Below are positions 1 through 64,000 of a stretch of DNA of 64,000 nucleotides, one piece after another. Position 1 is the first letter of the stretch. Each line of letters starts with the position of its first letter. Source of the DNA: Luminiphilus sp. (GTDB lineage Bacteria > Pseudomonadota > Gammaproteobacteria > Pseudomonadales > Halieaceae); assembly GCA_029242325.1 (NCBI GenBank), contig JAQWUD010000010.1:79379-143378 (forward strand), read 5' to 3'. The translations under genes were made by a program, and so were the position numbers. The notes below the pieces were generated by a model. That model was given only the letters and a program-made list of their open reading frames with translations. It searched no databases and was not told the origin of the DNA.

Positions 1-609
1 CAAAAAACTCCCTTGCCGCGGCAGGTAACTGCCACCTCCGGCATTGAAACCGAACATGCACATAATACTGGGCACAATGCCGCTGATTTTCCGCAGAGCT
101 GTGAAAGCGTCAGCATAACCATCAAGGCCGCCCACCCCCGCGGGAATGTAGGCACCGGCAGAGTCATTCAGACCGACAAGAGGGATGCGTCGCTTCGCCG
201 CTAATTCGAATAACCGGGCGAGCTTTTCGCCGTTTGTGGCATCCATCGAGCCCGCACGCACCGTGAAATCGTGGCCATATACCGCTACATCTCGCCCATC
301 TATGGTCACCAGCGCAGTAACGAGTGACGCTCCGTCAAGATTCGGACCCCAATTTTGATAGAGGATATGTGGCTCCGAATCTGACAGAAAGCGGATGCGC
401 TCCCATACCGTCATCCGGCCTTTGATATGCTGTCGCTGTCTGCCGCTAGTCCCGGCGGCAATATAGGGCTTCCCGCGGAGCTCCACTCCACGCCGCAATG
501 TTGCTTCATACCGACCCTCGTTAGACGCCTCGACTGCAGGCGTGGCAAAGGGGTTTGTGAGAGACAGCCCCGGCACTGATGGAACCGGCTCTTCTTGACC
601 ATTTTTCAT
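1..609 (-). CDS. Acyl-CoA carboxylase carboxyltransferase subunit (N-terminal part, runs off window)
   Basis: The frame from ATG at 609 stays open to base 1 (203 codons), so the 3' part lies outside the window. The protein has the carboxyltransferase (crotonase-like) fold signatures: [13 protein letters not shown], a [12 protein letters not shown] segment, and the glycine-rich acyl-CoA/oxyanion segment [15 protein letters not shown] followed by [12 protein letters not shown]. These resemble the beta subunits of propionyl-, methylcrotonyl- and geranyl-CoA carboxylases and the glutaconyl-CoA decarboxylase alpha subunit. The GAGAG SD sits 7 bases before the ATG. The biotin carboxylase partner, which would fix the substrate, is not visible, so the acyl-CoA specificity is left open. 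Confidence 0.82.
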
Positions 610-699
610 GAATAAACTCTCAGGGTTGATGCGAGACGCGCGGTACAAGCGCGGCGGCGTGTGTGCATTGCCGATCCGCCTCTGTGCACAGGGCCTGAC

Positions 700-727
700 A
701 TTACTTATCCTTGCACCTAACTGTCAA
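700..727 (-). promoter_or_regulatory. Candidate sigma-70 promoter for the carboxyltransferase gene
   Basis: On the minus strand there is a perfect TTGACA (722-727) and, 16 bases on, AGTAAT (700-705), which matches four of six -10 positions. It lies about 90 bases upstream of the ATG at 609 in the divergent gap with pabB. Judged by eye only. Confidence 0.35.
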
Positions 728-756
728 TTTTTGCCACATTTTATATAGGGTTATTT

Positions 757-2082
757 ATGGCGCCAGTTGCGGATGTCATGTCGCTGCCGTTCAGTCGCTC
801 GCTTATCCGGTGGGCGGATCAATTTTTCCGCTTACCCGGCTTTGCTTACCTAGATAACGGCGGCCACTCTGATACTGCAGAGATTGAATTGCTCACCGCC
901 CTTCCGACGGAGATATTTCGGTTGCAGGAGTATTCGGGAGAACTGACAGAATGGATGACCGCAATTGAAGCAGCACTGGTTGAGGCTGATACCGCCGCAC
1001 CGGTGCTTGGCACCACGAATTTGTTTAACGGTAGCTTAGTGATCGGCAACCTTGACTACGATACCTCCGCATCACACCTGCTTGGGTCATCCTCTGAATC
1101 AGCACCTTATGCGGCTTTGTATCACTGGGTGATGGTGACCGATCTCAGGGTCGATAAAACCGAGATTCTGTTTCACCCCCAGTGCCCCACACACATTCGA
1201 GCGCGCGTTCTGAAAACCCTGGAGTCAGCCGATCGACCCTCACGCCCTCTCTTTGAACTCACAGCTCCTTTCTCACCTTCCATCTCTGCCGACGCGTATC
1301 GGGATGCCATCGCGCGCATCCACGAATATATTCTTGCAGGAGACTGCTATCAGGTGAACTTCGCACAGAGATTTGAGGCGCAGCTAAAAGGCGACACCTG
1401 GAGCGCCTATCGGGCAGCCAGAGAACACCTGGCCGGAGGGTTTTCGGGATTTCTTCGCCTGGACTCCGAGCACTCAATACTCTCTTTGTCACCCGAGCGG
1501 TTTTTGACCATTCACGAGAACGTCGTGACCACCCAGCCAATCAAAGGAACCGCCCCGCGCCACCACGACGCTGCCAGAGACACAGCGCTGGCTCAGGCGC
1601 TATTGGAATCGCAAAAGGATCGGGCTGAAAACGTGATGATTACGGATTTACTCCGGAATGATCTTGGCCAATTCTGTCTGCCGGGAAGCGTCTCGGTAAA
1701 CGAACTGTGCGGCCTACACAGCTTCAGCACCGTCCACCACCTGATCAGTACGGTCGAGGGGAAATTGCGGCCTGGTATCAGTCCCGGCCAGATTTTACTC
1801 GCCACCTCTCCTGGCGGCTCCATCACCGGCGCACCAAAAAGGCGTGCCGTAGAAATCATTGCGGAACTGGAGTCACATCCGAGGGGCGCCTACTGCGGAT
1901 CACTATTCGTCATGGCCGGAACGCACTTTCTGCAGAGCAGCATCGCCATCAGAACCCTTGAAGCGCATGGCGAAACATTAGTTTGCTGGGGCGGAGGCGG
2001 CATTACAGCCAGCTCACAGTGGAAGGCCGAGTATCAGGAAACGCTGGATAAAGTAGGGCCTATTATGGCTGCGGTGAAATAG
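757..2082 (+). CDS. pabB: Aminodeoxychorismate synthase component I
   Basis: Converts chorismate plus ammonia to 4-amino-4-deoxychorismate for p-aminobenzoate and folate synthesis. The 441-residue protein has the chorismate-binding domain in its C-terminal two thirds: QPIKGTAPR near residue 260, ENVMITDLLRNDLG near 290, and GGSITGAPKRRAVEII near 353. The PIKGT lysine is the residue that separates PabB from anthranilate synthase TrpE, and the length is typical of PabB (about 450). The glutaminase partner PabA is not in the window. The start at 757 has only a weak AGGGT SD; ATG 778 is an alternative. Confidence 0.88.
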   Translation: MAPVADVMSLPFSRSLIRWADQFFRLPGFAYLDNGGHSDTAEIELLTALPTEIFRLQEYSGELTEWMTAIEAALVEADTAAPVLGTTNLFNGSLVIGNLDYDTSASHLLGSSSESAPYAALYHWVMVTDLRVDKTEILFHPQCPTHIRARVLKTLESADRPSRPLFELTAPFSPSISADAYRDAIARIHEYILAGDCYQVNFAQRFEAQLKGDTWSAYRAAREHLAGGFSGFLRLDSEHSILSLSPERFLTIHENVVTTQPIKGTAPRHHDAARDTALAQALLESQKDRAENVMITDLLRNDLGQFCLPGSVSVNELCGLHSFSTVHHLISTVEGKLRPGISPGQILLATSPGGSITGAPKRRAVEIIAELESHPRGAYCGSLFVMAGTHFLQSSIAIRTLEAHGETLVCWGGGGITASSQWKAEYQETLDKVGPIMAAVK

Positions 2083-2087
2083 CCGCA

Positions 2088-3062
2088 TTAGTGCTCGGGT
2101 AGCTCTATCCCCTCATAAAGGGCCACCCGCTCGGACAGCTTTGTCCTCGACAGGGCCTCCTGCACCAGCTCACGACCCAAATGAGGCGCCAGCTCATGAA
2201 TGAAATCGTGCATATATCCGCGCAGAAACGTTCCTTTTCGGAAGCCAAGACTGGTGACTGAGTTGGCAAAGAGATGAGAAGCGTCAATCTTGATCAGATC
2301 CGTGTCGGCTTCCGGGTCATAGGCCATGCCTGCAATCAAGCCGACCCCTAGCCCAAGACGCACATACGTTTTGATGACATCCGCGTCGACTGCGGTAAAA
2401 ACCAGCTTGGGTACCAGACCGCGGTCCTGAAAGGCCTCATCGAGCTTGGAGCGTCCCGTAAATCCGGTCGTGTAAGTCACTATAGGGTGGTCGGCAATAG
2501 CTTCTAAGGAGCAATGATCGAGCGACACCAGAGGATGCCCTATGGGCACTACCACACACCGATTCCAGCGGTAGCAGGGCAGCGTCACGAGGCTGGAAAC
2601 CTGATTCAGCGCCTCGGTGGCAATCACAAAATCAACCTCGCCATCCGCTGCCATCTGAGCGACCTGAGGCGGTGTACCTTGCTTCATGACCAGATTGACG
2701 TCTGGATACTGGGTCATAAACCGCTGGATCACCTCGGGTAATACGTAGCGCGCCTGCGTGTGAGTCGTTGCGATGGAGAGCGTGCCGGACGTCTCGTCTG
2801 AAAATTCCTGCCCGACGCGCTTTATCGAATCAGCCGTACGCAGGATCTCTCCAGCCAGGTCCAGTATGACCTCGCCCGCTGGGGTGACGTGGGTTAAGTG
2901 CTTCCCGCTGCGTGCGAAGATCTCTACCCCCAACTCGTCCTCAAGCAAACGAATCTGTTTACTGATACCGGGCTGGGAGGTGAACAAGCTCTGCGCTGTA
3001 GCTGACACGTTCAAATCGTGGTGTGCTACCTCCCAGATATAACGTAACTGCTGCAGCTTCAA
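2088..3062 (-). CDS. cysB: LysR-type regulator CysB
   Basis: Master activator of cysteine and sulfur-assimilation genes, responding to O-acetylserine. The winged helix covers residues 1-60 (KLQQLRYIWEVA, then FTSQPGISKQIRLLEDELG and FARSGKHLTHVTPAGE) and is nearly identical to enterobacterial CysB; a substrate-binding domain follows. The open frame reaches ATG 3092 (334 residues, preceded by GGGGAG), but the CysB N-terminus begins MKLQQLRYI. A TTG at 3062, with GAGG 8 bases upstream, gives exactly that start and 324 residues, the usual CysB length. I prefer TTG 3062 but cannot exclude the 10-residue extension. The gene converges with pabB, 5 bases away. Confidence 0.9.
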   Translation of the reverse strand: MKLQQLRYIWEVAHHDLNVSATAQSLFTSQPGISKQIRLLEDELGVEIFARSGKHLTHVTPAGEVILDLAGEILRTADSIKRVGQEFSDETSGTLSIATTHTQARYVLPEVIQRFMTQYPDVNLVMKQGTPPQVAQMAADGEVDFVIATEALNQVSSLVTLPCYRWNRCVVVPIGHPLVSLDHCSLEAIADHPIVTYTTGFTGRSKLDEAFQDRGLVPKLVFTAVDADVIKTYVRLGLGVGLIAGMAYDPEADTDLIKIDASHLFANSVTSLGFRKGTFLRGYMHDFIHELAPHLGRELVQEALSRTKLSERVALYEGIELPEH

Positions 3063-3151
3063 AGTAGAGCGCCTCGGCGGCCGCTGACCCATAAAAACAC
3101 TACTCCCCTTTTTCCTGAGTTACCACAGCGGGGTAATTAATTTTTGAATTC

Positions 3152-4066
3152 TTATGCCATTTCGGGACCATTATTGGCTACCCCGTGGGGCACATGGCCC
3201 GTCGGCACATGGCTAGCAGCGTCATTGCAATGTACTTTCTGGTCATCAAAAAAAACGTCTGCACGATAGGCCCTTAAAAACTCGGTTTTATTCAACCCTC
3301 CCAAGAAAATAGACTCGTCGAGGCGGATGTCCCACGCCCGCAAGGTCCTGATCACCCGCTCATGCGCCGGAGCGGAACGTGCGGTCACCAGGGCTGTGCG
3401 AATCGGTGGATGAGCCGCGGGAAGAGCCTGCTGCAGACGCTGGAGCGCACCCAGAAAATTCTTGAAAGGTCCACCCATTAAAGGCTGCTTTCGCGCAGCA
3501 TCCTCGCTCGCCGAAAACGCATCAAGCCCCTCTGACTTGTATATGCGCTCAGCCTCGTCAGAAAACAATACTGCATCGCCGTCGAAAGCAAAGCGCAGCT
3601 GACCATCATCAACCTGACCAGAAGCCCTGGATACCAGCGTCGCTGCAGCGACACCATTGTCTAGCGCCACACGCACATCCTCGCCTTCAGCAGACAGAAA
3701 TAGCTGGCAACCAAAGGCTTTGATGTAGCGCCATGGCGCCTCACCGCCGCAAAAGGCAGCGCGAGTAATATTCAGGCCATAGTGCTCTATCGAATTAAAC
3801 ACCCTGAGCCCCGTATCGGCGCTGTTCCGAGACAGCAGGATCACTTCTATACCGAGGGGATCGGGAAGTTCTGCATTCAGCGCAAGCAGCTTCTTGACCA
3901 TTGGAAAGGCCTGGCCGGGCGGAAGCACATCCTCTTCCTTATCGATTTGATAGTTCGAGTAAGCCTCTAAACCCTGCTCCTCAAAGATCCGGTGGGCGTC
4001 ATCCAAATCGAACAACGCCCGCGAGGAGATCGCAATCACCAGTTTCTCGGTATGACTTTCCGCCAT
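3152..4066 (-). CDS. Cytosolic 5'-nucleotidase (5-nucleotidase family)
   Basis: Predicted to dephosphorylate nucleoside 5'-monophosphates in the cytoplasm. The 304-residue protein looks like the prokaryotic members of the NT5C1 family: VIAISSRALFDLDDAH near the N-terminus, IEVILLSRNSADTGLRVFNSIEHYG near residue 75, and a haloacid-dehalogenase-like core ending in FLGGLNKTEFLRAYRADVFFDDQ. The canonical first aspartate appears as SRALFDLDD. Its ATG (4066) is 5 bases upstream of the AGCS gene's stop, so in transcriptional order it follows that gene and is probably cotranscribed. The physiological substrate is unknown. Confidence 0.8.
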   Translation of the reverse strand: MAESHTEKLVIAISSRALFDLDDAHRIFEEQGLEAYSNYQIDKEEDVLPPGQAFPMVKKLLALNAELPDPLGIEVILLSRNSADTGLRVFNSIEHYGLNITRAAFCGGEAPWRYIKAFGCQLFLSAEGEDVRVALDNGVAAATLVSRASGQVDDGQLRFAFDGDAVLFSDEAERIYKSEGLDAFSASEDAARKQPLMGGPFKNFLGALQRLQQALPAAHPPIRTALVTARSAPAHERVIRTLRAWDIRLDESIFLGGLNKTEFLRAYRADVFFDDQKVHCNDAASHVPTGHVPHGVANNGPEMA

Positions 4067-4071
4067 GCCTG

Positions 4072-5424
4072 CTAGGCCTCTCTCTGAGAAGATGCTCGCC
4101 CGGAAAAATATTCCTTGGATAGCTTAAAAACGACCGGCGACAGCAACAAAAGCGCAATTAAATTGGGAATGGCCATAAAGGCATTCAGTGTATCGGCTAT
4201 TAACCAAATCAGACCCAAATCTGTGCCGGCGCCAACGGGGATGGCGAGCACCCACAGCACACGAAATGGCAGGATCCCTCTGGTACCAAAGAGATATACG
4301 ACACACCGCTCACCATAAAAGGACCAGCCAATCATAGTCGTCGTGGCAAACAGTACTACCCCCACCGTGACCACAAGCTCCCCACCTGGAATCGCCGAAC
4401 CAAAGGCCATCGCTGTCAAACTTGCGCCCGATACGCCCGATTCCAATACGCCAGTTAGCATGATGACAAGACCCGTCATCGTGCAAACAATGAGCGTATC
4501 GATGAAGGTGCCCAGCATCGCCACCAGCCCCTGCTCTACCGGCTCATTTGTCTGGGCGGCGGCGTGAGCGATTGGAGCACTGCCAAGGCCGGCCTCGTTC
4601 GAAAAAATTCCCCTTGCAACGCCAAACCTTATCGCCGCCCATACACTTGCGCCGGCGAAGCCGCCTGCAGCAGACGCGCCGCTAAACGCACTCCCGACAA
4701 TCGTGCCAAGCGCAGCGGGAACCTGCTCAACGTTCAATGCAATCACAACGCCGCTCATCAGCACATAGGCGATAGCCATCAGTGGCACTACGGCGCTCGC
4801 GGTGGCCGCGATTCTCTGGATACCCCCGAGTATGACCGCGCCGACCACTACCATCAGCACCACACCCGTCACGGCCCAAGGCACCTGAAACTGATCTCCC
4901 AGCACTTGCGCCACTGAGTTGGACTGAACCGTGTTGGCCAAGCCAAAACCCGCCATACTGCCAAACAATGCAAACGCACCGCCTAAAAGAGCGAAGCGCG
5001 GACCGAGTCCATTACGGATGTAATACATCGGGCCACCACTATATCCGCCGCGATCATCCCGTTCTCGGTAGCGGACCGCGAGCACCGCTTCCGCATATTT
5101 CATGGCCATACCAAATAGCGCGGTCAACCACATCCAGAACAGCGCGCCCGGCCCACCCAAAGTAATCGCTGTCGCAACACCAGCGATATTTCCCGTACCA
5201 ATCGTGGCACTCAATGACGTCATCAACGCGCGAAAAGGGGGAATATCTCCCTCGCCGTTGCCACTAAATCCGCGCATTAACAATTGAAAGGCAAATACGA
5301 TGCGCCGCCAAGTAAGAAACCCTAGCCCCAGCGTGAGGAACACGCCCGTGCCCAGCAGTAGAATCTGCATCGGCACGCCCCAGGCCCATTCATTGATCTT
5401 GGTTACAAAGGCTTCCATCAGCAC
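4072..5424 (-). CDS. AGCS-family sodium:alanine/glycine symporter
   Basis: Inner-membrane Na+-driven uptake of small neutral amino acids. The 450-residue protein is built from about ten hydrophobic segments and carries family motifs: ATIGTGNIAGVATAI near residue 75, GGPGALFWMWLTALFGMA, GGYSGGPMYYIRNGLG near 130, and SNEAGLGSAPIAHAAA near 270. The GTG at 5424 is 5 bases after GAGGG, while ATG 5418 is 11 after it; either could be used. It lies between the 5'-nucleotidase and the D-cysteine desulfhydrase-like gene on the same strand, so D- or L-alanine, glycine or serine are reasonable substrates, but specificity cannot be read. Confidence 0.88.
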   Translation of the reverse strand: MLMEAFVTKINEWAWGVPMQILLLGTGVFLTLGLGFLTWRRIVFAFQLLMRGFSGNGEGDIPPFRALMTSLSATIGTGNIAGVATAITLGGPGALFWMWLTALFGMAMKYAEAVLAVRYRERDDRGGYSGGPMYYIRNGLGPRFALLGGAFALFGSMAGFGLANTVQSNSVAQVLGDQFQVPWAVTGVVLMVVVGAVILGGIQRIAATASAVVPLMAIAYVLMSGVVIALNVEQVPAALGTIVGSAFSGASAAGGFAGASVWAAIRFGVARGIFSNEAGLGSAPIAHAAAQTNEPVEQGLVAMLGTFIDTLIVCTMTGLVIMLTGVLESGVSGASLTAMAFGSAIPGGELVVTVGVVLFATTTMIGWSFYGERCVVYLFGTRGILPFRVLWVLAIPVGAGTDLGLIWLIADTLNAFMAIPNLIALLLLSPVVFKLSKEYFSGRASSQREA

Positions 5425-5538
5425 TCAATCCCTCAATGGCTATCGCGGCTCAGGGTATCAGGTAACCGTGAGAAGCCGCAGAGACATCGCGCCGTGTGAG
5501 AGCATGTTACGTACAACGGACGCCCTGCACCTGCGGCC

Positions 5539-6576
5539 CTAGTGTCCCCGCCTCTCCGGCTGGACTGATCGTATGGCGCACATGAGCTCCTCCTGATGTG
5601 AGAACAGGCCAAATACGCCACCCGTGTGGACAAAAATAATGTCGTCGACGCCGTCATAGAAGCCCGCTTGAATATCGCTCAGTAGCCCCTCGAATGCTTT
5701 AGCGGTATAAACAGGGTCAAGTACGACGCCCTCAAGACGCGCCAGCTCAGCGATCAGTTCATAGGTCGAGGCATTCGCGAGCCCGTAGCCCGCCCCTACA
5801 GAGTGGTCTCGTGTTTCTGGCACCAGCGCAATATTGGGTAGGCTTGGCCAGCGCTCAACTGAGGATGCCCAGTCGGTTGCTACACGCCGATTGAACCAGG
5901 TGGCATCATCGCATACCGCATAGCCAATAACCCGAAGAGGCAAATTGAACATTGCCGCCCCAGCCGTCAGCCCTGTCTGAGTGCCAGCGGATCCCGTCGC
6001 GACTGCCACTACCGCAGAGGTGACATCATTCTCCAAAAGATCCCGTCCAAGTTCTTCCGCGGCAGAGATGTAACCCCACACGCCCAGGCTGTCGCTCCCG
6101 CCAGTAGGAATCATCAGCGCAGGTCGCCCCTGCGTTCGAAACGCTTCTTCGAGGTGACGATATGTGGACTTCAGCTGCCTGCCCCACTCGGCAGCAGGCA
6201 ATACTTCGTAGGTGGCACCCGCGAGCATATCCAGTAACAGATTGCCCGTCGCGGCGGCGTCTCGCTCATCTGCGCGCAAAACAAGGTGACACTCAAGGCC
6301 TAACTGCGCCGCCACCAGGGCAGTGGCTCTGCAGTGATTGCTTTGCACACCACCGCAGGTCACCAGCGTTCGATAGCCCTTTGCCAGTGCATAGGCACCT
6401 ATGAACTCCAGCTTGCGGATTTTGTTTCCGGTGAGCACAGAGCCAGTGAGATCGTCACGCTTGATCCACAGCCGCTTTCCGTATCCCCATCTCTCGGTGG
6501 CACGGGCCATGAGCGTAAAAGGTGTTGGGGACCGCGCCAAATTCAGGCGCGGTGGATACTCAATTGGACTCGACAC
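5539..6576 (-). CDS. PLP enzyme of the D-cysteine desulfhydrase / ACC deaminase family
   Basis: Fold-type II PLP enzyme predicted to split D-cysteine (or 1-aminocyclopropane-1-carboxylate) into a keto acid and ammonia, with sulfide from cysteine. The N-terminus YPPRLNLARSPTPF is family-typical. LTGNKIRKLEF (about residue 55) holds the PLP lysine, CGGVQSNHCRATA (about 80) the substrate loop, and VAVATGSAGTQTG the phosphate-binding loop. No ATG is available at the 5' end. GTG 6576 overlaps the end of yajC by 17 bases, and TTG 6579 is the longer option; neither has a clear SD, so translation may depend on ribosomes finishing yajC. Desulfhydrase versus deaminase cannot be settled by eye. Confidence 0.82.
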   Translation of the reverse strand: MSSPIEYPPRLNLARSPTPFTLMARATERWGYGKRLWIKRDDLTGSVLTGNKIRKLEFIGAYALAKGYRTLVTCGGVQSNHCRATALVAAQLGLECHLVLRADERDAAATGNLLLDMLAGATYEVLPAAEWGRQLKSTYRHLEEAFRTQGRPALMIPTGGSDSLGVWGYISAAEELGRDLLENDVTSAVVAVATGSAGTQTGLTAGAAMFNLPLRVIGYAVCDDATWFNRRVATDWASSVERWPSLPNIALVPETRDHSVGAGYGLANASTYELIAELARLEGVVLDPVYTAKAFEGLLSDIQAGFYDGVDDIIFVHTGGVFGLFSHQEELMCAIRSVQPERRGH

Positions 6577-6901
6577 CAACGGATTTCAGCGTGCCCTTGG
6601 GCAACACCGACGTCACATGGATTTTTTGAAACTTGAGCTCGACGTTATTCCCCACGGAAAGGATGAGAAAACTCTCGTCGAGGCCGCTGATCTTTCCCAG
6701 CATGCCCGATGACAAGGCAACCTCATCACCTTTTTTGAGTGCACCCACCATCGCAGCATGCTCCTTCTGACGTTTCCGCTGTGGCCGAATAGTTGTGAAA
6801 TACATAAACAGCAATATGCCAACCATCATAAGAGGCAGGAAAAAACCCCCTCCCTGAGGCGGCTGGTCCGCTGCTTGCGCGTAAGCTTGGGGTATCAACA
6901 T
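6560..6901 (-). CDS. yajC: Sec translocase accessory subunit YajC
   Basis: Small inner-membrane protein associated with SecDF in the holotranslocon. It has 113 residues: a short N-terminus with an Ala-Gln-rich stretch, one transmembrane helix (FLPLMMVGILLFMYF, residues 21-35), the hallmark TIRPQRKRQKEH directly after it, and a small soluble domain with KKGDEVALSSGMLGKI. Unlike the usual tgt-yajC-secD-secF arrangement, it sits alone, 135 bases downstream of exonuclease III and overlapping the next gene. This may be the only yajC, relocated, or a second copy. Confidence 0.9.
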   Translation of the reverse strand: MLIPQAYAQAADQPPQGGGFFLPLMMVGILLFMYFTTIRPQRKRQKEHAAMVGALKKGDEVALSSGMLGKISGLDESFLILSVGNNVELKFQKIHVTSVLPKGTLKSVGVESN

Positions 6902-7036
6902 TTGGAGTCCTCTCCCTTCAAGGTGGCGTCACTCTAAGGCCTGCGTTCAAATACAACAACCAGGCGCTCTGATGCCAACCGGAGCACTGCCCCGATATCC
7001 GCCCTCACTCCCGCTCGTGTAGCGTGGCAAGACGGC

Positions 7037-7807
7037 TCAAAGCTGGAAGTCTATCGTCAGCGGCGCATGATCGGAAAACCTTTCCTCCCGGTAAATCGAT
7101 TGCTCTAGGCCGGCCCCGGACAAACCAGGAGTGACGAGCATATAGTCCAACCTCCATCCCACATTGTTGCTCCAAGCCTGTCCACGGTTTGACCACCAGG
7201 TGTAGAGGTCTGGCTCAGAGGTGATCTCCCGAAAAATATCTACCCACTTCTGTTCATTATAGATGCGGTCTAACCACGCTCTCTCATGCGGCATAAATCC
7301 TGAATTTTTTTGGTTGGCGCGCCAATTCCTCAAATCAACGTTTTGATGACAGGTGTTCCAATCCGCGCAGATGATGAATTCTCTGCGCTTGCGCCGGAGT
7401 GCCGCTAAATGGCTGAAAAAAGGGCCCATAAAGCCATTTTTGCGCGCCTGGGCAGCATCAGAGGAGGATCCCGACGGGACATACAGCGAGACCACGCTCA
7501 GACCGGGGAAGTCAACTTGTATATACCGGCCTTCAGTATCGACAATTTCCCAGTCCAGACGGGTTGTGACCTTCTCTGGCTTCTCCTTGCAAAAAATGGC
7601 GGTGCCCGCATACCCCGGTCGATCCGCCTCGTTATAAAAGCAGTGATACCCCTCAGGGTAGAAAATATCATCGGTGAGTTGTTCTTCCTTTGCTTTGATC
7701 TCCTGAATGCAGACGACATCGGCGTTTTGCTTTGCTAACCAAGCAAAAAAACCCTTCCTCGCAGCCGCGCGGATCCCATTGGTGTTGCAGGTAATCACTC
7801 GGTACAT
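7037..7807 (-). CDS. xth: Exodeoxyribonuclease III (AP endonuclease)
   Basis: Mg2+-dependent AP endonuclease and 3'-5' exonuclease for base-excision repair. The 256-residue protein has all the endonuclease/exonuclease/phosphatase motifs: ITCNTNGIRAA at the N-terminus, VVCIQEIKAKEEQL (catalytic Glu), SLYVPSG, the CADWNTCHQNVDLRN metal and nucleophile segment, and the C-terminal RLDYMLV and FSDHAPLTIDF (catalytic Asp-His). Length is typical of ExoA/XthA. It starts at ATG 7807, and the 229 bases separating it from the divergent formyltransferase gene must hold its promoter. Confidence 0.93.
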   Translation of the reverse strand: MYRVITCNTNGIRAAARKGFFAWLAKQNADVVCIQEIKAKEEQLTDDIFYPEGYHCFYNEADRPGYAGTAIFCKEKPEKVTTRLDWEIVDTEGRYIQVDFPGLSVVSLYVPSGSSSDAAQARKNGFMGPFFSHLAALRRKRREFIICADWNTCHQNVDLRNWRANQKNSGFMPHERAWLDRIYNEQKWVDIFREITSEPDLYTWWSNRGQAWSNNVGWRLDYMLVTPGLSGAGLEQSIYREERFSDHAPLTIDFQL

Positions 7808-8036
7808 CTGTCTCAGTGTCCACTTGTGGCGAGCCGCCGGTGAGGGGAGTCAACCAAACATTCAAATTGAGCACAACCAAGCAAGCGAGCGGCGTAAAGC
7901 TGCCAGTAGGTTTACGATCGATGATAGAAACAACCTTGTGGGCAGCTTTAAGACTGCACTCGGAGCTGCTGATCACTGGATTCACGGTCCGCTCGAACCT
8001 ACACTACTGGCTGAAAGCTGTCCGAGCACCACTGCT

Positions 8037-8849
8037 ATGCACATTACGCTGCTGATCAATCGTGATCTCGCCAGCAATGTTGCGCTGAACTACCTGTTAC
8101 CAGCTCTAAGTACAGCGCATGAACTCACCGTTTATTACTCTGAGCGAGTTGGCCAACCGCCAAGCGAGCATGCGCTGGCGACATTGGCGTTCTTTGAGCA
8201 AACGCTGCCAAATGAAATTTTATATCCCCTCTTTGACGCGCGCCAGCAACAGGGTCCTCTAAGGACCTTTGAGGCACTCGCGCGGTATCTACAGTGTCCA
8301 ATGCAATGCCTCAATGACCCCAATAGCCTAGAGGGTTTAGCGCTACTCAGAGCGCACTCACCTGATCTTCTGCTGACGATCCGCTACGGGCGCATTCTCC
8401 AGCAAGCCGCGATCGATATCGCTGGACTCGGGGTGCTCAATCTACACTCAGGCAAGCTGCCCAATTACCGCGGCGTCATGGCCACTTTCCAAGCGATGAA
8501 GGCCGGGGACCCGGAGCTCTACTCCACCGTTCACTGGATCGAAAACGCCACGATCGATACCGGCCGGATCGTGACGATTCAGGGTATAGCCCGTGCCCCT
8601 GACTCATGCTACTTGATGAACGTAGTCGGCCTATATCCCAGCGGCTGCGAGGCTCTCATCTTGGCAGTAAGGGCATTGACGGCTGGCGCGCCACTTGTCG
8701 CATCACCTGCGCCCCGCCAGGGCCAGTACTACTCGTTTCCGGACGCGAAAGCGTTGAGGGAGTTCCATGACGCGGGGCTACGCTTAGTCGACCACCGTGC
8801 GCTTGCGCACTTTTTAAACAACTATCGGTCCTTACCTCAGAGCCAATGA
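8037..8849 (+). CDS. Stand-alone formyltransferase-fold protein
   Basis: Resembles the N-terminal catalytic domain of methionyl-tRNA formyltransferase and related 10-formyl-THF-dependent enzymes, with the signature GVLNLHSGKLPNYRGVMATFQAM and, further on, STVHWIENATIDTGRIV. The frame is open from 7707, but the first part has no protein character; ATG 8037 begins MHITLLINRDLASN, a plausible first beta strand, giving 270 residues. The Asn-His-Asp triad is only partly matched: the HSGKLPNYRG histidine and the DTG aspartate are present. The C-terminal tRNA-binding domain of Fmt is absent. The formyl acceptor is unknown; nucleotide-sugar amines or other amines are typical for such proteins. Confidence 0.75.
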   Translation: MHITLLINRDLASNVALNYLLPALSTAHELTVYYSERVGQPPSEHALATLAFFEQTLPNEILYPLFDARQQQGPLRTFEALARYLQCPMQCLNDPNSLEGLALLRAHSPDLLLTIRYGRILQQAAIDIAGLGVLNLHSGKLPNYRGVMATFQAMKAGDPELYSTVHWIENATIDTGRIVTIQGIARAPDSCYLMNVVGLYPSGCEALILAVRALTAGAPLVASPAPRQGQYYSFPDAKALREFHDAGLRLVDHRALAHFLNNYRSLPQSQ

Positions 8850-9058
8850 GAGTCCGCCACCCAGTGAGCACGGATACAACGGCAATTCCGGCGCAATAAC
8901 GCCCTATAAAAATGTTGCATTACGCATTTAATGTCCGGAATTAACTCGCTTCAGCCCAATAAACTGCCTCTTACCACCCCTTTTTTATATAATTAAATTA
9001 TTGTTTTGTATGGTTTTAAATTTTTATTAGCTGAACCAGAAAACGCCACTTGACTTTT

Positions 9059-9073
9059 GTTGCATATTGCAAC
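9059..9073. promoter_or_regulatory. Perfect inverted repeat GTTGCA-TAT-TGCAAC
   Basis: A 6-base perfect palindrome with a 3-base spacer lies just after a TTGACT (9050-9055) that could be a -35 element and directly upstream of the candidate sRNA. It could be an operator; the factor is unknown. The -10 position 17 bases after TTGACT (CACTCT) is a poor match, which would suit an activated promoter. Confidence 0.35.
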
Positions 9074-9079
9074 ACTCTA

Positions 9080-9184
9080 CTCGCCAGTCAGGACGACAAG
9101 AGCGTTTCAGGTGGCCAGGGACGGCCTTAAACTTCAGGGCCTGGAGCACTCCTTTACGGGGGCATGGAACGCCCCTTTTTTTTT
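9080..9184 (+). ncRNA. Candidate Csr/Rsm-type (CsrA-sequestering) small RNA
   Basis: A roughly 105-base segment ends in a strong intrinsic terminator and contains four GGA motifs (9091, 9119, 9143, 9166). Two lie in hairpin loops of the form ANGGAN: AGGGAC closed by GGCC/GGCC (9113-9126), and ATGGAA in the terminator loop closed by GGGGC/GCCCC (9159-9175). A third, AGGAC, sits in a short GTC/GAC hairpin (9087-9097). Repeated loop GGA motifs with a GGA-bearing terminator are the hallmark of the RsmY/RsmZ/CsrB RNAs that titrate CsrA. No GacA box was found upstream, and the 5' end is a guess. Confidence 0.42.
9159..9184 (+). terminator. Intrinsic terminator
   Basis: GGGGC (9159-9163) pairs with GCCCC (9171-9175) around a seven-base loop, and nine T residues follow (9176-9184). 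No protein gene ends nearby on the plus strand (the formyltransferase stops 300 bases earlier), so an RNA gene just upstream is the simplest explanation. Confidence 0.75.
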
Positions 9185-9186
9185 GA

Positions 9187-9219
9187 CTTCGCGTTTTGGC
9201 TTCGCGTTTTGGCTTCGCG
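9187..9219. repeat. Short tandem repeat, 13-base unit, about 2.5 copies
   Basis: The unit CTTCGCGTTTTGG occurs at 9187-9199 and 9200-9212, followed by a partial copy CTTCGCG at 9213-9219, immediately after the terminator T-run. It is too short and too closely packed to be CRISPR. Confidence 0.85.
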
Positions 9220-9355
9220 CGACTACCCGGGCTCGCCACATCCGGCCCGCGTCTCATCGGGAGATGACCTCATTACAACGAAAGCCTGATTAGCGGTTTC
9301 TGCGGACGCAACAAAACCTCGCAACGCCAACGCATGAAAGCAAATGGATCCGTTA

Positions 9356-9432
9356 TGGGGTGGCTGACGGGTCTCGAACCCGCTACCTCCGGAGCCACAA
9401 TCCGGTGCTCTACCTGGTGAGCTACAGCCACC
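9356..9432 (-). tRNA. tRNA-His (GTG)
   Basis: The 77-base gene folds as a full cloverleaf with acceptor GGTGGCT/AGCCACC including the extra 5' G typical of tRNA-His, anticodon GTG within GATTGTGGC, T-loop GTTCGAG and encoded CCA. It lies downstream of tRNA-Pro on the same strand. A 7-base inverted repeat, CTGTCGG/CCGACAG (9442-9460), lies between the two tRNAs and may be a processing hairpin. Confidence 0.96.
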
Positions 9433-9506
9433 ATCAAGAAGCTGTCGGAGACCCCGACAGACTTACCCGAAGGCTACCCCCTCTCCGTGGCGTGTCCGAG
9501 AGGAAG

Positions 9507-9583
9507 TGGTCGGGGTGGAGGGATTCGAACCCCCGACATCCTGCTCCCAAAGCAGGCGCGCTACCAGACTGCGCTACACCCCG
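9507..9583 (-). tRNA. tRNA-Pro (TGG)
   Basis: The 77-base gene has acceptor CGGGGTG/CACCCCG, anticodon loop CTTTGGGAG with anticodon TGG, T-loop GTTCGAA, discriminator A and encoded CCA. It is the first gene of a Pro-His tRNA pair, divergent from folD as in Pseudomonas-type genomes where tRNA genes border folD. Confidence 0.96.
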
Positions 9584-9719
9584 AAAACGGAGGGCAGCCC
9601 CTCCGCGAGGCGCGCAGTGTACCGACATTGAAAATATTGGGCAATCAGGCAAGTAAATGCTTCCGTCACTCGACGTTCTCTGGAAGAATGCCGCCCGACG
9701 GAAGGACAAGGTACGAACA

Positions 9720-10565
9720 ATGACTGCGCTCATATTGGATGGCAAACATGTCGCACAGCTAACTGAAGCAGAACTCAGCGGGCGCGTGGAGGCACTCAAA
9801 CTCAAATCCGACGGACGAACGCCCGTCTTGGCGACCATTTTAGTGGGCGACGACCCCGCCTCTGCCACCTACGTCAAAATGAAGGGCAACGCCTGCAGGA
9901 GAGTGGGTATGGAGTCTCTCGCCATCGAGCTGCCCTCCTCCACCAAAACCAATGGCTTGCTTCGGGAGATCGAGCAACTCAATCATAACCCTGACGTGCA
10001 TGGCATTTTGCTCCAGCATCCAGTCCCGTCACACATTGATGAACGCGCCTGCTTTGACATGATTGCGCTAGGAAAAGACGTCGATGGCGTGACTTGCCTT
10101 GGTTTTGGCAGGATGGCGATGGGTGAGCAAGCATACGGCTGCGCAACACCCCAGGGCATTATGAGATTGCTACAACACTATGATATTGCGCTGGAGGGCA
10201 AGCATGCCGTCGTAGTGGGCCGCAGCCCGATTCTCGGCAAACCAATGGCCATGATGCTTTTGGAAGCGAACGCCACGGTGACGATCTGTCACTCCAGGAC
10301 ACGAGCACTGGAGAGCCATATCCGCCAGGCGGACGTTGTGGTTGGCGCAGTCGGCAGACCGGAGTTCATCAGGGCTGAGTGGATAAAGGACGCTGCGGTT
10401 GTGGTTGATGCCGGGTACCATCCTGGCGGATTAGGCGATATCGAACTGAGCCCGCTCGCCGAGCGCGCCAGTGCCATCACCCCCGTACCGGGAGGTGTCG
10501 GCCCTATGACGATCAATACCCTGATTCAACAAACGGTCGAATCTGGTGAACGAGCGCTCGGTTGA
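9720..10565 (+). CDS. folD: Bifunctional methylenetetrahydrofolate dehydrogenase/cyclohydrolase
   Basis: Interconverts 5,10-methylene- and 10-formyl-tetrahydrofolate with NADP. The start at ATG 9720 (281 residues) has an AAGGACAAGG SD region and matches the FolD N-terminus; the open frame back to 9657 runs toward the tRNA and is not needed. Visible motifs: [21 protein letters not shown] with the catalytic lysine (about residue 54), [27 protein letters not shown] for NADP binding, and the C-terminal [14 protein letters not shown]. The C-terminus converges with cysS only 3 bases away. Confidence 0.96.
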
Positions 10566-10568
10566 CCC

Positions 10569-11951
10569 CTAACCGCGACGTCGCCATTGGGTCCCTTCGG
10601 GACCATCCTCCAACATGACGCCTTGGGCCTCTAGCGCGTCACGAATAGCATCGGCTCGATCGAAGTCGCGCTTCGCTCTAGCCACGAGGCGCTCTTCAAT
10701 CAGTGCATCGATTTCCTGATCGTCGGGCTGATCGGCACCTCCGCTACCCTTAAACCACGCCTCCGGGCTTGCCTCAAGGAGCCCCAGTAGCCGTCCCCCC
10801 GCAAGCAGCTCTGCCTTCGCAGCTGCCACGTCCGCCTGGGAAGTAGATTTGTTGAGCCGACCGGCAACAGCGTGCATCGAGGCGAGCGCTTCTGGGGTAT
10901 TCATATCATCGAGCAGCGCCTTGAAAACACCGGTCTCTGTGAGACTCACCTCCGCAGGGGGCACAATTTGGTGGGGTCGGAGTGCACCATACAAAGCATC
11001 TAAAGTGTCGCGTGCCCCGTCAAGCAGTGCGGATGAAAAATTCAGCGGAGAGCGGTAGTGCGCAGACAAAAGCGCCAATCGCAGCACTTCCCCTGAATAA
11101 GTCTCGAGCAAGGCTCGCACTGTCCGTACGTTACCAAGGGACTTCGACATCTTTTCACCTTCCATGTCGACGTAGGCGTTGTGTATCCAATAACGAACAA
11201 AGTCACCGCCATAGCCACAGCAACTCTGTGCGCGCTCATTTTCGTGGTGCGGGAAGATGAGGTCTCGGCCGCCACCATGAATATCGATCCCCTCTCCCAA
11301 GTGCGCTCTTATCATGGCAGAGCATTCCAGATGCCATCCCGGCCTGCCCCTGCCCCACGGACTCTCCCACCCCGGCTCTCCCGCTTCGGAAGGCTTCCAC
11401 AGCACAAAATCACCTGCGTGGCGCTTATAATCCGCCACCTCCACCCGCGCCCCAGCGAGCATGTCGTCTAGATTGCGGCCACTGAGTCGACCGTAATCTG
11501 CCATAGACTGAACAGCAAACAGAGCATGCCCCTGGGCAACATAGGCGTGATCCTGCTCGATCAAAGTTTCCGTCAGGGCAATCATCTCCGCGATGTGGTC
11601 AGTCGCGAGAGGCTCAATGCTTGGACTGAGAGCGTTGAGGGCAGCCATGTCCTCACGGTACTTTACGGTGAACTCTTCGCTGATCTCAGCAATGCCGATC
11701 CCACGCTCGGCTGCCGCTTGAATAATTCTGTCATCTATGTCGGTAATATTTCTCGCATAGGCAACCTTGGGGAACAGCTCTGTGAGCAGCCGGAACAGAC
11801 AATCGAACACCACGACGGGCCGCGCATTTCCGATGTGCGCATAGTTATACACCGTGGGGCCACACACATACATCGAGACACACTCGGGATCCCTCGGCGT
11901 GAACCTTTCCTTTTTACCGGACAGCGTGTTGTAAAGGCGAAGTTCAGGCAT
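10569..11951 (-). CDS. cysS: Cysteinyl-tRNA synthetase
   Basis: Class I synthetase charging tRNA-Cys. The 460 residues include the zinc-ligand cysteine in [11 protein letters not shown], the HIGH motif as AHIGNARP, the second zinc region WHLECSAM with [14 protein letters not shown], and the KMSKS loop as [11 protein letters not shown]. The C-terminal anticodon region ends [20 protein letters not shown], as usual. Its ATG overlaps the end of glnS by 8 bases, so the two synthetases are translationally coupled; the glnS-cysS pairing also occurs in pseudomonads. Confidence 0.97.
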
Positions 11952-13602
11952 CTGCGCCCGACCAGGTATCTCGAAGACCGATGGTCATATTAAAAACGGG
12001 GCTGTTAGCACAATGGTCGTGGCGGTCGGCCACGAAATATCCCTCACGCTCGAATTGAAAGACAGACTCCGGTACCGCCTGAACAAGCATTGGCTCCACC
12101 ATCGCGCCCTCTATCACCGCAAGACTACGGGGGTTGACCACCTCAACGACATCCTCGGCTCGGGCTGGCTCGGCAACGCTGAACAAGCGATCGTAGCGCC
12201 GGATTGTTGCAGCTACGGCATGGTCCGCCGACACCCAATGGATGACCCCCTTGGGCTTAACACCGTCTTCGGGATCCACGCCGGGCTCAAATGTTATGCA
12301 ACGCGCATAAACCTCGACAACCTCGCCAGATTCGTCCTTGTCACAACGCTCCGCCTCAACGACCACCCCGCCACGCAGGCGCACACGCTTACCTAGCACT
12401 AGTCGCTTGAAATGTTTGTTGGCCTCTTCCCGAAAATCGCCGCTATCAATATAGAGCCCCGCCCCCATTTCCAGACACCTCTCACCGAAGTCGGGATTCG
12501 CCGGATGGTTAGGCACGCTCAGAGTCAGGTCCCCGGGAAGATTGGTCAGCGTGAGTTTCAGCGGCGACATCACGCACATTGCTCTCGGTGCGCGCCGATT
12601 CAGGTCATCCCTGACGGCACTCTCCAGCATCGCCACGTCAACTACGCTATCAGATCTCGATGTCCCCACTTCCTCGCAAAAATGTCGAATGGCCGCAGCG
12701 GGATAGCCTCGGCGCCTCAGTCCGGCGATAGTAGGCATGCGTGGATCGTCCCAGCCGGTCACAACGCCATGATCGACCAATAGCTTCAGCTTTCGTTTAC
12801 TGGTGATCGTATAGCTAGTGTTCAGGCGCGCAAATTCTATCTGCCTGGGCACATGGGGGACCGGCAGGTGCTCAATGAACCAATCGTATAAAGGCCGATG
12901 ATCCTCAAACTCCAGAGTGCATATTGAATGGGTAATTCCCTCGAGCGCATCCTCCTGGCCGTGCGCATAATCATAGGTAGGATAAATGGGCCACTGATCT
13001 CCAGTCTGATGGTGGGTCGCGTGCCGAATGCGATACAAGATAGGGTCGCGCATATTCATATTGGGTGATGACATATCAATCTTCGCCCGCAAGACCCTCT
13101 CCCCGTCCACAAATTCACCTGCGCGCATTTGCTCAAACAGCGATCGATTCTCAGCCACTGATCGCTCCCGAAAGGGACTGTCTTGACCCGGCGCGGTCAA
13201 AGATCCTCGGTAATGTCGCGCTTCATCTGGCGACAAATCACACACATAAGCCAACCCTCGGTCGATAAGGCCTAACGCCCAATCATAAAGCTGCTGAAAA
13301 TAGCTTGAGGCGAATCGGACCTCACCGGACCATTCAAAACCCAGCCAACGGACGTCCTCCTGAATGGAGTCTATGAATTCCTGGCTCTCCGCCTCAGGAT
13401 TGGTATCGTCAAATCGCAGGTGGCATCGGCCCTGAAATTGCAGTGCAAGACCAAAATTGACCGTGATGGACTTGGCATGCCCAATATGAAGGAACCCGTT
13501 GGGCTCAGGTGGGAATCGGGTGACCACCTCCGCCACGCGGTCCTCTGCAAGATCGCTTTGGACTTGCGTTCGCAAAAAATTACTGCGCAGATCTGCGGAC
13601 AT
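11944..13602 (-). CDS. glnS: Glutaminyl-tRNA synthetase
   Basis: Charges tRNA-Gln directly, implying no GatCAB dependence for glutamine here. The 552-residue protein shows [17 protein letters not shown] (HIGH), the [14 protein letters not shown] segment, and at the KMSKS position [13 protein letters not shown], where the methionine of the usual VMSKRKL is threonine. The anticodon-binding beta-barrels follow. It starts at ATG 13602, 150 bases from the divergent ppiB, with a candidate promoter at 13641-13670. Confidence 0.96.
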
Positions 13603-13640
13603 GCTGAACCTTGCTGAAGTAAGCCGGAATAGAGGCGCGT

Positions 13641-13670
13641 ACTATAACAACTGGACCGTCGCCGTGTAAT
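13641..13670 (-). promoter_or_regulatory. Candidate promoter for glnS-cysS
   Basis: On the minus strand, ATTACA (13665-13670) is followed after 18 bases by TATAGT (13641-13646), about 40 bases ahead of the glnS ATG. Confidence 0.4.
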
Positions 13671-13753
13671 TCAGTTGCTCATTTTGCGGGATCGCAACCA
13701 CACGCCATCTCTAGTAGGATGCGCGCTTTCCCAAGCAAGCTCCAGAGGATTCC

Positions 13754-14260
13754 ATGTCCATACAAACTGTCTTGATGCGCACTACCGTAGGTGGATTGAC
13801 ACTCGAACTCGATGCAGAAAATGCGCCTGTTAGTGTCGGAAATTTTTTGTCGTATGTCGAGGATGGCTTTTATGACGGCACAATTTTTCATCGCGTCATC
13901 AACAATTTCATGATTCAGGGCGGCGGTTTCTCCGCAGATATGGAGCAAAAAGAGGCGCAAGCGCCCATCGAAAACGAAGCGAACAACGGCCTCAAAAATG
14001 ACCGGGGCACGATCGCAATGGCCCGAACGCAGGACCCGCATTCTGCCACCGCACAATTCTTTATCAACGTGCAGGACAACGACTTCCTCAATCACACTGG
14101 TGAAAACATGCAGGGCTGGGGATACGCTGTATTTGGTCGACTGATAGAAGGGGACGAGGTTCTGGAGAAAATTCGCGCTGTTGATACCGGCAATTACGCA
14201 GGCCATCAGGACGTGCCCGTGGAACCCATTATCATCGAAAGCGTCACCGTGATTTCCTGA
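13754..14260 (+). CDS. ppiB: Cytoplasmic peptidyl-prolyl cis-trans isomerase (cyclophilin)
   Basis: Accelerates proline isomerisation during folding. The 168 residues have no signal peptide and show the cyclophilin core: [35 protein letters not shown], the catalytic-site [24 protein letters not shown], and [25 protein letters not shown] precedes the ATG by 6 bases. lpxH begins 14 bases after the stop, so the two are likely an operon, as in Pseudomonas. Confidence 0.96.
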
Positions 14261-14274
14261 TCGGTCCACATCGC

Positions 14275-14991
14275 TTGCACCGGCTATTTATCAGCGACCT
14301 GCATCTGAGCGATGACAGCACCGCGGTAGAAGCGGCGCTGTATTCACTCATCGAAAGAGAGTCGTCTATCGACAGCCTCATTATTTTGGGGGATTTGTTC
14401 GAGGCCTGGGTGGGCGACGACGACGATGCGCCCCTGGCTATTCGGATAAAAGCGCTACTACGGTCTGTCGCGGCAAGAGGCACTGAGCTGTTCCTGGCCA
14501 CTGGAAACCGAGACTTCATGTTGGGCAAGGCATTTGCAGACGAGGTCGGCGCTAACCTGCTGGACGATGAGACGGTGTTGGATGTCTGCGGGGAGTCCTG
14601 CCTGCTCATGCACGGTGACTCACTGTGCACGGATGACACCACTTACCAGCAATTTCGCGAGATGGTCCGCGCACCCAGCTGGCAGGCTGAAATGATGTCA
14701 CGAGATTTGGACGCGCGTCGCGAGCTTGCAAGGCAGCTGCGGGAGATGAGTATCGATGCCGCGAGCAACAAAGCCGAAGACATCATGGATGTCAATCCGG
14801 AAGCGGTTATCGCGGCCATGCAGCGTAGCGGGGTTAAACGCATGATCCACGGGCACACCCATCGACCTGCCCGCCATGTCTCGCCCTCAGGGGAGGAAAG
14901 AATTGTACTGGGAGACTGGACAGCTCAACACGGCTGGCTGCTCAGGGAGCAAGGCGGCTCTCTGTCGCTTGAACAGTTCACGATTGGCTAG
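14275..14991 (+). CDS. lpxH: UDP-2,3-diacylglucosamine pyrophosphohydrolase
   Basis: Makes lipid X in lipid A synthesis. The calcineurin-like metallophosphoesterase motifs are FISDLHLSD, ILGDLFEAWVGDDD, ATGNRDFMLGKAF, LMHGDSLCTDD and IHGHTHRPARH. The protein has 238 residues, typical of LpxH. The start is TTG 14275 (TTG-CAC-CGG...), because the first metal motif begins seven codons later and no ATG lies upstream; the SD is weak, which suggests coupling to ppiB. The end overlaps the convergent miaE by 4 bases. Confidence 0.94.
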   Translation: MHRLFISDLHLSDDSTAVEAALYSLIERESSIDSLIILGDLFEAWVGDDDDAPLAIRIKALLRSVAARGTELFLATGNRDFMLGKAFADEVGANLLDDETVLDVCGESCLLMHGDSLCTDDTTYQQFREMVRAPSWQAEMMSRDLDARRELARQLREMSIDAASNKAEDIMDVNPEAVIAAMQRSGVKRMIHGHTHRPARHVSPSGEERIVLGDWTAQHGWLLREQGGSLSLEQFTIG

Positions 14992-15617
14992 GCCGCCACG
15001 GCAAGAGGGCCACTGTGAAACCGGAAGCAAGTATCGACGCGCTCGATCAGGTCGACCTCTAGTGCTCGAAAATGCGCGAGGCGATCTTCCAATTCACTGT
15101 TGTCGCAATGCCTCTCTGCCAGGGAAAGGTAATCCATGAAGTGCCGAGCCTCACTCTTGAGTAACGAGTGGTAGAAGTCGCCAAGCTGAGTATCCAGCCT
15201 CGAATACAATTGCGCGAAGCGTTCACAGGAACGTGCCTCAATGAATGCACCGATAATCAGCGTATCCACCAGACGACCCGGTTCTTTGCGCCGTGCCCCG
15301 CTGTGCAGACCCTGAGCGTATCGAGAGGCACCAAGCGGACCGTACTCCACCCCACGCTCATGCATGATCTTCAGCACTTGCTCAAAATGTCGGAGCTCCT
15401 CGCGTGCTAAGCGTGACATTTTGTTGAGCAATATTGTGTCGGCTGTATAGCGATGTATTAGACTCAACGCCGTCGCCGCGGCCTTCTTCTCACAGTTGGC
15501 ATGATCAATCAGTAACAGCGCCTCCCGCTCAGGGCACGCCGCCACATCTACCCAGGCTATCGGAGTCTCGCAGGGTAAAAAGCCCCGAATCTCCTCCAGT
15601 TGTTGCCGCATGGTCAT
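14988..15617 (-). CDS. miaE: tRNA-(ms2io6A)-hydroxylase
   Basis: Diiron monooxygenase hydroxylating the isopentenyl group of ms2i6A37 in tRNAs. The 209-residue helical protein shows iron ligands in LIDHANCEKKAA, LAREELRHFEQVL, IGAFIEARSCERF and LLKSEARHFMDYL, matching MiaE. Its ATG (15617) overlaps the TGA of the DUF1289 gene as ATGA, so the two are translationally coupled. The substrate implies MiaA and MiaB elsewhere in the genome. Confidence 0.93.
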   Translation of the reverse strand: MTMRQQLEEIRGFLPCETPIAWVDVAACPEREALLLIDHANCEKKAAATALSLIHRYTADTILLNKMSRLAREELRHFEQVLKIMHERGVEYGPLGASRYAQGLHSGARRKEPGRLVDTLIIGAFIEARSCERFAQLYSRLDTQLGDFYHSLLKSEARHFMDYLSLAERHCDNSELEDRLAHFRALEVDLIERVDTCFRFHSGPLAVAA

Positions 15618-16123
15618 GAGCCGGCCTCTCCGCGGGCGTCATGAGAAAACAAATCTGATGTGGCAATGTAACGATCGTAATGGGCGGTAGATAACACCCA
15701 GAACTCCTCATCAATCTCATCGCGTAACGCGACCATTGAGCGGTCGCGAAATCCCGGCACCACCTCAAAACCAAACTGTTCTGCGTCCGTAATCTGACTC
15801 GCGCCGGCCTTGAGCATAGCGAATACATGGCAATGAGCATCATGATGAGGCTGGAACCGAATCTTCTGTACCTCTAACTGCCAATTCAGCAAAGCGTGAT
15901 CAATAATCCGAAAGCGGTTAGCGACGCAAATGGCCAAAAACTTTGCCAAGCGCTGGTCGATAACGCTTTTTTCTTGATGCGAGTACCCGTTCCAATCAAT
16001 CACCTCATGCGCAAACCGCTTGCAGCCCCGGCACACCGAATCACCGATGCCAGTGGAGCAGACGCCAATACAGGGCGTTTTGATTGGGGTGAGATAATAC
16101 ACTGAGCCTCCCGTTTCAGACAT
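15614..16123 (-). CDS. DUF1289 cysteine-motif protein
   Basis: The N-terminal 50 residues carry the DUF1289 signature TPCIGVCSTGIGDSVCRGCKR, four cysteines likely to bind metal, followed by EVIDWNGYSHQEKSVIDQRL. The remaining 110 residues are an unrelated-looking extension, so it is longer than the typical 60-90-residue DUF1289 protein. I chose ATG 16123 (169 residues); the frame extends to 16183, but that part is glycine-rich and lacks an SD. It is coupled to miaE by ATGA overlap, hinting at a link to tRNA modification or iron chemistry, which is inference only. Confidence 0.75.
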   Translation of the reverse strand: MSETGGSVYYLTPIKTPCIGVCSTGIGDSVCRGCKRFAHEVIDWNGYSHQEKSVIDQRLAKFLAICVANRFRIIDHALLNWQLEVQKIRFQPHHDAHCHVFAMLKAGASQITDAEQFGFEVVPGFRDRSMVALRDEIDEEFWVLSTAHYDRYIATSDLFSHDARGEAGS

Positions 16124-16232
16124 TTTAACAGCTTCTACACCCCTGCCTCCCCCTTTACCCCCGCGTAGGCCTATGAACAACATGAATGGGGGGTATTTGA
16201 AACTTAGATAACCTCATCTGGGGCTGCCAAGC

Positions 16233-16238
16233 TATAAT
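16233..16238 (+). promoter_or_regulatory. -10 element TATAAT upstream of acnB
   Basis: A consensus TATAAT lies 40 bases ahead of the acnB ATG, giving a 5' leader of about 33 bases. No good -35 is seen at the right spacing, so activator dependence is possible. Confidence 0.5.
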
Positions 16239-16277
16239 CCGCGTCGTTTTGATAACCGCCTATATAAGGAATCTGCC

Positions 16278-18890
16278 ATGCTGGATGCGTACCGACAACA
16301 TGTCGCCGACCGCGCCGCGAACAACATCCCACCTGCGCCACTGTCGCCGCAGCAAGTGGCTGAGCTGATAGAGCTGATCAAGGCACCACCGCAGGGTGAG
16401 GAAACGTTTTTGATTGAACTGCTCACAAAACGCGTGCCGCCCGGTGTAGATGAGGCGGCTTACGTCAAAGCAGGATTCCTGTGCGCTATTGCAAAAGGAG
16501 ACTCATCCTGCTCACTGATCAACCGAGAGCAAGCCATCCGCTCACTCGGGGACATGCACGGCGGCTACAATATCAACACCCTTGTTGAGTTGCTGGACAA
16601 TCCGGAGTTTGGCGAGAGCGCTGCTCGTGAACTCAAACACACATTGTTGGTATTTGATGCCTTCCATGACGTTGCAGAGCTGGCGCGCAACGGCTCCCAC
16701 AATGCGCGGTCGGTGATGGAGAGTTGGGCAGAGGGAGAGTGGTTCACGAATCGCGAGGATGTTCCAGAGTCGCTCAAAATGGTGGTTTTCAAAGTCACAG
16801 GCGAAACCAATACCGACGACCTCTCTCCCGCTCCCGATGCATGGTCACGGCCTGACATACCCTTGCATGCTCTGGCGATGTTTAAGATGGCAAGAGATGG
16901 CATAGAGCCTGACGAGCCCGGTAAAACCGGTCCGCTACAACAAATCGAAACGATCAAATCCAAGGGATTACCGGTGGCCTTTGTGGGTGACGTGGTCGGA
17001 ACAGGCTCTTCGCGCAAATCTGCGACCAATTCAGTGCTGTGGTACTTCGGCGAGGACACGCCCGGCATTCCCAATAAGCGGGCGGGTGGAGTGTGCATCG
17101 GAGGCAAGGTGGCGCCGATTTTCTACAACACCATGGAAGATGCGGGCGCTTTGGTCTTCGAAGCACCGGTAGACCAATTAAACATGGGAGACGTGATAGA
17201 AATCAGGCCTTACGAGGGAAAAATCCTCTCTGAGTCGGGTGAGATACTGTCCGAGTTCTCTTTACGTTCTGAGGTACTGCTAGACGAGGTCCGCGCTGGA
17301 GGTCGAATCAATCTCATCATCGGACGAGGGCTTACCACCAAGGCGCGGGAAGCTTTGGGGCTTGCAGAGAGCACGCTATTCCGAAAGCCCGAGCAACCCG
17401 AGGACTCCGGGACCGGCTTCACGCTGGCGCAAAAAATGGTTGGCCGGGCCTGTGGCGTAGAGGGAATTCGTCCTGGCACGTATTGTGAACCTCGTATGAC
17501 GACGGTGGGCTCCCAAGATACCACTGGTCCTATGACCCGCGACGAACTGCAAGACCTGGCCTGCCTCGGGTTCTCGGCTGATTTAACGATGCAGTCTTTC
17601 TGTCATACGGCGGCTTATCCGAAGCCCGTAGATATCAACACTCAGCACACACTGCCCGACTTTATCGTGAATCGCGGGGGTGTTTCGCTCCGACCGGGTG
17701 ACGGAATCATTCATAGCTGGCTCAACCGGATGTTACTGCCCGATACAGTGGGCACAGGTGGTGACTCTCATACACGTTTTCCAATGGGAATTTCTTTCCC
17801 CGCCGGCTCCGGGCTGGTGGCATTTGCTGCGGCAACGGGCGTCATGCCGCTGGACATGCCCGAGTCAGTATTGGTGCGCTTTCGGGGTGAGATGCAGCCC
17901 GGCGTAACCCTGCGCGACCTGGTGCATGCGATTCCCTACTACGCGATCCAGCAAGGCCTGCTAACCGTGGAGAAAAAGGGCAAGAAAAACATATTCTCAG
18001 GCCGCATACTTGAAATCGAAGGTTTAGATTCCCTGACCGTAGAACAAGCGTTTGAACTATCAGATGCCTCGGCTGAACGGTCCGCCGCCGGGTGCACTAT
18101 CAAGCTGGGAGAGGAAACCATTGCAGAATATCTGCGCTCAAACATCGTTCTACTCCGCTCGATGATTGCAGAAGGCTATGGCGATGCACGCACACTTGAG
18201 CGGAGAGCGCGAAACATGGAGGCATGGCTCAAGGAACCAGAACTGCTCGAGGCAGATCAAGATGCCGAATATGCGACCATCATCGAAATCAACCTCAATG
18301 ACATCGACCAACCGATTGTGTGCGCCCCCAACGATCCTGACGATGCAAGACTGCTGTCCGATGTACAGGGCGACAAAGTTGACGAGGTCTTTATCGGCAG
18401 CTGCATGACCAACATCGGCCATTTTCGGGCGGCGGGCGAACTTCTGGAAGCGCATGGTGTGCCGGTATCCACCCGGCTGTGGATATGTCCACCAACGCGA
18501 ATGGACGAGCACCAACTGATGGAAGAGGGGTATTACGCGATATTCGGCCGGGCGGGAGCGCGTACCGAAATGCCGGGTTGCTCCTTGTGTATGGGGAACC
18601 AGGCCCGTGTCGCGCCGAAGTCGACAGTCCTGTCTACTTCCACACGTAATTTCCCCAATCGTTTGGGCGAGGGCGCCAATGTTTATCTGACCTCGGCTGA
18701 GTTGGCTGCGGTCGGCGCGTTAATGGGCAAGTTACCCACACCAGAAGAATATCGTGACTTCGCGCTCAAGATAGACTCGATGGCGGAGGACATCTATCGC
18801 TACATGAGCTTTGATCAAGTAGTGGCTTTTCAGAAGCTTGCAGCGGATGGAGAAAGAATCGCGGCCACGATTATCGATCAGGTCGCTTAG
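16278..18890 (+). CDS. acnB: Bifunctional aconitate hydratase 2 / 2-methylisocitrate dehydratase
   Basis: Isomerises citrate to isocitrate in the TCA cycle and may serve the methylcitrate cycle. The 870 residues follow the AcnB domain order: N-terminal HEAT-like domain (MLDAYRQHVADRAA...), swivel domain with GDVVGTGSSRKSATNS near 235, and the three cluster-binding domains. The [4Fe-4S] cysteines lie in IGSCMTNIGHFRAAG (near 710) and GCSLCMGNQARV (near 770). AAGGAATCTGCC supplies the SD. The gene is monocistronic, converging with metZ. Confidence 0.97.
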   Translation: MLDAYRQHVADRAANNIPPAPLSPQQVAELIELIKAPPQGEETFLIELLTKRVPPGVDEAAYVKAGFLCAIAKGDSSCSLINREQAIRSLGDMHGGYNINTLVELLDNPEFGESAARELKHTLLVFDAFHDVAELARNGSHNARSVMESWAEGEWFTNREDVPESLKMVVFKVTGETNTDDLSPAPDAWSRPDIPLHALAMFKMARDGIEPDEPGKTGPLQQIETIKSKGLPVAFVGDVVGTGSSRKSATNSVLWYFGEDTPGIPNKRAGGVCIGGKVAPIFYNTMEDAGALVFEAPVDQLNMGDVIEIRPYEGKILSESGEILSEFSLRSEVLLDEVRAGGRINLIIGRGLTTKAREALGLAESTLFRKPEQPEDSGTGFTLAQKMVGRACGVEGIRPGTYCEPRMTTVGSQDTTGPMTRDELQDLACLGFSADLTMQSFCHTAAYPKPVDINTQHTLPDFIVNRGGVSLRPGDGIIHSWLNRMLLPDTVGTGGDSHTRFPMGISFPAGSGLVAFAAATGVMPLDMPESVLVRFRGEMQPGVTLRDLVHAIPYYAIQQGLLTVEKKGKKNIFSGRILEIEGLDSLTVEQAFELSDASAERSAAGCTIKLGEETIAEYLRSNIVLLRSMIAEGYGDARTLERRARNMEAWLKEPELLEADQDAEYATIIEINLNDIDQPIVCAPNDPDDARLLSDVQGDKVDEVFIGSCMTNIGHFRAAGELLEAHGVPVSTRLWICPPTRMDEHQLMEEGYYAIFGRAGARTEMPGCSLCMGNQARVAPKSTVLSTSTRNFPNRLGEGANVYLTSAELAAVGALMGKLPTPEEYRDFALKIDSMAEDIYRYMSFDQVVAFQKLAADGERIAATIIDQVA

Positions 18891-18955
18891 GGCGCCACAA
18901 TGGGGCCGGCGCGTCGCTGCGAGCGGGATTCCACGCCGCGGCGGCTAGCCAGATT

Positions 18956-20149
18956 TCAAGCGCCGGCGAATCCCCTTTCACAGTCGGATTGCAGATCTTC
19001 GAAGTTCTCAAGCCCCACGGCGATCCTAACCAGGCCCTCACTGATACCAGCGGCTTCACGCTGAGCCACACTCAGCCGGCCATGGGTAGTCGAAGCGGGG
19101 TGCACGATCGTGGTCTTGGTATCACCAAGGTTAGCGGTCAGCGACATCATCTGAGTTTGGTTAATAAACCGCCACGCCGCTTCTCTTCCACCCTTCAACT
19201 CAAAAGCAAGCACGCCACCGTACCCCGCTTGCTGTCGACTCGCCAGTTCATGCCCCGGGTGCTCCGCCAAACCGCAGTAGTGCACAGCCGCCAGTTCAGC
19301 ACGCGTTTGTAGCCACTGTGCAAGGCGACTCGCATTGTCACAGTGCGCCTGCATCCTGAGCTCCAGTGTCTCAAGGCCCTTAAGCATGACCCATGCGTTG
19401 AACGCGCTCATAGTAGGCCCGCAAGAGCGATTAAAGGCGACAATAGGCTCAATCAATGTGCGTGCCCCAACGACCGCGCCCCCTAACACCCTGCCCTGCC
19501 CATCCAAATATTTGGTCGCCGAGTGCGTGACAATATCTGCACCCAGCGCGAGCGGCTTCTGAAGGACAGGCGTACAGAAGCAGTTGTCTACTGCCAGCAA
19601 AGCACCAATATCTCGACTGATGTTTGCCAGCGCAGGCAAATCCGCAACCGCGTTGAGCGGATTAGACGGCGTTTCAAGAAACAACAATCGGGTGGAGCTT
19701 CGCGCGGCATCCCGCCAGGCGTCGACCTCCGTCAGCGGCACGAAAGAGACCTCAACCCCGAACTTCATCAATGTATTTTGAAAAAGGCCCACGGTCGCGC
19801 CGAAGACATCCTGAGAGCACAGTACGTGATCGCCTGCACGAAGATGCGTCATGCACAGCGCCAATATTGCCGACATACCGGACGCTGTCGCTACGGCTGC
19901 CTCACCCATTTCCAGGCTGGCGAGCCGCTCCTCGAAAGACCGCACGGTAGGGTTCGTATAGCGGGAATACACGTTCCCGGCCTGGTCTCCGGAAAATCTC
20001 GCCGCTGCATCCTCGGCAGAATCGAAAACAAAACTGGACGAGGTGAATATCGGCTCCCCGTGCTCACCCTCGTGGGTGCGCTCAATACCGGCTCGAATGG
20101 CACGGGTTCGGGCACCAGCGTCATCCAACCACTTTCCTTTATCGCGCAT
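18956..20149 (-). CDS. metZ: O-succinylhomoserine sulfhydrylase
   Basis: PLP enzyme making homocysteine directly from O-succinylhomoserine and sulfide. It has 397 residues from ATG 20149 (a GTG one codon upstream is the alternative; AAGG precedes both). Motifs are YSRYTNPTVRSFEERLA, ASGMSAILALCMTHL, the PLP lysine in THSATKYLDGQGR, and NLGDTKTTIVHPASTTH. The position after purF in the cvpA-purF-metZ order is that of Pseudomonas MetZ, favouring this over cystathionine gamma-synthase. Confidence 0.93.
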   Translation of the reverse strand: MRDKGKWLDDAGARTRAIRAGIERTHEGEHGEPIFTSSSFVFDSAEDAAARFSGDQAGNVYSRYTNPTVRSFEERLASLEMGEAAVATASGMSAILALCMTHLRAGDHVLCSQDVFGATVGLFQNTLMKFGVEVSFVPLTEVDAWRDAARSSTRLLFLETPSNPLNAVADLPALANISRDIGALLAVDNCFCTPVLQKPLALGADIVTHSATKYLDGQGRVLGGAVVGARTLIEPIVAFNRSCGPTMSAFNAWVMLKGLETLELRMQAHCDNASRLAQWLQTRAELAAVHYCGLAEHPGHELASRQQAGYGGVLAFELKGGREAAWRFINQTQMMSLTANLGDTKTTIVHPASTTHGRLSVAQREAAGISEGLVRIAVGLENFEDLQSDCERGFAGA

Positions 20150-20182
20150 CACAACGTGACCTTATGACCTACCCGCGTGAAT

Positions 20183-21703
20183 TCATCCATCATTGTGTAA
20201 ACCCACTACCGCGCCGTCGCTGACACCGAGCGGGCGCCCTCCCTTTGCGCCTTCAGATCGCGCGGCCTCAATAGACTGTAAATAGGTGTCGTCAATATTC
20301 CCGGCCAGGTATTTTCCGTCAAATACCGACGACTCAAAGCCATTTACATCTGGATTTCCCTCTCGGGAGCATTCGATCAGGTCCTCTAGATCCTGATAAA
20401 CAAGCCAATCCGCGCCGATCTCCTGCCGCACTTCCTCAACGGACCGGCCATGCGCTATCAGCTCATTCGCAGCAGGCATATCGATGCCATACACGTTGGG
20501 ATAGCGGACCGGCGGTGCCGCGGACGCGAAATAAACCTGCTTCGCACCGGCCTCTCGTGCCATCTGTATGATCTGCCCACAGGTGGTACCCCTGACGATG
20601 GAATCGTCTACCAGCAGCACCGCCTTATCCTGGAACTCCAGCGGCACGGGGTTAAGTTTCTGGCGAACTGATTTCTTGCGCTCGCTCTGACCCGGCATAA
20701 TGAATGTGCGGCCGATATAGCGATTCTTCATGAACCCTTCGCGAAACTTGACTCCCAATTCGTAGGCCAGGGACTGCCCCGCAACCCGACTAGTATCGGG
20801 AATCGGGATCACGACGTCAATGTCATGCTCCGGAAGCTCTCTCAGGATCTTTTTGGCCAGCGCCGCTCCCTGGCGCATCCGGGTTTTATACACAGAGATA
20901 CTGTCGATCAAAGAATCGGGGCGCGCGAAGTACACGTGCTCAAAAATGCATGGCATCAGCTTGGGCTTGTCCGCACACTGCTGGCGATGCAGCTGACCGG
21001 ACTGCGTGACACAAATTGCCTCGCCAGGCTGTACATCTCCAATGAGATCGTAACCCGCAACGTCCAGCGCCACACTCTCGGAGGCGACCATATATTCGGG
21101 GTGCTTGCCGTTGGCAACGCGCTGCCCTACGACCAGAGGGCGGATGCCGAAGGGGTCTCTAAAAGCAACCAAGCCAAAGCCAGCAATCAACGCAACGGCG
21201 GCGTAACCACCTTCGCAACGCTTATGTAGTCTCCGGATCGCCTGAAAGATATCAGCGGGTTCCGGCTCCAGCTTGCCCAGTCTATTCAACTCATGCGCGA
21301 ATACATTCAGTAAAACTTCAGAATCAGAGTCGGTGTTGAGATGACGCAAGTCAGACTTGAACAGCTCATCCGAAAGGAATTTTGAATTAGTGAGGTTCCC
21401 GTTGTGCGCGAGCGCGATACCGTAGGGAGAATTCACATAGAAAGGTTGTGCAAGCGCCGTGCCGGAGCTCCCTTGAGTCGGATATCTCACGTGCCCAATC
21501 CCGAAGCGGCCGAGCAACTGCTCCATGTGGCTGGTGCGAAAGACGTCTCTCACCAACCCTTCGCCCTTTCGCTGCATCAGCTTGCCGTCATCGCATGTCA
21601 TGATGCCCGCCGCATCCTGGCCGCGGTGTTGCAGCATCGTCAGCGCGTCATAGATATCCGCCGCTACGTCTCGCCCCGCAACCATGCCTACGAGTCCACA
21701 CAT
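20183..21703 (-). CDS. purF: Amidophosphoribosyltransferase
   Basis: First committed enzyme of purine synthesis (PRPP plus glutamine to phosphoribosylamine). The 506 residues begin [10 protein letters not shown], exposing the catalytic Cys2 nucleophile after Met removal; [10 protein letters not shown] and RYPTQGSSG follow. The PRPP loop is [18 protein letters not shown] near residue 365. It follows cvpA by 16 bases, a widely conserved pair. Confidence 0.97.
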
Positions 21704-21719
21704 ATGCTTTCCTCTGTCC

Positions 21720-22289
21720 TCACAACATGTCCGTTACGTCGATACTCTCTTTGACGGCCTCAGTAGGCTCTGCATCCCGAACACGTTCGAAATTGGCCCC
21801 AATCCAGTCTGCCACAATCTGTACCGGCTCCATCAGCACTGCCGTCTCCAGCCACTGCTGATTATCCGGAGGCAGCCAGAAACGCAAAACAACGCTGACC
21901 ACTGCAATAATGATCACACCTCGCAATAATCCGAAGACGGCCCCAAACAGCCTATTACCGAGATTGAAGCCCGGCTGTCGCATTTGCTCGGAAAGAAAAG
22001 AGCCCATAGCGCCAATCGTCAGCAACACCGCGATAAATGTCGCGGCCCATGCCAGTAAATAACGAGAGGTCGAATCATCGATAGCGCCGCTTAGCAATTC
22101 TGCAACAGGCTGCGCCACGAGATTAGCGATGAAAAAAGCCGCAATCCAGCCCAGCAAGGAAAACGCTTCTCTCGCAAAGCCACGTGTTAGCCCGTAGCCA
22201 CAAGACACCAACCACACCAGCATGATCGCCCAGTCGAAGGCGTTGAAGCGCCCTATCAGCGAACCAATCTGATCGACCAGCGAGGCCAT
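21720..22289 (-). CDS. cvpA: CvpA family membrane protein
   Basis: Inner-membrane protein of 189 residues with four hydrophobic segments (about 17-40, 45-65, 80-100, 115-140). It starts with [33 protein letters not shown], characteristic of CvpA, required for colicin V production in E. coli. Its cytoplasmic C-terminus is longer than the minimal family. It sits between dedD and purF, 1 base after the dedD stop. Confidence 0.92.
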
Positions 22290-22290
22290 G

Positions 22291-22896
22291 TTACTGCATG
22301 TACCTCAATAGCTGAGCGTCCACGTTCAGTGCTATATCCACTTTTAACTTCACGTCACGCAGATAACGAGGATCGGAGCTCGGACCCACTTGCACTCTAT
22401 ACAACTCCCGATCTACCTGAATGTACTGGCTATAGAACGCCTTGTAGCCCGCCTCCTGAAGCGCCTCCACAATCTCTGCCGCGCGCGCCTCTCGGCCTAC
22501 CGTTGCCACCTGAAGCACCCAAAAAATGGGCAACCCGGCCTCGTCAATCAGGGTCTCATTTGCCGCAATTGAGCGAACGGGCACCTCTACGGGCTCATCA
22601 TTCGACACCAAGTTGGCCAACGCTTGTGCGTCGGCGTCATAACGCGTCATTGTGTCTGCCGCAGCTTGCCGTTCTGCAGATACTTGCGTAATCGCCGGTA
22701 ATTGTGCGGCGATCTTTTCGCTGGGGTTGGTCGGGGCTGGGATGGGAGCTTGATTGATGATCGGTCGCGCGGGCATTTGCTCTAGCACCAAAGGCTCTCG
22801 GATATCGGGCTGAGAGAAGATCAGAGGCCAAAACACCACGCCCAGTGCCACCAGCACGGAAGCTCCGACCAAGCGCTGTTTCAAGAGCGGATTCAA
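22291..22896 (-). CDS. dedD: SPOR-domain protein (DedD-like)
   Basis: Bitopic inner-membrane protein of 201 residues: a short cytoplasmic head, one helix (LVGASVLVALGVVFWPLIF), a proline-rich periplasmic linker, and a C-terminal SPOR domain (FWVLQVATVGREARAAEIVEALQEAGY and YRVQVGPSSDPRYLRDVK) that binds denuded septal glycans. DedD functions at cell division. The ATG abuts the folC stop, so it is coupled to folC. Confidence 0.88.
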   Translation of the reverse strand: MNPLLKQRLVGASVLVALGVVFWPLIFSQPDIREPLVLEQMPARPIINQAPIPAPTNPSEKIAAQLPAITQVSAERQAAADTMTRYDADAQALANLVSNDEPVEVPVRSIAANETLIDEAGLPIFWVLQVATVGREARAAEIVEALQEAGYKAFYSQYIQVDRELYRVQVGPSSDPRYLRDVKLKVDIALNVDAQLLRYMQ

Positions 22897-24153
22897 CTAC
22901 ACGCTCTCCGCTCGAAGCGGCTGGTTAGCCAAGACGGTATACCCCTCTGCGACAGTCAGAAACGATCCAAATATCACTACCCTGTCTCCAACTCGACAGC
23001 GTTCAGACACGGCACCCCAAACGTCGCCAAGCGAGCCACTGCTGGCAACCTGCTCCGTTCCAATCATATCGATGAGATCGCTTGCAGACACGGCTCTGGG
23101 AGCGTCTTCAAATTCGATGACACCCCACTCGGCAAACACATCGCCACAGGCGTTAAGCATATCACGGATAGGCTTGTCCCCCATGACGCCAAAAAGGGCT
23201 CGCGTCTTTCCCGTCACCGGATACGCTTCCAAAAACGCCCGTAATGCGGCCACCGATTCCGTATTGTGGGCAACGTCAAGAACCACATCGACCCCGCCGC
23301 AATCGAGACGGTCCCGTCTCCCCCGGACCCGGACCTGTTCAAGGCGGCCAATCAACGCGTCATCCAAAGTGAGAACGCCACTCGCCTCCAGCGCTTGTAG
23401 CGCAGCGGCCTCGTTGAGCGCCAACAAGCCTTGGGCGTTGGGCAAGCGGATCAAACGCTGGCTCGCAGTCGTCAAACAGCCGTCACGCACCCACCAATCC
23501 TGATTGACAAACAATCCGCTAGCCGACGCTTTGTCCAGCGCCGCCACTAACGTGGCCGGTGGATCAGGCTCCGCCACAATGCAGACCCTATCGCGCCGCG
23601 CTATCCCCGCCTTTTCGATCGCAATCTGATCACGGCTCGCTCCCAGCCAATCCATATGATCAAGACCAATGCTCGTAATAATACTGATATCGGCATCAAT
23701 AATATTGACCGCATCCAATCGACCACCCAAACCGACTTCAAGAATCTGATGATCAACGCCGCGCTGCCGAAACAGCCACAATGCCGCGAGCGTGGTGAAC
23801 TCAAAATATGTGAGGCTGACTTCAGCGCGATGCAGTTCCACTGCCTCAAATGCAGCAATCAGGTCTTGGTCATGCGCTTCGGTGCCGTTTATGACAATTC
23901 GTTCGTTGAAGCGATGCAGGTGCGGAGAAGTATAGACACCAACACTGTAGCCGGCACCAACAAGGGCGGCCGCAAGAACGGCCACCACGCTACCCTTACC
24001 ATTTGTTCCGGCGACGCTGAAGGTGTACGTCTTGCCGCCCAACAGCCCCATCGCACTCGCAACGATCGAGACGCGATCAAGCCCCAGCTCAATGTCGGTG
24101 GGATGCTGAGATTCTAGGCGTCTCAGCCATTCTGATAAGGAAAGAGCAGACAT
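22897..24153 (-). CDS. folC: Folylpolyglutamate synthase / dihydrofolate synthase
   Basis: Adds glutamate to dihydropteroate and to folates. The 418-residue Mur-ligase-fold protein shows the P-loop FSVAGTNGKGSVVAVL near residue 45, the TSPHLHRFNERI segment, ILEVGLGGRLDAVN, and DVAHNTESVAALR in the C-terminal domain. Lies between accD and dedD, as in most gammaproteobacteria. Confidence 0.95.
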   Translation of the reverse strand: MSALSLSEWLRRLESQHPTDIELGLDRVSIVASAMGLLGGKTYTFSVAGTNGKGSVVAVLAAALVGAGYSVGVYTSPHLHRFNERIVINGTEAHDQDLIAAFEAVELHRAEVSLTYFEFTTLAALWLFRQRGVDHQILEVGLGGRLDAVNIIDADISIITSIGLDHMDWLGASRDQIAIEKAGIARRDRVCIVAEPDPPATLVAALDKASASGLFVNQDWWVRDGCLTTASQRLIRLPNAQGLLALNEAAALQALEASGVLTLDDALIGRLEQVRVRGRRDRLDCGGVDVVLDVAHNTESVAALRAFLEAYPVTGKTRALFGVMGDKPIRDMLNACGDVFAEWGVIEFEDAPRAVSASDLIDMIGTEQVASSGSLGDVWGAVSERCRVGDRVVIFGSFLTVAEGYTVLANQPLRAESV

Positions 24154-24160
24154 GCTCAGC

Positions 24161-25078
24161 TCACCGCTGATCCCCTGCTGCCTGGATCAACTCGCCCTCC
24201 AAAGCCCTGTCTGGTACATCGGGTAACAGCTGGTGGGTGAGCTTGGCAAGCACACGCCCAAGCGTATTTCTCATCTCGTTACGATGCACAATCATATCTA
24301 TCGCACCGTGCTCAAGGAGAAATTCACTACGCTGAAACCCCTTGGGAAGCTTTTGACGAATGGTCTGCTCGATGATGTTAGGTCCCGCAAAACCCGCCCG
24401 TGCGTCCGGCTCGGCGATATTGATATCACCAAGCAGTGCCAACGAGGCAGACACACCACCATAAATAGGGTCCGTGAGAACGGAGATGTAGGGCGTGCCA
24501 TGCCCCTTTAGGCGCTCGATGACTGCTGAGGTCTTCGCCATTTGCATCAGTGAAATCAACGCCTCCTGCATCCTTGCCCCACCCGATGCCGCGAAGCAAA
24601 TAAGCGGAATATTTTCATCCAGGGCGATGCTGGCCGCGCGAGCAAACTTCTCACCCACTGCGTATCCCATCGACCCGCCATGAAAGTCGAATTCAAAGGC
24701 GAGCGCGACCACGTTCACGCCAAAGATGCTGCCGCGCATCGCGACCAGTGCGTCTTTCTCTCCAGTGCTGCGCTGAGCTGCGGTCAGTCGATCCCGGTAC
24801 TTGCGCTTGTCTTTGAATTTAAGATGATCGACGGGTTCCAAATCGGAAAACAGCTCACTAGCACCTCTGTCTAGGCAGAGCTCCAAGCGTCTCCGCGCCC
24901 CAATTCTCATATGGTGGTCACATTTCGGACACACCTCGGCGTTCCGCTCAAGGTCTGGCTTATAGAGAATAGCTTCACATTTAATGCACTTCTTCCAGAG
25001 CCCCTCAGGCACACTGATCCGGTTGGCACTCTCATCCTTTGTCACACCAGATGGGAGGATCTTGTCAATCCAGCTCAT
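24161..25078 (-). CDS. accD: Acetyl-CoA carboxylase carboxyltransferase beta subunit
   Basis: Forms the carboxyltransferase half of acetyl-CoA carboxylase with AccA (elsewhere). It has 305 residues from ATG 25078, preceded by GGAG at 6 bases; the upstream in-frame 24 codons lack an SD and are discarded. The N-terminal zinc ribbon is CIKC...CPKC (residues 33-55 region), then LSVL-type transferase motifs [23 protein letters not shown] and [13 protein letters not shown] are seen. It lies between trpA and folC, the conserved position. Confidence 0.95.
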
Positions 25079-25127
25079 GGCAATCTCCATCGAGAAGGTC
25101 GGGGCAGTATACGAGCGACCATCTGTA

Positions 25128-25955
25128 CTAGGAAAGTGAAGAGTCCACACCCTCGCGAAGACTTTTTAATAATGTTACTGCTGCCTGTTGTATCTGGATC
25201 TCCCCAAGGGCAGGGTCGGCTGTGGACGCTCTTACCATCTGGTCAATCAGTGCGCTACCCACCACCACTGCGTCCGCGACACCAGCAACCGCTCGAGCGC
25301 TATCAGCATCTTTGATGCCAAAGCCTACCGCTACTGGCAAGTCCGTCATCGCACGGACCAGAGAGACGCGCTCGGCAACCTCCGTCACATTGAGCTGTCC
25401 GGAGCCAGTGACTCCTTTTACGGCCACGTAATAAATAAAGCCAGTGGCCCGCTCAACAATCGTCCGGATGCGCGCATCCGGAGTGGTTGGCGATATTAGA
25501 AAAATATTATCGAGATCCCGGTGGCGTAGCGCCGCATCCAGCTTGTCCACTTCTTCAGGCGGGAGGTCGACTGTAATGAGCCCATCAATACCGGCTTCCG
25601 CACTCGCCGAGGCAAAATCCTCGTAGCCGAAACGCTCAATCGGGTTGGCGTAGCCCATCACCACCACTGGGGTCTCGAGATCACGCTCCCTAAACTCAGC
25701 AACGATTTGCAAAACACCTCGCAGCGTCATCCCATTAGCCAAAGCTCGCTCATGGCCCTGCTGGATTACCACACCCTCGGACATAGGGTCGGAAAACGGC
25801 ACGCCCACCTCCAGAATGTCAGCGCCTGCCTCCACGAGGCTGTGCAGCAGGGTCACTGTGCCTTCAGGACTAGGGTCACCGGCCACAACGTAGGGTATCA
25901 GCGCTGTACGCTGATCGGCTTTTAACTGGGCTAACACACCGCGAAGACGACTCAT
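25128..25955 (-). CDS. trpA: Tryptophan synthase alpha subunit
   Basis: Cleaves indole-3-glycerol phosphate to indole in the TrpA2B2 complex. The 275-residue TIM barrel carries the catalytic Glu and Asp in [22 protein letters not shown], the [15 protein letters not shown] strand, and [13 protein letters not shown] near the phosphate site. The start is 6 bases from the trpB stop. Confidence 0.96.
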
Positions 25956-25961
25956 ACTCCG

Positions 25962-27182
25962 CTAGACCTCAATACCTTCCAATGCGGCGACCGTCAGGAT
26001 GTCCTTATCGCCACGTCCGGAAAGGTTCACGATAATGTGCTGGTCTGGCGTCATTTGTGCAGCCAGCTTTTCGGCATAGGCAACCGCATGCGCGGTCTCG
26101 AGGGCAGGCATAATCCCCTCAATTCTGGTCAGCCGATGGAACGACTCCAGCGTCTCGTCATCGTTAGCGGCGACGTATTGCACGCGACCTAGATCCTTAA
26201 GCCAGGCGTGCTCTGGCCCCACACCTGGGTAGTCGAGGCCCGCCGACACAGAGTGAGTTTCGAGAATCTGCCCATCGCCATCTTGCATGAGATAAGTCCT
26301 ATTACCGTGCAGCACGCCTGGGCTACCCACCGACAGGGGAGCAGCATGCAACCCGGTTTCGAGGCCTTTACCGCCGGCCTCAACACCGTACATCTCGACA
26401 CCAGCATCACCTAGAAAGGGGTGAAAGAGGCCGATGGCGTTTGAGCCACCGCCCACACAGGCCACTAACGCGTCCGGCAATTTTCCATACTGGGACAGAG
26501 ATTGAGCCCGCGCCTCTCTTCCAATCACGCTCTGGAAGTCACGCACCAACATCGGGTAGGGATGAGGCCCGGCAACGGTTCCGATGATATAGAAGGTATC
26601 TTCGACGTTGGTGACCCAATCCCTCATCGCCTCGTTCATCGCGTCCTTCAAGGTCCGAGACCCTGAGGTAACGGGCACAACCTCCGCTCCCAACAGCTTC
26701 ATGCGATAAACATTGAGTGATTGTCGGCGAATATCTTCCTCGCCCATAAATACATGGCATTCCAATCCAAGACGCGCAGCCACCGTAGCACTGGCAACGC
26801 CGTGCTGCCCTGCCCCGGTCTCAGCAATTACACGACGCTTGCCTATGTATTTCGCCAGAAGCCCTTGACCAATCGTATTGTTAACTTTGTGCGCTCCCGT
26901 GTGATTCAAATCTTCACGCTTCAACAAGATCCGCGCTCCACCAATTTGATCAGAGAGTCGAGCAGCTTCATATAAAGGTGACGGTCGACCAACATAGTGC
27001 GCGAGATCCAAATCGAACTCGCGTTGAAACGCTGCATCCTGCTTCAACTTGCGATAAAGCTCTTCGAGATCTGCCAATGCAGACATCAAAGTCTCGGCAA
27101 CGAATTTGCCCCCGTACTGTCCAAACCGACCATGACTGTCTGGCATAGAGGTAAAAAGCTCTGCTGTTACATCAACTGTCAT
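25962..27182 (-). CDS. trpB: Tryptophan synthase beta subunit
   Basis: PLP enzyme joining indole and serine. The 406-residue protein (TrpB1 type) shows [16 protein letters not shown], the PLP lysine in [29 protein letters not shown], and the PLP-phosphate loop [18 protein letters not shown]. The ATG overlaps the trpF stop by 4 bases (27179-27182), so trpF-trpB-trpA are coupled. Confidence 0.97.
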
Positions 27183-27808
27183 AGTCCCAACCCCTGAGCA
27201 GCGACACGCGCTGACTGAATGAATGTGCGCATTTTCTCGGCGTCTTTGATGCCCTTTGCACTCTCTACACCGCTGCTGACATCCACAGCCGCGGGGCGAA
27301 CCCGCTTAATCGCAGAGGCGACATTGTCGGCAGCTAGACCGCCCGCCAGAATCACCCTGTGGCCCATGCCAGGGCCAACCCAATCCCAGTCGAATGACTC
27401 TCCTGACCCACCAAACTGCCCGCCCCGGGCACTATCCAGCAGTAGTGCGCTCGCTCCGGCAAAATCACCATCGACCTTATTCAAATCGATTCCCTGACTC
27501 ATCGGCACAGCCTTGATATAGGGTCTCTGAAACTGCCTGCAAAACGCAGGGCTCTCAGTTCCATGAAATTGCAGGCAGTGCAAAGGAACAGACGCCAACA
27601 CTTCCTCTACCTCGCGCTTGCTGGGATTCACAAAAAGGCCGACCAGCATGCCCAAACCCGATATGCCGAGAGACACTTCCACAGCCTGCTGCACGGTTAT
27701 CCCCCGCGAGCTACCCGAGTAAAAAACACACCCAACAGCATCTGCACCTAGCGAAAGCGCTAGCTCAGCATCGTCGCGACGTGTAATGCCGCAAATTTTG
27801 ATGCGCAC
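27179..27808 (-). CDS. trpF: Phosphoribosylanthranilate isomerase
   Basis: Third step of tryptophan synthesis from anthranilate. The 209-residue TIM barrel opens [18 protein letters not shown] with the catalytic Cys, has [12 protein letters not shown] near residue 78 and [18 protein letters not shown] at the C-terminal phosphate site. It follows truA by 53 bases. Confidence 0.95.
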
Positions 27809-27861
27809 GATCGGATCCCGTTTCTAAAGCGTGAGTTTAGCAGATCGCCGTAGGCAATCCG

Positions 27862-28689
27862 TTACATCCAGCCACGCAGCAAGCCTGGGCCCTCTGGCGT
27901 GTCTGGCAGATCAAACTGTGCCGGATAGCTGACCCTAACTAAATACAGCCCCTCAGCTGGCGCTGTTTCCGCGGCGAGCCTCCGATCCCTCTTATCAAGG
28001 ACCTCTGCAAGCCAGCTCAGTGGCCGCGCTCCAGATCCGACTGCCAACAACGACCCGGCTATGTTCCTCACCATGTGGAGAAGGAAAGCATTTGCCACGA
28101 TATCAATAACAACGTAATCCCCCATTCTCACTACGGCGCAATGGGTCACACACCTCATGGGTTTGAATGCCTGACACCCCGCCGCTCTAAAAGCACTGAA
28201 GTCCCGTTCGCCCACCAAGGTCGATGCAGCCTGATGCATAGCGTCGACATCTAGTGCATGCCGGCACCACGTGACCAGACCGTCGAGCAAGCTTGAGCGC
28301 ACCGGAGTGTTCAGCACGATATAACGGTAGCGTCGGGAGACCGCACTGAACCGCGCATGAAAATCACCGGACACCGGCTCTGCCCAGTGTAGGCGCACGC
28401 TGCCAGGCAGATAACGATTGGTCCCCATCACCCAGGCCTTGGGGCTTCGCCCAACCGGATCCTCAAAGTGTATGACCTGCCCGAAGCCATGCACCCCGGT
28501 GTCTGTGCGTCCCGCGCAAATCGTATGGACCCGCGTGCTGGCAACCTTGCTCAACGCTTCCTGAACCGCCTCCTGAACCGTAGGGCATGTCAGCTTTGGT
28601 TGGGACTGCCAGCCGTGGAAGTAGCCGCCGTGATACTCGACACGCGCAGCCACTCTTTGCCCTGCCGTCAATGGCGTATCTTGCAGCAC
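27862..28689 (-). CDS. truA: tRNA pseudouridine(38-40) synthase
   Basis: Modifies the anticodon stem of many tRNAs. The catalytic aspartate is in CAGRTDTGVHGFGQV, and the body has RYRYIVLN, FLLHMVRNIAGSLL and the C-terminal LYLVRVSY. I place the start at GTG 28689 (275 residues) because GAGGGG lies 6 bases upstream, overlapping the fimV TGA. The longer frame begins with TTG 28713 and has no SD. The gene order fimV-truA-trpF is that of Pseudomonas. Confidence 0.93.
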   Translation of the reverse strand: MLQDTPLTAGQRVAARVEYHGGYFHGWQSQPKLTCPTVQEAVQEALSKVASTRVHTICAGRTDTGVHGFGQVIHFEDPVGRSPKAWVMGTNRYLPGSVRLHWAEPVSGDFHARFSAVSRRYRYIVLNTPVRSSLLDGLVTWCRHALDVDAMHQAASTLVGERDFSAFRAAGCQAFKPMRCVTHCAVVRMGDYVVIDIVANAFLLHMVRNIAGSLLAVGSGARPLSWLAEVLDKRDRRLAAETAPAEGLYLVRVSYPAQFDLPDTPEGPGLLRGWM

Positions 28690-28699
28690 CCATTGCCCC

Positions 28700-30235
28700 T
28701 CAGCTGTTCTCAAGGCGTCTGAGCAACGTTAGCGCCTCTCTGCGCTGGGATTCACTGCCCTCGCCCATCACTTCCATCAAAACAGGCCGTGCGCGCTCGA
28801 CGTCTCCCATGTCAAGGTAGGCCCGCGCCAAATCGAGCTTGCTATCCACGGGGTCTGTCTCCGCACCAAAAATAGAATCGGTACTCTCCTGACTGCCAGA
28901 ACCCTCGCCCTGGCGCTCCTCGGTCTCGCTCTGAGGCACGTCGCCGAGACCTCGCGAGTCCCGTTTGTTCGCCTCGGCAAACTTTCGTCGCGCATACAGC
29001 AAGGCGCCCAGTGCACCCAGATTCAATCCCAACAGACCCGCTGCCAACAACCAGCCCGCATGAGCGTTCACCGCGTTCGACTGCGCCCCCCCATCCGGGT
29101 CATTACCCGCCGACCCCGGTTCGAGGCGCTGACGACTCAGCTTTTCAACCATGTCTTGCAATTGGCCATCTTGTGCTAGCAGGCGCACTTCTATCTGTCT
29201 GAGGCTGGACTCAATCTGCTCGACTTTTTCGACCAGAGATTCCAGCTGTTTACGTATCAGCGCGCGCTCACTCGTCACTGATACCGCATTATCGTTAACG
29301 GCACCCACGCCTGGCACGTTGCCGGCCACACCTGTCTCGGTCAACGCAGTTTCGGACGCCCCTGGTCTGTCCGCGGGTGCCACGGGCTTCGCGGCCACTG
29401 CAACGTTATTTTGGGCACCATGAGGGAGAAAAGTTCGCGCCAGCCAGCGCTGGTTCTGCTGAGCCACACTCATAATAGCCGCGGACAAACCGATGCGAAT
29501 ATCTTCCCGCTCGGGTAGCCTTAAGATGTATCCAGCTTTCAAGCCATTGATATTGGCATCGCGAAATGCACTCGGATTGATCCTGAGAGTTTCTATCATG
29601 ACCTGCTCGATCGATACACCGTCAGGACGGGCCAGGCTCGCAATGCGCCAGAGCGTGTCCATCGTGGTCACCAGGTGAGCGCCACCCGAATACAGCTCCT
29701 CTGAACCAGCACCACCTAAATGACTACCAGGCGGGTCAGTGGGACCCGATCGACTGGTGAATACACTGTGTTGCTGCTCAGGCCGGTGCCCCGTCTTTTC
29801 CACAGCCACTCGCTCGTCAAGGACTATCGAATACTGCTGAAGCACTCGCCCCCCTGACCACATAGCCTCAATGACCAGCTCCAACCGACTACGCTCAATC
29901 GGCGCACTCGTAGAAAGCAGCACTCGGGTGCCTGCAGCGTCCGAGCGAAGGGTAAACTGCAGGTCCGCGGGCAACAGCGCTTTGTCGATACCGAACCGGG
30001 CGAACTCAGCATCAGAGGCGGGCCCGACGCGTATCTCCTCGAACGCAACGTCACTGATCGATGCCAGTGTCAGTTGCGCGCGCAATGGCTCTCCTAAATA
30101 TGAAGCAACCGAAACCCCGCCCAAGCCAACGGCCTGAGCCGTGACGGACAGGGAATACAGGCAGACGAGAGCAAAGCCGACGCAGGTGTGTCTTTTTATG
30201 AGTCCAGAGGACCTCTGCGATCGATATCCAGCCAT
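28700..30235 (-). CDS. fimV: FimV-like LysM-containing inner-membrane protein
   Basis: FimV proteins bind peptidoglycan and organise polar and type IV pilus or cAMP signalling complexes. It has 511 residues from ATG 30235 (a GTG one codon earlier is possible): signal peptide, FimV N-terminal domain (GLGGVSVASYLGEPLRAQL), a LysM-like segment with TLWRIASLARPDGVS, a coiled coil near 330-360 (ESLVEKVEQIESSLRQIEVR), one transmembrane helix (WLLAAGLLGLNLGALGALLY near 395), an acidic linker and the C-terminal TPR-like LDLARAYLDMGDVERARPVL. It is much shorter than P. aeruginosa FimV (about 900 residues). Confidence 0.88.
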   Translation of the reverse strand: MAGYRSQRSSGLIKRHTCVGFALVCLYSLSVTAQAVGLGGVSVASYLGEPLRAQLTLASISDVAFEEIRVGPASDAEFARFGIDKALLPADLQFTLRSDAAGTRVLLSTSAPIERSRLELVIEAMWSGGRVLQQYSIVLDERVAVEKTGHRPEQQHSVFTSRSGPTDPPGSHLGGAGSEELYSGGAHLVTTMDTLWRIASLARPDGVSIEQVMIETLRINPSAFRDANINGLKAGYILRLPEREDIRIGLSAAIMSVAQQNQRWLARTFLPHGAQNNVAVAAKPVAPADRPGASETALTETGVAGNVPGVGAVNDNAVSVTSERALIRKQLESLVEKVEQIESSLRQIEVRLLAQDGQLQDMVEKLSRQRLEPGSAGNDPDGGAQSNAVNAHAGWLLAAGLLGLNLGALGALLYARRKFAEANKRDSRGLGDVPQSETEERQGEGSGSQESTDSIFGAETDPVDSKLDLARAYLDMGDVERARPVLMEVMGEGSESQRREALTLLRRLENS

Positions 30236-30286
30236 CACTGCCCTATTACCTTTTGTCTGACCACAGGGCCGAGCATATACTTAAGC

Positions 30287-31309
30287 CTAGCCCAAATGGT
30301 TAGCAAGCAGCAGCTCTGCGATTTGCACGCTGTTCAGGGCTGCACCCTTTCTCACATTATCCGCCACAATCCATAAATCGAGCCCTGTCGGGTGTGAAAT
30401 GTCGTTGCGAATTCTGCCCACAAATACGGGATCAGTGCCTGCGGCGTCAGATACGGGCGTGGGATACCCACCTGGCTCCTGCGTATCCACCACGGCCACC
30501 CCGGGCGCCCGTTCTAGCAAAGATCTGGCAGCATCAGCCGAAATGAATTCGCCCGTCTCTATGTGAACTGCTTCGGCATGACCAAAAAAGACGGGCACCC
30601 GCACGCAGGTGGGATTGACCTGTATCGACGTGTCTGAAAAGATTTTCTGCGTCTCCCACACCATCTTCATCTCTTCACGAGTGTAGCCATTTTCTTGAAA
30701 CTGATCGATATGGGGGATGACGTTAAAGGCGATCTGTCTCGGATACACCTCTGGCTCGGCAGCCTTTCCATTCAGCAGCCGCGCGGTCTGTCCGGCCAAC
30801 TCCTCTATCGCATTCTTGCCCGTGCCACTCACAGCTTGATAGGTGGCGACATTGATTCGCTGTATTCCCACCGCGTCGTAGATTGGTTTTAAGGCAACCA
30901 ACATCTGCATAGTGGAGCAATTTGGGTTTGCAATAATGCCGCGCTCGCGGAACCCACTCAGTGCCTCGGGATTGACCTCCGCAACGACTAGCGGGATATC
31001 CTCATCCCTGCGGAAATGAGACGTATTGTCAATAACAATGCATCCAGCTGCCGCAGCTACCGGCGCGTATTCGGCACTCACACTGCCGCCTGCAGAAAAA
31101 AGCGCGATCGGTGTCTGAGCGAAGTCGAAGTCACTCAGGTCCTGCACCGTATGCCGCTTCCCTCTGAATTGGACGGTACTTCCTGCTGAACGGCTCGACG
31201 CAAGAGGAAAGAGCGTGTCGATCGGGAAATCGCGAGACTCCAGGACCTCGATCATTACCTCACCCACAGCGCCAGTAGCACCGACTACTGCTACATTAAT
31301 CGGTTGCAT
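30287..31309 (-). CDS. asd: Aspartate-semialdehyde dehydrogenase
   Basis: Reduces aspartyl phosphate to the semialdehyde, the branch to lysine/diaminopimelate, threonine and methionine. The 340 residues open INVAVVGATGAVGEVMIEVLE (NADP fold), with the catalytic cysteine in ANPNCSTMQMLVAL near residue 130 and the active-site histidine region PVFFGHAEAVHIET. Lies between leuB and fimV, 10 bases from leuB. Confidence 0.96.
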   Translation of the reverse strand: MQPINVAVVGATGAVGEVMIEVLESRDFPIDTLFPLASSRSAGSTVQFRGKRHTVQDLSDFDFAQTPIALFSAGGSVSAEYAPVAAAAGCIVIDNTSHFRRDEDIPLVVAEVNPEALSGFRERGIIANPNCSTMQMLVALKPIYDAVGIQRINVATYQAVSGTGKNAIEELAGQTARLLNGKAAEPEVYPRQIAFNVIPHIDQFQENGYTREEMKMVWETQKIFSDTSIQVNPTCVRVPVFFGHAEAVHIETGEFISADAARSLLERAPGVAVVDTQEPGGYPTPVSDAAGTDPVFVGRIRNDISHPTGLDLWIVADNVRKGAALNSVQIAELLLANHLG

Positions 31310-31319
31310 CTACCTTCCC

Positions 31320-32411
31320 TCATTGATTTTCGTCCAGCGCGGCAATTACAGCGTCACCCATTGCTGTGGTGCCCATAACAGAGGCGCCCCCGTCAGTGCC
31401 CACAATATCCCCAGTGCGGAAGCCATGAGATAAAACCGATGCGACTGCTCGTTCGATATGGTCGGCAGCGACCGAGTTCGAAAGCGAGTACCGACACAAC
31501 ATAGCCGCTGACAAAATCGTAGCCAACGGATTGGCCAGATCTTGCCCAGCTATATCCGGCGCGGACCCATGCACTGGTTCGTAGAGCCCCTTTGAATCGG
31601 CATTCAAAGAGGCAGACGGCAGCATGCCGATCGAACCCGTGAGCATCGCCGCAATATCTGACAGAATATCGCCGAACAGGTTGCCCGTTACCACGACATC
31701 AAACTGCTTGGGCTCCTTAACCAACTGCATCGCCGCGTTGTCGACATACATGTGAGACAGCTCTACGTCAGGATAGTCTGCACTGAGCTCTTGCATGACC
31801 TCACGCCACAGCATTGTCACCTCAAGAACGTTCGCCTTATCCACCGAGCACAAGCGCCCGTCTCTTTTTTGAGCCGCATCAAAAGCCAAGCGACCTATTC
31901 GGCGGATTTCTGACTCTTCATAACGATCAGTATTGAAACCCTCTCGTGTACCATCCTCCGTGAGCTGCACACCTCGCGGTTCTCCAAAATAAATGCCGCC
32001 CGTTAGCTCTCTAACAATCAAGATATCGAGACCGGCGACCAGATGGGAATGAAGACTGGATGCGCTCGCGAGCTCTGGAAACAAAATTGCTGGCCGCAGA
32101 TTACAAAACAGGTCCAAGTCAGAGCGAATGGCGAGCAACCCTCGCTCGGGTCGATGAGCCGCGGGCAGCGCATCCCACTTGGGGCCACCGACCGCACCTA
32201 GTAAAATCGCGTCCGAGTCTCTCGCGAGCGCTCTCGTAGAGTTTGGGTAGGGAGACCCTTCGCCATCGATGGCGCTGCCACCCATCAACGCCTGCTCAAA
32301 GGTCAGGTCGAGCCGGTGAATATTGTCGACTCGAGTCAGGACGCGCCGCGCCTGCTCGACCACATCCGGGCCGATGCCATCTCCGGGTAATAGCAGGACA
32401 CGGCTTGTCAC
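31320..32411 (-). CDS. leuB: 3-isopropylmalate dehydrogenase
   Basis: Oxidative decarboxylation in leucine synthesis. The 363-residue protein has [15 protein letters not shown], the substrate-binding arginines in RPAILFP and [14 protein letters not shown], the metal aspartates in [19 protein letters not shown], and the NAD motif [15 protein letters not shown]. The start codon is GTG 32411, which overlaps the leuD TGA as GTGA, so translation is coupled to leuD. Confidence 0.96.
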
Positions 32412-33058
32412 AGCACGATGTCCTCAAACAGCCAAGGGAATCTCTCTCGGTGCCGCTGCTCGAAACTGCGGATGACGTCGGCTCGCTCCAGCGTGATGCC
32501 AATGTCATCAAGCCCTTTGAGCAAACAATCCCGGCGAAAGGCATCAACATCGAATGACCACAGCTCACCGTCTGGGAGTAATACTGTCTTGGCCTCTAAA
32601 TCCACTCTCAGACGAAATTTGTCTTCCTCATACAGACGTTCAAATAATGTATCGACTTGGAGCGCAGAGAGCGTGATCGGCAGAATCCCGTTTTTCAGCG
32701 CGTTGGACTGGAAAATATCCGCAAAGCTGGGCGCAATGACGCAACAGAAGCCGTAATCCTCCATGGCCCAAGCGGCATGCTCTCGGCTGGAACCACAGCC
32801 AAAATTCTCGCGTGCAAGCAGGATCGAAGCGCCTTGATAGCGCGGAAAATTCAGCGGAAATTCTGGGTTAATCGGGCGGCGGCTGTTATCAGAGTCAGCC
32901 TCCCCCTCATCAAGGTAACGCAGTTCATCGAACAGATTCGGGCCAAAGCCCGACCTCCGTATCGACTTCAAGAACTGTTTTGGCACCATCAAGTCAGTGT
33001 CGACATTGGCACGATCCATGGGCGCCACCAAGCCATCTACCTGAGTGAAAGCGCGCAT
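32408..33058 (-). CDS. leuD: 3-isopropylmalate dehydratase small subunit
   Basis: Swivel-domain partner of LeuC. The 216 residues show [36 protein letters not shown], and [22 protein letters not shown]. Its ATG shares one base with the leuC stop (TGATG), a tight coupling typical of leuCD. Confidence 0.96.
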
Positions 33059-34506
33059 CAGATGCCCCCCCGTGTCTCTATTCCCGAAGAGAGCACCTCG
33101 TCTACCGAAACAAAGCGGCCCATCACCGCCGCGGCCGCGGCCATCGCTGGACTCACGAGATGCGTTCTCCCTCCACTGCCTTGCCTGCCCTCAAAATTAC
33201 GGTTTGAGGTGCTTGCGCAACGCTCACCAGGCAACAACCTATCTGCATTCATTGCAAGGCACATCGAACAGCCGGGCTCACGCCACTCCATACCTGCATC
33301 GAGAAAGACCTGATCGAGTCCTTCTGCTTCTGCTTGCGCCTTCACCAGCCCCGAACCGGGCACAACTAGGGCTTTATCAACAGTGGGCGAGATGCGCCGC
33401 CCCCGCAACACTGCTGCAGCCTCTCTGAGATCCTCGATTCGAGAATTGGTGCAGGATCCGATAAAGACCGCAGTGGGTTGGATATCAGATATGGGCATAC
33501 CCTCACTCAGGCCCATGTACTCGAGCGCCCTTGCCAAGCCATTTCTGGCAGTTTCGTCGGCCATGTCGACCATTCTGGGGACGTGGCCATGCACTCCAGC
33601 CACCATTTCGGGGGAGGTGCCCCAACTGACGTGCGGCGTGATGGCGCTGCCGTCTATCTCAATGCCGGCATCAAATTCGGCGTCAGCATCACTTTGTAAT
33701 GTCCGCCACCAGATCTCGGCGCGCTCCCAATGTTCGCCTTTTGGCGCGAGAGGCTTGTCACGAAAGTAGTCAATGGTGGTGGTGTCCACCGCCACCAAAC
33801 CGCACCTCGCGCCCGCCTCTATAGCCATGTTGCAGAGCGTCATCCTCCCCTCCATCGTCAGGCCTGTAATGGCAGTGCCGGTGAACTCCAGTGCGTATCC
33901 CGTGCCACCAGCGGTACCAATACGGCCAACGATCGCCAATGCCACATCCTTTGCAGTCACTCCTGCCTGCAAATGACCCGTCACTTCAATACGAAAGTTC
34001 TTCATCTTTCGCTGTATCAGGCACTGCGTGGCCAAGGCGTGCTCAACCTCAGAGGTCCCAATGCCATGCGCCAGCGCGCCAGCCGCACCATGAGTGGACG
34101 TATGCGAATCACCGCAGACCACCGTCATGCCCGGCAGCACTGCGCCCTGCTCAGGACCCATGACATGAACAATTCCCTGTCGTGGGTCATCAAGCAGAAT
34201 CTCGGTGACGTCAAAGGCGGCGCAGTTATCATCCAGCGTTTGCAGCTGAAGGCGGGAGACGGGATCAGGCAGCGCGGCGAGACCGCCTCTGCGCTCGGAA
34301 GCCAACGTCGACACATTATGATCGGGGACCGCCAGATTGGCGCTCTTGCGCCACACAGGTCGCTTCGCCAGCGTCAAGCCCTCAAACGCCTGAGCCGAAG
34401 TCACCTCATGTATGAGATGCCGATCAATATAGATCAAGGCCGTCCCATCCTCTCGTTGCTCTACAAGGTGGGCGTCCCACAATTTATCGTAAAGGGTTTG
34501 AGCCAT
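33058..34506 (-). CDS. leuC: 3-isopropylmalate dehydratase large subunit
   Basis: [4Fe-4S] hydro-lyase isomerising 2- and 3-isopropylmalate. It has 482 residues from ATG 34506 (AGAGGA 9 bases upstream; a GTG two codons earlier is less likely). The N-terminus [14 protein letters not shown] is that of LeuC. Cluster cysteines occur in [18 protein letters not shown] and [13 protein letters not shown], and [21 protein letters not shown] is also present. First gene of the long minus-strand biosynthetic run. Confidence 0.97.
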
Positions 34507-34581
34507 GAACACGATTCCTCTTCACCACCATCCGTATAGGCTCGCCGCCTCAGTGCGGGGTGCAGTCTCAAAAAGGCGCAG

Positions 34582-34590
34582 ATTATAGCA
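34582..34590 (-). promoter_or_regulatory. Extended -10 promoter for leuC and the downstream run
   Basis: The minus strand reads TGCTATAAT, a consensus TATAAT with the TGN extension, about 70 bases upstream of the leuC ATG. There is no good -35, as expected for an extended -10 promoter. I see no leucine-rich leader peptide in the roughly 60-base leader. Confidence 0.6.
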
Positions 34591-34674
34591 CCGATAACGC
34601 ATGGCTCAGGGGGAAAGGTGAGTGGAAACCGGACGGGAGAGATCGTCACGAGCGCGATGGGCATCACGCTCGAT

Positions 34675-36846
34675 TTATCTGTGAGTCAATCGCCAGCATA
34701 AGTGAATGGGCGAAGGTCGCGAGAAATCAAGCGGAGTGGATTCGCGCGTCATATCGGCAACGGACCAAAGCCTGGCTACCTCTTCATCCAACTTGAAACG
34801 ACGCCGATTAGTCGAAAAATACAACACCCCTCTCTCACTCAATCGCGCCATGGCAAGCTGCAAAAGTGATTTGTGGTCAGCCTGAATGTCGAAGTCCGCC
34901 TGGTCACTCGAGTTGGAGAAAGATGGTGGGTCCAGCATGATCGTGTCGTAAAACCGCGTATCCGCTGCCAGCCATGCGCGAACATCTGCTCTCTCGCAAC
35001 GATGTTGTCGCTCAGACAATCCGTTAAGCGCCAAATTGGCCTTGAACCATTTCAAGTAGGTGGCAGAAGAATCCACGCTGGTACTGGTCTTAGCGCCGCC
35101 AATGGCCGCGTGCAAAGTTGCAACCCCGGTGTAACTGAAAAGATTCAGGAAATGCCCCCCTTTTGTCTCACGACCAAGCCAATTCCGCAAAGGCCTATGG
35201 TCCAAGAACAAACCGGTATCGAGGTAATCATAGAGATTCACCAAAGCCTTGACGGCACCCTCCTTCACCACGACCCGCTCTCTGGCATCTCCCAGGCGTT
35301 GATACTGCGCCTTCCCTTTCTGACGCTTCCTTCTCTTAACCGCGATAGCAGACCGGTCAGTAATATCAAAAACTGACTGAACAGCGTCCAATACGGCCTC
35401 AAGTCGCTCGGCTGTCTTAGCGGCGGGGATTTCAGCCGGGGCCGCGTACTCTGCTACGTGCACCCTCCCCTCGTAGCAATCGATCGCTACCGAATATTCT
35501 GGGATATCTGCGTCATACACCCGATAACACGTGATGTTCTCCCGAGCCAACCAGGACTTCAATCGTCGCAAATTTTTCTGCAACCGGTTTACCAAAGACT
35601 TGGCACCGTCAGAGAGCAACTTCGGTGAGTCTTGGTTACGGTCGGTCGCCACCGTGGTCGTTGGCGTCAGTGACCGATATCGGTTGTCTGCGCTGAGGGC
35701 AAATTGAAGACAGTGCAGCTCTAGCGGCCCGTTCTGAAAACGATGTCGCTTCGTGGCCTGCAGACCCACCGCTTTGCCAAGCTCGATTTCCGAGGTCAAC
35801 ACCACACCATGCCAGCCAGCAAACTCTCGACTGATCATTTCACCGATTGCTGAGTAGAGGTGTGGAAGCGACTCTGAGTCGCCCATCCGCTCCCCCCACG
35901 GGGGATTCATGACCACCAAGCCCGCAGGCATCGGTGTGTGAGTCGGTTTTTTCACGTCGGCCAGGCTCTTGCACCGAATCCTGACAATCGACTCGAGACC
36001 TAGGCGAGCGATATTGTCCTGAGCACGTCGGACCGCCCCCATGTCGGCGTCGTATCCCCGTATCTCGATCACACGGTCATACGCGCGAGCGCGAGCTTCA
36101 GCCTCCCCCATTACTGCCGACCACTGCTGCGGGTCGTGGCCAGCCCACTGCTCAAATCCAAATCGCTCTCGACCCAACCCGGGCGCGCGGTCGAGCGCCA
36201 TCAGTGCACCCTCTAGTAGCAGGGTTGCGGAGCCACACATGGGATCCAGCAGCGACTCACCGTTCTGGCTGCGGACGGGCCAATTTGCCGCCCAGAGTGC
36301 TGCAGCAGCGATATTTTCTTTCAGCGGCGCCAGACCTCCATCGAGCCGATAACCGCGGCGATGCAAGCTCTCCCCGGACAAATCAATCCCGAGGGTCAAG
36401 CGGCCCTTTGCGAGGCGCGCTACCACCCGGATATCGGGTCGCTTCTGATCAACCGACGGCCGGCCTAACCCGGCATTCCTGAATTGATCCACAATGGCAT
36501 CTTTGACTCTTTGCGCACCAAATTGTGCGTTACGCATCCAGCTTGCCCGTCCTGTGAAGTCGACCAGCAGCGTCGCCTTGGCCGACATGTGAACTCGCCA
36601 ATCTACCGAGCTCACGGCCCGATACAACGAATCTGAATCGTCAACCTCTAACACCGCGAGCTGCAGGATCACTCGGTTTGCCAAGCGGCTCCACAGGCAG
36701 CTTCGGTATGCTAAGCCGAGGCCACCCGAAAAAGCGACACCCACCGGTCGCTCCACGATATCCGTCGCACCCAGTGCCGCAAGCTCCTCTGCCAAATACA
36801 CCCCCACGCCAGCGGGGCAGGTTGCGAGGAACTCGTATGTACTCAC
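34675..36846 (-). CDS. rlmL: Bifunctional 23S rRNA m2G2445 / m7G2069 methyltransferase
   Basis: RlmKL modifies two guanines of 23S rRNA. The order is THUMP domain (residues 1-160), RlmL methyltransferase with DPMCGSATLLLEGALMA and VMNPPWGERMGD, then the RlmK half with FLNLFSYTGVATLHAA and the catalytic motif MLDPPSFSNSSD. I set the start at GTG 36846 (723 residues), which overlaps the preceding lipoprotein's TGA as GTGA with AAGG upstream; the longer ATG 36897 frame would overlap that gene by 55 bases. E. coli RlmL has 702 residues. Confidence 0.94.
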   Translation of the reverse strand: MSTYEFLATCPAGVGVYLAEELAALGATDIVERPVGVAFSGGLGLAYRSCLWSRLANRVILQLAVLEVDDSDSLYRAVSSVDWRVHMSAKATLLVDFTGRASWMRNAQFGAQRVKDAIVDQFRNAGLGRPSVDQKRPDIRVVARLAKGRLTLGIDLSGESLHRRGYRLDGGLAPLKENIAAAALWAANWPVRSQNGESLLDPMCGSATLLLEGALMALDRAPGLGRERFGFEQWAGHDPQQWSAVMGEAEARARAYDRVIEIRGYDADMGAVRRAQDNIARLGLESIVRIRCKSLADVKKPTHTPMPAGLVVMNPPWGERMGDSESLPHLYSAIGEMISREFAGWHGVVLTSEIELGKAVGLQATKRHRFQNGPLELHCLQFALSADNRYRSLTPTTTVATDRNQDSPKLLSDGAKSLVNRLQKNLRRLKSWLARENITCYRVYDADIPEYSVAIDCYEGRVHVAEYAAPAEIPAAKTAERLEAVLDAVQSVFDITDRSAIAVKRRKRQKGKAQYQRLGDARERVVVKEGAVKALVNLYDYLDTGLFLDHRPLRNWLGRETKGGHFLNLFSYTGVATLHAAIGGAKTSTSVDSSATYLKWFKANLALNGLSERQHRCERADVRAWLAADTRFYDTIMLDPPSFSNSSDQADFDIQADHKSLLQLAMARLSERGVLYFSTNRRRFKLDEEVARLWSVADMTRESTPLDFSRPSPIHLCWRLTHR

Positions 36847-37949
36847 AGGGCTTCGCCTTGCTCTAGCATATAGATCTCTTTCAACAGTTGACGCCATGAG
36901 TCGTACTGCGTCTCCAGCGTCCCTTCCAGTGTCACCGCACGTCCCACCGCATTGATCACCAGGGGGCGACTCTCGCCGTCAAGCGCCTCCGCGAGCTCGG
37001 TAAGTGCCTGCTCCTGTATTCGGTAGGAACGGTAGGCCGCATATGAGGATTGCATTCTAGCGAAGGCCCCATCCCCCGTATTCGCCTCACGATCAGCCAC
37101 ACGAACTTGATAGCGTTCCAGCCATTCTGCTTGCTCTACGGCGGATTCACGCCACATCTCATAGGTTGGGCCGATGCGTTCAGCCAGCACGACATATTGC
37201 TCGTCAATCGCATCGCAAAATAGGTATTCCTGATTCTTGATGCGCATCACCCTCAGCAGCATCGGGTCATCTTGTGCCGGCAACCTGCTCAGTATGAGGC
37301 GCTCCTCATCATGTATCAGATACCCCTCGAAGGCGTCGGGCGCTAATTGCTGTGCATATTTGATGTCTGCCGCTGCCAAGAGCGAAGCCCTCTCGTCCAA
37401 AGAACGGTTAGCCCAACTACCCAACAATCGGTTACTAATAACATTGAACACCTGAGCGAAGTCCCCCGACGATCCCTCTCCTCCTGATTGACGATGGATT
37501 AAACGCTGCTGAAACCACCGCTCCCCCAATGCATCCGTCGCCCATATGTCGAGAATGAGGTCACGCCCATCTGAATGAACGATATGGGTCTCAATAGCAA
37601 CGGGCACCAACGGCGATAGTGAAGGCAGCAATCTCACCGCCCCCCATTGATTACTGGCAACCAACGCATCTCGGAGTAGACCGGCAAGCAGTTTGGACTC
37701 TAACCGCCGGACCGATGCTACCGACGACACGTCTTCCTGCTCAACATCGGAATCGAATAACACTACCCCAATATCCAATGCCGGCATTACAGGCACCGAG
37801 GCCACTGTGAGCGCCTCAAATCGGGTGATCTCTTCTTCTCTCACCGTGTTTTCAGATGCGGTGATCGTCGCCATAGGAGCCTGTTGCGCTGCACAGCTCA
37901 GCAACATGAGGAAGGTCAGCAGCAAAGACCATGTCTGCACTGCCGCCAC
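36843..37949 (-). CDS. Predicted lipoprotein, unknown function
   Basis: No family recognised. I start it at GTG 37949 because a GAGGAGG SD lies 10 bases before it, inside the end of the upstream gene, and the product then begins with a clean lipoprotein signal (WSLLLTFLMLLSC, lipid Cys at 19). The mature 350 residues are soluble, with RRLESKLLAGLLRDALVAS and a helical C-terminal half rich in Glu, Arg and Tyr. The text ETHIVHSDGRDLILDIWATDALG looks like a beta hairpin domain. It is the middle of a three-gene unit ending in rlmL, coupled by GTGA. Likely an envelope protein. Confidence 0.72.
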   Translation of the reverse strand: MAAVQTWSLLLTFLMLLSCAAQQAPMATITASENTVREEEITRFEALTVASVPVMPALDIGVVLFDSDVEQEDVSSVASVRRLESKLLAGLLRDALVASNQWGAVRLLPSLSPLVPVAIETHIVHSDGRDLILDIWATDALGERWFQQRLIHRQSGGEGSSGDFAQVFNVISNRLLGSWANRSLDERASLLAAADIKYAQQLAPDAFEGYLIHDEERLILSRLPAQDDPMLLRVMRIKNQEYLFCDAIDEQYVVLAERIGPTYEMWRESAVEQAEWLERYQVRVADREANTGDGAFARMQSSYAAYRSYRIQEQALTELAEALDGESRPLVINAVGRAVTLEGTLETQYDSWRQLLKEIYMLEQGEAL

Positions 37950-37951
37950 CC

Positions 37952-38638
37952 CTATTCGACCTCCTCTGTAGTGCAAACCTTGCCTCTCGATAATGTCTCA
38001 CGGCAGGTGTAGCCGCGACCGGAGGGATCATAGCGACCGAATACCCGACTGACCGCAAAGTCGCTCCCACTTCTGGGGTTACTCAATACAGTGCGCTGGG
38101 CAAGTGACAGGCCATCCTCGGAACGCGAGAACTGATGCTTGATCCTGAGGCCGTCGGGCAAGTCGATCACAAAGTGCCACTGCACGCCATCCCACCAACA
38201 TATTTCCTGACCGAGCCGCGATCCCGCTCGCTGAGGATCATCGAAGGCACAGGTGAGTGCGAAGCTGTTCTCCCGCTCTATCCAGATGGAGCGGTCATCT
38301 TGCCTCACCTCCAACAGTGCTGACTGCGTGACCATCTCAGCCATCTTCGCTAAAGCCAACAGAGAATCAACATCGCCAATCGGTGAGCCCTGATACGGTG
38401 CTCCCCGCTCCGCCGCCTCATTCCGGCGTCTCAGCTCCCGCTGGATCTCCCGAAATTTCGCGTTCAGCTGAATATCAACACTGTCAGTGCGCGCGTAATC
38501 AATTTCCCAATGACCAGAAAAATCAATGGTCGGCCTCATTGCATCCGCTGTCGTTCGAGGCGATGGAGCACAACCCCAGAGCGTTATCATGGCGCATCCA
38601 CAGACAGCTACCCGTCCTCTGCGACACACAAGCCCCAT
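37952..38638 (-). CDS. Predicted lipoprotein, unknown function
   Basis: No family recognised. ATG 38638 (228 residues) has AAGG 5 bases upstream and gives a signal peptide ending in the lipobox LWGC (Cys 23). The longer frame starts at GTG 38668. After the signal comes FSGHWEIDYARTDSVDIQLNAKF, a helical charged region (REIQRELRRRNEAAERG), then beta-rich segments with SIWIERENSFALTC and WDGVQWHFVIDLPDGL. Five mature cysteines may form disulfides. It lies 2 bases ahead of the second lipoprotein gene, so the pair are likely functional partners. Confidence 0.7.
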   Translation of the reverse strand: MGLVCRRGRVAVCGCAMITLWGCAPSPRTTADAMRPTIDFSGHWEIDYARTDSVDIQLNAKFREIQRELRRRNEAAERGAPYQGSPIGDVDSLLALAKMAEMVTQSALLEVRQDDRSIWIERENSFALTCAFDDPQRAGSRLGQEICWWDGVQWHFVIDLPDGLRIKHQFSRSEDGLSLAQRTVLSNPRSGSDFAVSRVFGRYDPSGRGYTCRETLSRGKVCTTEEVE

Positions 38639-38689
38639 CAATACCTTGAAATGGATCACTGGGTACACTCCAGATGCGGCCCCGCAATA

Positions 38690-39307
38690 TCAGCGGTGAG
38701 CGCTACCCCAAACATTAAAGCCGGCTACTCTCGGTGTCCCTGGAAGATACATTTGGTCAACAGATTGCACTGTGAAACCGGCCCCCTTGATCCACTCGAG
38801 TATGGGTCGATTAAGATTGCACCCACCTAGTAATCGACGCCAAATCGGATTAATCCGATGCTGCCATTTCATCACGGTCTCATCGGGCGCCTCGCCATGT
38901 TCACAAAAGATGAGCCGCCCACCCGGTTTGAGCACACGCCTGATTTCACTCAGTGCCGCTTGCGCGTCCGGTATGGTACACAGGCTGAATGTCATCAACA
39001 CGCTGTCGAACTGCGCTTCCTTCAAAGGTATCGCCTCAGCGGAGCCCTCCACAAATTCTAGCGGCACCCCCAAAGCACTTGCGCGTGGTTGCGCCAAGCT
39101 CCAACTTGTACGACACGGATCGATACCCACCACTGAGCTAACCTTTGCTGGATCGTAATACGGTAGGTTGTGCCCGGCACCCATCCCGATCTCGAGTACG
39201 GCACCAGTGGCCAGGGGCACCACTTTTTGACGCTGTTTTAGTATTGGCTTGGTGCCGCAGGCGCAGGTCACGAGCCTCGGAACAATTTTTTCGCTATAAA
39301 ACCCCAT
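38690..39307 (-). CDS. Class I SAM-dependent methyltransferase
   Basis: Small-molecule type methyltransferase of 205 residues. Motif I is AVLEIGMGAGHNLPYY near residue 35, motif II VVGIDP, then FDSVLMTFSLCTIPDAQAAL and LKPGGRLIFCEHG. An N-terminal CACGT segment gives two closely spaced cysteines. The C-terminus ends GFNVWGSAHR. The family includes ubiquinone-like and phospholipid-type methylases; no substrate can be inferred. It is on the same strand as, and about 50 bases upstream of, the lipoprotein pair. Confidence 0.82.
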   Translation of the reverse strand: MGFYSEKIVPRLVTCACGTKPILKQRQKVVPLATGAVLEIGMGAGHNLPYYDPAKVSSVVGIDPCRTSWSLAQPRASALGVPLEFVEGSAEAIPLKEAQFDSVLMTFSLCTIPDAQAALSEIRRVLKPGGRLIFCEHGEAPDETVMKWQHRINPIWRRLLGGCNLNRPILEWIKGAGFTVQSVDQMYLPGTPRVAGFNVWGSAHR

Positions 39308-39381
39308 CTCTACCCTCTTTTGTCATCGCTGATAAATACTACTCGCACGTTCTCGTCGATAAGAACCGCGAGGGTCAGCCG

Positions 39382-40239
39382 TTATTTGTGCTCTTCTGCA
39401 CCGCCCCCACCCGCGGCTCGCGCCGCTGCTGCTTGAGCTTCCAACACCGCCTGCAAGGCCGCCTCCTCCGCCAGGGGGTCAGGCCGCCGCTCCGCTGCCG
39501 GATAGGCCTCCGCATCGATACGACGCATCTCAGCCTCTATCCATTCCTCCACCTTTTCCATCAGTTCCGCAGCACTCTCACCCACAGCAGGCGTGATGGG
39601 GCGACCAATAGAAACAGCGATACGGCCGGGAATGAAAGTAAAACTTTTACGCGGCCAACACCGCGCAGAAGCGACCGCTATCGGCACAATGCTCGCACCT
39701 GAAGCAATTGCGAGCCGAGCGGCACCGGTCTTGTAAACACCCTGCCCGCCGCGCTCTGAGCGGGTACCCTCGGGGAACATAATGACCCATTTCCCGGCAT
39801 CCATCAGAGTTTCGCCCATTGACGCGACCTTATTCCAGGCGTCTCCCCGGGCACTGCGATCAATATGAATCATGTTGAGGCACGCCATAGCCCATCCGAA
39901 AAACGGGATAAATAGCAGCTCCCGCTTAAACACATAAGCTAGCGGACGCGGCATGCTACTGGCGAAAAAAAAAGTTTCCCAGGTTGACTGATGTTTTGGG
40001 CACAGGATGATCCGTTGATTGTCGCCAGGCTCGGGGAGAAAAGCCTCACCTTCCACATGGTACTCAACCCCGCCAATCAAGCGGGCGGCTTCAACCGCTC
40101 CCCTGAGCCACGGTCGAGCGATGTACCACCAGCGTGCCTCGGGACCCATAACCGGGGACAGCAAGATAATCAGGGACGACGCGGGAATGACGGTAATTGC
40201 CATCCATAAAAAAACCACTGTCGAACGTAGAGGCCCCAT
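39382..40239 (-). CDS. 1-acylglycerol-3-phosphate acyltransferase-like (PlsC family)
   Basis: Predicted to acylate lysophosphatidic acid or a related lipid at the inner membrane. An N-terminal transmembrane helix (TVVFLWMAITVIPASSLIILL) precedes the acyltransferase motifs: PKHQSTWETFFF (H-X4-E form), FIPFFGWAMACLNMIHIDR, the FPEGTRSERGG motif III, and SIVPIAVASA. The last 35 residues are an alanine- and glutamate-rich tail ending GGGGAEEHK, beyond the usual domain. ATG 40239 is preferred to GTG 40242. It may be a second PlsC besides an essential copy elsewhere. Confidence 0.85.
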   Translation of the reverse strand: MGPLRSTVVFLWMAITVIPASSLIILLSPVMGPEARWWYIARPWLRGAVEAARLIGGVEYHVEGEAFLPEPGDNQRIILCPKHQSTWETFFFASSMPRPLAYVFKRELLFIPFFGWAMACLNMIHIDRSARGDAWNKVASMGETLMDAGKWVIMFPEGTRSERGGQGVYKTGAARLAIASGASIVPIAVASARCWPRKSFTFIPGRIAVSIGRPITPAVGESAAELMEKVEEWIEAEMRRIDAEAYPAAERRPDPLAEEAALQAVLEAQAAAARAAGGGGAEEHK

Positions 40240-40386
40240 CACACCTGTCTCAAGACATCCTCGTGATCGCAGACAAGCCGAGCCAGATTGACGTGCTTGT
40301 CAAAAGAAGTAAATTCGTGGATCGCATTAAACCAGAAACTGCCGAATCGATCCTCTCGCTACTTTTTGTGGCGACGCAGCTAAGCT

Positions 40387-40392
40387 TATAAT
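40387..40392 (+). promoter_or_regulatory. -10 element TATAAT ahead of the 40411 gene
   Basis: Consensus TATAAT 19 bases before a GTG start with SD GGAGA. A weak TTGTGG lies 15 bases upstream. The leader would be about 12 bases. Confidence 0.45.
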
Positions 40393-40410
40393 GCGCTTCG
40401 GAGATCCGTA

Positions 40411-40740
40411 GTGAAGAAACCGCCCTCAAAGAACGATCTGCGCGAACGCCTGCAAAGACAAACGGCGGACTTTCTGTCGTCGGGCGGAAAGGTGCAGGAA
40501 TTCCAGTCTGGGGAAACCGCCTACGACGGGAACAGCCCGTCACACTCACACGCCCCGCCGTTTGAAGCCAGCAAAACCACGCGGACGCCGCTTACGGATG
40601 TGATCGCTGCTCTCGACGCCCGCCGCGCAGCAAAGCGGACTCGAACCAAAGTGGTGAGGCAGCGAACCCCCAAGCGACGTCGGCAAGTCATCTATGATGA
40701 TTTTGGCGAACCACTCAGAGTGCGGTGGATAGACGAGTAG
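40411..40740 (+). CDS. Small basic protein, unknown function
   Basis: Starts with GTG 40411, 7 bases after GGAGA, and encodes 109 residues. The N-terminus (LRERLQRQTADFLSSGGKV) is a predicted helix; the middle is low-complexity, and the end is strongly basic (RRAAKRTRTKVVRQRTPKRRRQ) before YDDFGEPLRVRWIDE. The basic tract suggests nucleic-acid or ribosome binding. I recall similar short basic proteins from gammaproteobacteria but cannot name the family. Confidence 0.65.
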   Translation: MKKPPSKNDLRERLQRQTADFLSSGGKVQEFQSGETAYDGNSPSHSHAPPFEASKTTRTPLTDVIAALDARRAAKRTRTKVVRQRTPKRRRQVIYDDFGEPLRVRWIDE

Positions 40741-40829
40741 CGCTATTCGCGGCCGTCTTGCCAATACGCGCGGTGAACTGAGCGTCTTTCGTCACCGTAG
40801 GATAAACGTCGCGTCCTGAGAACAAACAA

Positions 40830-42254
40830 ATGATACCGCTCTATGAGGCCATCGAGATCGCGAGGCCCATCGAGGCCTGTTTTCGATACGTGGCCGACTT
40901 TCGCAACACATTGGAGTGGGACCCCACTGTTCTGGCCGCAGGAAAAAACACCCCTGGGCCAGTGACGCCAGGCACACAGTTTGCCCTGGTGTGCAAGGCG
41001 GGACCGTCAAAACTATCCCTCACCTATGAGGTCATCGAATACACGCCGTGGCAATGCCTGGTGCTGGTTGGCACCTGCAGGTGGTTCAGCGTCCGCGACA
41101 CCATTACCTTTGAACCCAGAGAGAACGGCGCCACTCGAATTCACTACCGAGCTGAATTCCAGTATCGGTTTGGGCTTGAGGCCATTGCCCGCCGCCAAGT
41201 CGCCGCGTTGCAGGAAATGGGCGGCACGAGTATTGCGAGGCTCGCTGTAGCACTTGAAGATGAAAATCCGGCACCCATCACGCACAAGGATACAGAGTGC
41301 AAGGACCGGAGGTTGACCTCTGCGCTCGCCTGTTTCACTCGCTTTGGGTATTTGCGCGGCAGGCAACGCTGGCTGCCGATGAGCACCGACATGACGGGCA
41401 AGCATGTGGTGTTGACGGGTGCCAGTTCGGGCCTTGGCTTCGCCACGGCAGTTGCCCTCTTGGAAGCCAATGCCAACCTCACGCTAGTGATTCGAGACGC
41501 CACGAAAGTTGACAGCATGCAGACGTCGCTGGAGCATCAAACGGGTCGCCGTGCCGGTCACGTGAAACTGGCTGATTTAAGTTTATTGAGCGAGGTCGAA
41601 GCACTGAGCGCTTCTCTCTTGGCGAGAGGAGAACCAATTGACGTGCTGATCAACAACGCTGGCGCATTGTTCAATCACTTTGGCGTGACCAGTGAGGGCC
41701 TAGAGCAGAGCATCGCGCTATTGCTCCTGTCGCCATGGCGATTGACGGAACGACTGCATCCTCTTCTCAAAGATCACAGCGCTACAGCGCGGGTCATCAA
41801 TGTGGTGTCGGGAGGAATGTACACACAGAAGCTGAGTTGCTCAACTCTCACGATGTCCTGCGATCAATACAAGGGCTCCGTGGCCTATGCGCGCGCCAAG
41901 CGGGCACTCGCAGTGCTAACCGAACAGTGGGCCGAGCGATGGCAACCAGACAACATCGCGATTAACAGCATGCACCCAGGTTGGGCAGACACGCCTGGCG
42001 TACAGGACGCCTTGCCTCTATTCAGGCGCATCACCCGACGAGTGCTGCGTAACGCCGAAGAGGGTGCAGACACGATCGTGTGGCTCGCGCGCGCGCGCGA
42101 AGCCGACCAAGTCTCTGGAAAGCTCTTTCTCGATCGGGAACCCCGCCCGACCCACCTGCGCAAAACGACAATCGAGACGCCCGAGGAGCGGCGCCAACTC
42201 ACAGTCTGGTTAGAGAAGACATTCGCCGAACTGAGTCTTACGCGGGAGACTTGA
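40830..42254 (+). CDS. SRPBCC-domain / short-chain dehydrogenase fusion
   Basis: Two domains in one 474-residue chain. Residues 1-150 look like a polyketide-cyclase/START-like SRPBCC ligand-binding domain (IEIARPIEACFRYVADFRNTLEWDP at the start). Residues 185-474 are a classical short-chain dehydrogenase: VVLTGASSGLGFATAVALL (NAD(P)), VLINNAGALFNHFG, the serine in NVVSGGMY, and catalytic YARAK, with a C-terminal GKLFLDREPRPTHL. The SDR half resembles the DHRS12-type reductases. The joining of a hydrophobic-ligand domain to a reductase suggests a bulky lipophilic ketone or alcohol substrate. The next genes encode an epoxide hydrolase and a thioesterase. Confidence 0.82.
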   Translation: MIPLYEAIEIARPIEACFRYVADFRNTLEWDPTVLAAGKNTPGPVTPGTQFALVCKAGPSKLSLTYEVIEYTPWQCLVLVGTCRWFSVRDTITFEPRENGATRIHYRAEFQYRFGLEAIARRQVAALQEMGGTSIARLAVALEDENPAPITHKDTECKDRRLTSALACFTRFGYLRGRQRWLPMSTDMTGKHVVLTGASSGLGFATAVALLEANANLTLVIRDATKVDSMQTSLEHQTGRRAGHVKLADLSLLSEVEALSASLLARGEPIDVLINNAGALFNHFGVTSEGLEQSIALLLLSPWRLTERLHPLLKDHSATARVINVVSGGMYTQKLSCSTLTMSCDQYKGSVAYARAKRALAVLTEQWAERWQPDNIAINSMHPGWADTPGVQDALPLFRRITRRVLRNAEEGADTIVWLARAREADQVSGKLFLDREPRPTHLRKTTIETPEERRQLTVWLEKTFAELSLTRET

Positions 42255-42306
42255 GCCCGCGCGGTACTCAGAGTAGTGTCTGCGACTACGTTGAGAGCAC
42301 GACATC

Positions 42307-43476
42307 ATGAGTCAAGCGATAAAATCATTCTCGCCAAAGTTTAGTGACAGTGCGATCGAGGACGCCCACCGCCGGCTGGGCGCCACAAGGTACCCTGATG
42401 CCGAGGCCGTTGAAGACTGGGAACAGGGGCTGCCTCTGCATTACTGCCAGGAGCTGATTCGGCACTGGCAACAGGATTATGACTGGCAGCGTGTACCGAG
42501 ACGCCTCTCACAATGCGAGAACCTGGTGACAGAGCTGGAGGGCTTGCAGATTCACTTTCTGCATATACGCAGCCCTCATACCGACGCTCGCCCGCTACTG
42601 ATAACGCATGGATGGCCGGGCTCCGTGCTCGAATTTTTAGAATTAATCGCCCCGCTGACCGACCCGACGCAGCATGGCGGGTCCCCAGCAGACGCATTTC
42701 ATATTGTCATTCCGAGCCTCCCCGGGTATGGCTTTTCCGAGCGACCTACCACCGCGGGATTCGACGTTCACCGGATTGCCACCATGTGGGACAAACTGAT
42801 GCTCAGAATGGGGTACGGACATTACATCGCTCAAGGAGGCGACTGGGGGTCTCTAGTCACCCATGCGCTGCTGCTTCTCCCGGATACACATTGTATGGCG
42901 GGGCACATCAATTTACCGATATTGGCACCAGACGAACATACCTTGACCTCTGATGAGCCCGCAGAGAAAGCGACCCTCCAAGCGGCAATGCACTATCAGA
43001 CGCATGAATCGGGTTACTCCAAACAGCAAAGCACACGCCCCCAGACACTGGCCTACAGCCTGGCCGACTCACCCGCCGGGCAGATGGCTTGGATCATTGA
43101 AAAATTTGCCCAATGGACTGACTGCGTTAGGAACGGAATAAGACATCCAGAGAACGCCATAGACCGGGACACCCTGCTTGATATCGTGACGCATTATTGG
43201 ATGACCAATACGGGAGGCAGCAGTGCGCGGCTCTATTGGGAAAGCTTTAATCAGCCGGATTTACGGCCGATTGAAGCACCAATTGGCATTTCTTTATTTC
43301 CCAAAGAGCTATTCCTCTGCAGTGAACGTCTCGCTGGGACGCGCTACCAGCAGCTGATTTTCTTCAATGATGATCACCCTGCGGGTGGTCACTTCGCGGC
43401 AATGGAGCAACCGGCTGCGATGATCAGCGATATCCGTCAATGGCGGAGCACATTGGAATCACAGGAGCTGATCTGA
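42307..43476 (+). CDS. Epoxide hydrolase (EHN plus alpha/beta hydrolase)
   Basis: Microsomal-type epoxide hydrolase of 389 residues. The N-terminal EHN lid (FSPKFSDSAIEDAHRRLGATRYP) is followed by the alpha/beta hydrolase core: oxyanion HGWPGSVLEFLELI near 100, SLPGYGFSERP, the nucleophile aspartate in AQGGDWGSLVTHALLL near 180, and the catalytic histidine in DDHPAGGHFAAMEQP. Opens epoxides to diols. It is 52 bases downstream of the SDR fusion and abuts the thioesterase gene (TGA then ATG). Confidence 0.9.
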   Translation: MSQAIKSFSPKFSDSAIEDAHRRLGATRYPDAEAVEDWEQGLPLHYCQELIRHWQQDYDWQRVPRRLSQCENLVTELEGLQIHFLHIRSPHTDARPLLITHGWPGSVLEFLELIAPLTDPTQHGGSPADAFHIVIPSLPGYGFSERPTTAGFDVHRIATMWDKLMLRMGYGHYIAQGGDWGSLVTHALLLLPDTHCMAGHINLPILAPDEHTLTSDEPAEKATLQAAMHYQTHESGYSKQQSTRPQTLAYSLADSPAGQMAWIIEKFAQWTDCVRNGIRHPENAIDRDTLLDIVTHYWMTNTGGSSARLYWESFNQPDLRPIEAPIGISLFPKELFLCSERLAGTRYQQLIFFNDDHPAGGHFAAMEQPAAMISDIRQWRSTLESQELI

Positions 43477-44127
43477 ATGACAGCAACAGACTCACCGTAT
43501 CAGGGCGACCTAGCAGCCCAGCGGTATTGGAGCGCCAGAAATAAGCTCACTGCGGCAGCCAGAGCGCTTAATGAAAAATTAATGAGCAGCGATATTCCTG
43601 AGGAGACAGCGTCCGCTCTGGCATCTTTGCTCCAGGAGCAAACCGACATGTTGGGCGCGCTGCCCCAGATCACAGGCATTCTGGACATGGGGCGCCTTGA
43701 ACACCGGGGATCGATTGATAACGTAATGGGGGAACTGGTCGCTATGGCAGGACGGAGCAATCCGTGCGCGCCGCAGCTCGAGTGGATAGAAGAATCGAAC
43801 AAGGTCAGCGGAAAGGTTATCTTCGGCCAAGCGTTTGAGGGCCCACCCGGGCACACCCATGGCGGGTGGGTCGCCGGCATACTCGATCACATCATGGGCA
43901 TGACCCACATCCGCACCGGACATCCAGGCATGACCGGTGGGCTGTCGGTCCGCTATGTGAAACCGACCCCGCTCAATACGGTGATACATATCAGCGCAGA
44001 AGCCAGCGAACTCGATGATCGGCGCACCGAGGTCCGGGCACACATGCACTATGGCGACATTACAACTGCGACGGCAGAAGCCATCTTCGTCCGGATCGAC
44101 AGCGCCAAGTTCAGGTTCGGGCTGTGA
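43477..44127 (+). CDS. PaaI/YbaW-type hotdog thioesterase
   Basis: Acyl-CoA thioesterase-like, 216 residues. The hotdog core lies in the C-terminal two thirds with GPPGHTHGGWVAGILDHIMG near 125, followed by GHPGMTGGLSVRYVKPTPLNT; the 100-residue N-terminal helical extension is longer than usual. The start codon directly follows the epoxide hydrolase stop, so the two are translationally coupled. Probably releases an acid from a CoA intermediate in the same route. Confidence 0.85.
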   Translation: MTATDSPYQGDLAAQRYWSARNKLTAAARALNEKLMSSDIPEETASALASLLQEQTDMLGALPQITGILDMGRLEHRGSIDNVMGELVAMAGRSNPCAPQLEWIEESNKVSGKVIFGQAFEGPPGHTHGGWVAGILDHIMGMTHIRTGHPGMTGGLSVRYVKPTPLNTVIHISAEASELDDRRTEVRAHMHYGDITTATAEAIFVRIDSAKFRFGL

Positions 44128-44133
44128 TCGCGG

Positions 44134-45846
44134 CTACAGGCGAACGTACACTGTTGCGCCGTCGATAATAGTGCGATCAACCTTTATTGCCCTGATGTCG
44201 GGCGCAGTAAGCGGGTTGTCGGACAGCACAACGAGGTCGGCGCGTTTGCCTGGTTCGATTGACCCAATCTCACTGTCCATGAACACCTGCCACGCCGCAT
44301 CAATGGTCACCGCGCGCAGTGCCGGCATGCGCTCGATACGCTGGTCCGGACCGATGACCACACCGCCCGTACTCTGGCGCTCTACCTGACTCCATACACC
44401 CTGAAGGGGCAACATGGGGGTGACGGGGGTATCCAGGTGCGAGCTAAACCGGACGCCTGCCTCTAGGGCCCAGCGCGCCGGGCTCATATTGGCTGCCCGC
44501 TCCGGCCCCATGAAGATCGCTGCGTGCCGATCGCCCCAGTAGTAGGTGTGCGCAGAAAAAAAACTGGGGGTTACCCCGAGCTCTGCCATGCGATCTATCT
44601 GGTCTCGCCGCGCCATTTGAGCATGGATGATCAGGGGCCTTGCCGCGGGCCAGGGGTATGATTCCATCGCTGCCTGTATCGCATCGAGACCATCGTCAAT
44701 GGAAGCGTCGCCATTGCAGTGAATCGCCACTTGAATACGTCGCTGGTAGAGTCCCGCAACCTGCCTAAACAGCGCCTCCCGGACGACAGATGGGTAGCCT
44801 CGATACGAGACATCGCCCTTGTATGGCATGTAATAGGGCTCACTCAGGTAACCGGTATACCCCTGAATGCTGCCATCGGCGATAATTTTGACGCGCGGAA
44901 CTGACACCTTCGCTCCAGAAAAATCCGCAAGCGTCTGCTCCCCCGCCAAAAGCTGCTCCCCGACTTCCTCAAAGAGCGGAAAAAGAGCGACTCTCTGCGG
45001 AAATTGATTAAGAGCACTCAAAGCACTTAGCAGTTTGGCCACGGCCATGGGCATCCCGCCAGCGGAGGCTGTCGTCACGCCTACGGCCAGATATTCTTCT
45101 GCGGCCTGGGTCGTCATTCGTAACGCATCCAGCAGGCCAAGATCCAGCGTATGTTCCCACACCGCTCTGGCCGCGGTTTCTTCCAGCACACCATTGGGAC
45201 GCCGGCCATCGGCGGAAGCTGGATCACGCACTATCACTCCGCCCTCCGGGTCTGGCGTCGACGCGGCAATGCCCAGTATCTCCAGCGCCACGCTGTTGAC
45301 CACGGCGAGGTGACCAGAGACATGCACCACGGCAACGGGACGATCGCTCGATACGTGATCAAGATCATCACGTGTGGGATGGCGTTTCTCAGCAAGCAAT
45401 GTATCGTCGTAGCCATGCCCGACAACCCAACCGTCTGTCCGCTGGGCAGCGAAGGCTGATAAGCGCTCGAGCAGCGACGCCATATGGGTCACTTCCCCAA
45501 TGGGAGGGCTATTCAAATCAACGGAGAAAACCGTCTGACCCGACCCGGGGAAGTGGCCGTGGGCATCGACGAAACCGGGCATCAGAGTACGGCCCCGCAA
45601 ATCAATGATGTGCGTATCGTCGGTCGCCAACTCCAGCACTTCCTCGGCGCCACCAACCAGCTCTATGCGCCCTTCTCTCACACTGATCGCCTGCGCGGTA
45701 GAATCAGCATCGTCCATCGTTAGTACAGTACCGTTGATATAAATCTCATGGTCCGGAGCGGGAGTGGGACGAACTGCAGTCGCTATAACCACTGCCAACC
45801 CAATAATTAAAGTTAATAATATCAGTAGTGTTACGCGCAAATTCAT
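44134..45846 (-). CDS. Amidohydrolase family 3 protein (YtcJ-like), membrane-anchored
   Basis: A metal-dependent amidohydrolase of 570 residues with an N-terminal helix (VTLLILLTLIIGLAVVIATAV) that should anchor it or act as an uncleaved signal. The family pattern shows in EIYINGTVLTMDDAD, the metal-binding MPGFVDAHGHFPGSG, then VAIHCNGDASIDDGLDAIQ and KRADLVVLSDNPL. YtcJ-like enzymes have diverse, mostly uncharacterised substrates. It is convergent with the thioesterase gene 6 bases away. Confidence 0.86.
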   Translation of the reverse strand: MNLRVTLLILLTLIIGLAVVIATAVRPTPAPDHEIYINGTVLTMDDADSTAQAISVREGRIELVGGAEEVLELATDDTHIIDLRGRTLMPGFVDAHGHFPGSGQTVFSVDLNSPPIGEVTHMASLLERLSAFAAQRTDGWVVGHGYDDTLLAEKRHPTRDDLDHVSSDRPVAVVHVSGHLAVVNSVALEILGIAASTPDPEGGVIVRDPASADGRRPNGVLEETAARAVWEHTLDLGLLDALRMTTQAAEEYLAVGVTTASAGGMPMAVAKLLSALSALNQFPQRVALFPLFEEVGEQLLAGEQTLADFSGAKVSVPRVKIIADGSIQGYTGYLSEPYYMPYKGDVSYRGYPSVVREALFRQVAGLYQRRIQVAIHCNGDASIDDGLDAIQAAMESYPWPAARPLIIHAQMARRDQIDRMAELGVTPSFFSAHTYYWGDRHAAIFMGPERAANMSPARWALEAGVRFSSHLDTPVTPMLPLQGVWSQVERQSTGGVVIGPDQRIERMPALRAVTIDAAWQVFMDSEIGSIEPGKRADLVVLSDNPLTAPDIRAIKVDRTIIDGATVYVRL

Positions 45847-45879
45847 AAGTAAACTCTTGCTGAAGTGGCGGGGTATGGA

Positions 45880-46086
45880 TCAATAGTGAGGCGGTAGTGC
45901 GACTGCCTCGGCCTCGGTGACAGCCTCCAGCCGGGCACCTTGCTCGGTCAATTGCTGCCACAATCCATCGAGACGCTCTTCGAGGCGCAATATCTGCTGC
46001 TGCTGAGCCGCTAAGGCCGTATCAAGTGCTCGCACCGTATCTTCCATAAAGGCCAGCTGCGCCTCCAATGCCACTGTATCACCCAT
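45880..46086 (-). CDS. slyX: SlyX family protein
   Basis: Short coiled-coil protein of 68 residues with heptads (QLAFMEDTVRALDTALAAQQQ, LEERLDGLWQQL) and the signature PPHY C-terminus. The start is ATG 46086 with GGAGGG 4-5 bases upstream; the GTG at 46104 is upstream of that SD and unlikely. The function of SlyX is not established. Confidence 0.88.
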   Translation of the reverse strand: MGDTVALEAQLAFMEDTVRALDTALAAQQQQILRLEERLDGLWQQLTEQGARLEAVTEAEAVALPPHY

Positions 46087-46151
46087 GAGCCCTCCGGCTA
46101 TCACTCCGCAGTGTTAGTATAAGCGCCAGCACGTTACATTGGCGCAGTCCG

Positions 46152-46511
46152 TTGCCCAAAGAAGTCCCCTCCAGACCAGTTTACAGTACCGATGGTGGCA
46201 GACTCTGCCCCCAGTGCCACAGATCCATTGCAAACTGTGTCTGTGGGAACAGCAAGCCCCAAACAAACGGCGATGGCATCGTCAGGATCCGTCGCGAAAC
46301 CAAAGGACGTGCCGGCAAGGCCGTGACGGTGGTTGATGGCCTTAACTGTTCACCCACTGAGCTCAAAGCACTCTGCAAAAACCTCAAGCAACGGTGTGGC
46401 GTGGGCGGCGCAGTAAAAGACGACCGTCTCGAAATACAGGGCGATCAGCGCAGCTTGTGCCAGCAGCAACTGGAGAGCCTCGGCTTTCAGGTTAAGCAAT
46501 CAGGCGGATGA
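46152..46511 (+). CDS. yciH: SUI1/eIF1-like translation factor YciH
   Basis: Bacterial eIF1 homologue of 119 residues. The N-terminal CPQC...CVC cysteine cluster (LCPQCHRSIANCVCG) is followed by the SUI1 fold: IVRIRRETKGRAGKAVTVV, LCKNLKQRCGVGGAV and IQGDQRSLCQQQLESLG. No ATG is available at the 5' end. TTG 46152 gives a sensible N-terminus, but I find no SD, so the start is uncertain. The end overlaps the convergent oxidoreductase gene by 12 bases. Confidence 0.88.
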   Translation: MPKEVPSRPVYSTDGGRLCPQCHRSIANCVCGNSKPQTNGDGIVRIRRETKGRAGKAVTVVDGLNCSPTELKALCKNLKQRCGVGGAVKDDRLEIQGDQRSLCQQQLESLGFQVKQSGG

Positions 46512-47627
46512 CCCGGATATGCTGAGGAGCGTCTTGCAGCCCGTTTTGCGAGCCCCGTATTCCTCTGCGGCATGGCTCGTCATGGCCTCCTGCAAGCTGA
46601 TACGCGAGGAGTACCGGCTTTCAAACGTAGTATCGATTTCGCGCATGACGCGCTCTCGCATGCGCGCGACTCGCTCTGGACCCGCCCGCTTCATGAAGGG
46701 CGTCAGCAGCCAACCACTGACTGACCACACCCATCCATAACCCCGCGTCAGCTCTGTGGCTCCTAAGTCAAGCTGACCATAGATATAAGCCTGCTTGGCT
46801 TCCTCAGAACCGTATCGCGACCAAGGGCCCGTTTGTGCTGCGGCGAGTTCCATTGCCGTGAGAATGCGATTGACGAGGCGCCCGCCCCCGATTGCGTCGA
46901 AGGCGATTGTCGCGCCTGTCGCAACCAATGCCTCCACAAGCTGCTTCATAAAACCCTCTGACTGACTGTTCAGCACCCAGTCAGCCCCCATCGATGAGAG
47001 CAGCGCCACCTGCTCTTCGCTTCGGACAATATTCACAAGCGGAATGCCATCAGCCTGGCATAAACGCAGCAACATTTGCCCCAAATTGGAGGCGGCGGCA
47101 GTATGCACAATCGCTTTTTGGCCCTCAATATCCCGTGTTTCCAGAAACCCCAGAGCGGTCATTGGGTTCACAAAGCAAGAGGCCGCCTGCTCAGCACTAA
47201 TGGCGTCGGGGAATGCCATACATTGCGCCGCTGGTAGGCAACGATACCCCGTATACATCTCTCCGCCGAACATACCGACCCGTTGCCCCATTAGCGCTTG
47301 TGCCTCGGGACCCTCACCCACCGCAATAACACGACCGCTGCCCTCGTTTCCCACTGGCAGCCAATGACCGACTCGGGGCGCCATGGCCCGCATCGCCGGC
47401 GGCGGCAAGTCAAACACAATTGCAGGCTGCTTATCCCGCTCAGCCTCTCGGGCAGTCGAAAGATCTGCCGCCCCGAACATGAGCCCCAAATCTGAGGGAT
47501 TAATCGGCGCCGCGTCGATCTCCACCAACACTTCGCCTACGCCGGGCTGTGACACCTCAACCTCGACTAAAGCGCATTCGACAGTGCCATTCTCATGCAC
47601 ACAGGATTGCATTTGCAGCGTCTTCAT
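46500..47627 (-). CDS. Zinc-independent MDR-family oxidoreductase
   Basis: NADPH:quinone-oxidoreductase-like member of the medium-chain dehydrogenase superfamily, 375 residues from ATG 47627 (GAGGAGAGG upstream). The GroES-like part has VEVSQPGVGEVLVEIDAAPINPSD; the Rossmann part shows VHTAAASNLGQMLLRL and SMGADWVLNSQSEGF. The structural-zinc cysteines of alcohol dehydrogenases are not seen. Substrate unknown; possibly an enone. Confidence 0.84.
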   Translation of the reverse strand: MKTLQMQSCVHENGTVECALVEVEVSQPGVGEVLVEIDAAPINPSDLGLMFGAADLSTAREAERDKQPAIVFDLPPPAMRAMAPRVGHWLPVGNEGSGRVIAVGEGPEAQALMGQRVGMFGGEMYTGYRCLPAAQCMAFPDAISAEQAASCFVNPMTALGFLETRDIEGQKAIVHTAAASNLGQMLLRLCQADGIPLVNIVRSEEQVALLSSMGADWVLNSQSEGFMKQLVEALVATGATIAFDAIGGGRLVNRILTAMELAAAQTGPWSRYGSEEAKQAYIYGQLDLGATELTRGYGWVWSVSGWLLTPFMKRAGPERVARMRERVMREIDTTFESRYSSRISLQEAMTSHAAEEYGARKTGCKTLLSISGSSA

Positions 47628-47694
47628 CAACCTCTCCTCGTCTCACTCAAGAGCAGGCCAAGCCTGCACTGCTAGTTGCACTCGCCCTGAAGGA

Positions 47695-49653
47695 CTAGTA
47701 GCGCAGCTCATATTCTGCTTGCGTCATAAGGGCGGCGGGCACTCCCGACAAGGAGCGATAAATCACAGTATAGGCGAGCACCGCCTGCACATACTCTCGG
47801 GTCTCCGCAAAAGGCAAAGAATCGACCCATTGGTCTATCGACAAGTCCCCCGAGGCCCAGCGACCTACTCGACTAGGTCCGGCGTTATAGGCGGCAAGCG
47901 CTTTAACTCGATTGCCGTCATATCGCTTAAGTAATTCTGCGTAATAGGCCGAGCCCAGTGCAATGTTCGTCTCGGGAGCATAGAGTGCGCTGGCACCTCG
48001 GTAGGGTTGGCCCTGCCGCTTGGCCACTCCGCGCGCGGTGGCAGGCATCACCTGCATCAGCCCTCTCGCACCCACCTTGGACCTTGCCTTTGCATACAGA
48101 CCGCTCTCGCGGCGAGCCAGGGCAATCAACTCGTAGGGGTCGACATCCTGAGCCTCACCAGCACGCTGAAATTCAGCCCAATAGCTGCGAGGAAACCGTA
48201 GCTCGAGTCTATCCCAGGCGCCACCGGCATTTGCCGCATCGGTCGCAAGATCTGGCCAGCCGTTACCAAGGGCTACATCACCGAGGGCCCCTCTCCCTCT
48301 TTCGGAGACTTGATTCAAAGTATGGCGCCACTGCTCTTTGGCATCTCGCTCCCTGCCCAGGGCCAGTAATTCCTGAGTCCGTGCCACACCCAACCAAACG
48401 GTGGTATCAAACCCCGGATCAGGGGGATCGGCCTGCTGCAGGTTTAATTGATGGGCTAGCCCTAATCGCTCGGCGGCGAGAAATCCATGAAAGCTCCGGG
48501 AGGGGGCCACCTGCTCCCACAACGCACTGGCACCCGGATTACCCAACTCTTCTTCCGTCCGCGCTCTCCAGTAAAGCCATCGGTCCTGCGCCTGCAATCC
48601 GCCAGACAGCCAATCGATACCACGCTGTACGGACAACCAATCCCCATCGGCGATCGCGTTTCGCAACCAGATCATCGTCAGCTCATCGTTTTTCAGCTGT
48701 GCGATCTGCTTGTCTACCCAGTCAGGTGGGGCGGCAGCGCGCTCAGCAAAGAGACTGTGGCGAACAATGGCGCTGGCGATTTCTTGCTGTTGGACCAACG
48801 AAAAAACGTGATGTTCTCGCAAACTTGACAGAGCATCGTAGGCCCTCGCCGGGTTCAGTTGTGCAAGGCGCATGACACCCGCTACGAGAATATCGGCGTG
48901 TCGGTCCGTATCCGCATGATGATCTCCCTCGATACGCGAAGGACGTCGATAGACTGCCGCCAACTCGTCAAGATCACCCTTCAGGGCTTCAGTGGAAAAC
49001 CGTTTTACATAGCGAATCAAGTGGCCGTTTTTGGCTCTGAAAGCGAGTAATGCACGAGACCAGACAAGGCCATCATCAGGCCCGCCGTTCTTCGCCCAGA
49101 CCTTGAACAACGGGTCACAGGCTTCATCCTGAGAAAAACCAACGTTCCATAACGCAGCCGCACCGATTAGCGCGCGCTCTACCTCTCCCATTGCATATAG
49201 CGCGCGGTAGTAATAACACTGCAGTTCCGGCATGTCTGGTGGATTTTCTGTGACACCAAGAAAGGCCGGCCAGCGGCGGTCCTGGGCCTTGTGCCTCAGG
49301 TATGCGACCAGAAATCGTCCTGCCAAGGGTGTGCCATGCGCCTCGCTCATGAAGGCCCTCGCCTCCTCAGGCGTCATGTCATGCAATTGACCCAACTTGA
49401 CGGAGAAATCGAGATCCAAGCGGAGCGGATAATCCTTGAGTTCCACACGGATTGCTTTGTATCGGCTCCCCGCTCCCGAATCGAGTTCGGCAGCAGCCTT
49501 TTGAAAGGACAGGCGCTGAGGCGACCACGCCTCTGGTGACGGAGGCGGGCCCGCCGCAGCGACCATAGTGGATGCTACATAAGCCAAAAAGCCACAAACA
49601 ATCCAGAGCGAGCTAAGACAACAACGACTCATTTCATTCACTAACGACAACAT
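47695..49653 (-). CDS. slt: Soluble lytic murein transglycosylase
   Basis: Periplasmic Slt70-type enzyme cutting glycan strands to anhydromuropeptides. The frame is open from TTG 49695, but ATG 49653 (652 residues) lies just before the signal peptide (CCLSSLWIVCGFLAYVASTMVAAAG) and is preferred; its GAGGGG is very close, so ATG 49632 is also possible. The long superhelical U/L domain ends at the catalytic SLT domain: LARRESGLYAKARSKVGARG with the catalytic Glu, GLMQVMPATARG and ALAAYNAGPSRV. Confidence 0.92.
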   Translation of the reverse strand: MLSLVNEMSRCCLSSLWIVCGFLAYVASTMVAAAGPPPSPEAWSPQRLSFQKAAAELDSGAGSRYKAIRVELKDYPLRLDLDFSVKLGQLHDMTPEEARAFMSEAHGTPLAGRFLVAYLRHKAQDRRWPAFLGVTENPPDMPELQCYYYRALYAMGEVERALIGAAALWNVGFSQDEACDPLFKVWAKNGGPDDGLVWSRALLAFRAKNGHLIRYVKRFSTEALKGDLDELAAVYRRPSRIEGDHHADTDRHADILVAGVMRLAQLNPARAYDALSSLREHHVFSLVQQQEIASAIVRHSLFAERAAAPPDWVDKQIAQLKNDELTMIWLRNAIADGDWLSVQRGIDWLSGGLQAQDRWLYWRARTEEELGNPGASALWEQVAPSRSFHGFLAAERLGLAHQLNLQQADPPDPGFDTTVWLGVARTQELLALGRERDAKEQWRHTLNQVSERGRGALGDVALGNGWPDLATDAANAGGAWDRLELRFPRSYWAEFQRAGEAQDVDPYELIALARRESGLYAKARSKVGARGLMQVMPATARGVAKRQGQPYRGASALYAPETNIALGSAYYAELLKRYDGNRVKALAAYNAGPSRVGRWASGDLSIDQWVDSLPFAETREYVQAVLAYTVIYRSLSGVPAALMTQAEYELRY

Positions 49654-49743
49654 CCCCTCACCGCGAAGGATGGTAGGTAAACTTACTCTTTTCAAGCGTA
49701 AAGCGTTAGCATCTGAAAGGTAGGGATTGAAGCCATCACCAAC

Positions 49744-50805
49744 ATGACAAGTGAAAACATACGATTAACGCAGTTCAGCCATGGCGCAGGATGTGGCTGC
49801 AAAATTGCACCGAACGTCCTGTCCGAGATTCTCAAGAATTCCGCCGATCTCGGTCAAGGCACGGCGTTTCCCTCGTTACTGGTTGGCCATCATACCCGTG
49901 ACGATGCTGCTGCCATCGTACTCGATCAAACGCGGGCATTGCTATCGACAACGGATTTCTTCATGCCCATTGTGGATGACCCCTATGATTTCGGCAGGAT
50001 CGCCGCAACCAATGCTATCTCGGATATTTTCGCCATGGGCGGCACACCCGTGCTGGCCATCGCCATCCTCGGATGGCCAGTCAATCTGCTGGGGCCTGAC
50101 CTTGCTAATCGGGTTGTCCAAGGCGGGCGGGATGTATGCCAGCAACTGGGTTTTCCTCTGGCTGGGGGGCATAGCATTGACGCTCCGGAACCGATTTTTG
50201 GGCTCGCAGTATCAGGTATCGTCGATCGTGCGCACCTTAAGCAAAACAGCACCGCGCAGGCCGGAGATCACCTGCTACTGACAAAACCTCTTGGTATCGG
50301 CATCCATACGACAGCGGAGAAGCAAGGCAAACTGCAAGTCCAGCACCACGGATTAGCCACTGAAATCATGTGCCAAGCAAACAGTATCGGCGCGGTACTC
50401 GCGCAAATTGAGGGGGTCCATGCGCTGACCGATGTCACTGGCTTTGGTCTTGCTGGGCACCTCATTGAAATGTGTGAGGCGGCAGGACTTGATGGATTCG
50501 TTGATCTTCAGTCCCTCCCCATACTCCCGGCATTGAGCGAATACATTGCTCTGGGGTGTGTGCCCGGTGGCTCACGACGGAACTATGAAGCCTTGGAGAC
50601 GTCCTTACCGACTCTCTCTATCGAAGAGCAAACCTTATTGTGCGACCCCCAAACCAGTGGCGGGCTGCTGGTCGCCGCATCACCCGAGTCTCTCCCAAAA
50701 GTGAGGGAGACACTTCGGGCACAAGGGCTGCACAACGAGGTTGTCGGTGGATTCAGTGTGTCCACCTCCGCAAGTCCACAGATCGTTTTGAAACCCACCC
50801 AATGA
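49744..50805 (+). CDS. selD: Selenide, water dikinase
   Basis: Makes selenophosphate from selenide and ATP. The 353-residue protein has the catalytic N-terminal LTQFSHGAGCGCKI with cysteine rather than selenocysteine, the lysine beside it, then DDAAAIVLDQTRALLSTTDFF, GGHSIDAPEPIFGLAVSG and DPQTSGGLLVAA. The mnmH start overlaps its stop by 4 bases (ATGA). Confidence 0.96.
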   Translation: MTSENIRLTQFSHGAGCGCKIAPNVLSEILKNSADLGQGTAFPSLLVGHHTRDDAAAIVLDQTRALLSTTDFFMPIVDDPYDFGRIAATNAISDIFAMGGTPVLAIAILGWPVNLLGPDLANRVVQGGRDVCQQLGFPLAGGHSIDAPEPIFGLAVSGIVDRAHLKQNSTAQAGDHLLLTKPLGIGIHTTAEKQGKLQVQHHGLATEIMCQANSIGAVLAQIEGVHALTDVTGFGLAGHLIEMCEAAGLDGFVDLQSLPILPALSEYIALGCVPGGSRRNYEALETSLPTLSIEEQTLLCDPQTSGGLLVAASPESLPKVRETLRAQGLHNEVVGGFSVSTSASPQIVLKPTQ

Positions 50806-51923
50806 CTTTGATCGATGACCTAGAGCCGGTGTTCCTCGTAGACACCCCCCTCATCGATACACGTTCGCCTGTCGAATACGCGAAAGGCAGCCTGCCCAAT
50901 GCAGTCAACTTGCCATTGATGAATGACGCGGAGCGAGAGGCAGTCGGCACCTGCTACCGCCACCAGGGGGCGGAGTCGGCCGCTCGCCTCGGCCATGATC
51001 TTGTCAGCGGTCAAAACCGCGCTAATCGCATAGCTCAGTGGCAGCACTTTGCTATCGCGCATCCGGGTGGCGCCCTGTTTTGCTTTCGTGGCGGCCTGCG
51101 CTCTGAAATCAGTCAACAGTGGCTACTGGAGGCAGGCACTGCCTATCCCCGGATTGAAGGAGGCTATAAACGGATGCGGCGATGGCTCAATGAACAGACC
51201 GAGAACCTGCTGCAATCGATGCCCCTACTCCTTTTAGGTGGTCAGACAGGCGTGGCAAAAACCCGGGTGCTGAACGAAGGTAATGGTGGCGATCCCATAC
51301 CTGGTAGCGTTGATCTTGAGGGATTTGCCAATCATCGGGGCTCCGCTTTTGGGAGGCGGGCGTCCGAGCAACCCACCCAGATTAGTTTTGAGTTGGCCTT
51401 GGCGGTCGCCTTTTTTAGGTGCGGAAAGACAGATACGAGCCGACTACTGCTCGAAGATGAGGGTCACCTGATCGGGCGTTGCGCTCTGCCGCAGGCGCTT
51501 CAAGGCGCCCGGCAGACTGCCGACTGGGTTCAACTGGAGGCGAGTACTGAAGAGCGTGTGCAGCACTCCTATGAGAATTATATTCTCGGCAACCTGCGCG
51601 ACCTCGAAGCGCTTCACAGTGATCCAGAGCTGGCTTTCGAAAGCTTCGCTTCGGGCTTGGAAGACTCCCTCGAACGCATCAAAAAACGACTCGGTGGGGA
51701 GCGGCATGAGGCACTCAGGCAACAGCTCTCAGCTGCGCTGGCGAGCCACAGAAAAGGCCGTCCTGAGGGCCATCAAAGCTGGATTGAGCGCCTGCTGATT
51801 GATTACTACGACCCCATGTATGCCTACCAGATGAGCAAGCGAGAAAAGCCACCCATATTCCGGGGCAACGAGCAAGAGGTCGCCGATTACTTATCACACG
51901 AAAGCAGCTTGGCTAGGCATTGA
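50802..51923 (+). CDS. mnmH: tRNA 2-selenouridine synthase
   Basis: Replaces sulfur by selenium at the wobble 2-thiouridine of Lys/Glu/Gln tRNAs using selenophosphate. It has 373 residues from ATG 50802. The N-terminal rhodanese domain holds the catalytic cysteine in GALFCFRGGLRSEISQQW. The C-terminal P-loop domain has LLLGGQTGVAKTRVL, where the glycine before the Walker lysine is alanine. YDPMYAYQMSKREKPPIFRG at the end is typical. The selD-mnmH pair without selA/selB nearby suggests selenium use for tRNA. Confidence 0.94.
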   Translation: MTLIDDLEPVFLVDTPLIDTRSPVEYAKGSLPNAVNLPLMNDAEREAVGTCYRHQGAESAARLGHDLVSGQNRANRIAQWQHFAIAHPGGALFCFRGGLRSEISQQWLLEAGTAYPRIEGGYKRMRRWLNEQTENLLQSMPLLLLGGQTGVAKTRVLNEGNGGDPIPGSVDLEGFANHRGSAFGRRASEQPTQISFELALAVAFFRCGKTDTSRLLLEDEGHLIGRCALPQALQGARQTADWVQLEASTEERVQHSYENYILGNLRDLEALHSDPELAFESFASGLEDSLERIKKRLGGERHEALRQQLSAALASHRKGRPEGHQSWIERLLIDYYDPMYAYQMSKREKPPIFRGNEQEVADYLSHESSLARH

Positions 51924-52078
51924 GCGGCAGCATATCTGCACCCAGAGCCCACAGCTAACTTACAGGCCATGCGGCCACACCCCGCCTCCAAGTCCATCGT
52001 CGCATATCGGCGCATTTCTTCACCTTGAGCGCCTCGCCAACTCGCCTCTGCGGCACTTTGGGGTAAAATAGTCATCGT

Positions 52079-52154
52079 CTCCCTGTAGTTAAACAGGATA
52101 TAACTACCGCCTCCTAAGCGGTGATTCCAGGTTCGAGTCCTGGCGGGGAGGCCA
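52079..52154 (+). tRNA. tRNA-Arg (CCT)
   Basis: The 76-base cloverleaf has acceptor CTCCCTG/CGGGGAG with one G-U pair, anticodon stem ACCGC/GCGGT around CTCCTAA (anticodon CCT), T-arm CCAGG/CCTGG with TTCGAGT, and an encoded CCA at 52152-52154. This tRNA is a frequent integrase target, and an accessory, gene-poor region starts exactly at its 3' end. Confidence 0.93.
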
Positions 52155-52593
52155 AATTCCTCTGAAACCCGTATTCAATATCGGATTCCTTTCCATAAAC
52201 CACCCAAAATCGACCTTTTTATGGAAGGTTTTATGGAAAAAAACGCCTATCAAAATGAACCGGTTTCGCACGGCATCACCCTTGTCATAACCAGCTCATT
52301 TGCTCTGACATGACCTCCCACATTGGGCCAGCATGGCTTTAGCACCCTTATTCCTGAACTTTGCAGAGGCGAGGCTTGAACTCTCTTTTGCGTAGTCAGC
52401 GTCCTCGGTTAATATCAACTCCTCGCGTTACGACTCAACAAACGCAGTCATCAGCACAACTGATGTGATCTACCTACTAGTGAATAGAAACGGGGCATGG
52501 GAACTTAAGCCGGGTTTCGTAAACGGTAACCTGACTCTAGAGAAGGGGTCGTGCTAATGATTCTCCAACTATTTCTATACCACCGGATGTCAA
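52155..52593. other. Non-coding accessory stretch after tRNA-Arg
   Basis: About 440 bases with no convincing gene. Near the start the 9-mer TTCCATAAA and its reverse complement TTTATGGAA form an inverted repeat, and TTTTATGGAA is then repeated directly 15 bases on. An ATG preceded by GGAAGG opens only a 26-codon frame (ATGGAAAAAAAC...). The rest is of mixed composition and looks decayed. It could be the remains of an integrase end. Confidence 0.5.
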
Positions 52594-53393
52594 ATGCTCG
52601 GAAATAACGAACTCATTTTGGGAATTGACCTTGGCGGGACCAGTTTGTCTTATCGGCTTGAAGCGCCTGAGAAATTGTTAGCAAGTGGCTCTATGGCCAC
52701 ATCAGACAATTTTTTCAAACAACTTGCCAATATTTATGAAAGTTTAGTGCGGGAATTTGGCCTCATTAACGCTGTGTCGCTAGGGGTACCTGGACCTGTT
52801 AAAGACAATGTCATGGGTCCAAGTTTCCCTTTGGGTACCGAAGAAGAATGCACCTTCGACAGGTGCTTCAAAGGTGCATCGCACTTAATCGTTAAGAATG
52901 ATCTTTTTATGGCTTTAACAGCCGAAATGACGGAAGGTCATGGCGTAGTGTATAAAAATCTTGTTCTAGTTTCTATCAGTACAGGGATTGGTACCGCCGT
53001 CGCGGTTGATAGAAAGCCTCTAGACATACGGGGCGAAATGGGTCACCAACGAATTGGCGTCATTGATACTGAGGTTGCCAAATGCATTAATCATTCCAAT
53101 TGCTGGGCCAGCATGTGTTCTGGCAAGGCAATATCAAAAAAAGAGGGGTCGCTTGACTTCGATCTCATCAAATCTGCGAACCTGAGGCTTTTATAAATAT
53201 TGTTGCAGCCTATGACCCAGAAGCCATTGTCGTCATGGGCGGAGTAGGTGTTCGACTTTTCAATCAGGTAATCCCCATGCAAAAAGATCTCGCAACGATG
53301 GCACTGCTTGGCGCTGCACCTGTAGTACTCAAGAGTGACTTAGGCGAGGGCATTGGGGCGATTGGTGCCGTCAAGCTTGCTCGGTCAAGATGA
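52594..53393 (+). pseudogene. ROK-family kinase with a single-base frameshift
   Basis: The first frame (52594-53196, 200 residues) encodes the N-terminal two thirds of a ROK sugar kinase: LILGIDLGGTSLSYRL, AVSLGVPGPVKDN, KNDLFMALTAE and LVSISTGIGTAVAV. Just before the stop, near 53178, the reading shifts: a second frame continues FINIVAAYDPEAIVVMGGVG, then LGEGIGAIGAVKLAR, ending at TGA 53393. Restoring one missing base gives about 266 residues, near family size. The zinc motif is altered (CINHSNCW instead of CxCGxxGC). It is a probable pseudogene, unless the frameshift is programmed or a sequencing error. The composition is lower GC than its neighbours. Confidence 0.8.
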
Positions 53394-53785
53394 ATCTAGG
53401 GCGGACCTAGCGACTTAAACGAGATACTGTGAAGCAAGTGGATAAGTAAGCAGGATTGGTGTTCAAGACTTCATTAATGTGTCGCCATCATGGCTAAGCA
53501 TCCTCCAATTGCACCTGGGCGGCAGCTATCACAATCACAACGGCAGTCAGCCCGCTCAGAGCAGTGCCAGCCGTGTTTTCATCTCTAACAGCTCATGCCT
53601 ATACCCATCCTACTGAAACCGGCCTGAAGTCGCTGAGTGACGTGTAGACCTCACACTGCCATTTGGTCATCAACTCTCCGCTGAAACTGGCGCCCCACTG
53701 AACCATCCCTCTGCCGGGGGGGGGTAGCCCGCGGGGTTAAAATCACTGGCTCTTCTTGATTACTTCTTTTCGAACCCCCCCTGTG
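53394..53785. other. Degenerate intergenic stretch
   Basis: Four hundred bases without a supported gene. A 35-codon minus frame (53706-53599, starting MVQWGASFSGELMTKW) reads like a protein fragment but is too short to call. A run of nine Gs occurs near 53717, and an inverted GGGGTAGCCCGCGGGG-like cluster follows. It looks like eroded DNA. Confidence 0.5.
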
Positions 53786-53858
53786 GGGTGAGTCGGTTAC
53801 ACCGCATAAAAAAGCGGCGGTTAAACGGCTGATCGTAGGTTCAAGTCCTACTGGGCCA
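53786..53858 (+). pseudogene. Decayed tRNA (3' half well preserved)
   Basis: The 3' half has a perfect T-arm, GTAGG-TTCAAGT-CCTAC, followed by TGGGCCA, and upstream lie recognisable D-arm (AGTCGGTTA) and anticodon-arm-like (CGGTTAA) parts. The acceptor stem does not close: nothing upstream complements TGGGCCA. The loop would give anticodon GTT (Asn-like). I call it a tRNA remnant, perhaps an att-site copy left by an integrated element. Confidence 0.6.
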
Positions 53859-53889
53859 ATATTTTCGCTGTCGTGTTACTCCTCCGCCT

Positions 53890-54264
53890 TCAATCCATCT
53901 GCTTCAATGCGCAGATTTTGTTACCCGCCGGATCTCTCAAATAGGCTAGATACAAATTACTGTCAGCGCGCACACCTGGGGGGTCTTCACAAGTGCTGCC
54001 ACCGTTAGCCAAACCTGCCGAGTGCCAGGCATCTGCCTGATCGGTGCTTGCCACATTAAAACCAGTAGTACTGCCGTTACCATGGTTGGCAGGATCCCCA
54101 TCGATAGGCACACTCAAACCAAAAACAGCGCCTTCATGAAAATAAAAGCACCGGCCCTTTGGATCAATCACTCCAGGCTTACATCCCAATGCACCGAGGA
54201 CGGCATCATAGAATTTCTTGGAAGCGTCAATATCGTTGGCGCCGAGCATGACGTGACTGAACAT
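53890..54264 (-). CDS. VOC (glyoxalase/bleomycin resistance) family protein
   Basis: The 124 residues show the paired beta-alpha-beta-beta-beta modules: FSHVMLGANDIDASKKFYDAVLGALG at the N-terminus and YLAYLRDPAGNKICALKQ at the C-terminus. Metal ligands include the first His and the Asp/Lys region near the end. AAGGAAAA lies before the ATG. The substrate is unknown; such small VOC proteins often act in detoxification. Confidence 0.88.
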   Translation of the reverse strand: MFSHVMLGANDIDASKKFYDAVLGALGCKPGVIDPKGRCFYFHEGAVFGLSVPIDGDPANHGNGSTTGFNVASTDQADAWHSAGLANGGSTCEDPPGVRADSNLYLAYLRDPAGNKICALKQMD

Positions 54265-54366
54265 AATTTTTCCTTTTTTAAAATTTCATCTCGACCCAAA
54301 CCCAATTGTGCCTGAGCTTTTTCTATTTCTCAGAGAAGACATGGCGAACTTCAGTGCGAGCCTAAG

Positions 54367-54576
54367 TTAAAAGTTATCACCTAACTCGACAACGCAAACG
54401 GAAAGCTGATCGTAACCAAACCCAAAAAGACCTTCTCGTTGATGCGGCTGATCGAACCCCAACTGCTGGTTTGTTGTGTGCTCTTTTTGCAATGTTGCTA
54501 GACGGGACTCATTAAAGTCTAGCATATCCACCTTTATAGTCTCTCCAGTTTCTGGATGTGTCACGTCCACGATCAT
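54367..54576 (-). CDS. Small hypothetical protein
   Basis: ATG 54576 opens 69 codons (an upstream GTG at 54588 is an alternative). The product MIVDVTHPETGETIKVDMLD... has a short beta-like start, then a charged middle and a glycine/phenylalanine segment (GLFGFGYDQLSV). No family is recognised. The frame lies between the VOC gene and a long non-coding stretch; a modest GGGAA precedes the ATG. Confidence 0.45.
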   Translation of the reverse strand: MIVDVTHPETGETIKVDMLDFNESRLATLQKEHTTNQQLGFDQPHQREGLFGFGYDQLSVCVVELGDNF

Positions 54577-55069
54577 AGTTTTTCCCACAGGTCATAGCTG
54601 GCCAAACAATATGAGTTAGGGAGAAGGATTATGCACATCTTTGCTCCATATCAACGCGCATGACGCAGCCGGTTCGGCCTAGGCTCGGTGTTCGGTTGCA
54701 GAACCTTGTTATGAATCTTCGACTTACTGAATTCGGGTTGGTCTAGAGTCCAGCCAAGGTTTGGGGTAGGTTCGGTTACCGAGAGTTAGCTGATCGTCAG
54801 TCCGTAAAATCCAGCATAAATCTTCTTTTTAGTCTTGCTGTAACGATCGCTCCCCCATCCTCATAATCGGCCGACAAACCCATCAAATCGGGCTCAGGCC
54901 ACGATAACTGGCCACAAACAGGCGACACGATAGCCCCGATCGCGCCAAACCGTAGGATCACCTCACCAGACGCTCTCACCGGCCCCCCGGATACCCTAGG
55001 GGATGGACCCCCGGGTGGGGGCTGGGTGGATCCCCCTGAGCAGGAAAGAGCCCCTTGGTGGAAATAATA
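54577..55069. other. Non-coding accessory stretch with GC-rich palindromes
   Basis: Nearly 500 bases with no convincing gene. A 60-codon minus frame from GTG 54979 to 54797 has some protein-like composition (DLMGLSADYEDGGAIVTARL) but no SD. A GC-rich block (54981-55036) carries several overlapping inverted repeats. Otherwise nothing is seen. Confidence 0.5.
55008..55021. repeat. Hairpin CCCCC-GGGT-GGGGG
   Basis: Five C residues pair with five G residues around a 4-base loop, within a dense GC-rich cluster (ACCCTAGGGG just upstream, GGATCCCC just downstream). There is no T-run on either strand, so it is not a normal intrinsic terminator. Confidence 0.6.
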
Positions 55070-55207
55070 TTAGGCTAGCCACAACGTCAGCAAGACACCC
55101 AAAAAAACACCCTTTAACAATGCCACCCACAGAAGCTGGTATTCATCGAGCCCAAGGCGCTGCTGCCACAGCGTCGTTTGCTTTCGGTGCCAAGTCCAAA
55201 AACCCAT
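55070..55207 (-). CDS. Small single-pass membrane protein (45 residues)
   Basis: ATG 55207 is preceded by AAGGAG at a spacing of 8, an excellent SD. The 45-residue product is basic and amphipathic at the start (MGFWTWHRKQTTLWQQRL), then hydrophobic (LLWVALLKGVFLGVLLTLWLA) up to the TAA at 55070. The gene is below the usual size cut-off. It is 63 bases downstream of the 55552-55271 membrane-protein gene, same strand, so probably cotranscribed. Function unknown. Confidence 0.7.
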   Translation of the reverse strand: MGFWTWHRKQTTLWQQRLGLDEYQLLWVALLKGVFLGVLLTLWLA

Positions 55208-55270
55208 CTCTGTAACTCCTTCACGGCCAGCTACGCGAGCGCGGAGATGCCCCCGGTGCGGTAATGGCGA

Positions 55271-55552
55271 TTATTGATTCCACCATTCCTCCTCGGCCTG
55301 TTCTGGGCGATGCCAAGGCAGGATTCTTGGGCTACCCGTCAGTATGTAGAAGAGCCCCCACTGTACGATCAACGGACCTAGAGCGAGGACACCCATAAAA
55401 AATGCGTATAACGCGGGATGCACTACCGAACCTTCGATACGGGCATACTCGCTATAGACGCCGCTAAAAAACAAAGCCATGCCGAACAAGGTGTAGCCGA
55501 CTGCCCATAGCCAAGCAAGCCAAGCCACCACATCAAGCAATCGCTCTTTCAT
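55271..55552 (-). CDS. Small integral membrane protein, unknown function
   Basis: The 93 residues contain two or three hydrophobic segments (VVAWLAWLWAVGYTLFGMALFF, ALYAFFMGVLALGPLIVQWGLFYIL) and end in an acidic, tryptophan-containing tail (EQAEEEWWNQ). GGAAAA precedes ATG 55552. I recognise no family. It likely forms a two-gene unit with the 45-residue membrane protein downstream. Confidence 0.7.
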   Translation of the reverse strand: MKERLLDVVAWLAWLWAVGYTLFGMALFFSGVYSEYARIEGSVVHPALYAFFMGVLALGPLIVQWGLFYILTGSPRILPWHRPEQAEEEWWNQ

Positions 55553-55779
55553 CTTTTCCGACCTTCTGAAATCTCAGACCTGAACGGATCTTATCAGGGG
55601 CGGGGGCCGCTGTGAGAAACTAGGAGTCCCTTAACTTAGCAGGTATGGAACCAGCCGCGCCAAAAATGAGACTGGCCAAGAGTCCCACGAGGGCTCCATT
55701 TTCGAGAGTCACCATCTGTGCTTGGATTACAGCCCTGTCGCGAGCAGAATCGACCAGAGATTTGAAGAGGCAAGAACTG

Positions 55780-56172
55780 ATGGCGATTAAAGGGTCGTGT
55801 GAGTGCGGAGAGGTCACTTTCTCAGTAGATGGGCCTTTGCGCCCCACGTTTGCTTGCCATTGCACTCAGTGCCGTAAAACCAGTGGGCATTACTGGGCGG
55901 CAACGGCAGTTCCTAGTACTCATCTGAAGCTAATTAAGGACAGCGGTCTTAAGTGGTATCGATCAAGCGAGCGGGCGCAGCGCGGGTTCTGTGTAGGCTG
56001 TGGTTCGTCACTGTTTTACCAAGAAGATGGTGGCGACTCAACGTCGATTGGTGCTGGAACCCTTGATGATTTGTCGAGCAGTGCGACAAAAATTGTGAAG
56101 CACATTTTTATGGCGGACAAGGGCGCTTATTACGATGTGGCAGATGAGTTGCCTCAGTTGCAACGCTGGTAA
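55780..56172 (+). CDS. GFA-family (CENP-V/GFA domain) zinc protein
   Basis: Resembles glutathione-dependent formaldehyde-activating enzyme (GFA). The 130 residues have zinc-binding cysteine pairs: GSCECGEVTF, ACHCTQCRKTSG and GFCVGCGSSLFYQ. ATG 55780 with GAGG upstream is preferred; the longer frame to 55645 is non-family. Most such short GFA proteins have no proven activity, and the glutathione link is by family only. A GST gene lies 340 bases downstream on the same strand. Confidence 0.86.
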   Translation: MAIKGSCECGEVTFSVDGPLRPTFACHCTQCRKTSGHYWAATAVPSTHLKLIKDSGLKWYRSSERAQRGFCVGCGSSLFYQEDGGDSTSIGAGTLDDLSSSATKIVKHIFMADKGAYYDVADELPQLQRW

Positions 56173-56199
56173 ACCCAGAATCCTGCCTTGGAGGAAATG

Positions 56200-56430
56200 A
56201 TGAGATCACTAATTGCCATTGCCGCACTGGTGGCATCAGCCTCCGTGAATGCGGGCGAACTCGATGGCAAGTGGATTAGATGCGAACCGTACTCTGATAC
56301 GTATTGGTTTGCAGACGGTGAGGCGATAGAGTGGTCCCTCCTTCACATACCGCACATCGCGGCGCGAGCATTGCAAGCGAAACGCAAGAGAGCAGATCCC
56401 GCCGCCCTCTCTCGGTTCGCGACCGGCTAA
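56200..56430 (+). CDS. Small secreted protein, possibly truncated
   Basis: ATG 56200 (ATG 56197 also possible) follows a strong GGAGG. The first 20 residues (MRSLIAIAALVASASVNA) are a clear Sec signal peptide, followed by GELDGKWIRCEPYSDTYWFADGE, which reads like a small beta-sheet periplasmic protein. The last 30 residues turn basic and lose this character, so a frameshift near 56330 or a truncated gene is possible. No family recognised. Confidence 0.5.
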   Translation: MRSLIAIAALVASASVNAGELDGKWIRCEPYSDTYWFADGEAIEWSLLHIPHIAARALQAKRKRADPAALSRFATG

Positions 56431-56507
56431 TCATTCGACATGACCCATCCAAAGTGCCACTTAGGCGGTATAAGCAGTATGATCCGCGCGCGAGCGAACC
56501 AATCGCC

Positions 56508-57194
56508 ATGTCTCAGCTACTGACCCTTCACCACCTCGAATACTCACAATCTTTTCGCGTTCTCTGGATGCTGGAAGAACTGGGCACGCCCTACGAGCTC
56601 ATCGTGTACGAACGAGATGCTAAAACGAGGGCAGCGCCCGACGAATACAAAGCTATCTCTCCATTGGGCACTGCTCCCGTTCTGACCGAAGGAGAAATGG
56701 CGCTCGCCGAGAGCAGTGCGATCATGGAGCACATTCTCGACATTACGCCGAATCACACGCTAAGACCCGAGCCGGGCGCTCCCGATCGGATTCGCTACCT
56801 ATTTTGGTGGCACGCCGCTCAGGGGTCGATGATGCCGTTACAGCTCATGATTACCGTGCTGAATTTGTCTCAGAAACAACTGCCATTCTTCATGAAACCT
56901 TTTATAAAGCTCTATGTGGCGGGTTTAACCCGTCTGTTTATGGAGCCCCGCCTGAATCGGCTGATGGAGCAAGCTGAGGTCGACCTTGAAACAGCACCTT
57001 GGTTTGGCGGGGAACGCCTCTCGGTGGCTGATTTCCTCATTGCCTATAATATGATTGTCGGTGCCGAACGGGGAATGATTAACGAGAGGCAACATCCGAA
57101 TTGCATGAAATGGATCGCGAGAATGAAGGCGCTACCCAGTTTTGCCCGAGCCACAGAAAAAGATGGGCGAGCCAGCATGGCTCTCAACTACTAA
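56508..57194 (+). CDS. Glutathione S-transferase
   Basis: Cytosolic GST of 228 residues. The thioredoxin-like N-terminal domain has LHHLEYSQSFRVLWMLEELG with the catalytic Ser/Tyr region, the cis-proline TAPVL and the ESSAIMEHIL motif that binds the gamma-glutamyl group. The C-terminal helical domain has WFGGERLSVADFLIAYNMI. The start is ATG 56508; the upstream open frame is not homologous. It may conjugate electrophiles produced by the neighbouring oxygenases, which is inference. Confidence 0.9.
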   Translation: MSQLLTLHHLEYSQSFRVLWMLEELGTPYELIVYERDAKTRAAPDEYKAISPLGTAPVLTEGEMALAESSAIMEHILDITPNHTLRPEPGAPDRIRYLFWWHAAQGSMMPLQLMITVLNLSQKQLPFFMKPFIKLYVAGLTRLFMEPRLNRLMEQAEVDLETAPWFGGERLSVADFLIAYNMIVGAERGMINERQHPNCMKWIARMKALPSFARATEKDGRASMALNY

Positions 57195-57241
57195 AGCAAC
57201 AGATACGCCCGCCACCCGTTACTCAGCCGCCAACACTCGCG

Positions 57242-58600
57242 TTACGCCATTTCGTTGAGATAACGCGAAAGCGTCTGGTGGAAGTGCCTGATCCTGAGTT
57301 CCTGATAATCTGCGGTCAACGCTTTTTGCGTCTTGGAGGCCATTAATCCCTTCTGAACCTCTGGTAAGTTATTCGCATCTTGATCGAATAGCGCACCCAG
57401 CAGGCCCAGCGCCTCAGCCTCTGCATACTTCTGGTCATAATCTAGGCGAATGGTCTGCGCGTCGGCCGGCCTCGGCTGGGCCTGAGGGAAACCATCGAGC
57501 AGGTAAATATCCATGATGCAACCATCCGGGTTCATCCCGTCGGGACGATACCGATACGTGATCTGGCTCTGAAATCCACCCCACGGGGCAAAATTAGGGA
57601 AGACCAGGTACAGAATTGAATCCATGGTTTCCGCGTCGGTAACCAATGAGAGAGCATCTGCGTCCATAAAGTCGGCAAACTGCGCCCTACGAACTGCCCC
57701 AATTGCTTGCCGGGAAGTCATTTCGTCCGCGCTCAACCCAGTCAACGCTTGCGCCTGCTCGAACCCTCCTGGCCCGGTCATCGCCTCGACAGATTCCTGC
57801 ACACTATAGCGATCCGCCTGCCCCGGGTTCGGAATCCCTTGAGCGGTGATCGTCCGACTGAGGTGATCACCAAAAACGTCGTATTGCGAGTTATCTCCCC
57901 CCGTAAAAGAGAGTATCTGAGGGTGGGTTTGAATCGCATGGTAGGACTCTATAAAGGCCTCCATCGCTATCTTCCAGTTGCACCGGATCTTCTTTTCAAC
58001 ATGCAGAGAAACATAGCGATCCTCAGGCTTCCATCGTTCAAAGTGCTCCGCGAGAATGGGCGCATACTCCTCAAACGAGGGCGCTTCGAGATCCATGTTG
58101 ATCAACACCCAACCACCCCAGGTCGTGACTTGCACTTCTGGTAGCTTGAGCTCTGATAGCTGTTCGGCATCAAACTCCCAGTCGCAATAAGCTTCCTTAA
58201 AGCTGCCATCCAGATGCCAGCAGAAACCGTGATAGGGGCAACGCAATTCACGGCTTGTGCCTCGCCCGGATTTTAGCGCTCGGCCACGATGCAAACAGGA
58301 ATTGTGGAAACCCTTGAGGTCACCGGATTCTGTGCGAACTAATAGAATGGAATATCGCGCAACGTCATACACACAATAATCGCCTGCTTTCTGCAGAGCG
58401 GCTTCTCGGCAAACCATCTGCCAGACTTTGGGCCACAGGCGCTCTACTTCTCGCTCGAAGACAGTGCGGTCGGTCCACACATCTGTTGCGATCACATCGT
58501 TGGCTATGTTGGGCTTGGTATCGAGCCTCAGCGCCTCGGGCACCGACACAGCCTCTTGGTCTAACAATTCTTGATAGCTGAGGAACACGGGCTTGTTCAT
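57242..58600 (-). CDS. Rieske-type aromatic ring-hydroxylating oxygenase, alpha subunit
   Basis: Terminal oxygenase of 452 residues with the Rieske [2Fe-2S] motif (Cys102 and His104 in NSCLHRGRAL, Cys121 and His124 in RCPYHGFCW) and the mononuclear iron ligands in ESYHAIQTHPQ. It is the alpha3-only type: no beta subunit, ferredoxin or reductase gene is adjacent. ATG 58600 follows GGAGTGAG. It is the last gene of the run ATP-grasp-P450-Rieske, 44 bases from the P450 stop. Substrate unknown; aromatic or alkylamine compounds are common. Confidence 0.9.
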   Translation of the reverse strand: MNKPVFLSYQELLDQEAVSVPEALRLDTKPNIANDVIATDVWTDRTVFEREVERLWPKVWQMVCREAALQKAGDYCVYDVARYSILLVRTESGDLKGFHNSCLHRGRALKSGRGTSRELRCPYHGFCWHLDGSFKEAYCDWEFDAEQLSELKLPEVQVTTWGGWVLINMDLEAPSFEEYAPILAEHFERWKPEDRYVSLHVEKKIRCNWKIAMEAFIESYHAIQTHPQILSFTGGDNSQYDVFGDHLSRTITAQGIPNPGQADRYSVQESVEAMTGPGGFEQAQALTGLSADEMTSRQAIGAVRRAQFADFMDADALSLVTDAETMDSILYLVFPNFAPWGGFQSQITYRYRPDGMNPDGCIMDIYLLDGFPQAQPRPADAQTIRLDYDQKYAEAEALGLLGALFDQDANNLPEVQKGLMASKTQKALTADYQELRIRHFHQTLSRYLNEMA

Positions 58601-58644
58601 AACTCACTCCACTCCGGCGTCAGGCAACGAAACACACGTTGACG

Positions 58645-59886
58645 CTAGGCAATTTTATCAAAAGAAATGTAGAGATCCTTGAGACCACGAAGCAATACAT
58701 TGGGATTGTGCTGTAATGTATTCTTACCCTCGACCAATCCCCAGTTGTCTGCGCGCGCAAGCAGACTTGTAAGCGCAATCTGCATCTCGGTCCGCGCTAA
58801 CTGAGCACCCAGACAAAAGTGCGTCCCCTGCCCAAAGGCTAGGTGATTGTTGGCATTATCGCGGTCTACGCGCATCTCGTCCCCGCAGGAAAAAACAGAT
58901 TCGTCTCGGTTGCCTGCAGCGAATCGCACCATGAGGAAAGCCCCTTCTGGAATGGCGACGCCGCCCACCTCAGTATCCTCTGTTGCTCTACGCCACATGC
59001 CTGTTGTAGGCGTTTCAAGACGAAGAATTTCTTCGACAGCTCCGGGAATCAAATCCGGGTTCGCGCGCAGTTTGGCTTGCTCAGCAGGATTCTGAATGAG
59101 CAACACAACTCCCCCCGCAATACCGGCGGTCGACGTTTCATTGCCGGCTACTAGAATCTGCTGAATCATGCCCAACGCCTCGGATTTAGTCAGGAGGCGT
59201 CCTTCGTCGATCGTGTTGTTCGCCAAATCAGAAATAATATTGTCTTCTGGATGATTTCTCATGCGGTCGATGAGATCGGCAAAATAATGCTGGAACTCAA
59301 CGATATCTCTCGCATCCTGAATTTGCTGATTCTCGTCCGCAAGGCGCCCGAGACGACTCGCAGACGCATCGGACCATTTTTTAATCAGCGTCAGCTCTGA
59401 ACGAGGCACCCCGAGCTGATCGGCAATGACATAAACCGGTAATGGGACACACAGCCGGTTCATCAGGTCGACTTCCTTGTCATCGATCCATTGGTCAATC
59501 AACTCGTTGGTCATGGATTGAATGTAATCTCGCATCCCTTCGATACGCTTGTTCGAAAAGACCTTGTTCACTAGGTTGCGGTACACGCGATGCCGGGGAG
59601 GGTCCTGCGTAAGAAGCGTTTCAACCATTTCATAACCCTGCTCGTAGATCGCACCAACCGCTTGATTGGACGCACCGGCATTGAGCAGAGCGCTGAAACT
59701 ACTGGAAAAACGCGCCGGATCCCGGATGATGTCGCGAATATCGGTGTAGCGCGTTACCACAAACACATTCGTTCCTGGCATTTGCCAAACGGGGGCCTCA
59801 TCCTGCAACTGTCGATAGATATGAAACGGGCACTCCTGCACCTCGGCGCTAAAAAAATCCAGTTTGGCTAAGTCAACGCGGCTCAC
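58645..59886 (-). CDS. Cytochrome P450
   Basis: Bacterial class I P450, 413 residues. It contains the I-helix oxygen-binding AGNETSTAG, the ExxR motif EEILR, and the heme ligand in FGQGTHFCLGAQLAR (Cys358 in this numbering). The open frame reaches ATG 59928, but GTG 59886 has a near-perfect AAAGGAGG SD at 8 bases and overlaps the ATP-grasp TGA as GTGA, so the two genes are translationally coupled. Ferredoxin partners must be encoded elsewhere. CYP family and substrate unknown. Confidence 0.92.
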   Translation of the reverse strand: MSRVDLAKLDFFSAEVQECPFHIYRQLQDEAPVWQMPGTNVFVVTRYTDIRDIIRDPARFSSSFSALLNAGASNQAVGAIYEQGYEMVETLLTQDPPRHRVYRNLVNKVFSNKRIEGMRDYIQSMTNELIDQWIDDKEVDLMNRLCVPLPVYVIADQLGVPRSELTLIKKWSDASASRLGRLADENQQIQDARDIVEFQHYFADLIDRMRNHPEDNIISDLANNTIDEGRLLTKSEALGMIQQILVAGNETSTAGIAGGVVLLIQNPAEQAKLRANPDLIPGAVEEILRLETPTTGMWRRATEDTEVGGVAIPEGAFLMVRFAAGNRDESVFSCGDEMRVDRDNANNHLAFGQGTHFCLGAQLARTEMQIALTSLLARADNWGLVEGKNTLQHNPNVLLRGLKDLYISFDKIA

Positions 59887-61181
59887 GAAAGGGCCTCCTT
59901 TAGAATCAAAGTCGCTGTGGGAAAGCAATGCTCGGGCAAACTCAGGTCACGGGCTTTCACGAATTCAGCAAAATCTCCGGTAACAACCTGCCAGGCAAAA
60001 AAGCATTCAGCACGCTCAACCTCGAGTGCAAACGGAGTAAAACCCATTGGCAGATACCCAAATGCTGAATCCGTCGCTGGGAAAAGATTGTCCGACTGAA
60101 AGGAACGTAGCGCGTCTCGGTCTGCACATGGAATCATATCGAAAAAAGCAACAGCGGGCTGGCTCACCCGGAGTCGCCGGAGAAATTCTGCAGGGAATAG
60201 CCCGCCGGTCCACCGGGCGTTGATTTCAGTGACTATCACTTCCTCGCCGGAGACAAAATAATCAATACCACAGTTCACGCCGTCCTCAGCCACGTGACCC
60301 TGCGCGCGTGCATATCGGCCTACTGTATCGAGAACCTTAGCGTGCGCCTCTGAAACACCGAGCTCGGGCGCTATGTAGTTGCCGACCCACTTACCTCCGG
60401 CAAACAGAATCTTTCTCACATTACTGACTTCGATACTGTCGGGCTTAATCGTAAGGTCAACCGTCATTTCCTGCCAGGTGTGTGTATCCAGCTTTTCCTG
60501 CAATAGAATCAGGCTGGCGTCGTCATACTCTGTGATATAGCTCAAGCATTCATCGACCGAATTGAGTGAGAACACATTTCTAGAGCCCGCGAGCCCGAGC
60601 AACTTCAACATCACTCCATCGGGATACGCAGCGAAGAAGGGATCGGCTGCGCCCGCTCGTATATCTTGTTTACGGAAGGTCTCTGTATGGGGTACGGGAA
60701 TGCCATAATCGGGGGCATGATCAGCAAAATGTACTTTTGAATTGACGTTCCGACTGACCGTGAGCGCATCGATACTGAGATGAAGCGGAAAGTTACTGCC
60801 GCTGACCATGTATAAATTGATGAGGTCGACGACTGGCGTGTTGGCAGCCACACTCTCGTAATACTCGTTCAGCGGGTGGTATTGCCAATGCTCTGCTGGC
60901 ACACCTGCCAGCCCCATACGCCGAAACAGATCGCCATAATGCCGCAGCATGGTGTTCCACTCGGGCTCGGCGAAGGGTGCAGACAGTGCGATGTGATCGG
61001 TGGACTTGCCCAAGCCTGTCAGAGCAACCTGGAGCGCGCAGGTCAGGATTTGATTTTCCTGATGGTCATCCCGCTGCTTGGGAGTCAAGGTCGTCAGGTC
61101 ATGATGTAACGAGCAATCATCACCAGCCATGGCATAAAGAACGGGGGAGGCTTGCTCGGGCACAAAACTACCAACCTTCAA
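59883..61181 (-). CDS. ATP-grasp-like carboxylate-amine ligase of unknown product
   Basis: The 432-residue protein is divergent. ATP-grasp features are visible: a lysine and glycine-rich loop VMLKLLGLAGSRNV (Lys193), the nucleotide hinge LLQEKL near 227, and the Mg2+ ligands in VTEINARWTGG (Glu319, Asn321, Arg323). ATP-grasp enzymes join a carboxylate to an amine or thiol through an acylphosphate. The start is TTG 61181, with AGGAG at 8 bases. The N-terminal 140 residues lack a recognised domain. Coupling to the P450 suggests biosynthesis rather than housekeeping. Confidence 0.75.
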   Translation of the reverse strand: MKVGSFVPEQASPVLYAMAGDDCSLHHDLTTLTPKQRDDHQENQILTCALQVALTGLGKSTDHIALSAPFAEPEWNTMLRHYGDLFRRMGLAGVPAEHWQYHPLNEYYESVAANTPVVDLINLYMVSGSNFPLHLSIDALTVSRNVNSKVHFADHAPDYGIPVPHTETFRKQDIRAGAADPFFAAYPDGVMLKLLGLAGSRNVFSLNSVDECLSYITEYDDASLILLQEKLDTHTWQEMTVDLTIKPDSIEVSNVRKILFAGGKWVGNYIAPELGVSEAHAKVLDTVGRYARAQGHVAEDGVNCGIDYFVSGEEVIVTEINARWTGGLFPAEFLRRLRVSQPAVAFFDMIPCADRDALRSFQSDNLFPATDSAFGYLPMGFTPFALEVERAECFFAWQVVTGDFAEFVKARDLSLPEHCFPTATLILKEALS

Positions 61182-61280
61182 AATCTCTTCTCCTGTGACT
61201 TCACGGCATTACCTTTGCCGGGTGGCATTAAGCCCTTCGCCCGTATCGTAGCCCCTGATGCTCCACAGTGAAACACGCCG

Positions 61281-61904
61281 TTACCGCTCAGCAAACAGAT
61301 CTGCAGTCTGCCGTGTGTCACTCCGATCGCGGGGCAGCGGCTTGATCAGGCCCGGCTCGTCTATTCTGGCATCGCCAACTGTTTTTGCCACGGGATGACA
61401 AGTCATCGTGAGGCTCTGCGACCTCTTAGGGGCCGCCCCCTGAGTCAACCATGGTTCTAAATCCACCTCGTCTAGCCATACCGGCTGACGACAATGAATA
61501 TGCCGCAAGGAATCGGCCGCCGGCTCAGTCACTATCACGCAACCGTTTTCTGGTTCATATACTCCGGCGAAATAGAGCAGCCTCCCTCCTCCATGGTGAT
61601 ACCAAGGTTGCTTGCCGCCGGGGCTGTGCTGCCATTCGAACCATCCATCGGCGACAAACGCACACCGCTGCAGAGAGCGAAAACTCACCTTGTGGAGTAA
61701 CGTTTCCGAACGGGCGTTGCTCACCATCCGGCGATTGCCTTGCACGGGGATTTTCAGGCCCCAGCGCTGCATACTGTGATACCGCCCAGGCACTATCGTC
61801 ATCACCTGTGATTGGGGCGCGATATTGAATCGATCAGCAGTTTGAAGTCCCAAGGCACTCAAATCTGGTCGATTGGAGACAGAGAGTGTGTAACGTCCGC
61901 AGAT
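61281..61904 (-). CDS. SRAP (HMCES/YedK-type) peptidase with ATC in the start position
   Basis: SRAP proteins crosslink abasic sites in single-stranded DNA through Cys2, exposed by removal of the initiator Met. Read from 61904 the product is x-CGRYTLS..., with RFNIAPQ, the Asn of VSNARSET (about 63), the Glu of DGWFEW (about 90) and His of RHIHCRQPV (about 137), so all catalytic residues are intact. The codon before Cys is ATC, and the in-frame TAA (61908-61910, the FAD gene's stop) is two codons upstream, so no ATG, GTG or TTG can include Cys2. GAGGG lies 8 bases upstream. TTG 61862 would delete the active site. Confidence 0.85.
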   Translation of the reverse strand: MCGRYTLSVSNRPDLSALGLQTADRFNIAPQSQVMTIVPGRYHSMQRWGLKIPVQGNRRMVSNARSETLLHKVSFRSLQRCAFVADGWFEWQHSPGGKQPWYHHGGGRLLYFAGVYEPENGCVIVTEPAADSLRHIHCRQPVWLDEVDLEPWLTQGAAPKRSQSLTMTCHPVAKTVGDARIDEPGLIKPLPRDRSDTRQTADLFAER

Positions 61905-61907
61905 GGA

Positions 61908-63092
61908 TTAGCCCTCAAGCCCCGCTGCCTTGAGGGCCATGGCAGTGCTGATCGCCGGATTCTCAGCCGCCGAGCGTAACTGCTCCACCAACTTTGGGAA
62001 TCCGTTTCCCGAGAGGGTATCCATTTGCAACCCAGCGGCATGATTCTCAGCGAGCCTCTGTGTCACCTCTTTGTCGAATTGCTGTTCGAACGTCTGGAGC
62101 AATGGCAGTAACTCCGCCTCAGCAAAGCCGGCCCGCAGACCTTTTAAAAGTGATGCCAAGCGATCCGCTACTCTGAAACAGGTATTCATTCCCATGCTGC
62201 GCGCAGGATGCATGGCGTGCCTCGCATCACCAATCAGCACAGCCGCGCCGTCACCACGATAGGACTCTGCCTGTTGAGATACTGGCGGGTAGACGGCGCC
62301 GAATGCGAGGTGCTCAAATTCCAGATTCGGACACCATTGCTGCAATTGATTATGCAGAACTGATTCTGGCTGGTTGCGCCACATAGACAGCTCATCACTA
62401 GCGATCGGAAAACCGATTTTCGTTCCGCCGCCGGTTCGCGGAATCATGGAAACCATTCGCTCATGCAACAGATGCACGTCGAGCGTCCTCATTTCGGGGG
62501 TATCCATCAGACGGCCATATAGCACCGCTATCGGATACTGATACCGATGCCGATCAATCCGGACACCCAATTTCGATCGCACAGGCGAGGCAGTGCCATC
62601 CGCGCCCACCAATAGCGTACACCTGAGCGTTCCCGATTCTCCTGCGCCGGCCCAATGGATCTGCCAGCCACCGCGCACACGATCCAGAGACCAATCGGAT
62701 ATGCCACTGATATCAATGGCGCCCTGCTCAACGGCATGGGTCAGCAGCACGTCACCAATCTGCTCATGATTCAAATAAAGAAATGCCGGTGCGCAGTCAG
62801 CTCGCTCCGGCACCGGAATCTTGACCAACAGCCGTCCCTCGGTATCAAACCACCGGGTACCGTGTCGTTGCTCCGCCCCGCTCAATACAAGTGTATTCAA
62901 GACCCCCCAACGCTCCAGTATCGGCTGCACTGCAGGCTGAATGTGATCTCCTCTGGCTGAATCGAGCCCTCCTTGTCGTCGATCCAATAACGCCACACTC
63001 AGACCGCTACCTGCCAAGGCAGCGGCCAGAGCGGATCCCGCAATGCCTGATCCGACAATACCCACGTCAACACACTGCGCCTCGCCTGGCAT
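61908..63092 (-). CDS. FAD-dependent monooxygenase (UbiH/PHBH-like)
   Basis: Group A flavoprotein hydroxylase of 394 residues from ATG 63092 (GGAG at 6 bases; the TTG at 63122 lacks support). Motifs are the dinucleotide-binding VGIVGSGIAGSALAAAL, DG-type LLVGADGTASPVRSKLG, and the FAD ribityl motif IGDARHAMHPARSMGMN. Ubiquinone hydroxylases are relatives, but the context with an SRAP gene and oxygenases differs from the ubi genes. Substrate unknown; an NADPH- or NADH-dependent aromatic or polyketide-like hydroxylation is likely. Confidence 0.88.
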   Translation of the reverse strand: MPGEAQCVDVGIVGSGIAGSALAAALAGSGLSVALLDRRQGGLDSARGDHIQPAVQPILERWGVLNTLVLSGAEQRHGTRWFDTEGRLLVKIPVPERADCAPAFLYLNHEQIGDVLLTHAVEQGAIDISGISDWSLDRVRGGWQIHWAGAGESGTLRCTLLVGADGTASPVRSKLGVRIDRHRYQYPIAVLYGRLMDTPEMRTLDVHLLHERMVSMIPRTGGGTKIGFPIASDELSMWRNQPESVLHNQLQQWCPNLEFEHLAFGAVYPPVSQQAESYRGDGAAVLIGDARHAMHPARSMGMNTCFRVADRLASLLKGLRAGFAEAELLPLLQTFEQQFDKEVTQRLAENHAAGLQMDTLSGNGFPKLVEQLRSAAENPAISTAMALKAAGLEG

Positions 63093-63279
63093 CGCCCACT
63101 CCAACTCTGGATCTGCATCCAACGCGCCTACTTTAACATCGCAACCTCGCGCATGACGCGACTCAGCCCGGTAACAGCCTCTTACCCCAAAAAGCAGGTG
63201 TTTGTTGGCACCCGTGTGCAGATTCCATGGACACCCCCGCTAGTGTAATGTCGCGCCTATCACGAGAGGAATCTATCCC

Positions 63280-64000
63280 ATGCCCATGCGCGCCAACAGT
63301 CACACAAAATGGAGCGTTCTGAGTGGTCTTTTTCTGGTCTACATGGCGTCAAACGGCATCACCCTTCACACTTTGCCCATGCTCTACCCGGAACTGATGG
63401 AAGAGTTTGGCTGGAGAGAAAGCGAGGTTACCCTTCCCGCCACCGTTTTTTTCGTCGTCGGCGCGATCACCTCGCCACCCGCAGGCTGGCTCCTCGACCG
63501 CTATTCATCCAGAGTAATAATCGCTCTGGGTAGCTTGCTTCTCAGCCTTGGTCTCATGGGTTACTCGACAACCCACACGTTGTGGCAGCTGGTTGCTATT
63601 TATGCAGTACTGGGCATCGCTCTCTCGCTGTGCGGCCTTGTCTCCAATATGGTCATGCTTACCAGTTGGTTCTCGGCGGGACGTGGCCGCGCGACCGGCA
63701 TACTGCTGATGGCCTCAAGCCTCGGGGGCGCTATTTTCCCACTGATGATCGGCATTGGCATGGAGGTATTGGGTTGGCGGCACACCATTCTGCTGGCGGG
63801 GATTGGCGTAGCTGTTACCATGCTCATGAGCTCATGGCTTTTGCTCAGGGATGGCCGTTCGCTCCGGGCGGGGCGAGTATCGACCTCGCCGACGGAGGCA
63901 CTTCAGCAGAACACGCCCTCTAACGGGCTATTTTCTGTAATGCGAGAGCGTCGTTTCCTCGCCATCATCTTTGTGACCGGCAGTCTCTGGTTCATCATCA
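63280..64000 (+). CDS. MFS transporter (partial, runs off window)
   Basis: From ATG 63280 (GAGAGGA upstream) the frame is open to the window end (240 codons). Hydrophobic helices alternate with typical MFS loops: LSGLFLVYMASNGITLHTL, then the loop 2-3 motif AGWLLDRYSSR, YAVLGIALSLCG, SAGRGRATGILLM and a seventh helix at the edge. It is divergent from the FAD monooxygenase gene, 187 bases away. It may export or import a product of that gene group. Resembles monocarboxylate-like (OFA/MCT) transporters. Confidence 0.85.
   Translation, partial: MPMRANSHTKWSVLSGLFLVYMASNGITLHTLPMLYPELMEEFGWRESEVTLPATVFFVVGAITSPPAGWLLDRYSSRVIIALGSLLLSLGLMGYSTTHTLWQLVAIYAVLGIALSLCGLVSNMVMLTSWFSAGRGRATGILLMASSLGGAIFPLMIGIGMEVLGWRHTILLAGIGVAVTMLMSSWLLLRDGRSLRAGRVSTSPTEALQQNTPSNGLFSVMRERRFLAIIFVTGSLWFII

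Follow-up and report, generated by a model that had tools for sequence, protein, structure and literature searches.

The window analysed here, a stretch of 64,000 nucleotides, carries three adjacent genes on the minus strand that together measure about 4 kb. These genes and their neighbours are:

59883..61181, minus strand, divergent ATP-grasp-like ligase (TTG start, 432 aa; profile match to an ATP-grasp family)
58645..59886, minus strand, cytochrome P450 (GTG start, 413 aa; PF00067 at 3.9e-26, and motifs)
57242..58600, minus strand, Rieske non-haem iron oxygenase (ATG start, 452 aa; PF00355 at 7.9e-14 and PF00848 at 1.8e-19)
61281..61862, minus strand, SRAP-family gene, optional, between the FAD monooxygenase and the ligase
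61908..63122, minus strand, FAD-dependent monooxygenase (PF01494), upstream on the same strand, a lineage-specific partner
56508..57194, plus strand, glutathione S-transferase (GST), running towards the Rieske gene (convergent); start chosen to agree with orthologues of 228 aa
63280..64000, plus strand, MFS transporter (PF07690 at 6.9e-42), divergent from the FAD monooxygenase and continuing past the window end (L017:14659-15906)

The earlier note had described three minus-strand genes in which the GTG start of the P450 overlaps the TGA stop of the ligase and 44 bases lead to the Rieske gene, and this was confirmed on the sequence. The overlap consists of the four bases GTGA, the ribosome site of the P450 (AAGGAGG) lies within the ligase gene, and the gap between P450 and Rieske genes covers 58601-58644. 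For the P450 we used the GTG start at 59886, the start at 59928 being merely that of the longest frame; the longest frame of the GST gene starts at 56331.

The window ligase matched no Pfam model at E values up to 1, and therefore its identity as an ATP-grasp enzyme needed indirect proof. Solved structures (PDB) gave no significant match (best single-query match 8ynd, E 0.66), PHROGs gave no match, and Pfam searches with ten ligase members returned weak, unrelated matches only. The NCBIfam model PRK02186, which we take to be an argininosuccinate lyase carrying an ATP-grasp part at its N-terminus, matched five of the ten members in the ligase alignment A5 (best 2e-4); its match to the window ligase was weak (0.018, model positions 107-284 of 890) and far under the curated cut-off. 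Comparison of the ligase alignments A1 and A5 with an ATP-grasp family (A4) by hhalign gave a probability of 94%, with E values of 8.4e-8 and 1.6e-7. Members of A4 matched Pfam ATP-grasp models at best at 1.1e-6, with ATP-grasp_3 found in 5 of 11 and Dala_Dala_lig_C in 6 of 11. Additionally, K193, D307, E319, N321 and R323 of the ligase were invariant in all ten rows of A5, including the relatives L112, L113 and L114, and by alignment these are putative catalytic residues, the lysine for ATP and the other four for metal. As judged by profile comparison, the ligase is homologous to an ATP-grasp family, its N-terminal region included. The gene had been named an ATP-grasp ligase, and the profile homology and the kept putative catalytic residues agree with this; its first 140 residues had been regarded as matching no domain, and this view was abandoned, since the alignment with another ATP-grasp family starts at residue 25 and takes in that family's N-terminal region. 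Pfam, NCBIfam and structure searches found no housekeeping ATP-grasp enzyme that aligned with it end to end. The weak ligase matches pointed partly to carbamoyl-phosphate-synthase-like proteins, as did the profile of the related ATP-grasp family. An AlphaFold model of the ligase built from two sequences only was of unusable quality (pLDDT 39.8, pTM 0.29). No ligase match was detected in plasmid and phage collections at E 0.01, and a scan of viral contigs found no usable relatives.

The P450 carries the heme motif FGQGTHFCLG, the I-helix motif AGNETS and EILR, the first two of which are also kept in L113 and L114. In the Rieske protein we found the cluster site (CLH...CPYH) and the iron site (FIESYHAIQTHP) with both histidines. 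Pfam scans of the neighbours revealed no recognisable ferredoxin or reductase, and therefore the electron supply is probably encoded at another place in the genome. Likewise adjacent and co-directional P450-Rieske pairs stand beside RPE65-type carotenoid oxygenases in L100 and L101, which belong to another family, and are 46-48% (Rieske) and 47-49% (P450) identical to the window proteins. These loci differ from the window in that the stretch examined held no window-ligase match, in the order RPE65-Rieske-P450, and in an SDR gene nearby in L100 and AMP-binding and acyl-CoA genes in L101. The Rieske tree, which warns of long branches elsewhere, joined L100 and L101 to the trio with support of 99/98, and the P450 tree, with long branches flagged, gave the trio no resolved place among outside relatives. 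The recurrence of related pairs in these two genomes suggests that the P450-Rieske pair predates the trio. Outside the trio, the nearest relatives found for the two oxygenases were mostly located in catabolic-looking clusters, and Nostoc sp. HK-01 has 46% P450 and 40% Rieske relatives on two different plasmids.

The ligase was found in 19 of the 140 genomes of the family that were searched, some copies being contig-cut or frameshifted. The P450, whole or contig-cut, followed the ligase in all 19, and the Rieske gene, again whole or contig-cut, followed the P450 in all 17 testable genomes, which exceeds what chance would give. The ligase-P450 overlap was 4 bases in 15 of the 18 junctions read and 1 base in the other 3, and the P450-Rieske gaps across the trio loci measured 3-44 bases. 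The proposal of one coupled operon was supported. An artefact of a single genus was considered and rejected: the trio was first seen in one genus, and the family search added a second genus and other contexts, and with that a core of three genes replaced the block of six first concluded. Conservation in several genera, which the earlier note had proposed as its own test, was thus found for two genera. L113, from the same genus, and L114, from the second, keep the trio order in other surroundings, with no FAD monooxygenase, SRAP, GST or SelD/SelU gene found in the contig stretch examined. As these two divergent relatives carry the trio among other neighbours, we consider the trio to be the unit, and as the three genes stay together in checkable relatives, their products probably share a single small-molecule target. 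In two unsaturated pairs the dN/dS values were 0.070 and 0.070 for the ligase, 0.045 and 0.031 for the P450, 0.025 and 0.012 for the Rieske gene, and 0.069 and 0.086 for the neighbouring SelD; judging from such values, the trio is under purifying selection.

Two of the genomes required separate treatment. Two degenerate copies in G032 were rejected: contigs C15 and C23 share an overlap of 1,834 aligned bases that is 97% identical and contains 17 gaps, and therefore look like one locus with assembly errors. G032 entered the counts once, and the 18 junctions read do not include its own. A twentieth family genome, G033, holds a ligase scar only and was left out of the 19. Here ligase residues 1-50 adjoin Rieske residues 285-448 and the P450 is absent, which suggests either a deletion scar or an assembly chimera.

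In one lineage the trio is accompanied by genes for a flavin monooxygenase, a transporter and a GST, and in this main lineage the block SelD-SelU-GST-Rieske-P450-ligase-(SRAP)-FAD-MFS is kept. The FAD monooxygenase gene precedes the ligase, directly or with SRAP alone between, in 14 of 16 determinable genomes; SRAP is present in the interval in 7 of the 14 and absent in L018, L024, L025, L026, L108, L109 and L111. Among 27 same-genus genomes with no full ligase, the FAD monooxygenase was detected in one, G033, in pieces on two contigs other than that of the scar, and it had no match in the plasmid collection at 1e-15. The MFS gene accompanies the trio in the main lineage. In L112 an MFS gene unlike that one precedes the ligase at a distance of 42 bases, and an amidohydrolase and a limonene-epoxide-hydrolase-like (LEH-like) gene also lie upstream. 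Sixteen further SelD-SelU loci of the genus, from 15 genomes that lack the ligase and from G033, showed no match to GST, FAD monooxygenase, ligase or Rieske in the contig stretch examined, several contigs ending soon after SelU, and no P450 match above 29% identity.

Several known systems resemble parts of the trio. A lone ATP-grasp family (L028, L035-L046) is homologous to residues 25-343 of the window ligase at about 21-23% identity and, at 9 of the 12 loci examined, has an asparaginase-2/isoaspartyl-peptidase-type gene as its neighbour (at L078 the distance is one frame); it differs in having no P450, Rieske or FAD monooxygenase match in the 12 loci, two of which span 3-4 kb. The window Rieske protein shares 31% identity, across almost the full length, with its counterpart on the thiomarinol plasmid pTML1, which judging from gene context is presumably TmlW; this is a likeness to MupW/TmlW of mupirocin and thiomarinol. 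However, no PKS or epoxide hydrolase was found among the scanned window neighbours. The LEH-like hydrolase of L112 was considered as an equivalent of MupZ, and this was unsupported: it is unlike the gene beside the pTML1 Rieske gene (E 0.043) and sits upstream of the ligase. Predicted oxygenase-cupin operons also bring together an ATP-grasp peptide ligase and a Rieske 2Fe-2S protein, a likeness by description; they differ in being centred on the oxygenase-cupin gene, with the Rieske protein assigned to electron transport, and the passages describing them name no P450 (PMC2922099). TabS, DdaF and the fungal Cp1B are stand-alone ATP-grasp amide ligases of NRPS-independent pathways (PMC12568646). 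They resemble the window ligase, by description alone, as single ATP-grasp enzymes in small pathways; they phosphorylate a carboxylate and condense it with an amine, as is proposed for the window ligase, and the identity of Cp1B to other characterised ATP-grasp enzymes was undetectable until its structure was solved; however, the passages concerned do not name a P450-Rieske pair with them (PMC12568646).

We tentatively favour, with slightly less than even confidence, the reading of the trio as a three-gene oxidise-and-ligate cassette, in which the ligase amidates an oxidised hydrophobic acid. The oxidation of a hydrophobic carboxylic acid, by hydroxylation, desaturation or epoxidation, would fall to the P450 and the Rieske oxygenase, and the ligase would use ATP to convert the carboxylate into an acyl phosphate and join this to an amine or amino acid, giving an amide. 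In one lineage the flavin monooxygenase may contribute further oxidation, the MFS protein may transport the product and the GST may deal with reactive by-products. The isoaspartyl-peptidase-type gene beside the related ATP-grasp family suits amide chemistry. Less probably, the ligase may found an undescribed ATP-grasp subfamily and, with the P450 and Rieske enzymes, make up a minimal pathway that needs no NRPS. Its product would be an oxidised acid of isoprenoid- or lipid-like type, conjugated as an amide and belonging to a new class of marine metabolite, and the ligase would have been added to an older P450-Rieske module.

A catabolic cassette is somewhat unlikely. In it the P450 and Rieske enzymes would open up a terpenoid, a sterol or an aromatic compound, the resulting acid would be activated or conjugated for breakdown by the ATP-grasp enzyme, and the MFS protein would be an importer. 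This reading would agree with the company of the close oxygenase relatives (acyl-CoA dehydrogenase, enoyl-CoA hydratase, thiolase, AMP-binding, SDR, TonB-receptor and RPE65-type genes), with the recurrence of the P450-Rieske pair in L100 and L101 that the Rieske tree joins to the trio, and with the amidohydrolase and LEH-like genes of L112. However, Pfam scans of the window genes (52594 to 63122, and the MFS gene) revealed no such CoA-pathway gene, the catabolic-looking clusters of L101 and L033 have AMP-binding genes that could perform the activation there, and the nearest family of the ligase adjoins an amide hydrolase. CoA ligases, carboxylases and carbamoyl-phosphate synthases also belong to ATP-grasp families, and with the partly carbamoyl-phosphate-synthase-like matches this leaves room for a thioester, ester or carbamoyl-type phosphate intermediate as the ligase product and substrate of the oxygenases; we consider this improbable, as the related family is paired with the isoaspartyl-peptidase-type gene.

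A RiPP pathway, with the ATP-grasp enzyme cross-linking a small precursor peptide and the oxygenases modifying it, has its counterpart in graspetides, whose lactam and lactone links are made by ATP-grasp ligases (PMC8939145). It is very unlikely here, as the intergenic spaces of -4 to 44 bases leave no room for a precursor gene inside the cassette, the ligase and P450 genes overlapping and the P450-Rieske gaps being short in relatives too, and the space ahead of the ligase measures 99 bases in the window and 42 bases in L112. Slighter still is the chance that three independent genes are together merely through vertical inheritance of a whole chromosome segment. The SelD-to-MFS block of the main lineage would fit this, but the reading is largely contradicted by L113 and L114, which keep the trio order among other neighbours, and by the 16 SelD-SelU loci with at most a distant P450.

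Searches of openly licensed PMC literature brought up no description of the trio, and neither did the passages concerned of PMC2922099, PMC8827043, PMC12568646 and PMC10100682. As the window ligase has no above-cut-off Pfam, NCBIfam or PHROGs match and no significant structure match, profile-based pathway searches may miss the cassette. The host's family is marine, and its members are described as abundant in coastal seawater and as cosmopolitan there (PMC10100682). The cassette is conserved in part of that family, is small and is easily expressed whole; identifying its product would show the role of a stand-alone ATP-grasp ligase with a P450-Rieske pair and would assign a function to an unclassified ATP-grasp subfamily.

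A compact cluster with no NRPS, PKS or regulator is also the expected look of a short catabolic step. Separately, G033 keeps the FAD monooxygenase gene while its trio is a scar, which counts against the best explanation.

Coordinates re-read from the window place three minus-strand genes where the earlier note had put them:

59883-61181, minus strand: ligase-like protein of 432 aa with a TTG start, without a Pfam match
58645-59886, minus strand: P450 with a GTG start, clear by Pfam
57242-58600, minus strand: Rieske oxygenase, clear by Pfam

The overlap that it had described between the P450 start and the ligase stop was also found, GTGA being common to both genes, and the ribosome site of the P450, AAGGAGG, falls within the last codons of the ligase gene. 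Sequence inspection showed that metal-site motifs are kept in both the P450 and the Rieske protein.

Based on a Halieaceae-wide profile search, the ligase is present in 20 of 140 genomes and 2 of 28 genera. Among these 20, only G033 is reduced to a scar, in which ligase residues 1-50 abut Rieske residues 285-448 and no P450 is present (locus L027:2591-3226); this junction is either a deletion scar or an assembly chimera. With G033 left out, a P450 (whole or contig-cut) follows the ligase in 19/19 genomes and a Rieske gene (whole or contig-cut) follows the P450 in 17/17, the contigs of G1135 and G1077 ending within the P450. The 19 include G032, in which stops and frameshifts on its two contigs resemble assembly errors; its junction was left out of the 18 ligase-P450 junctions read, of which 15 have a 4-base overlap and three (L022, L112 and L114) a 1-base overlap. 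The trio genes were found in Halieaceae bacterium UBA3479, on a contig that is the reverse complement of G1118:C123, from the same genus as the window. The trio is thus real and conserved, with its order kept in two genera of the family, in line with the conservation across several genera that the earlier note had proposed to check. The ligase was not found outside the family in genome samples of the order (1/224), phylum (1/398) and class (2/369), which overlap mutually and in part contain family members; each returned the window's own genome, and the class sample additionally one distant relative at 22% identity.

In one lineage the trio lies within a block, with an MFS transporter and an FAD monooxygenase on one side and a convergent GST, then SelU and SelD, on the other. 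In 14 of the 16 genomes where this is visible, the ligase is preceded by the FAD gene, either immediately or with nothing but an SRAP (SOS-response-associated peptidase) gene in between. Of 27 same-genus genomes lacking a full ligase, one (G033) has the FAD gene. The SRAP gene (window 61281-61862) is optional: seven of the 14 have it in the FAD-ligase interval and seven do not. In locus L112 (G1077), the genes upstream of the ligase encode an amidohydrolase, a limonene-epoxide-hydrolase-like protein and an MFS protein other than that of the block. The trio is also present in L113 (G1127) and in L114 (G1076, second genus), with 61-63% (ligase), 67-68% (P450) and 66% (Rieske) identity. Its neighbours are GNAT, a PLD-like protein and a peptidase in L113, and a luciferase-like monooxygenase and SDR in L114, which starts within the ligase gene and was read on the downstream side only. 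The available stretches of both loci gave no match to the FAD monooxygenase, SRAP, GST or SelD/SelU. In the stretches available of 16 other same-genus SelD-SelU loci, nothing matched the GST, FAD, ligase or Rieske genes, and P450 matches were at most 29% identical. The core unit is therefore the three genes named in the earlier note, L113 and L114 being the decisive test.

Direct searches with the ligase gave nothing significant, and its ATP-grasp assignment is indirect, by way of a distant homologue (L028) and its family. Pfam searches with members of the L028 family hit ATP-grasp models (best 1.1e-6). At E 0.001 this family turned up in 20 of 350 genomes of the class, and 11 of these, counting the query's own genome, reach ≥39% identity. 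Profile comparison aligned the window ligase family with it over residues 25-343 (probability 94%, E 8.4e-8), and a wider ligase alignment gave E 1.6e-7. NCBIfam PRK02186 matched five of ten ligase-family members (best 2e-4; window protein 0.018). K193, D307, E319, N321 and R323 are invariant in 10/10 alignment rows, second genus and L113 included. The N-terminal 140 residues had been said to match no known domain; this does not hold from residue 25 onwards, since the span of the profile alignment makes the region part of an architecture shared with the L028 family, and it is most likely a pre-ATP-grasp domain.

Selection was assessed as dN/dS with our own Nei-Gojobori-type script. With synonymous change mostly saturated, values are given for L024-L025 and L019-L023, the two pairs examined in which it is not saturated: Rieske 0.025 and 0.012, P450 0.045 and 0.031, ligase 0.070 and 0.070, FAD monooxygenase 0.093 and 0.117, and the comparison gene SelD 0.069 and 0.086. 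Across the block, identity to the window is 79-91% for the P450 and Rieske, 62-73% for the ligase and 62-69% for SelD. By these values, both oxygenases are more constrained than SelD next to them, and the ligase is constrained about as much as SelD.

Two arrangements in relatives bear on the chemistry:

L028:12801-14916 (also L076, L037 and L077-L082): second, unclassified ATP-grasp family with an isoaspartyl-peptidase-type gene
L100:6176-10322 and L101:9056-13151: three neighbouring genes in one direction, for an RPE65-type carotenoid oxygenase, a Rieske oxygenase and a P450

Of 12 gammaproteobacterial loci of the L028 family, 9 have the asparaginase-2/isoaspartyl-peptidase gene next to the ATP-grasp gene (in L078 with one frame between), a neighbour that would fit amide chemistry; the two may form a make-and-break pair for an isopeptide. 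The 12 loci gave no P450 or Rieske match, and a literature search returned no paper joining ATP-grasp, isoaspartyl and dipeptide. The pair adjoining the carotenoid oxygenase in L100 and L101, from another family of the order, is related to that of the trio (Rieske 46-48%, P450 47-49%), and the Rieske tree groups it with the trio (support 99/98). P450 relatives of 51-55% identity occur in another Halieaceae genus (L095-L098) beside TonB receptor, RPE65-type oxygenase and acyl-CoA dehydrogenase genes, named by Pfam in L095 and by similarity to it in the other loci. In the window's own genome, one CoA-type cluster contains both a P450 and a Rieske protein of 40% identity. These relatives make the oxygenase pair look like a module that oxidises hydrophobic compounds and has gained a ligase. 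The window Rieske also resembles that of the thiomarinol plasmid (31% identity over nearly the full length); MupW, and similarly TmlW, is described in PMC8827043 as turning an unactivated C-C single bond into an epoxide.

Judged by family membership, the P450 and Rieske enzymes would carry out the oxidation of a hydrophobic acid. An acyl phosphate of this acid would be formed by the ATP-grasp enzyme and, as homology and context suggest, coupled with an amine to give an amide. The MFS protein might move the product. The main rival reading is still a catabolic cassette, in view of the catabolic contexts in which relatives of the oxygenases lie.

We judge the trio to be a compact cluster based on an ATP-grasp ligase of an unclassified subfamily. 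No description of it was found in the literature searched, and to that extent it is undescribed; the nearest arrangement is a type of operon predicted in PMC2922099, which combines ATP-grasp, oxygenase-cupin and Rieske proteins. Halieaceae isolate genomes have 2 to 7 antiSMASH clusters each, according to PMC10100682, and the main text there does not use the words P450 or Rieske.

Elsewhere in the window, a GFA-family gene (55645-56172) shares 91% identity over 136 aa with the corresponding gene of L025, whereas SelD is only 63-64% identical between the two, and a recent transfer of the GFA-family gene is possible. A ROK-family frame (52594-53196, 200 aa) spans positions 2-187 of the 294 in the Pfam model, about the first two thirds, and may be truncated.
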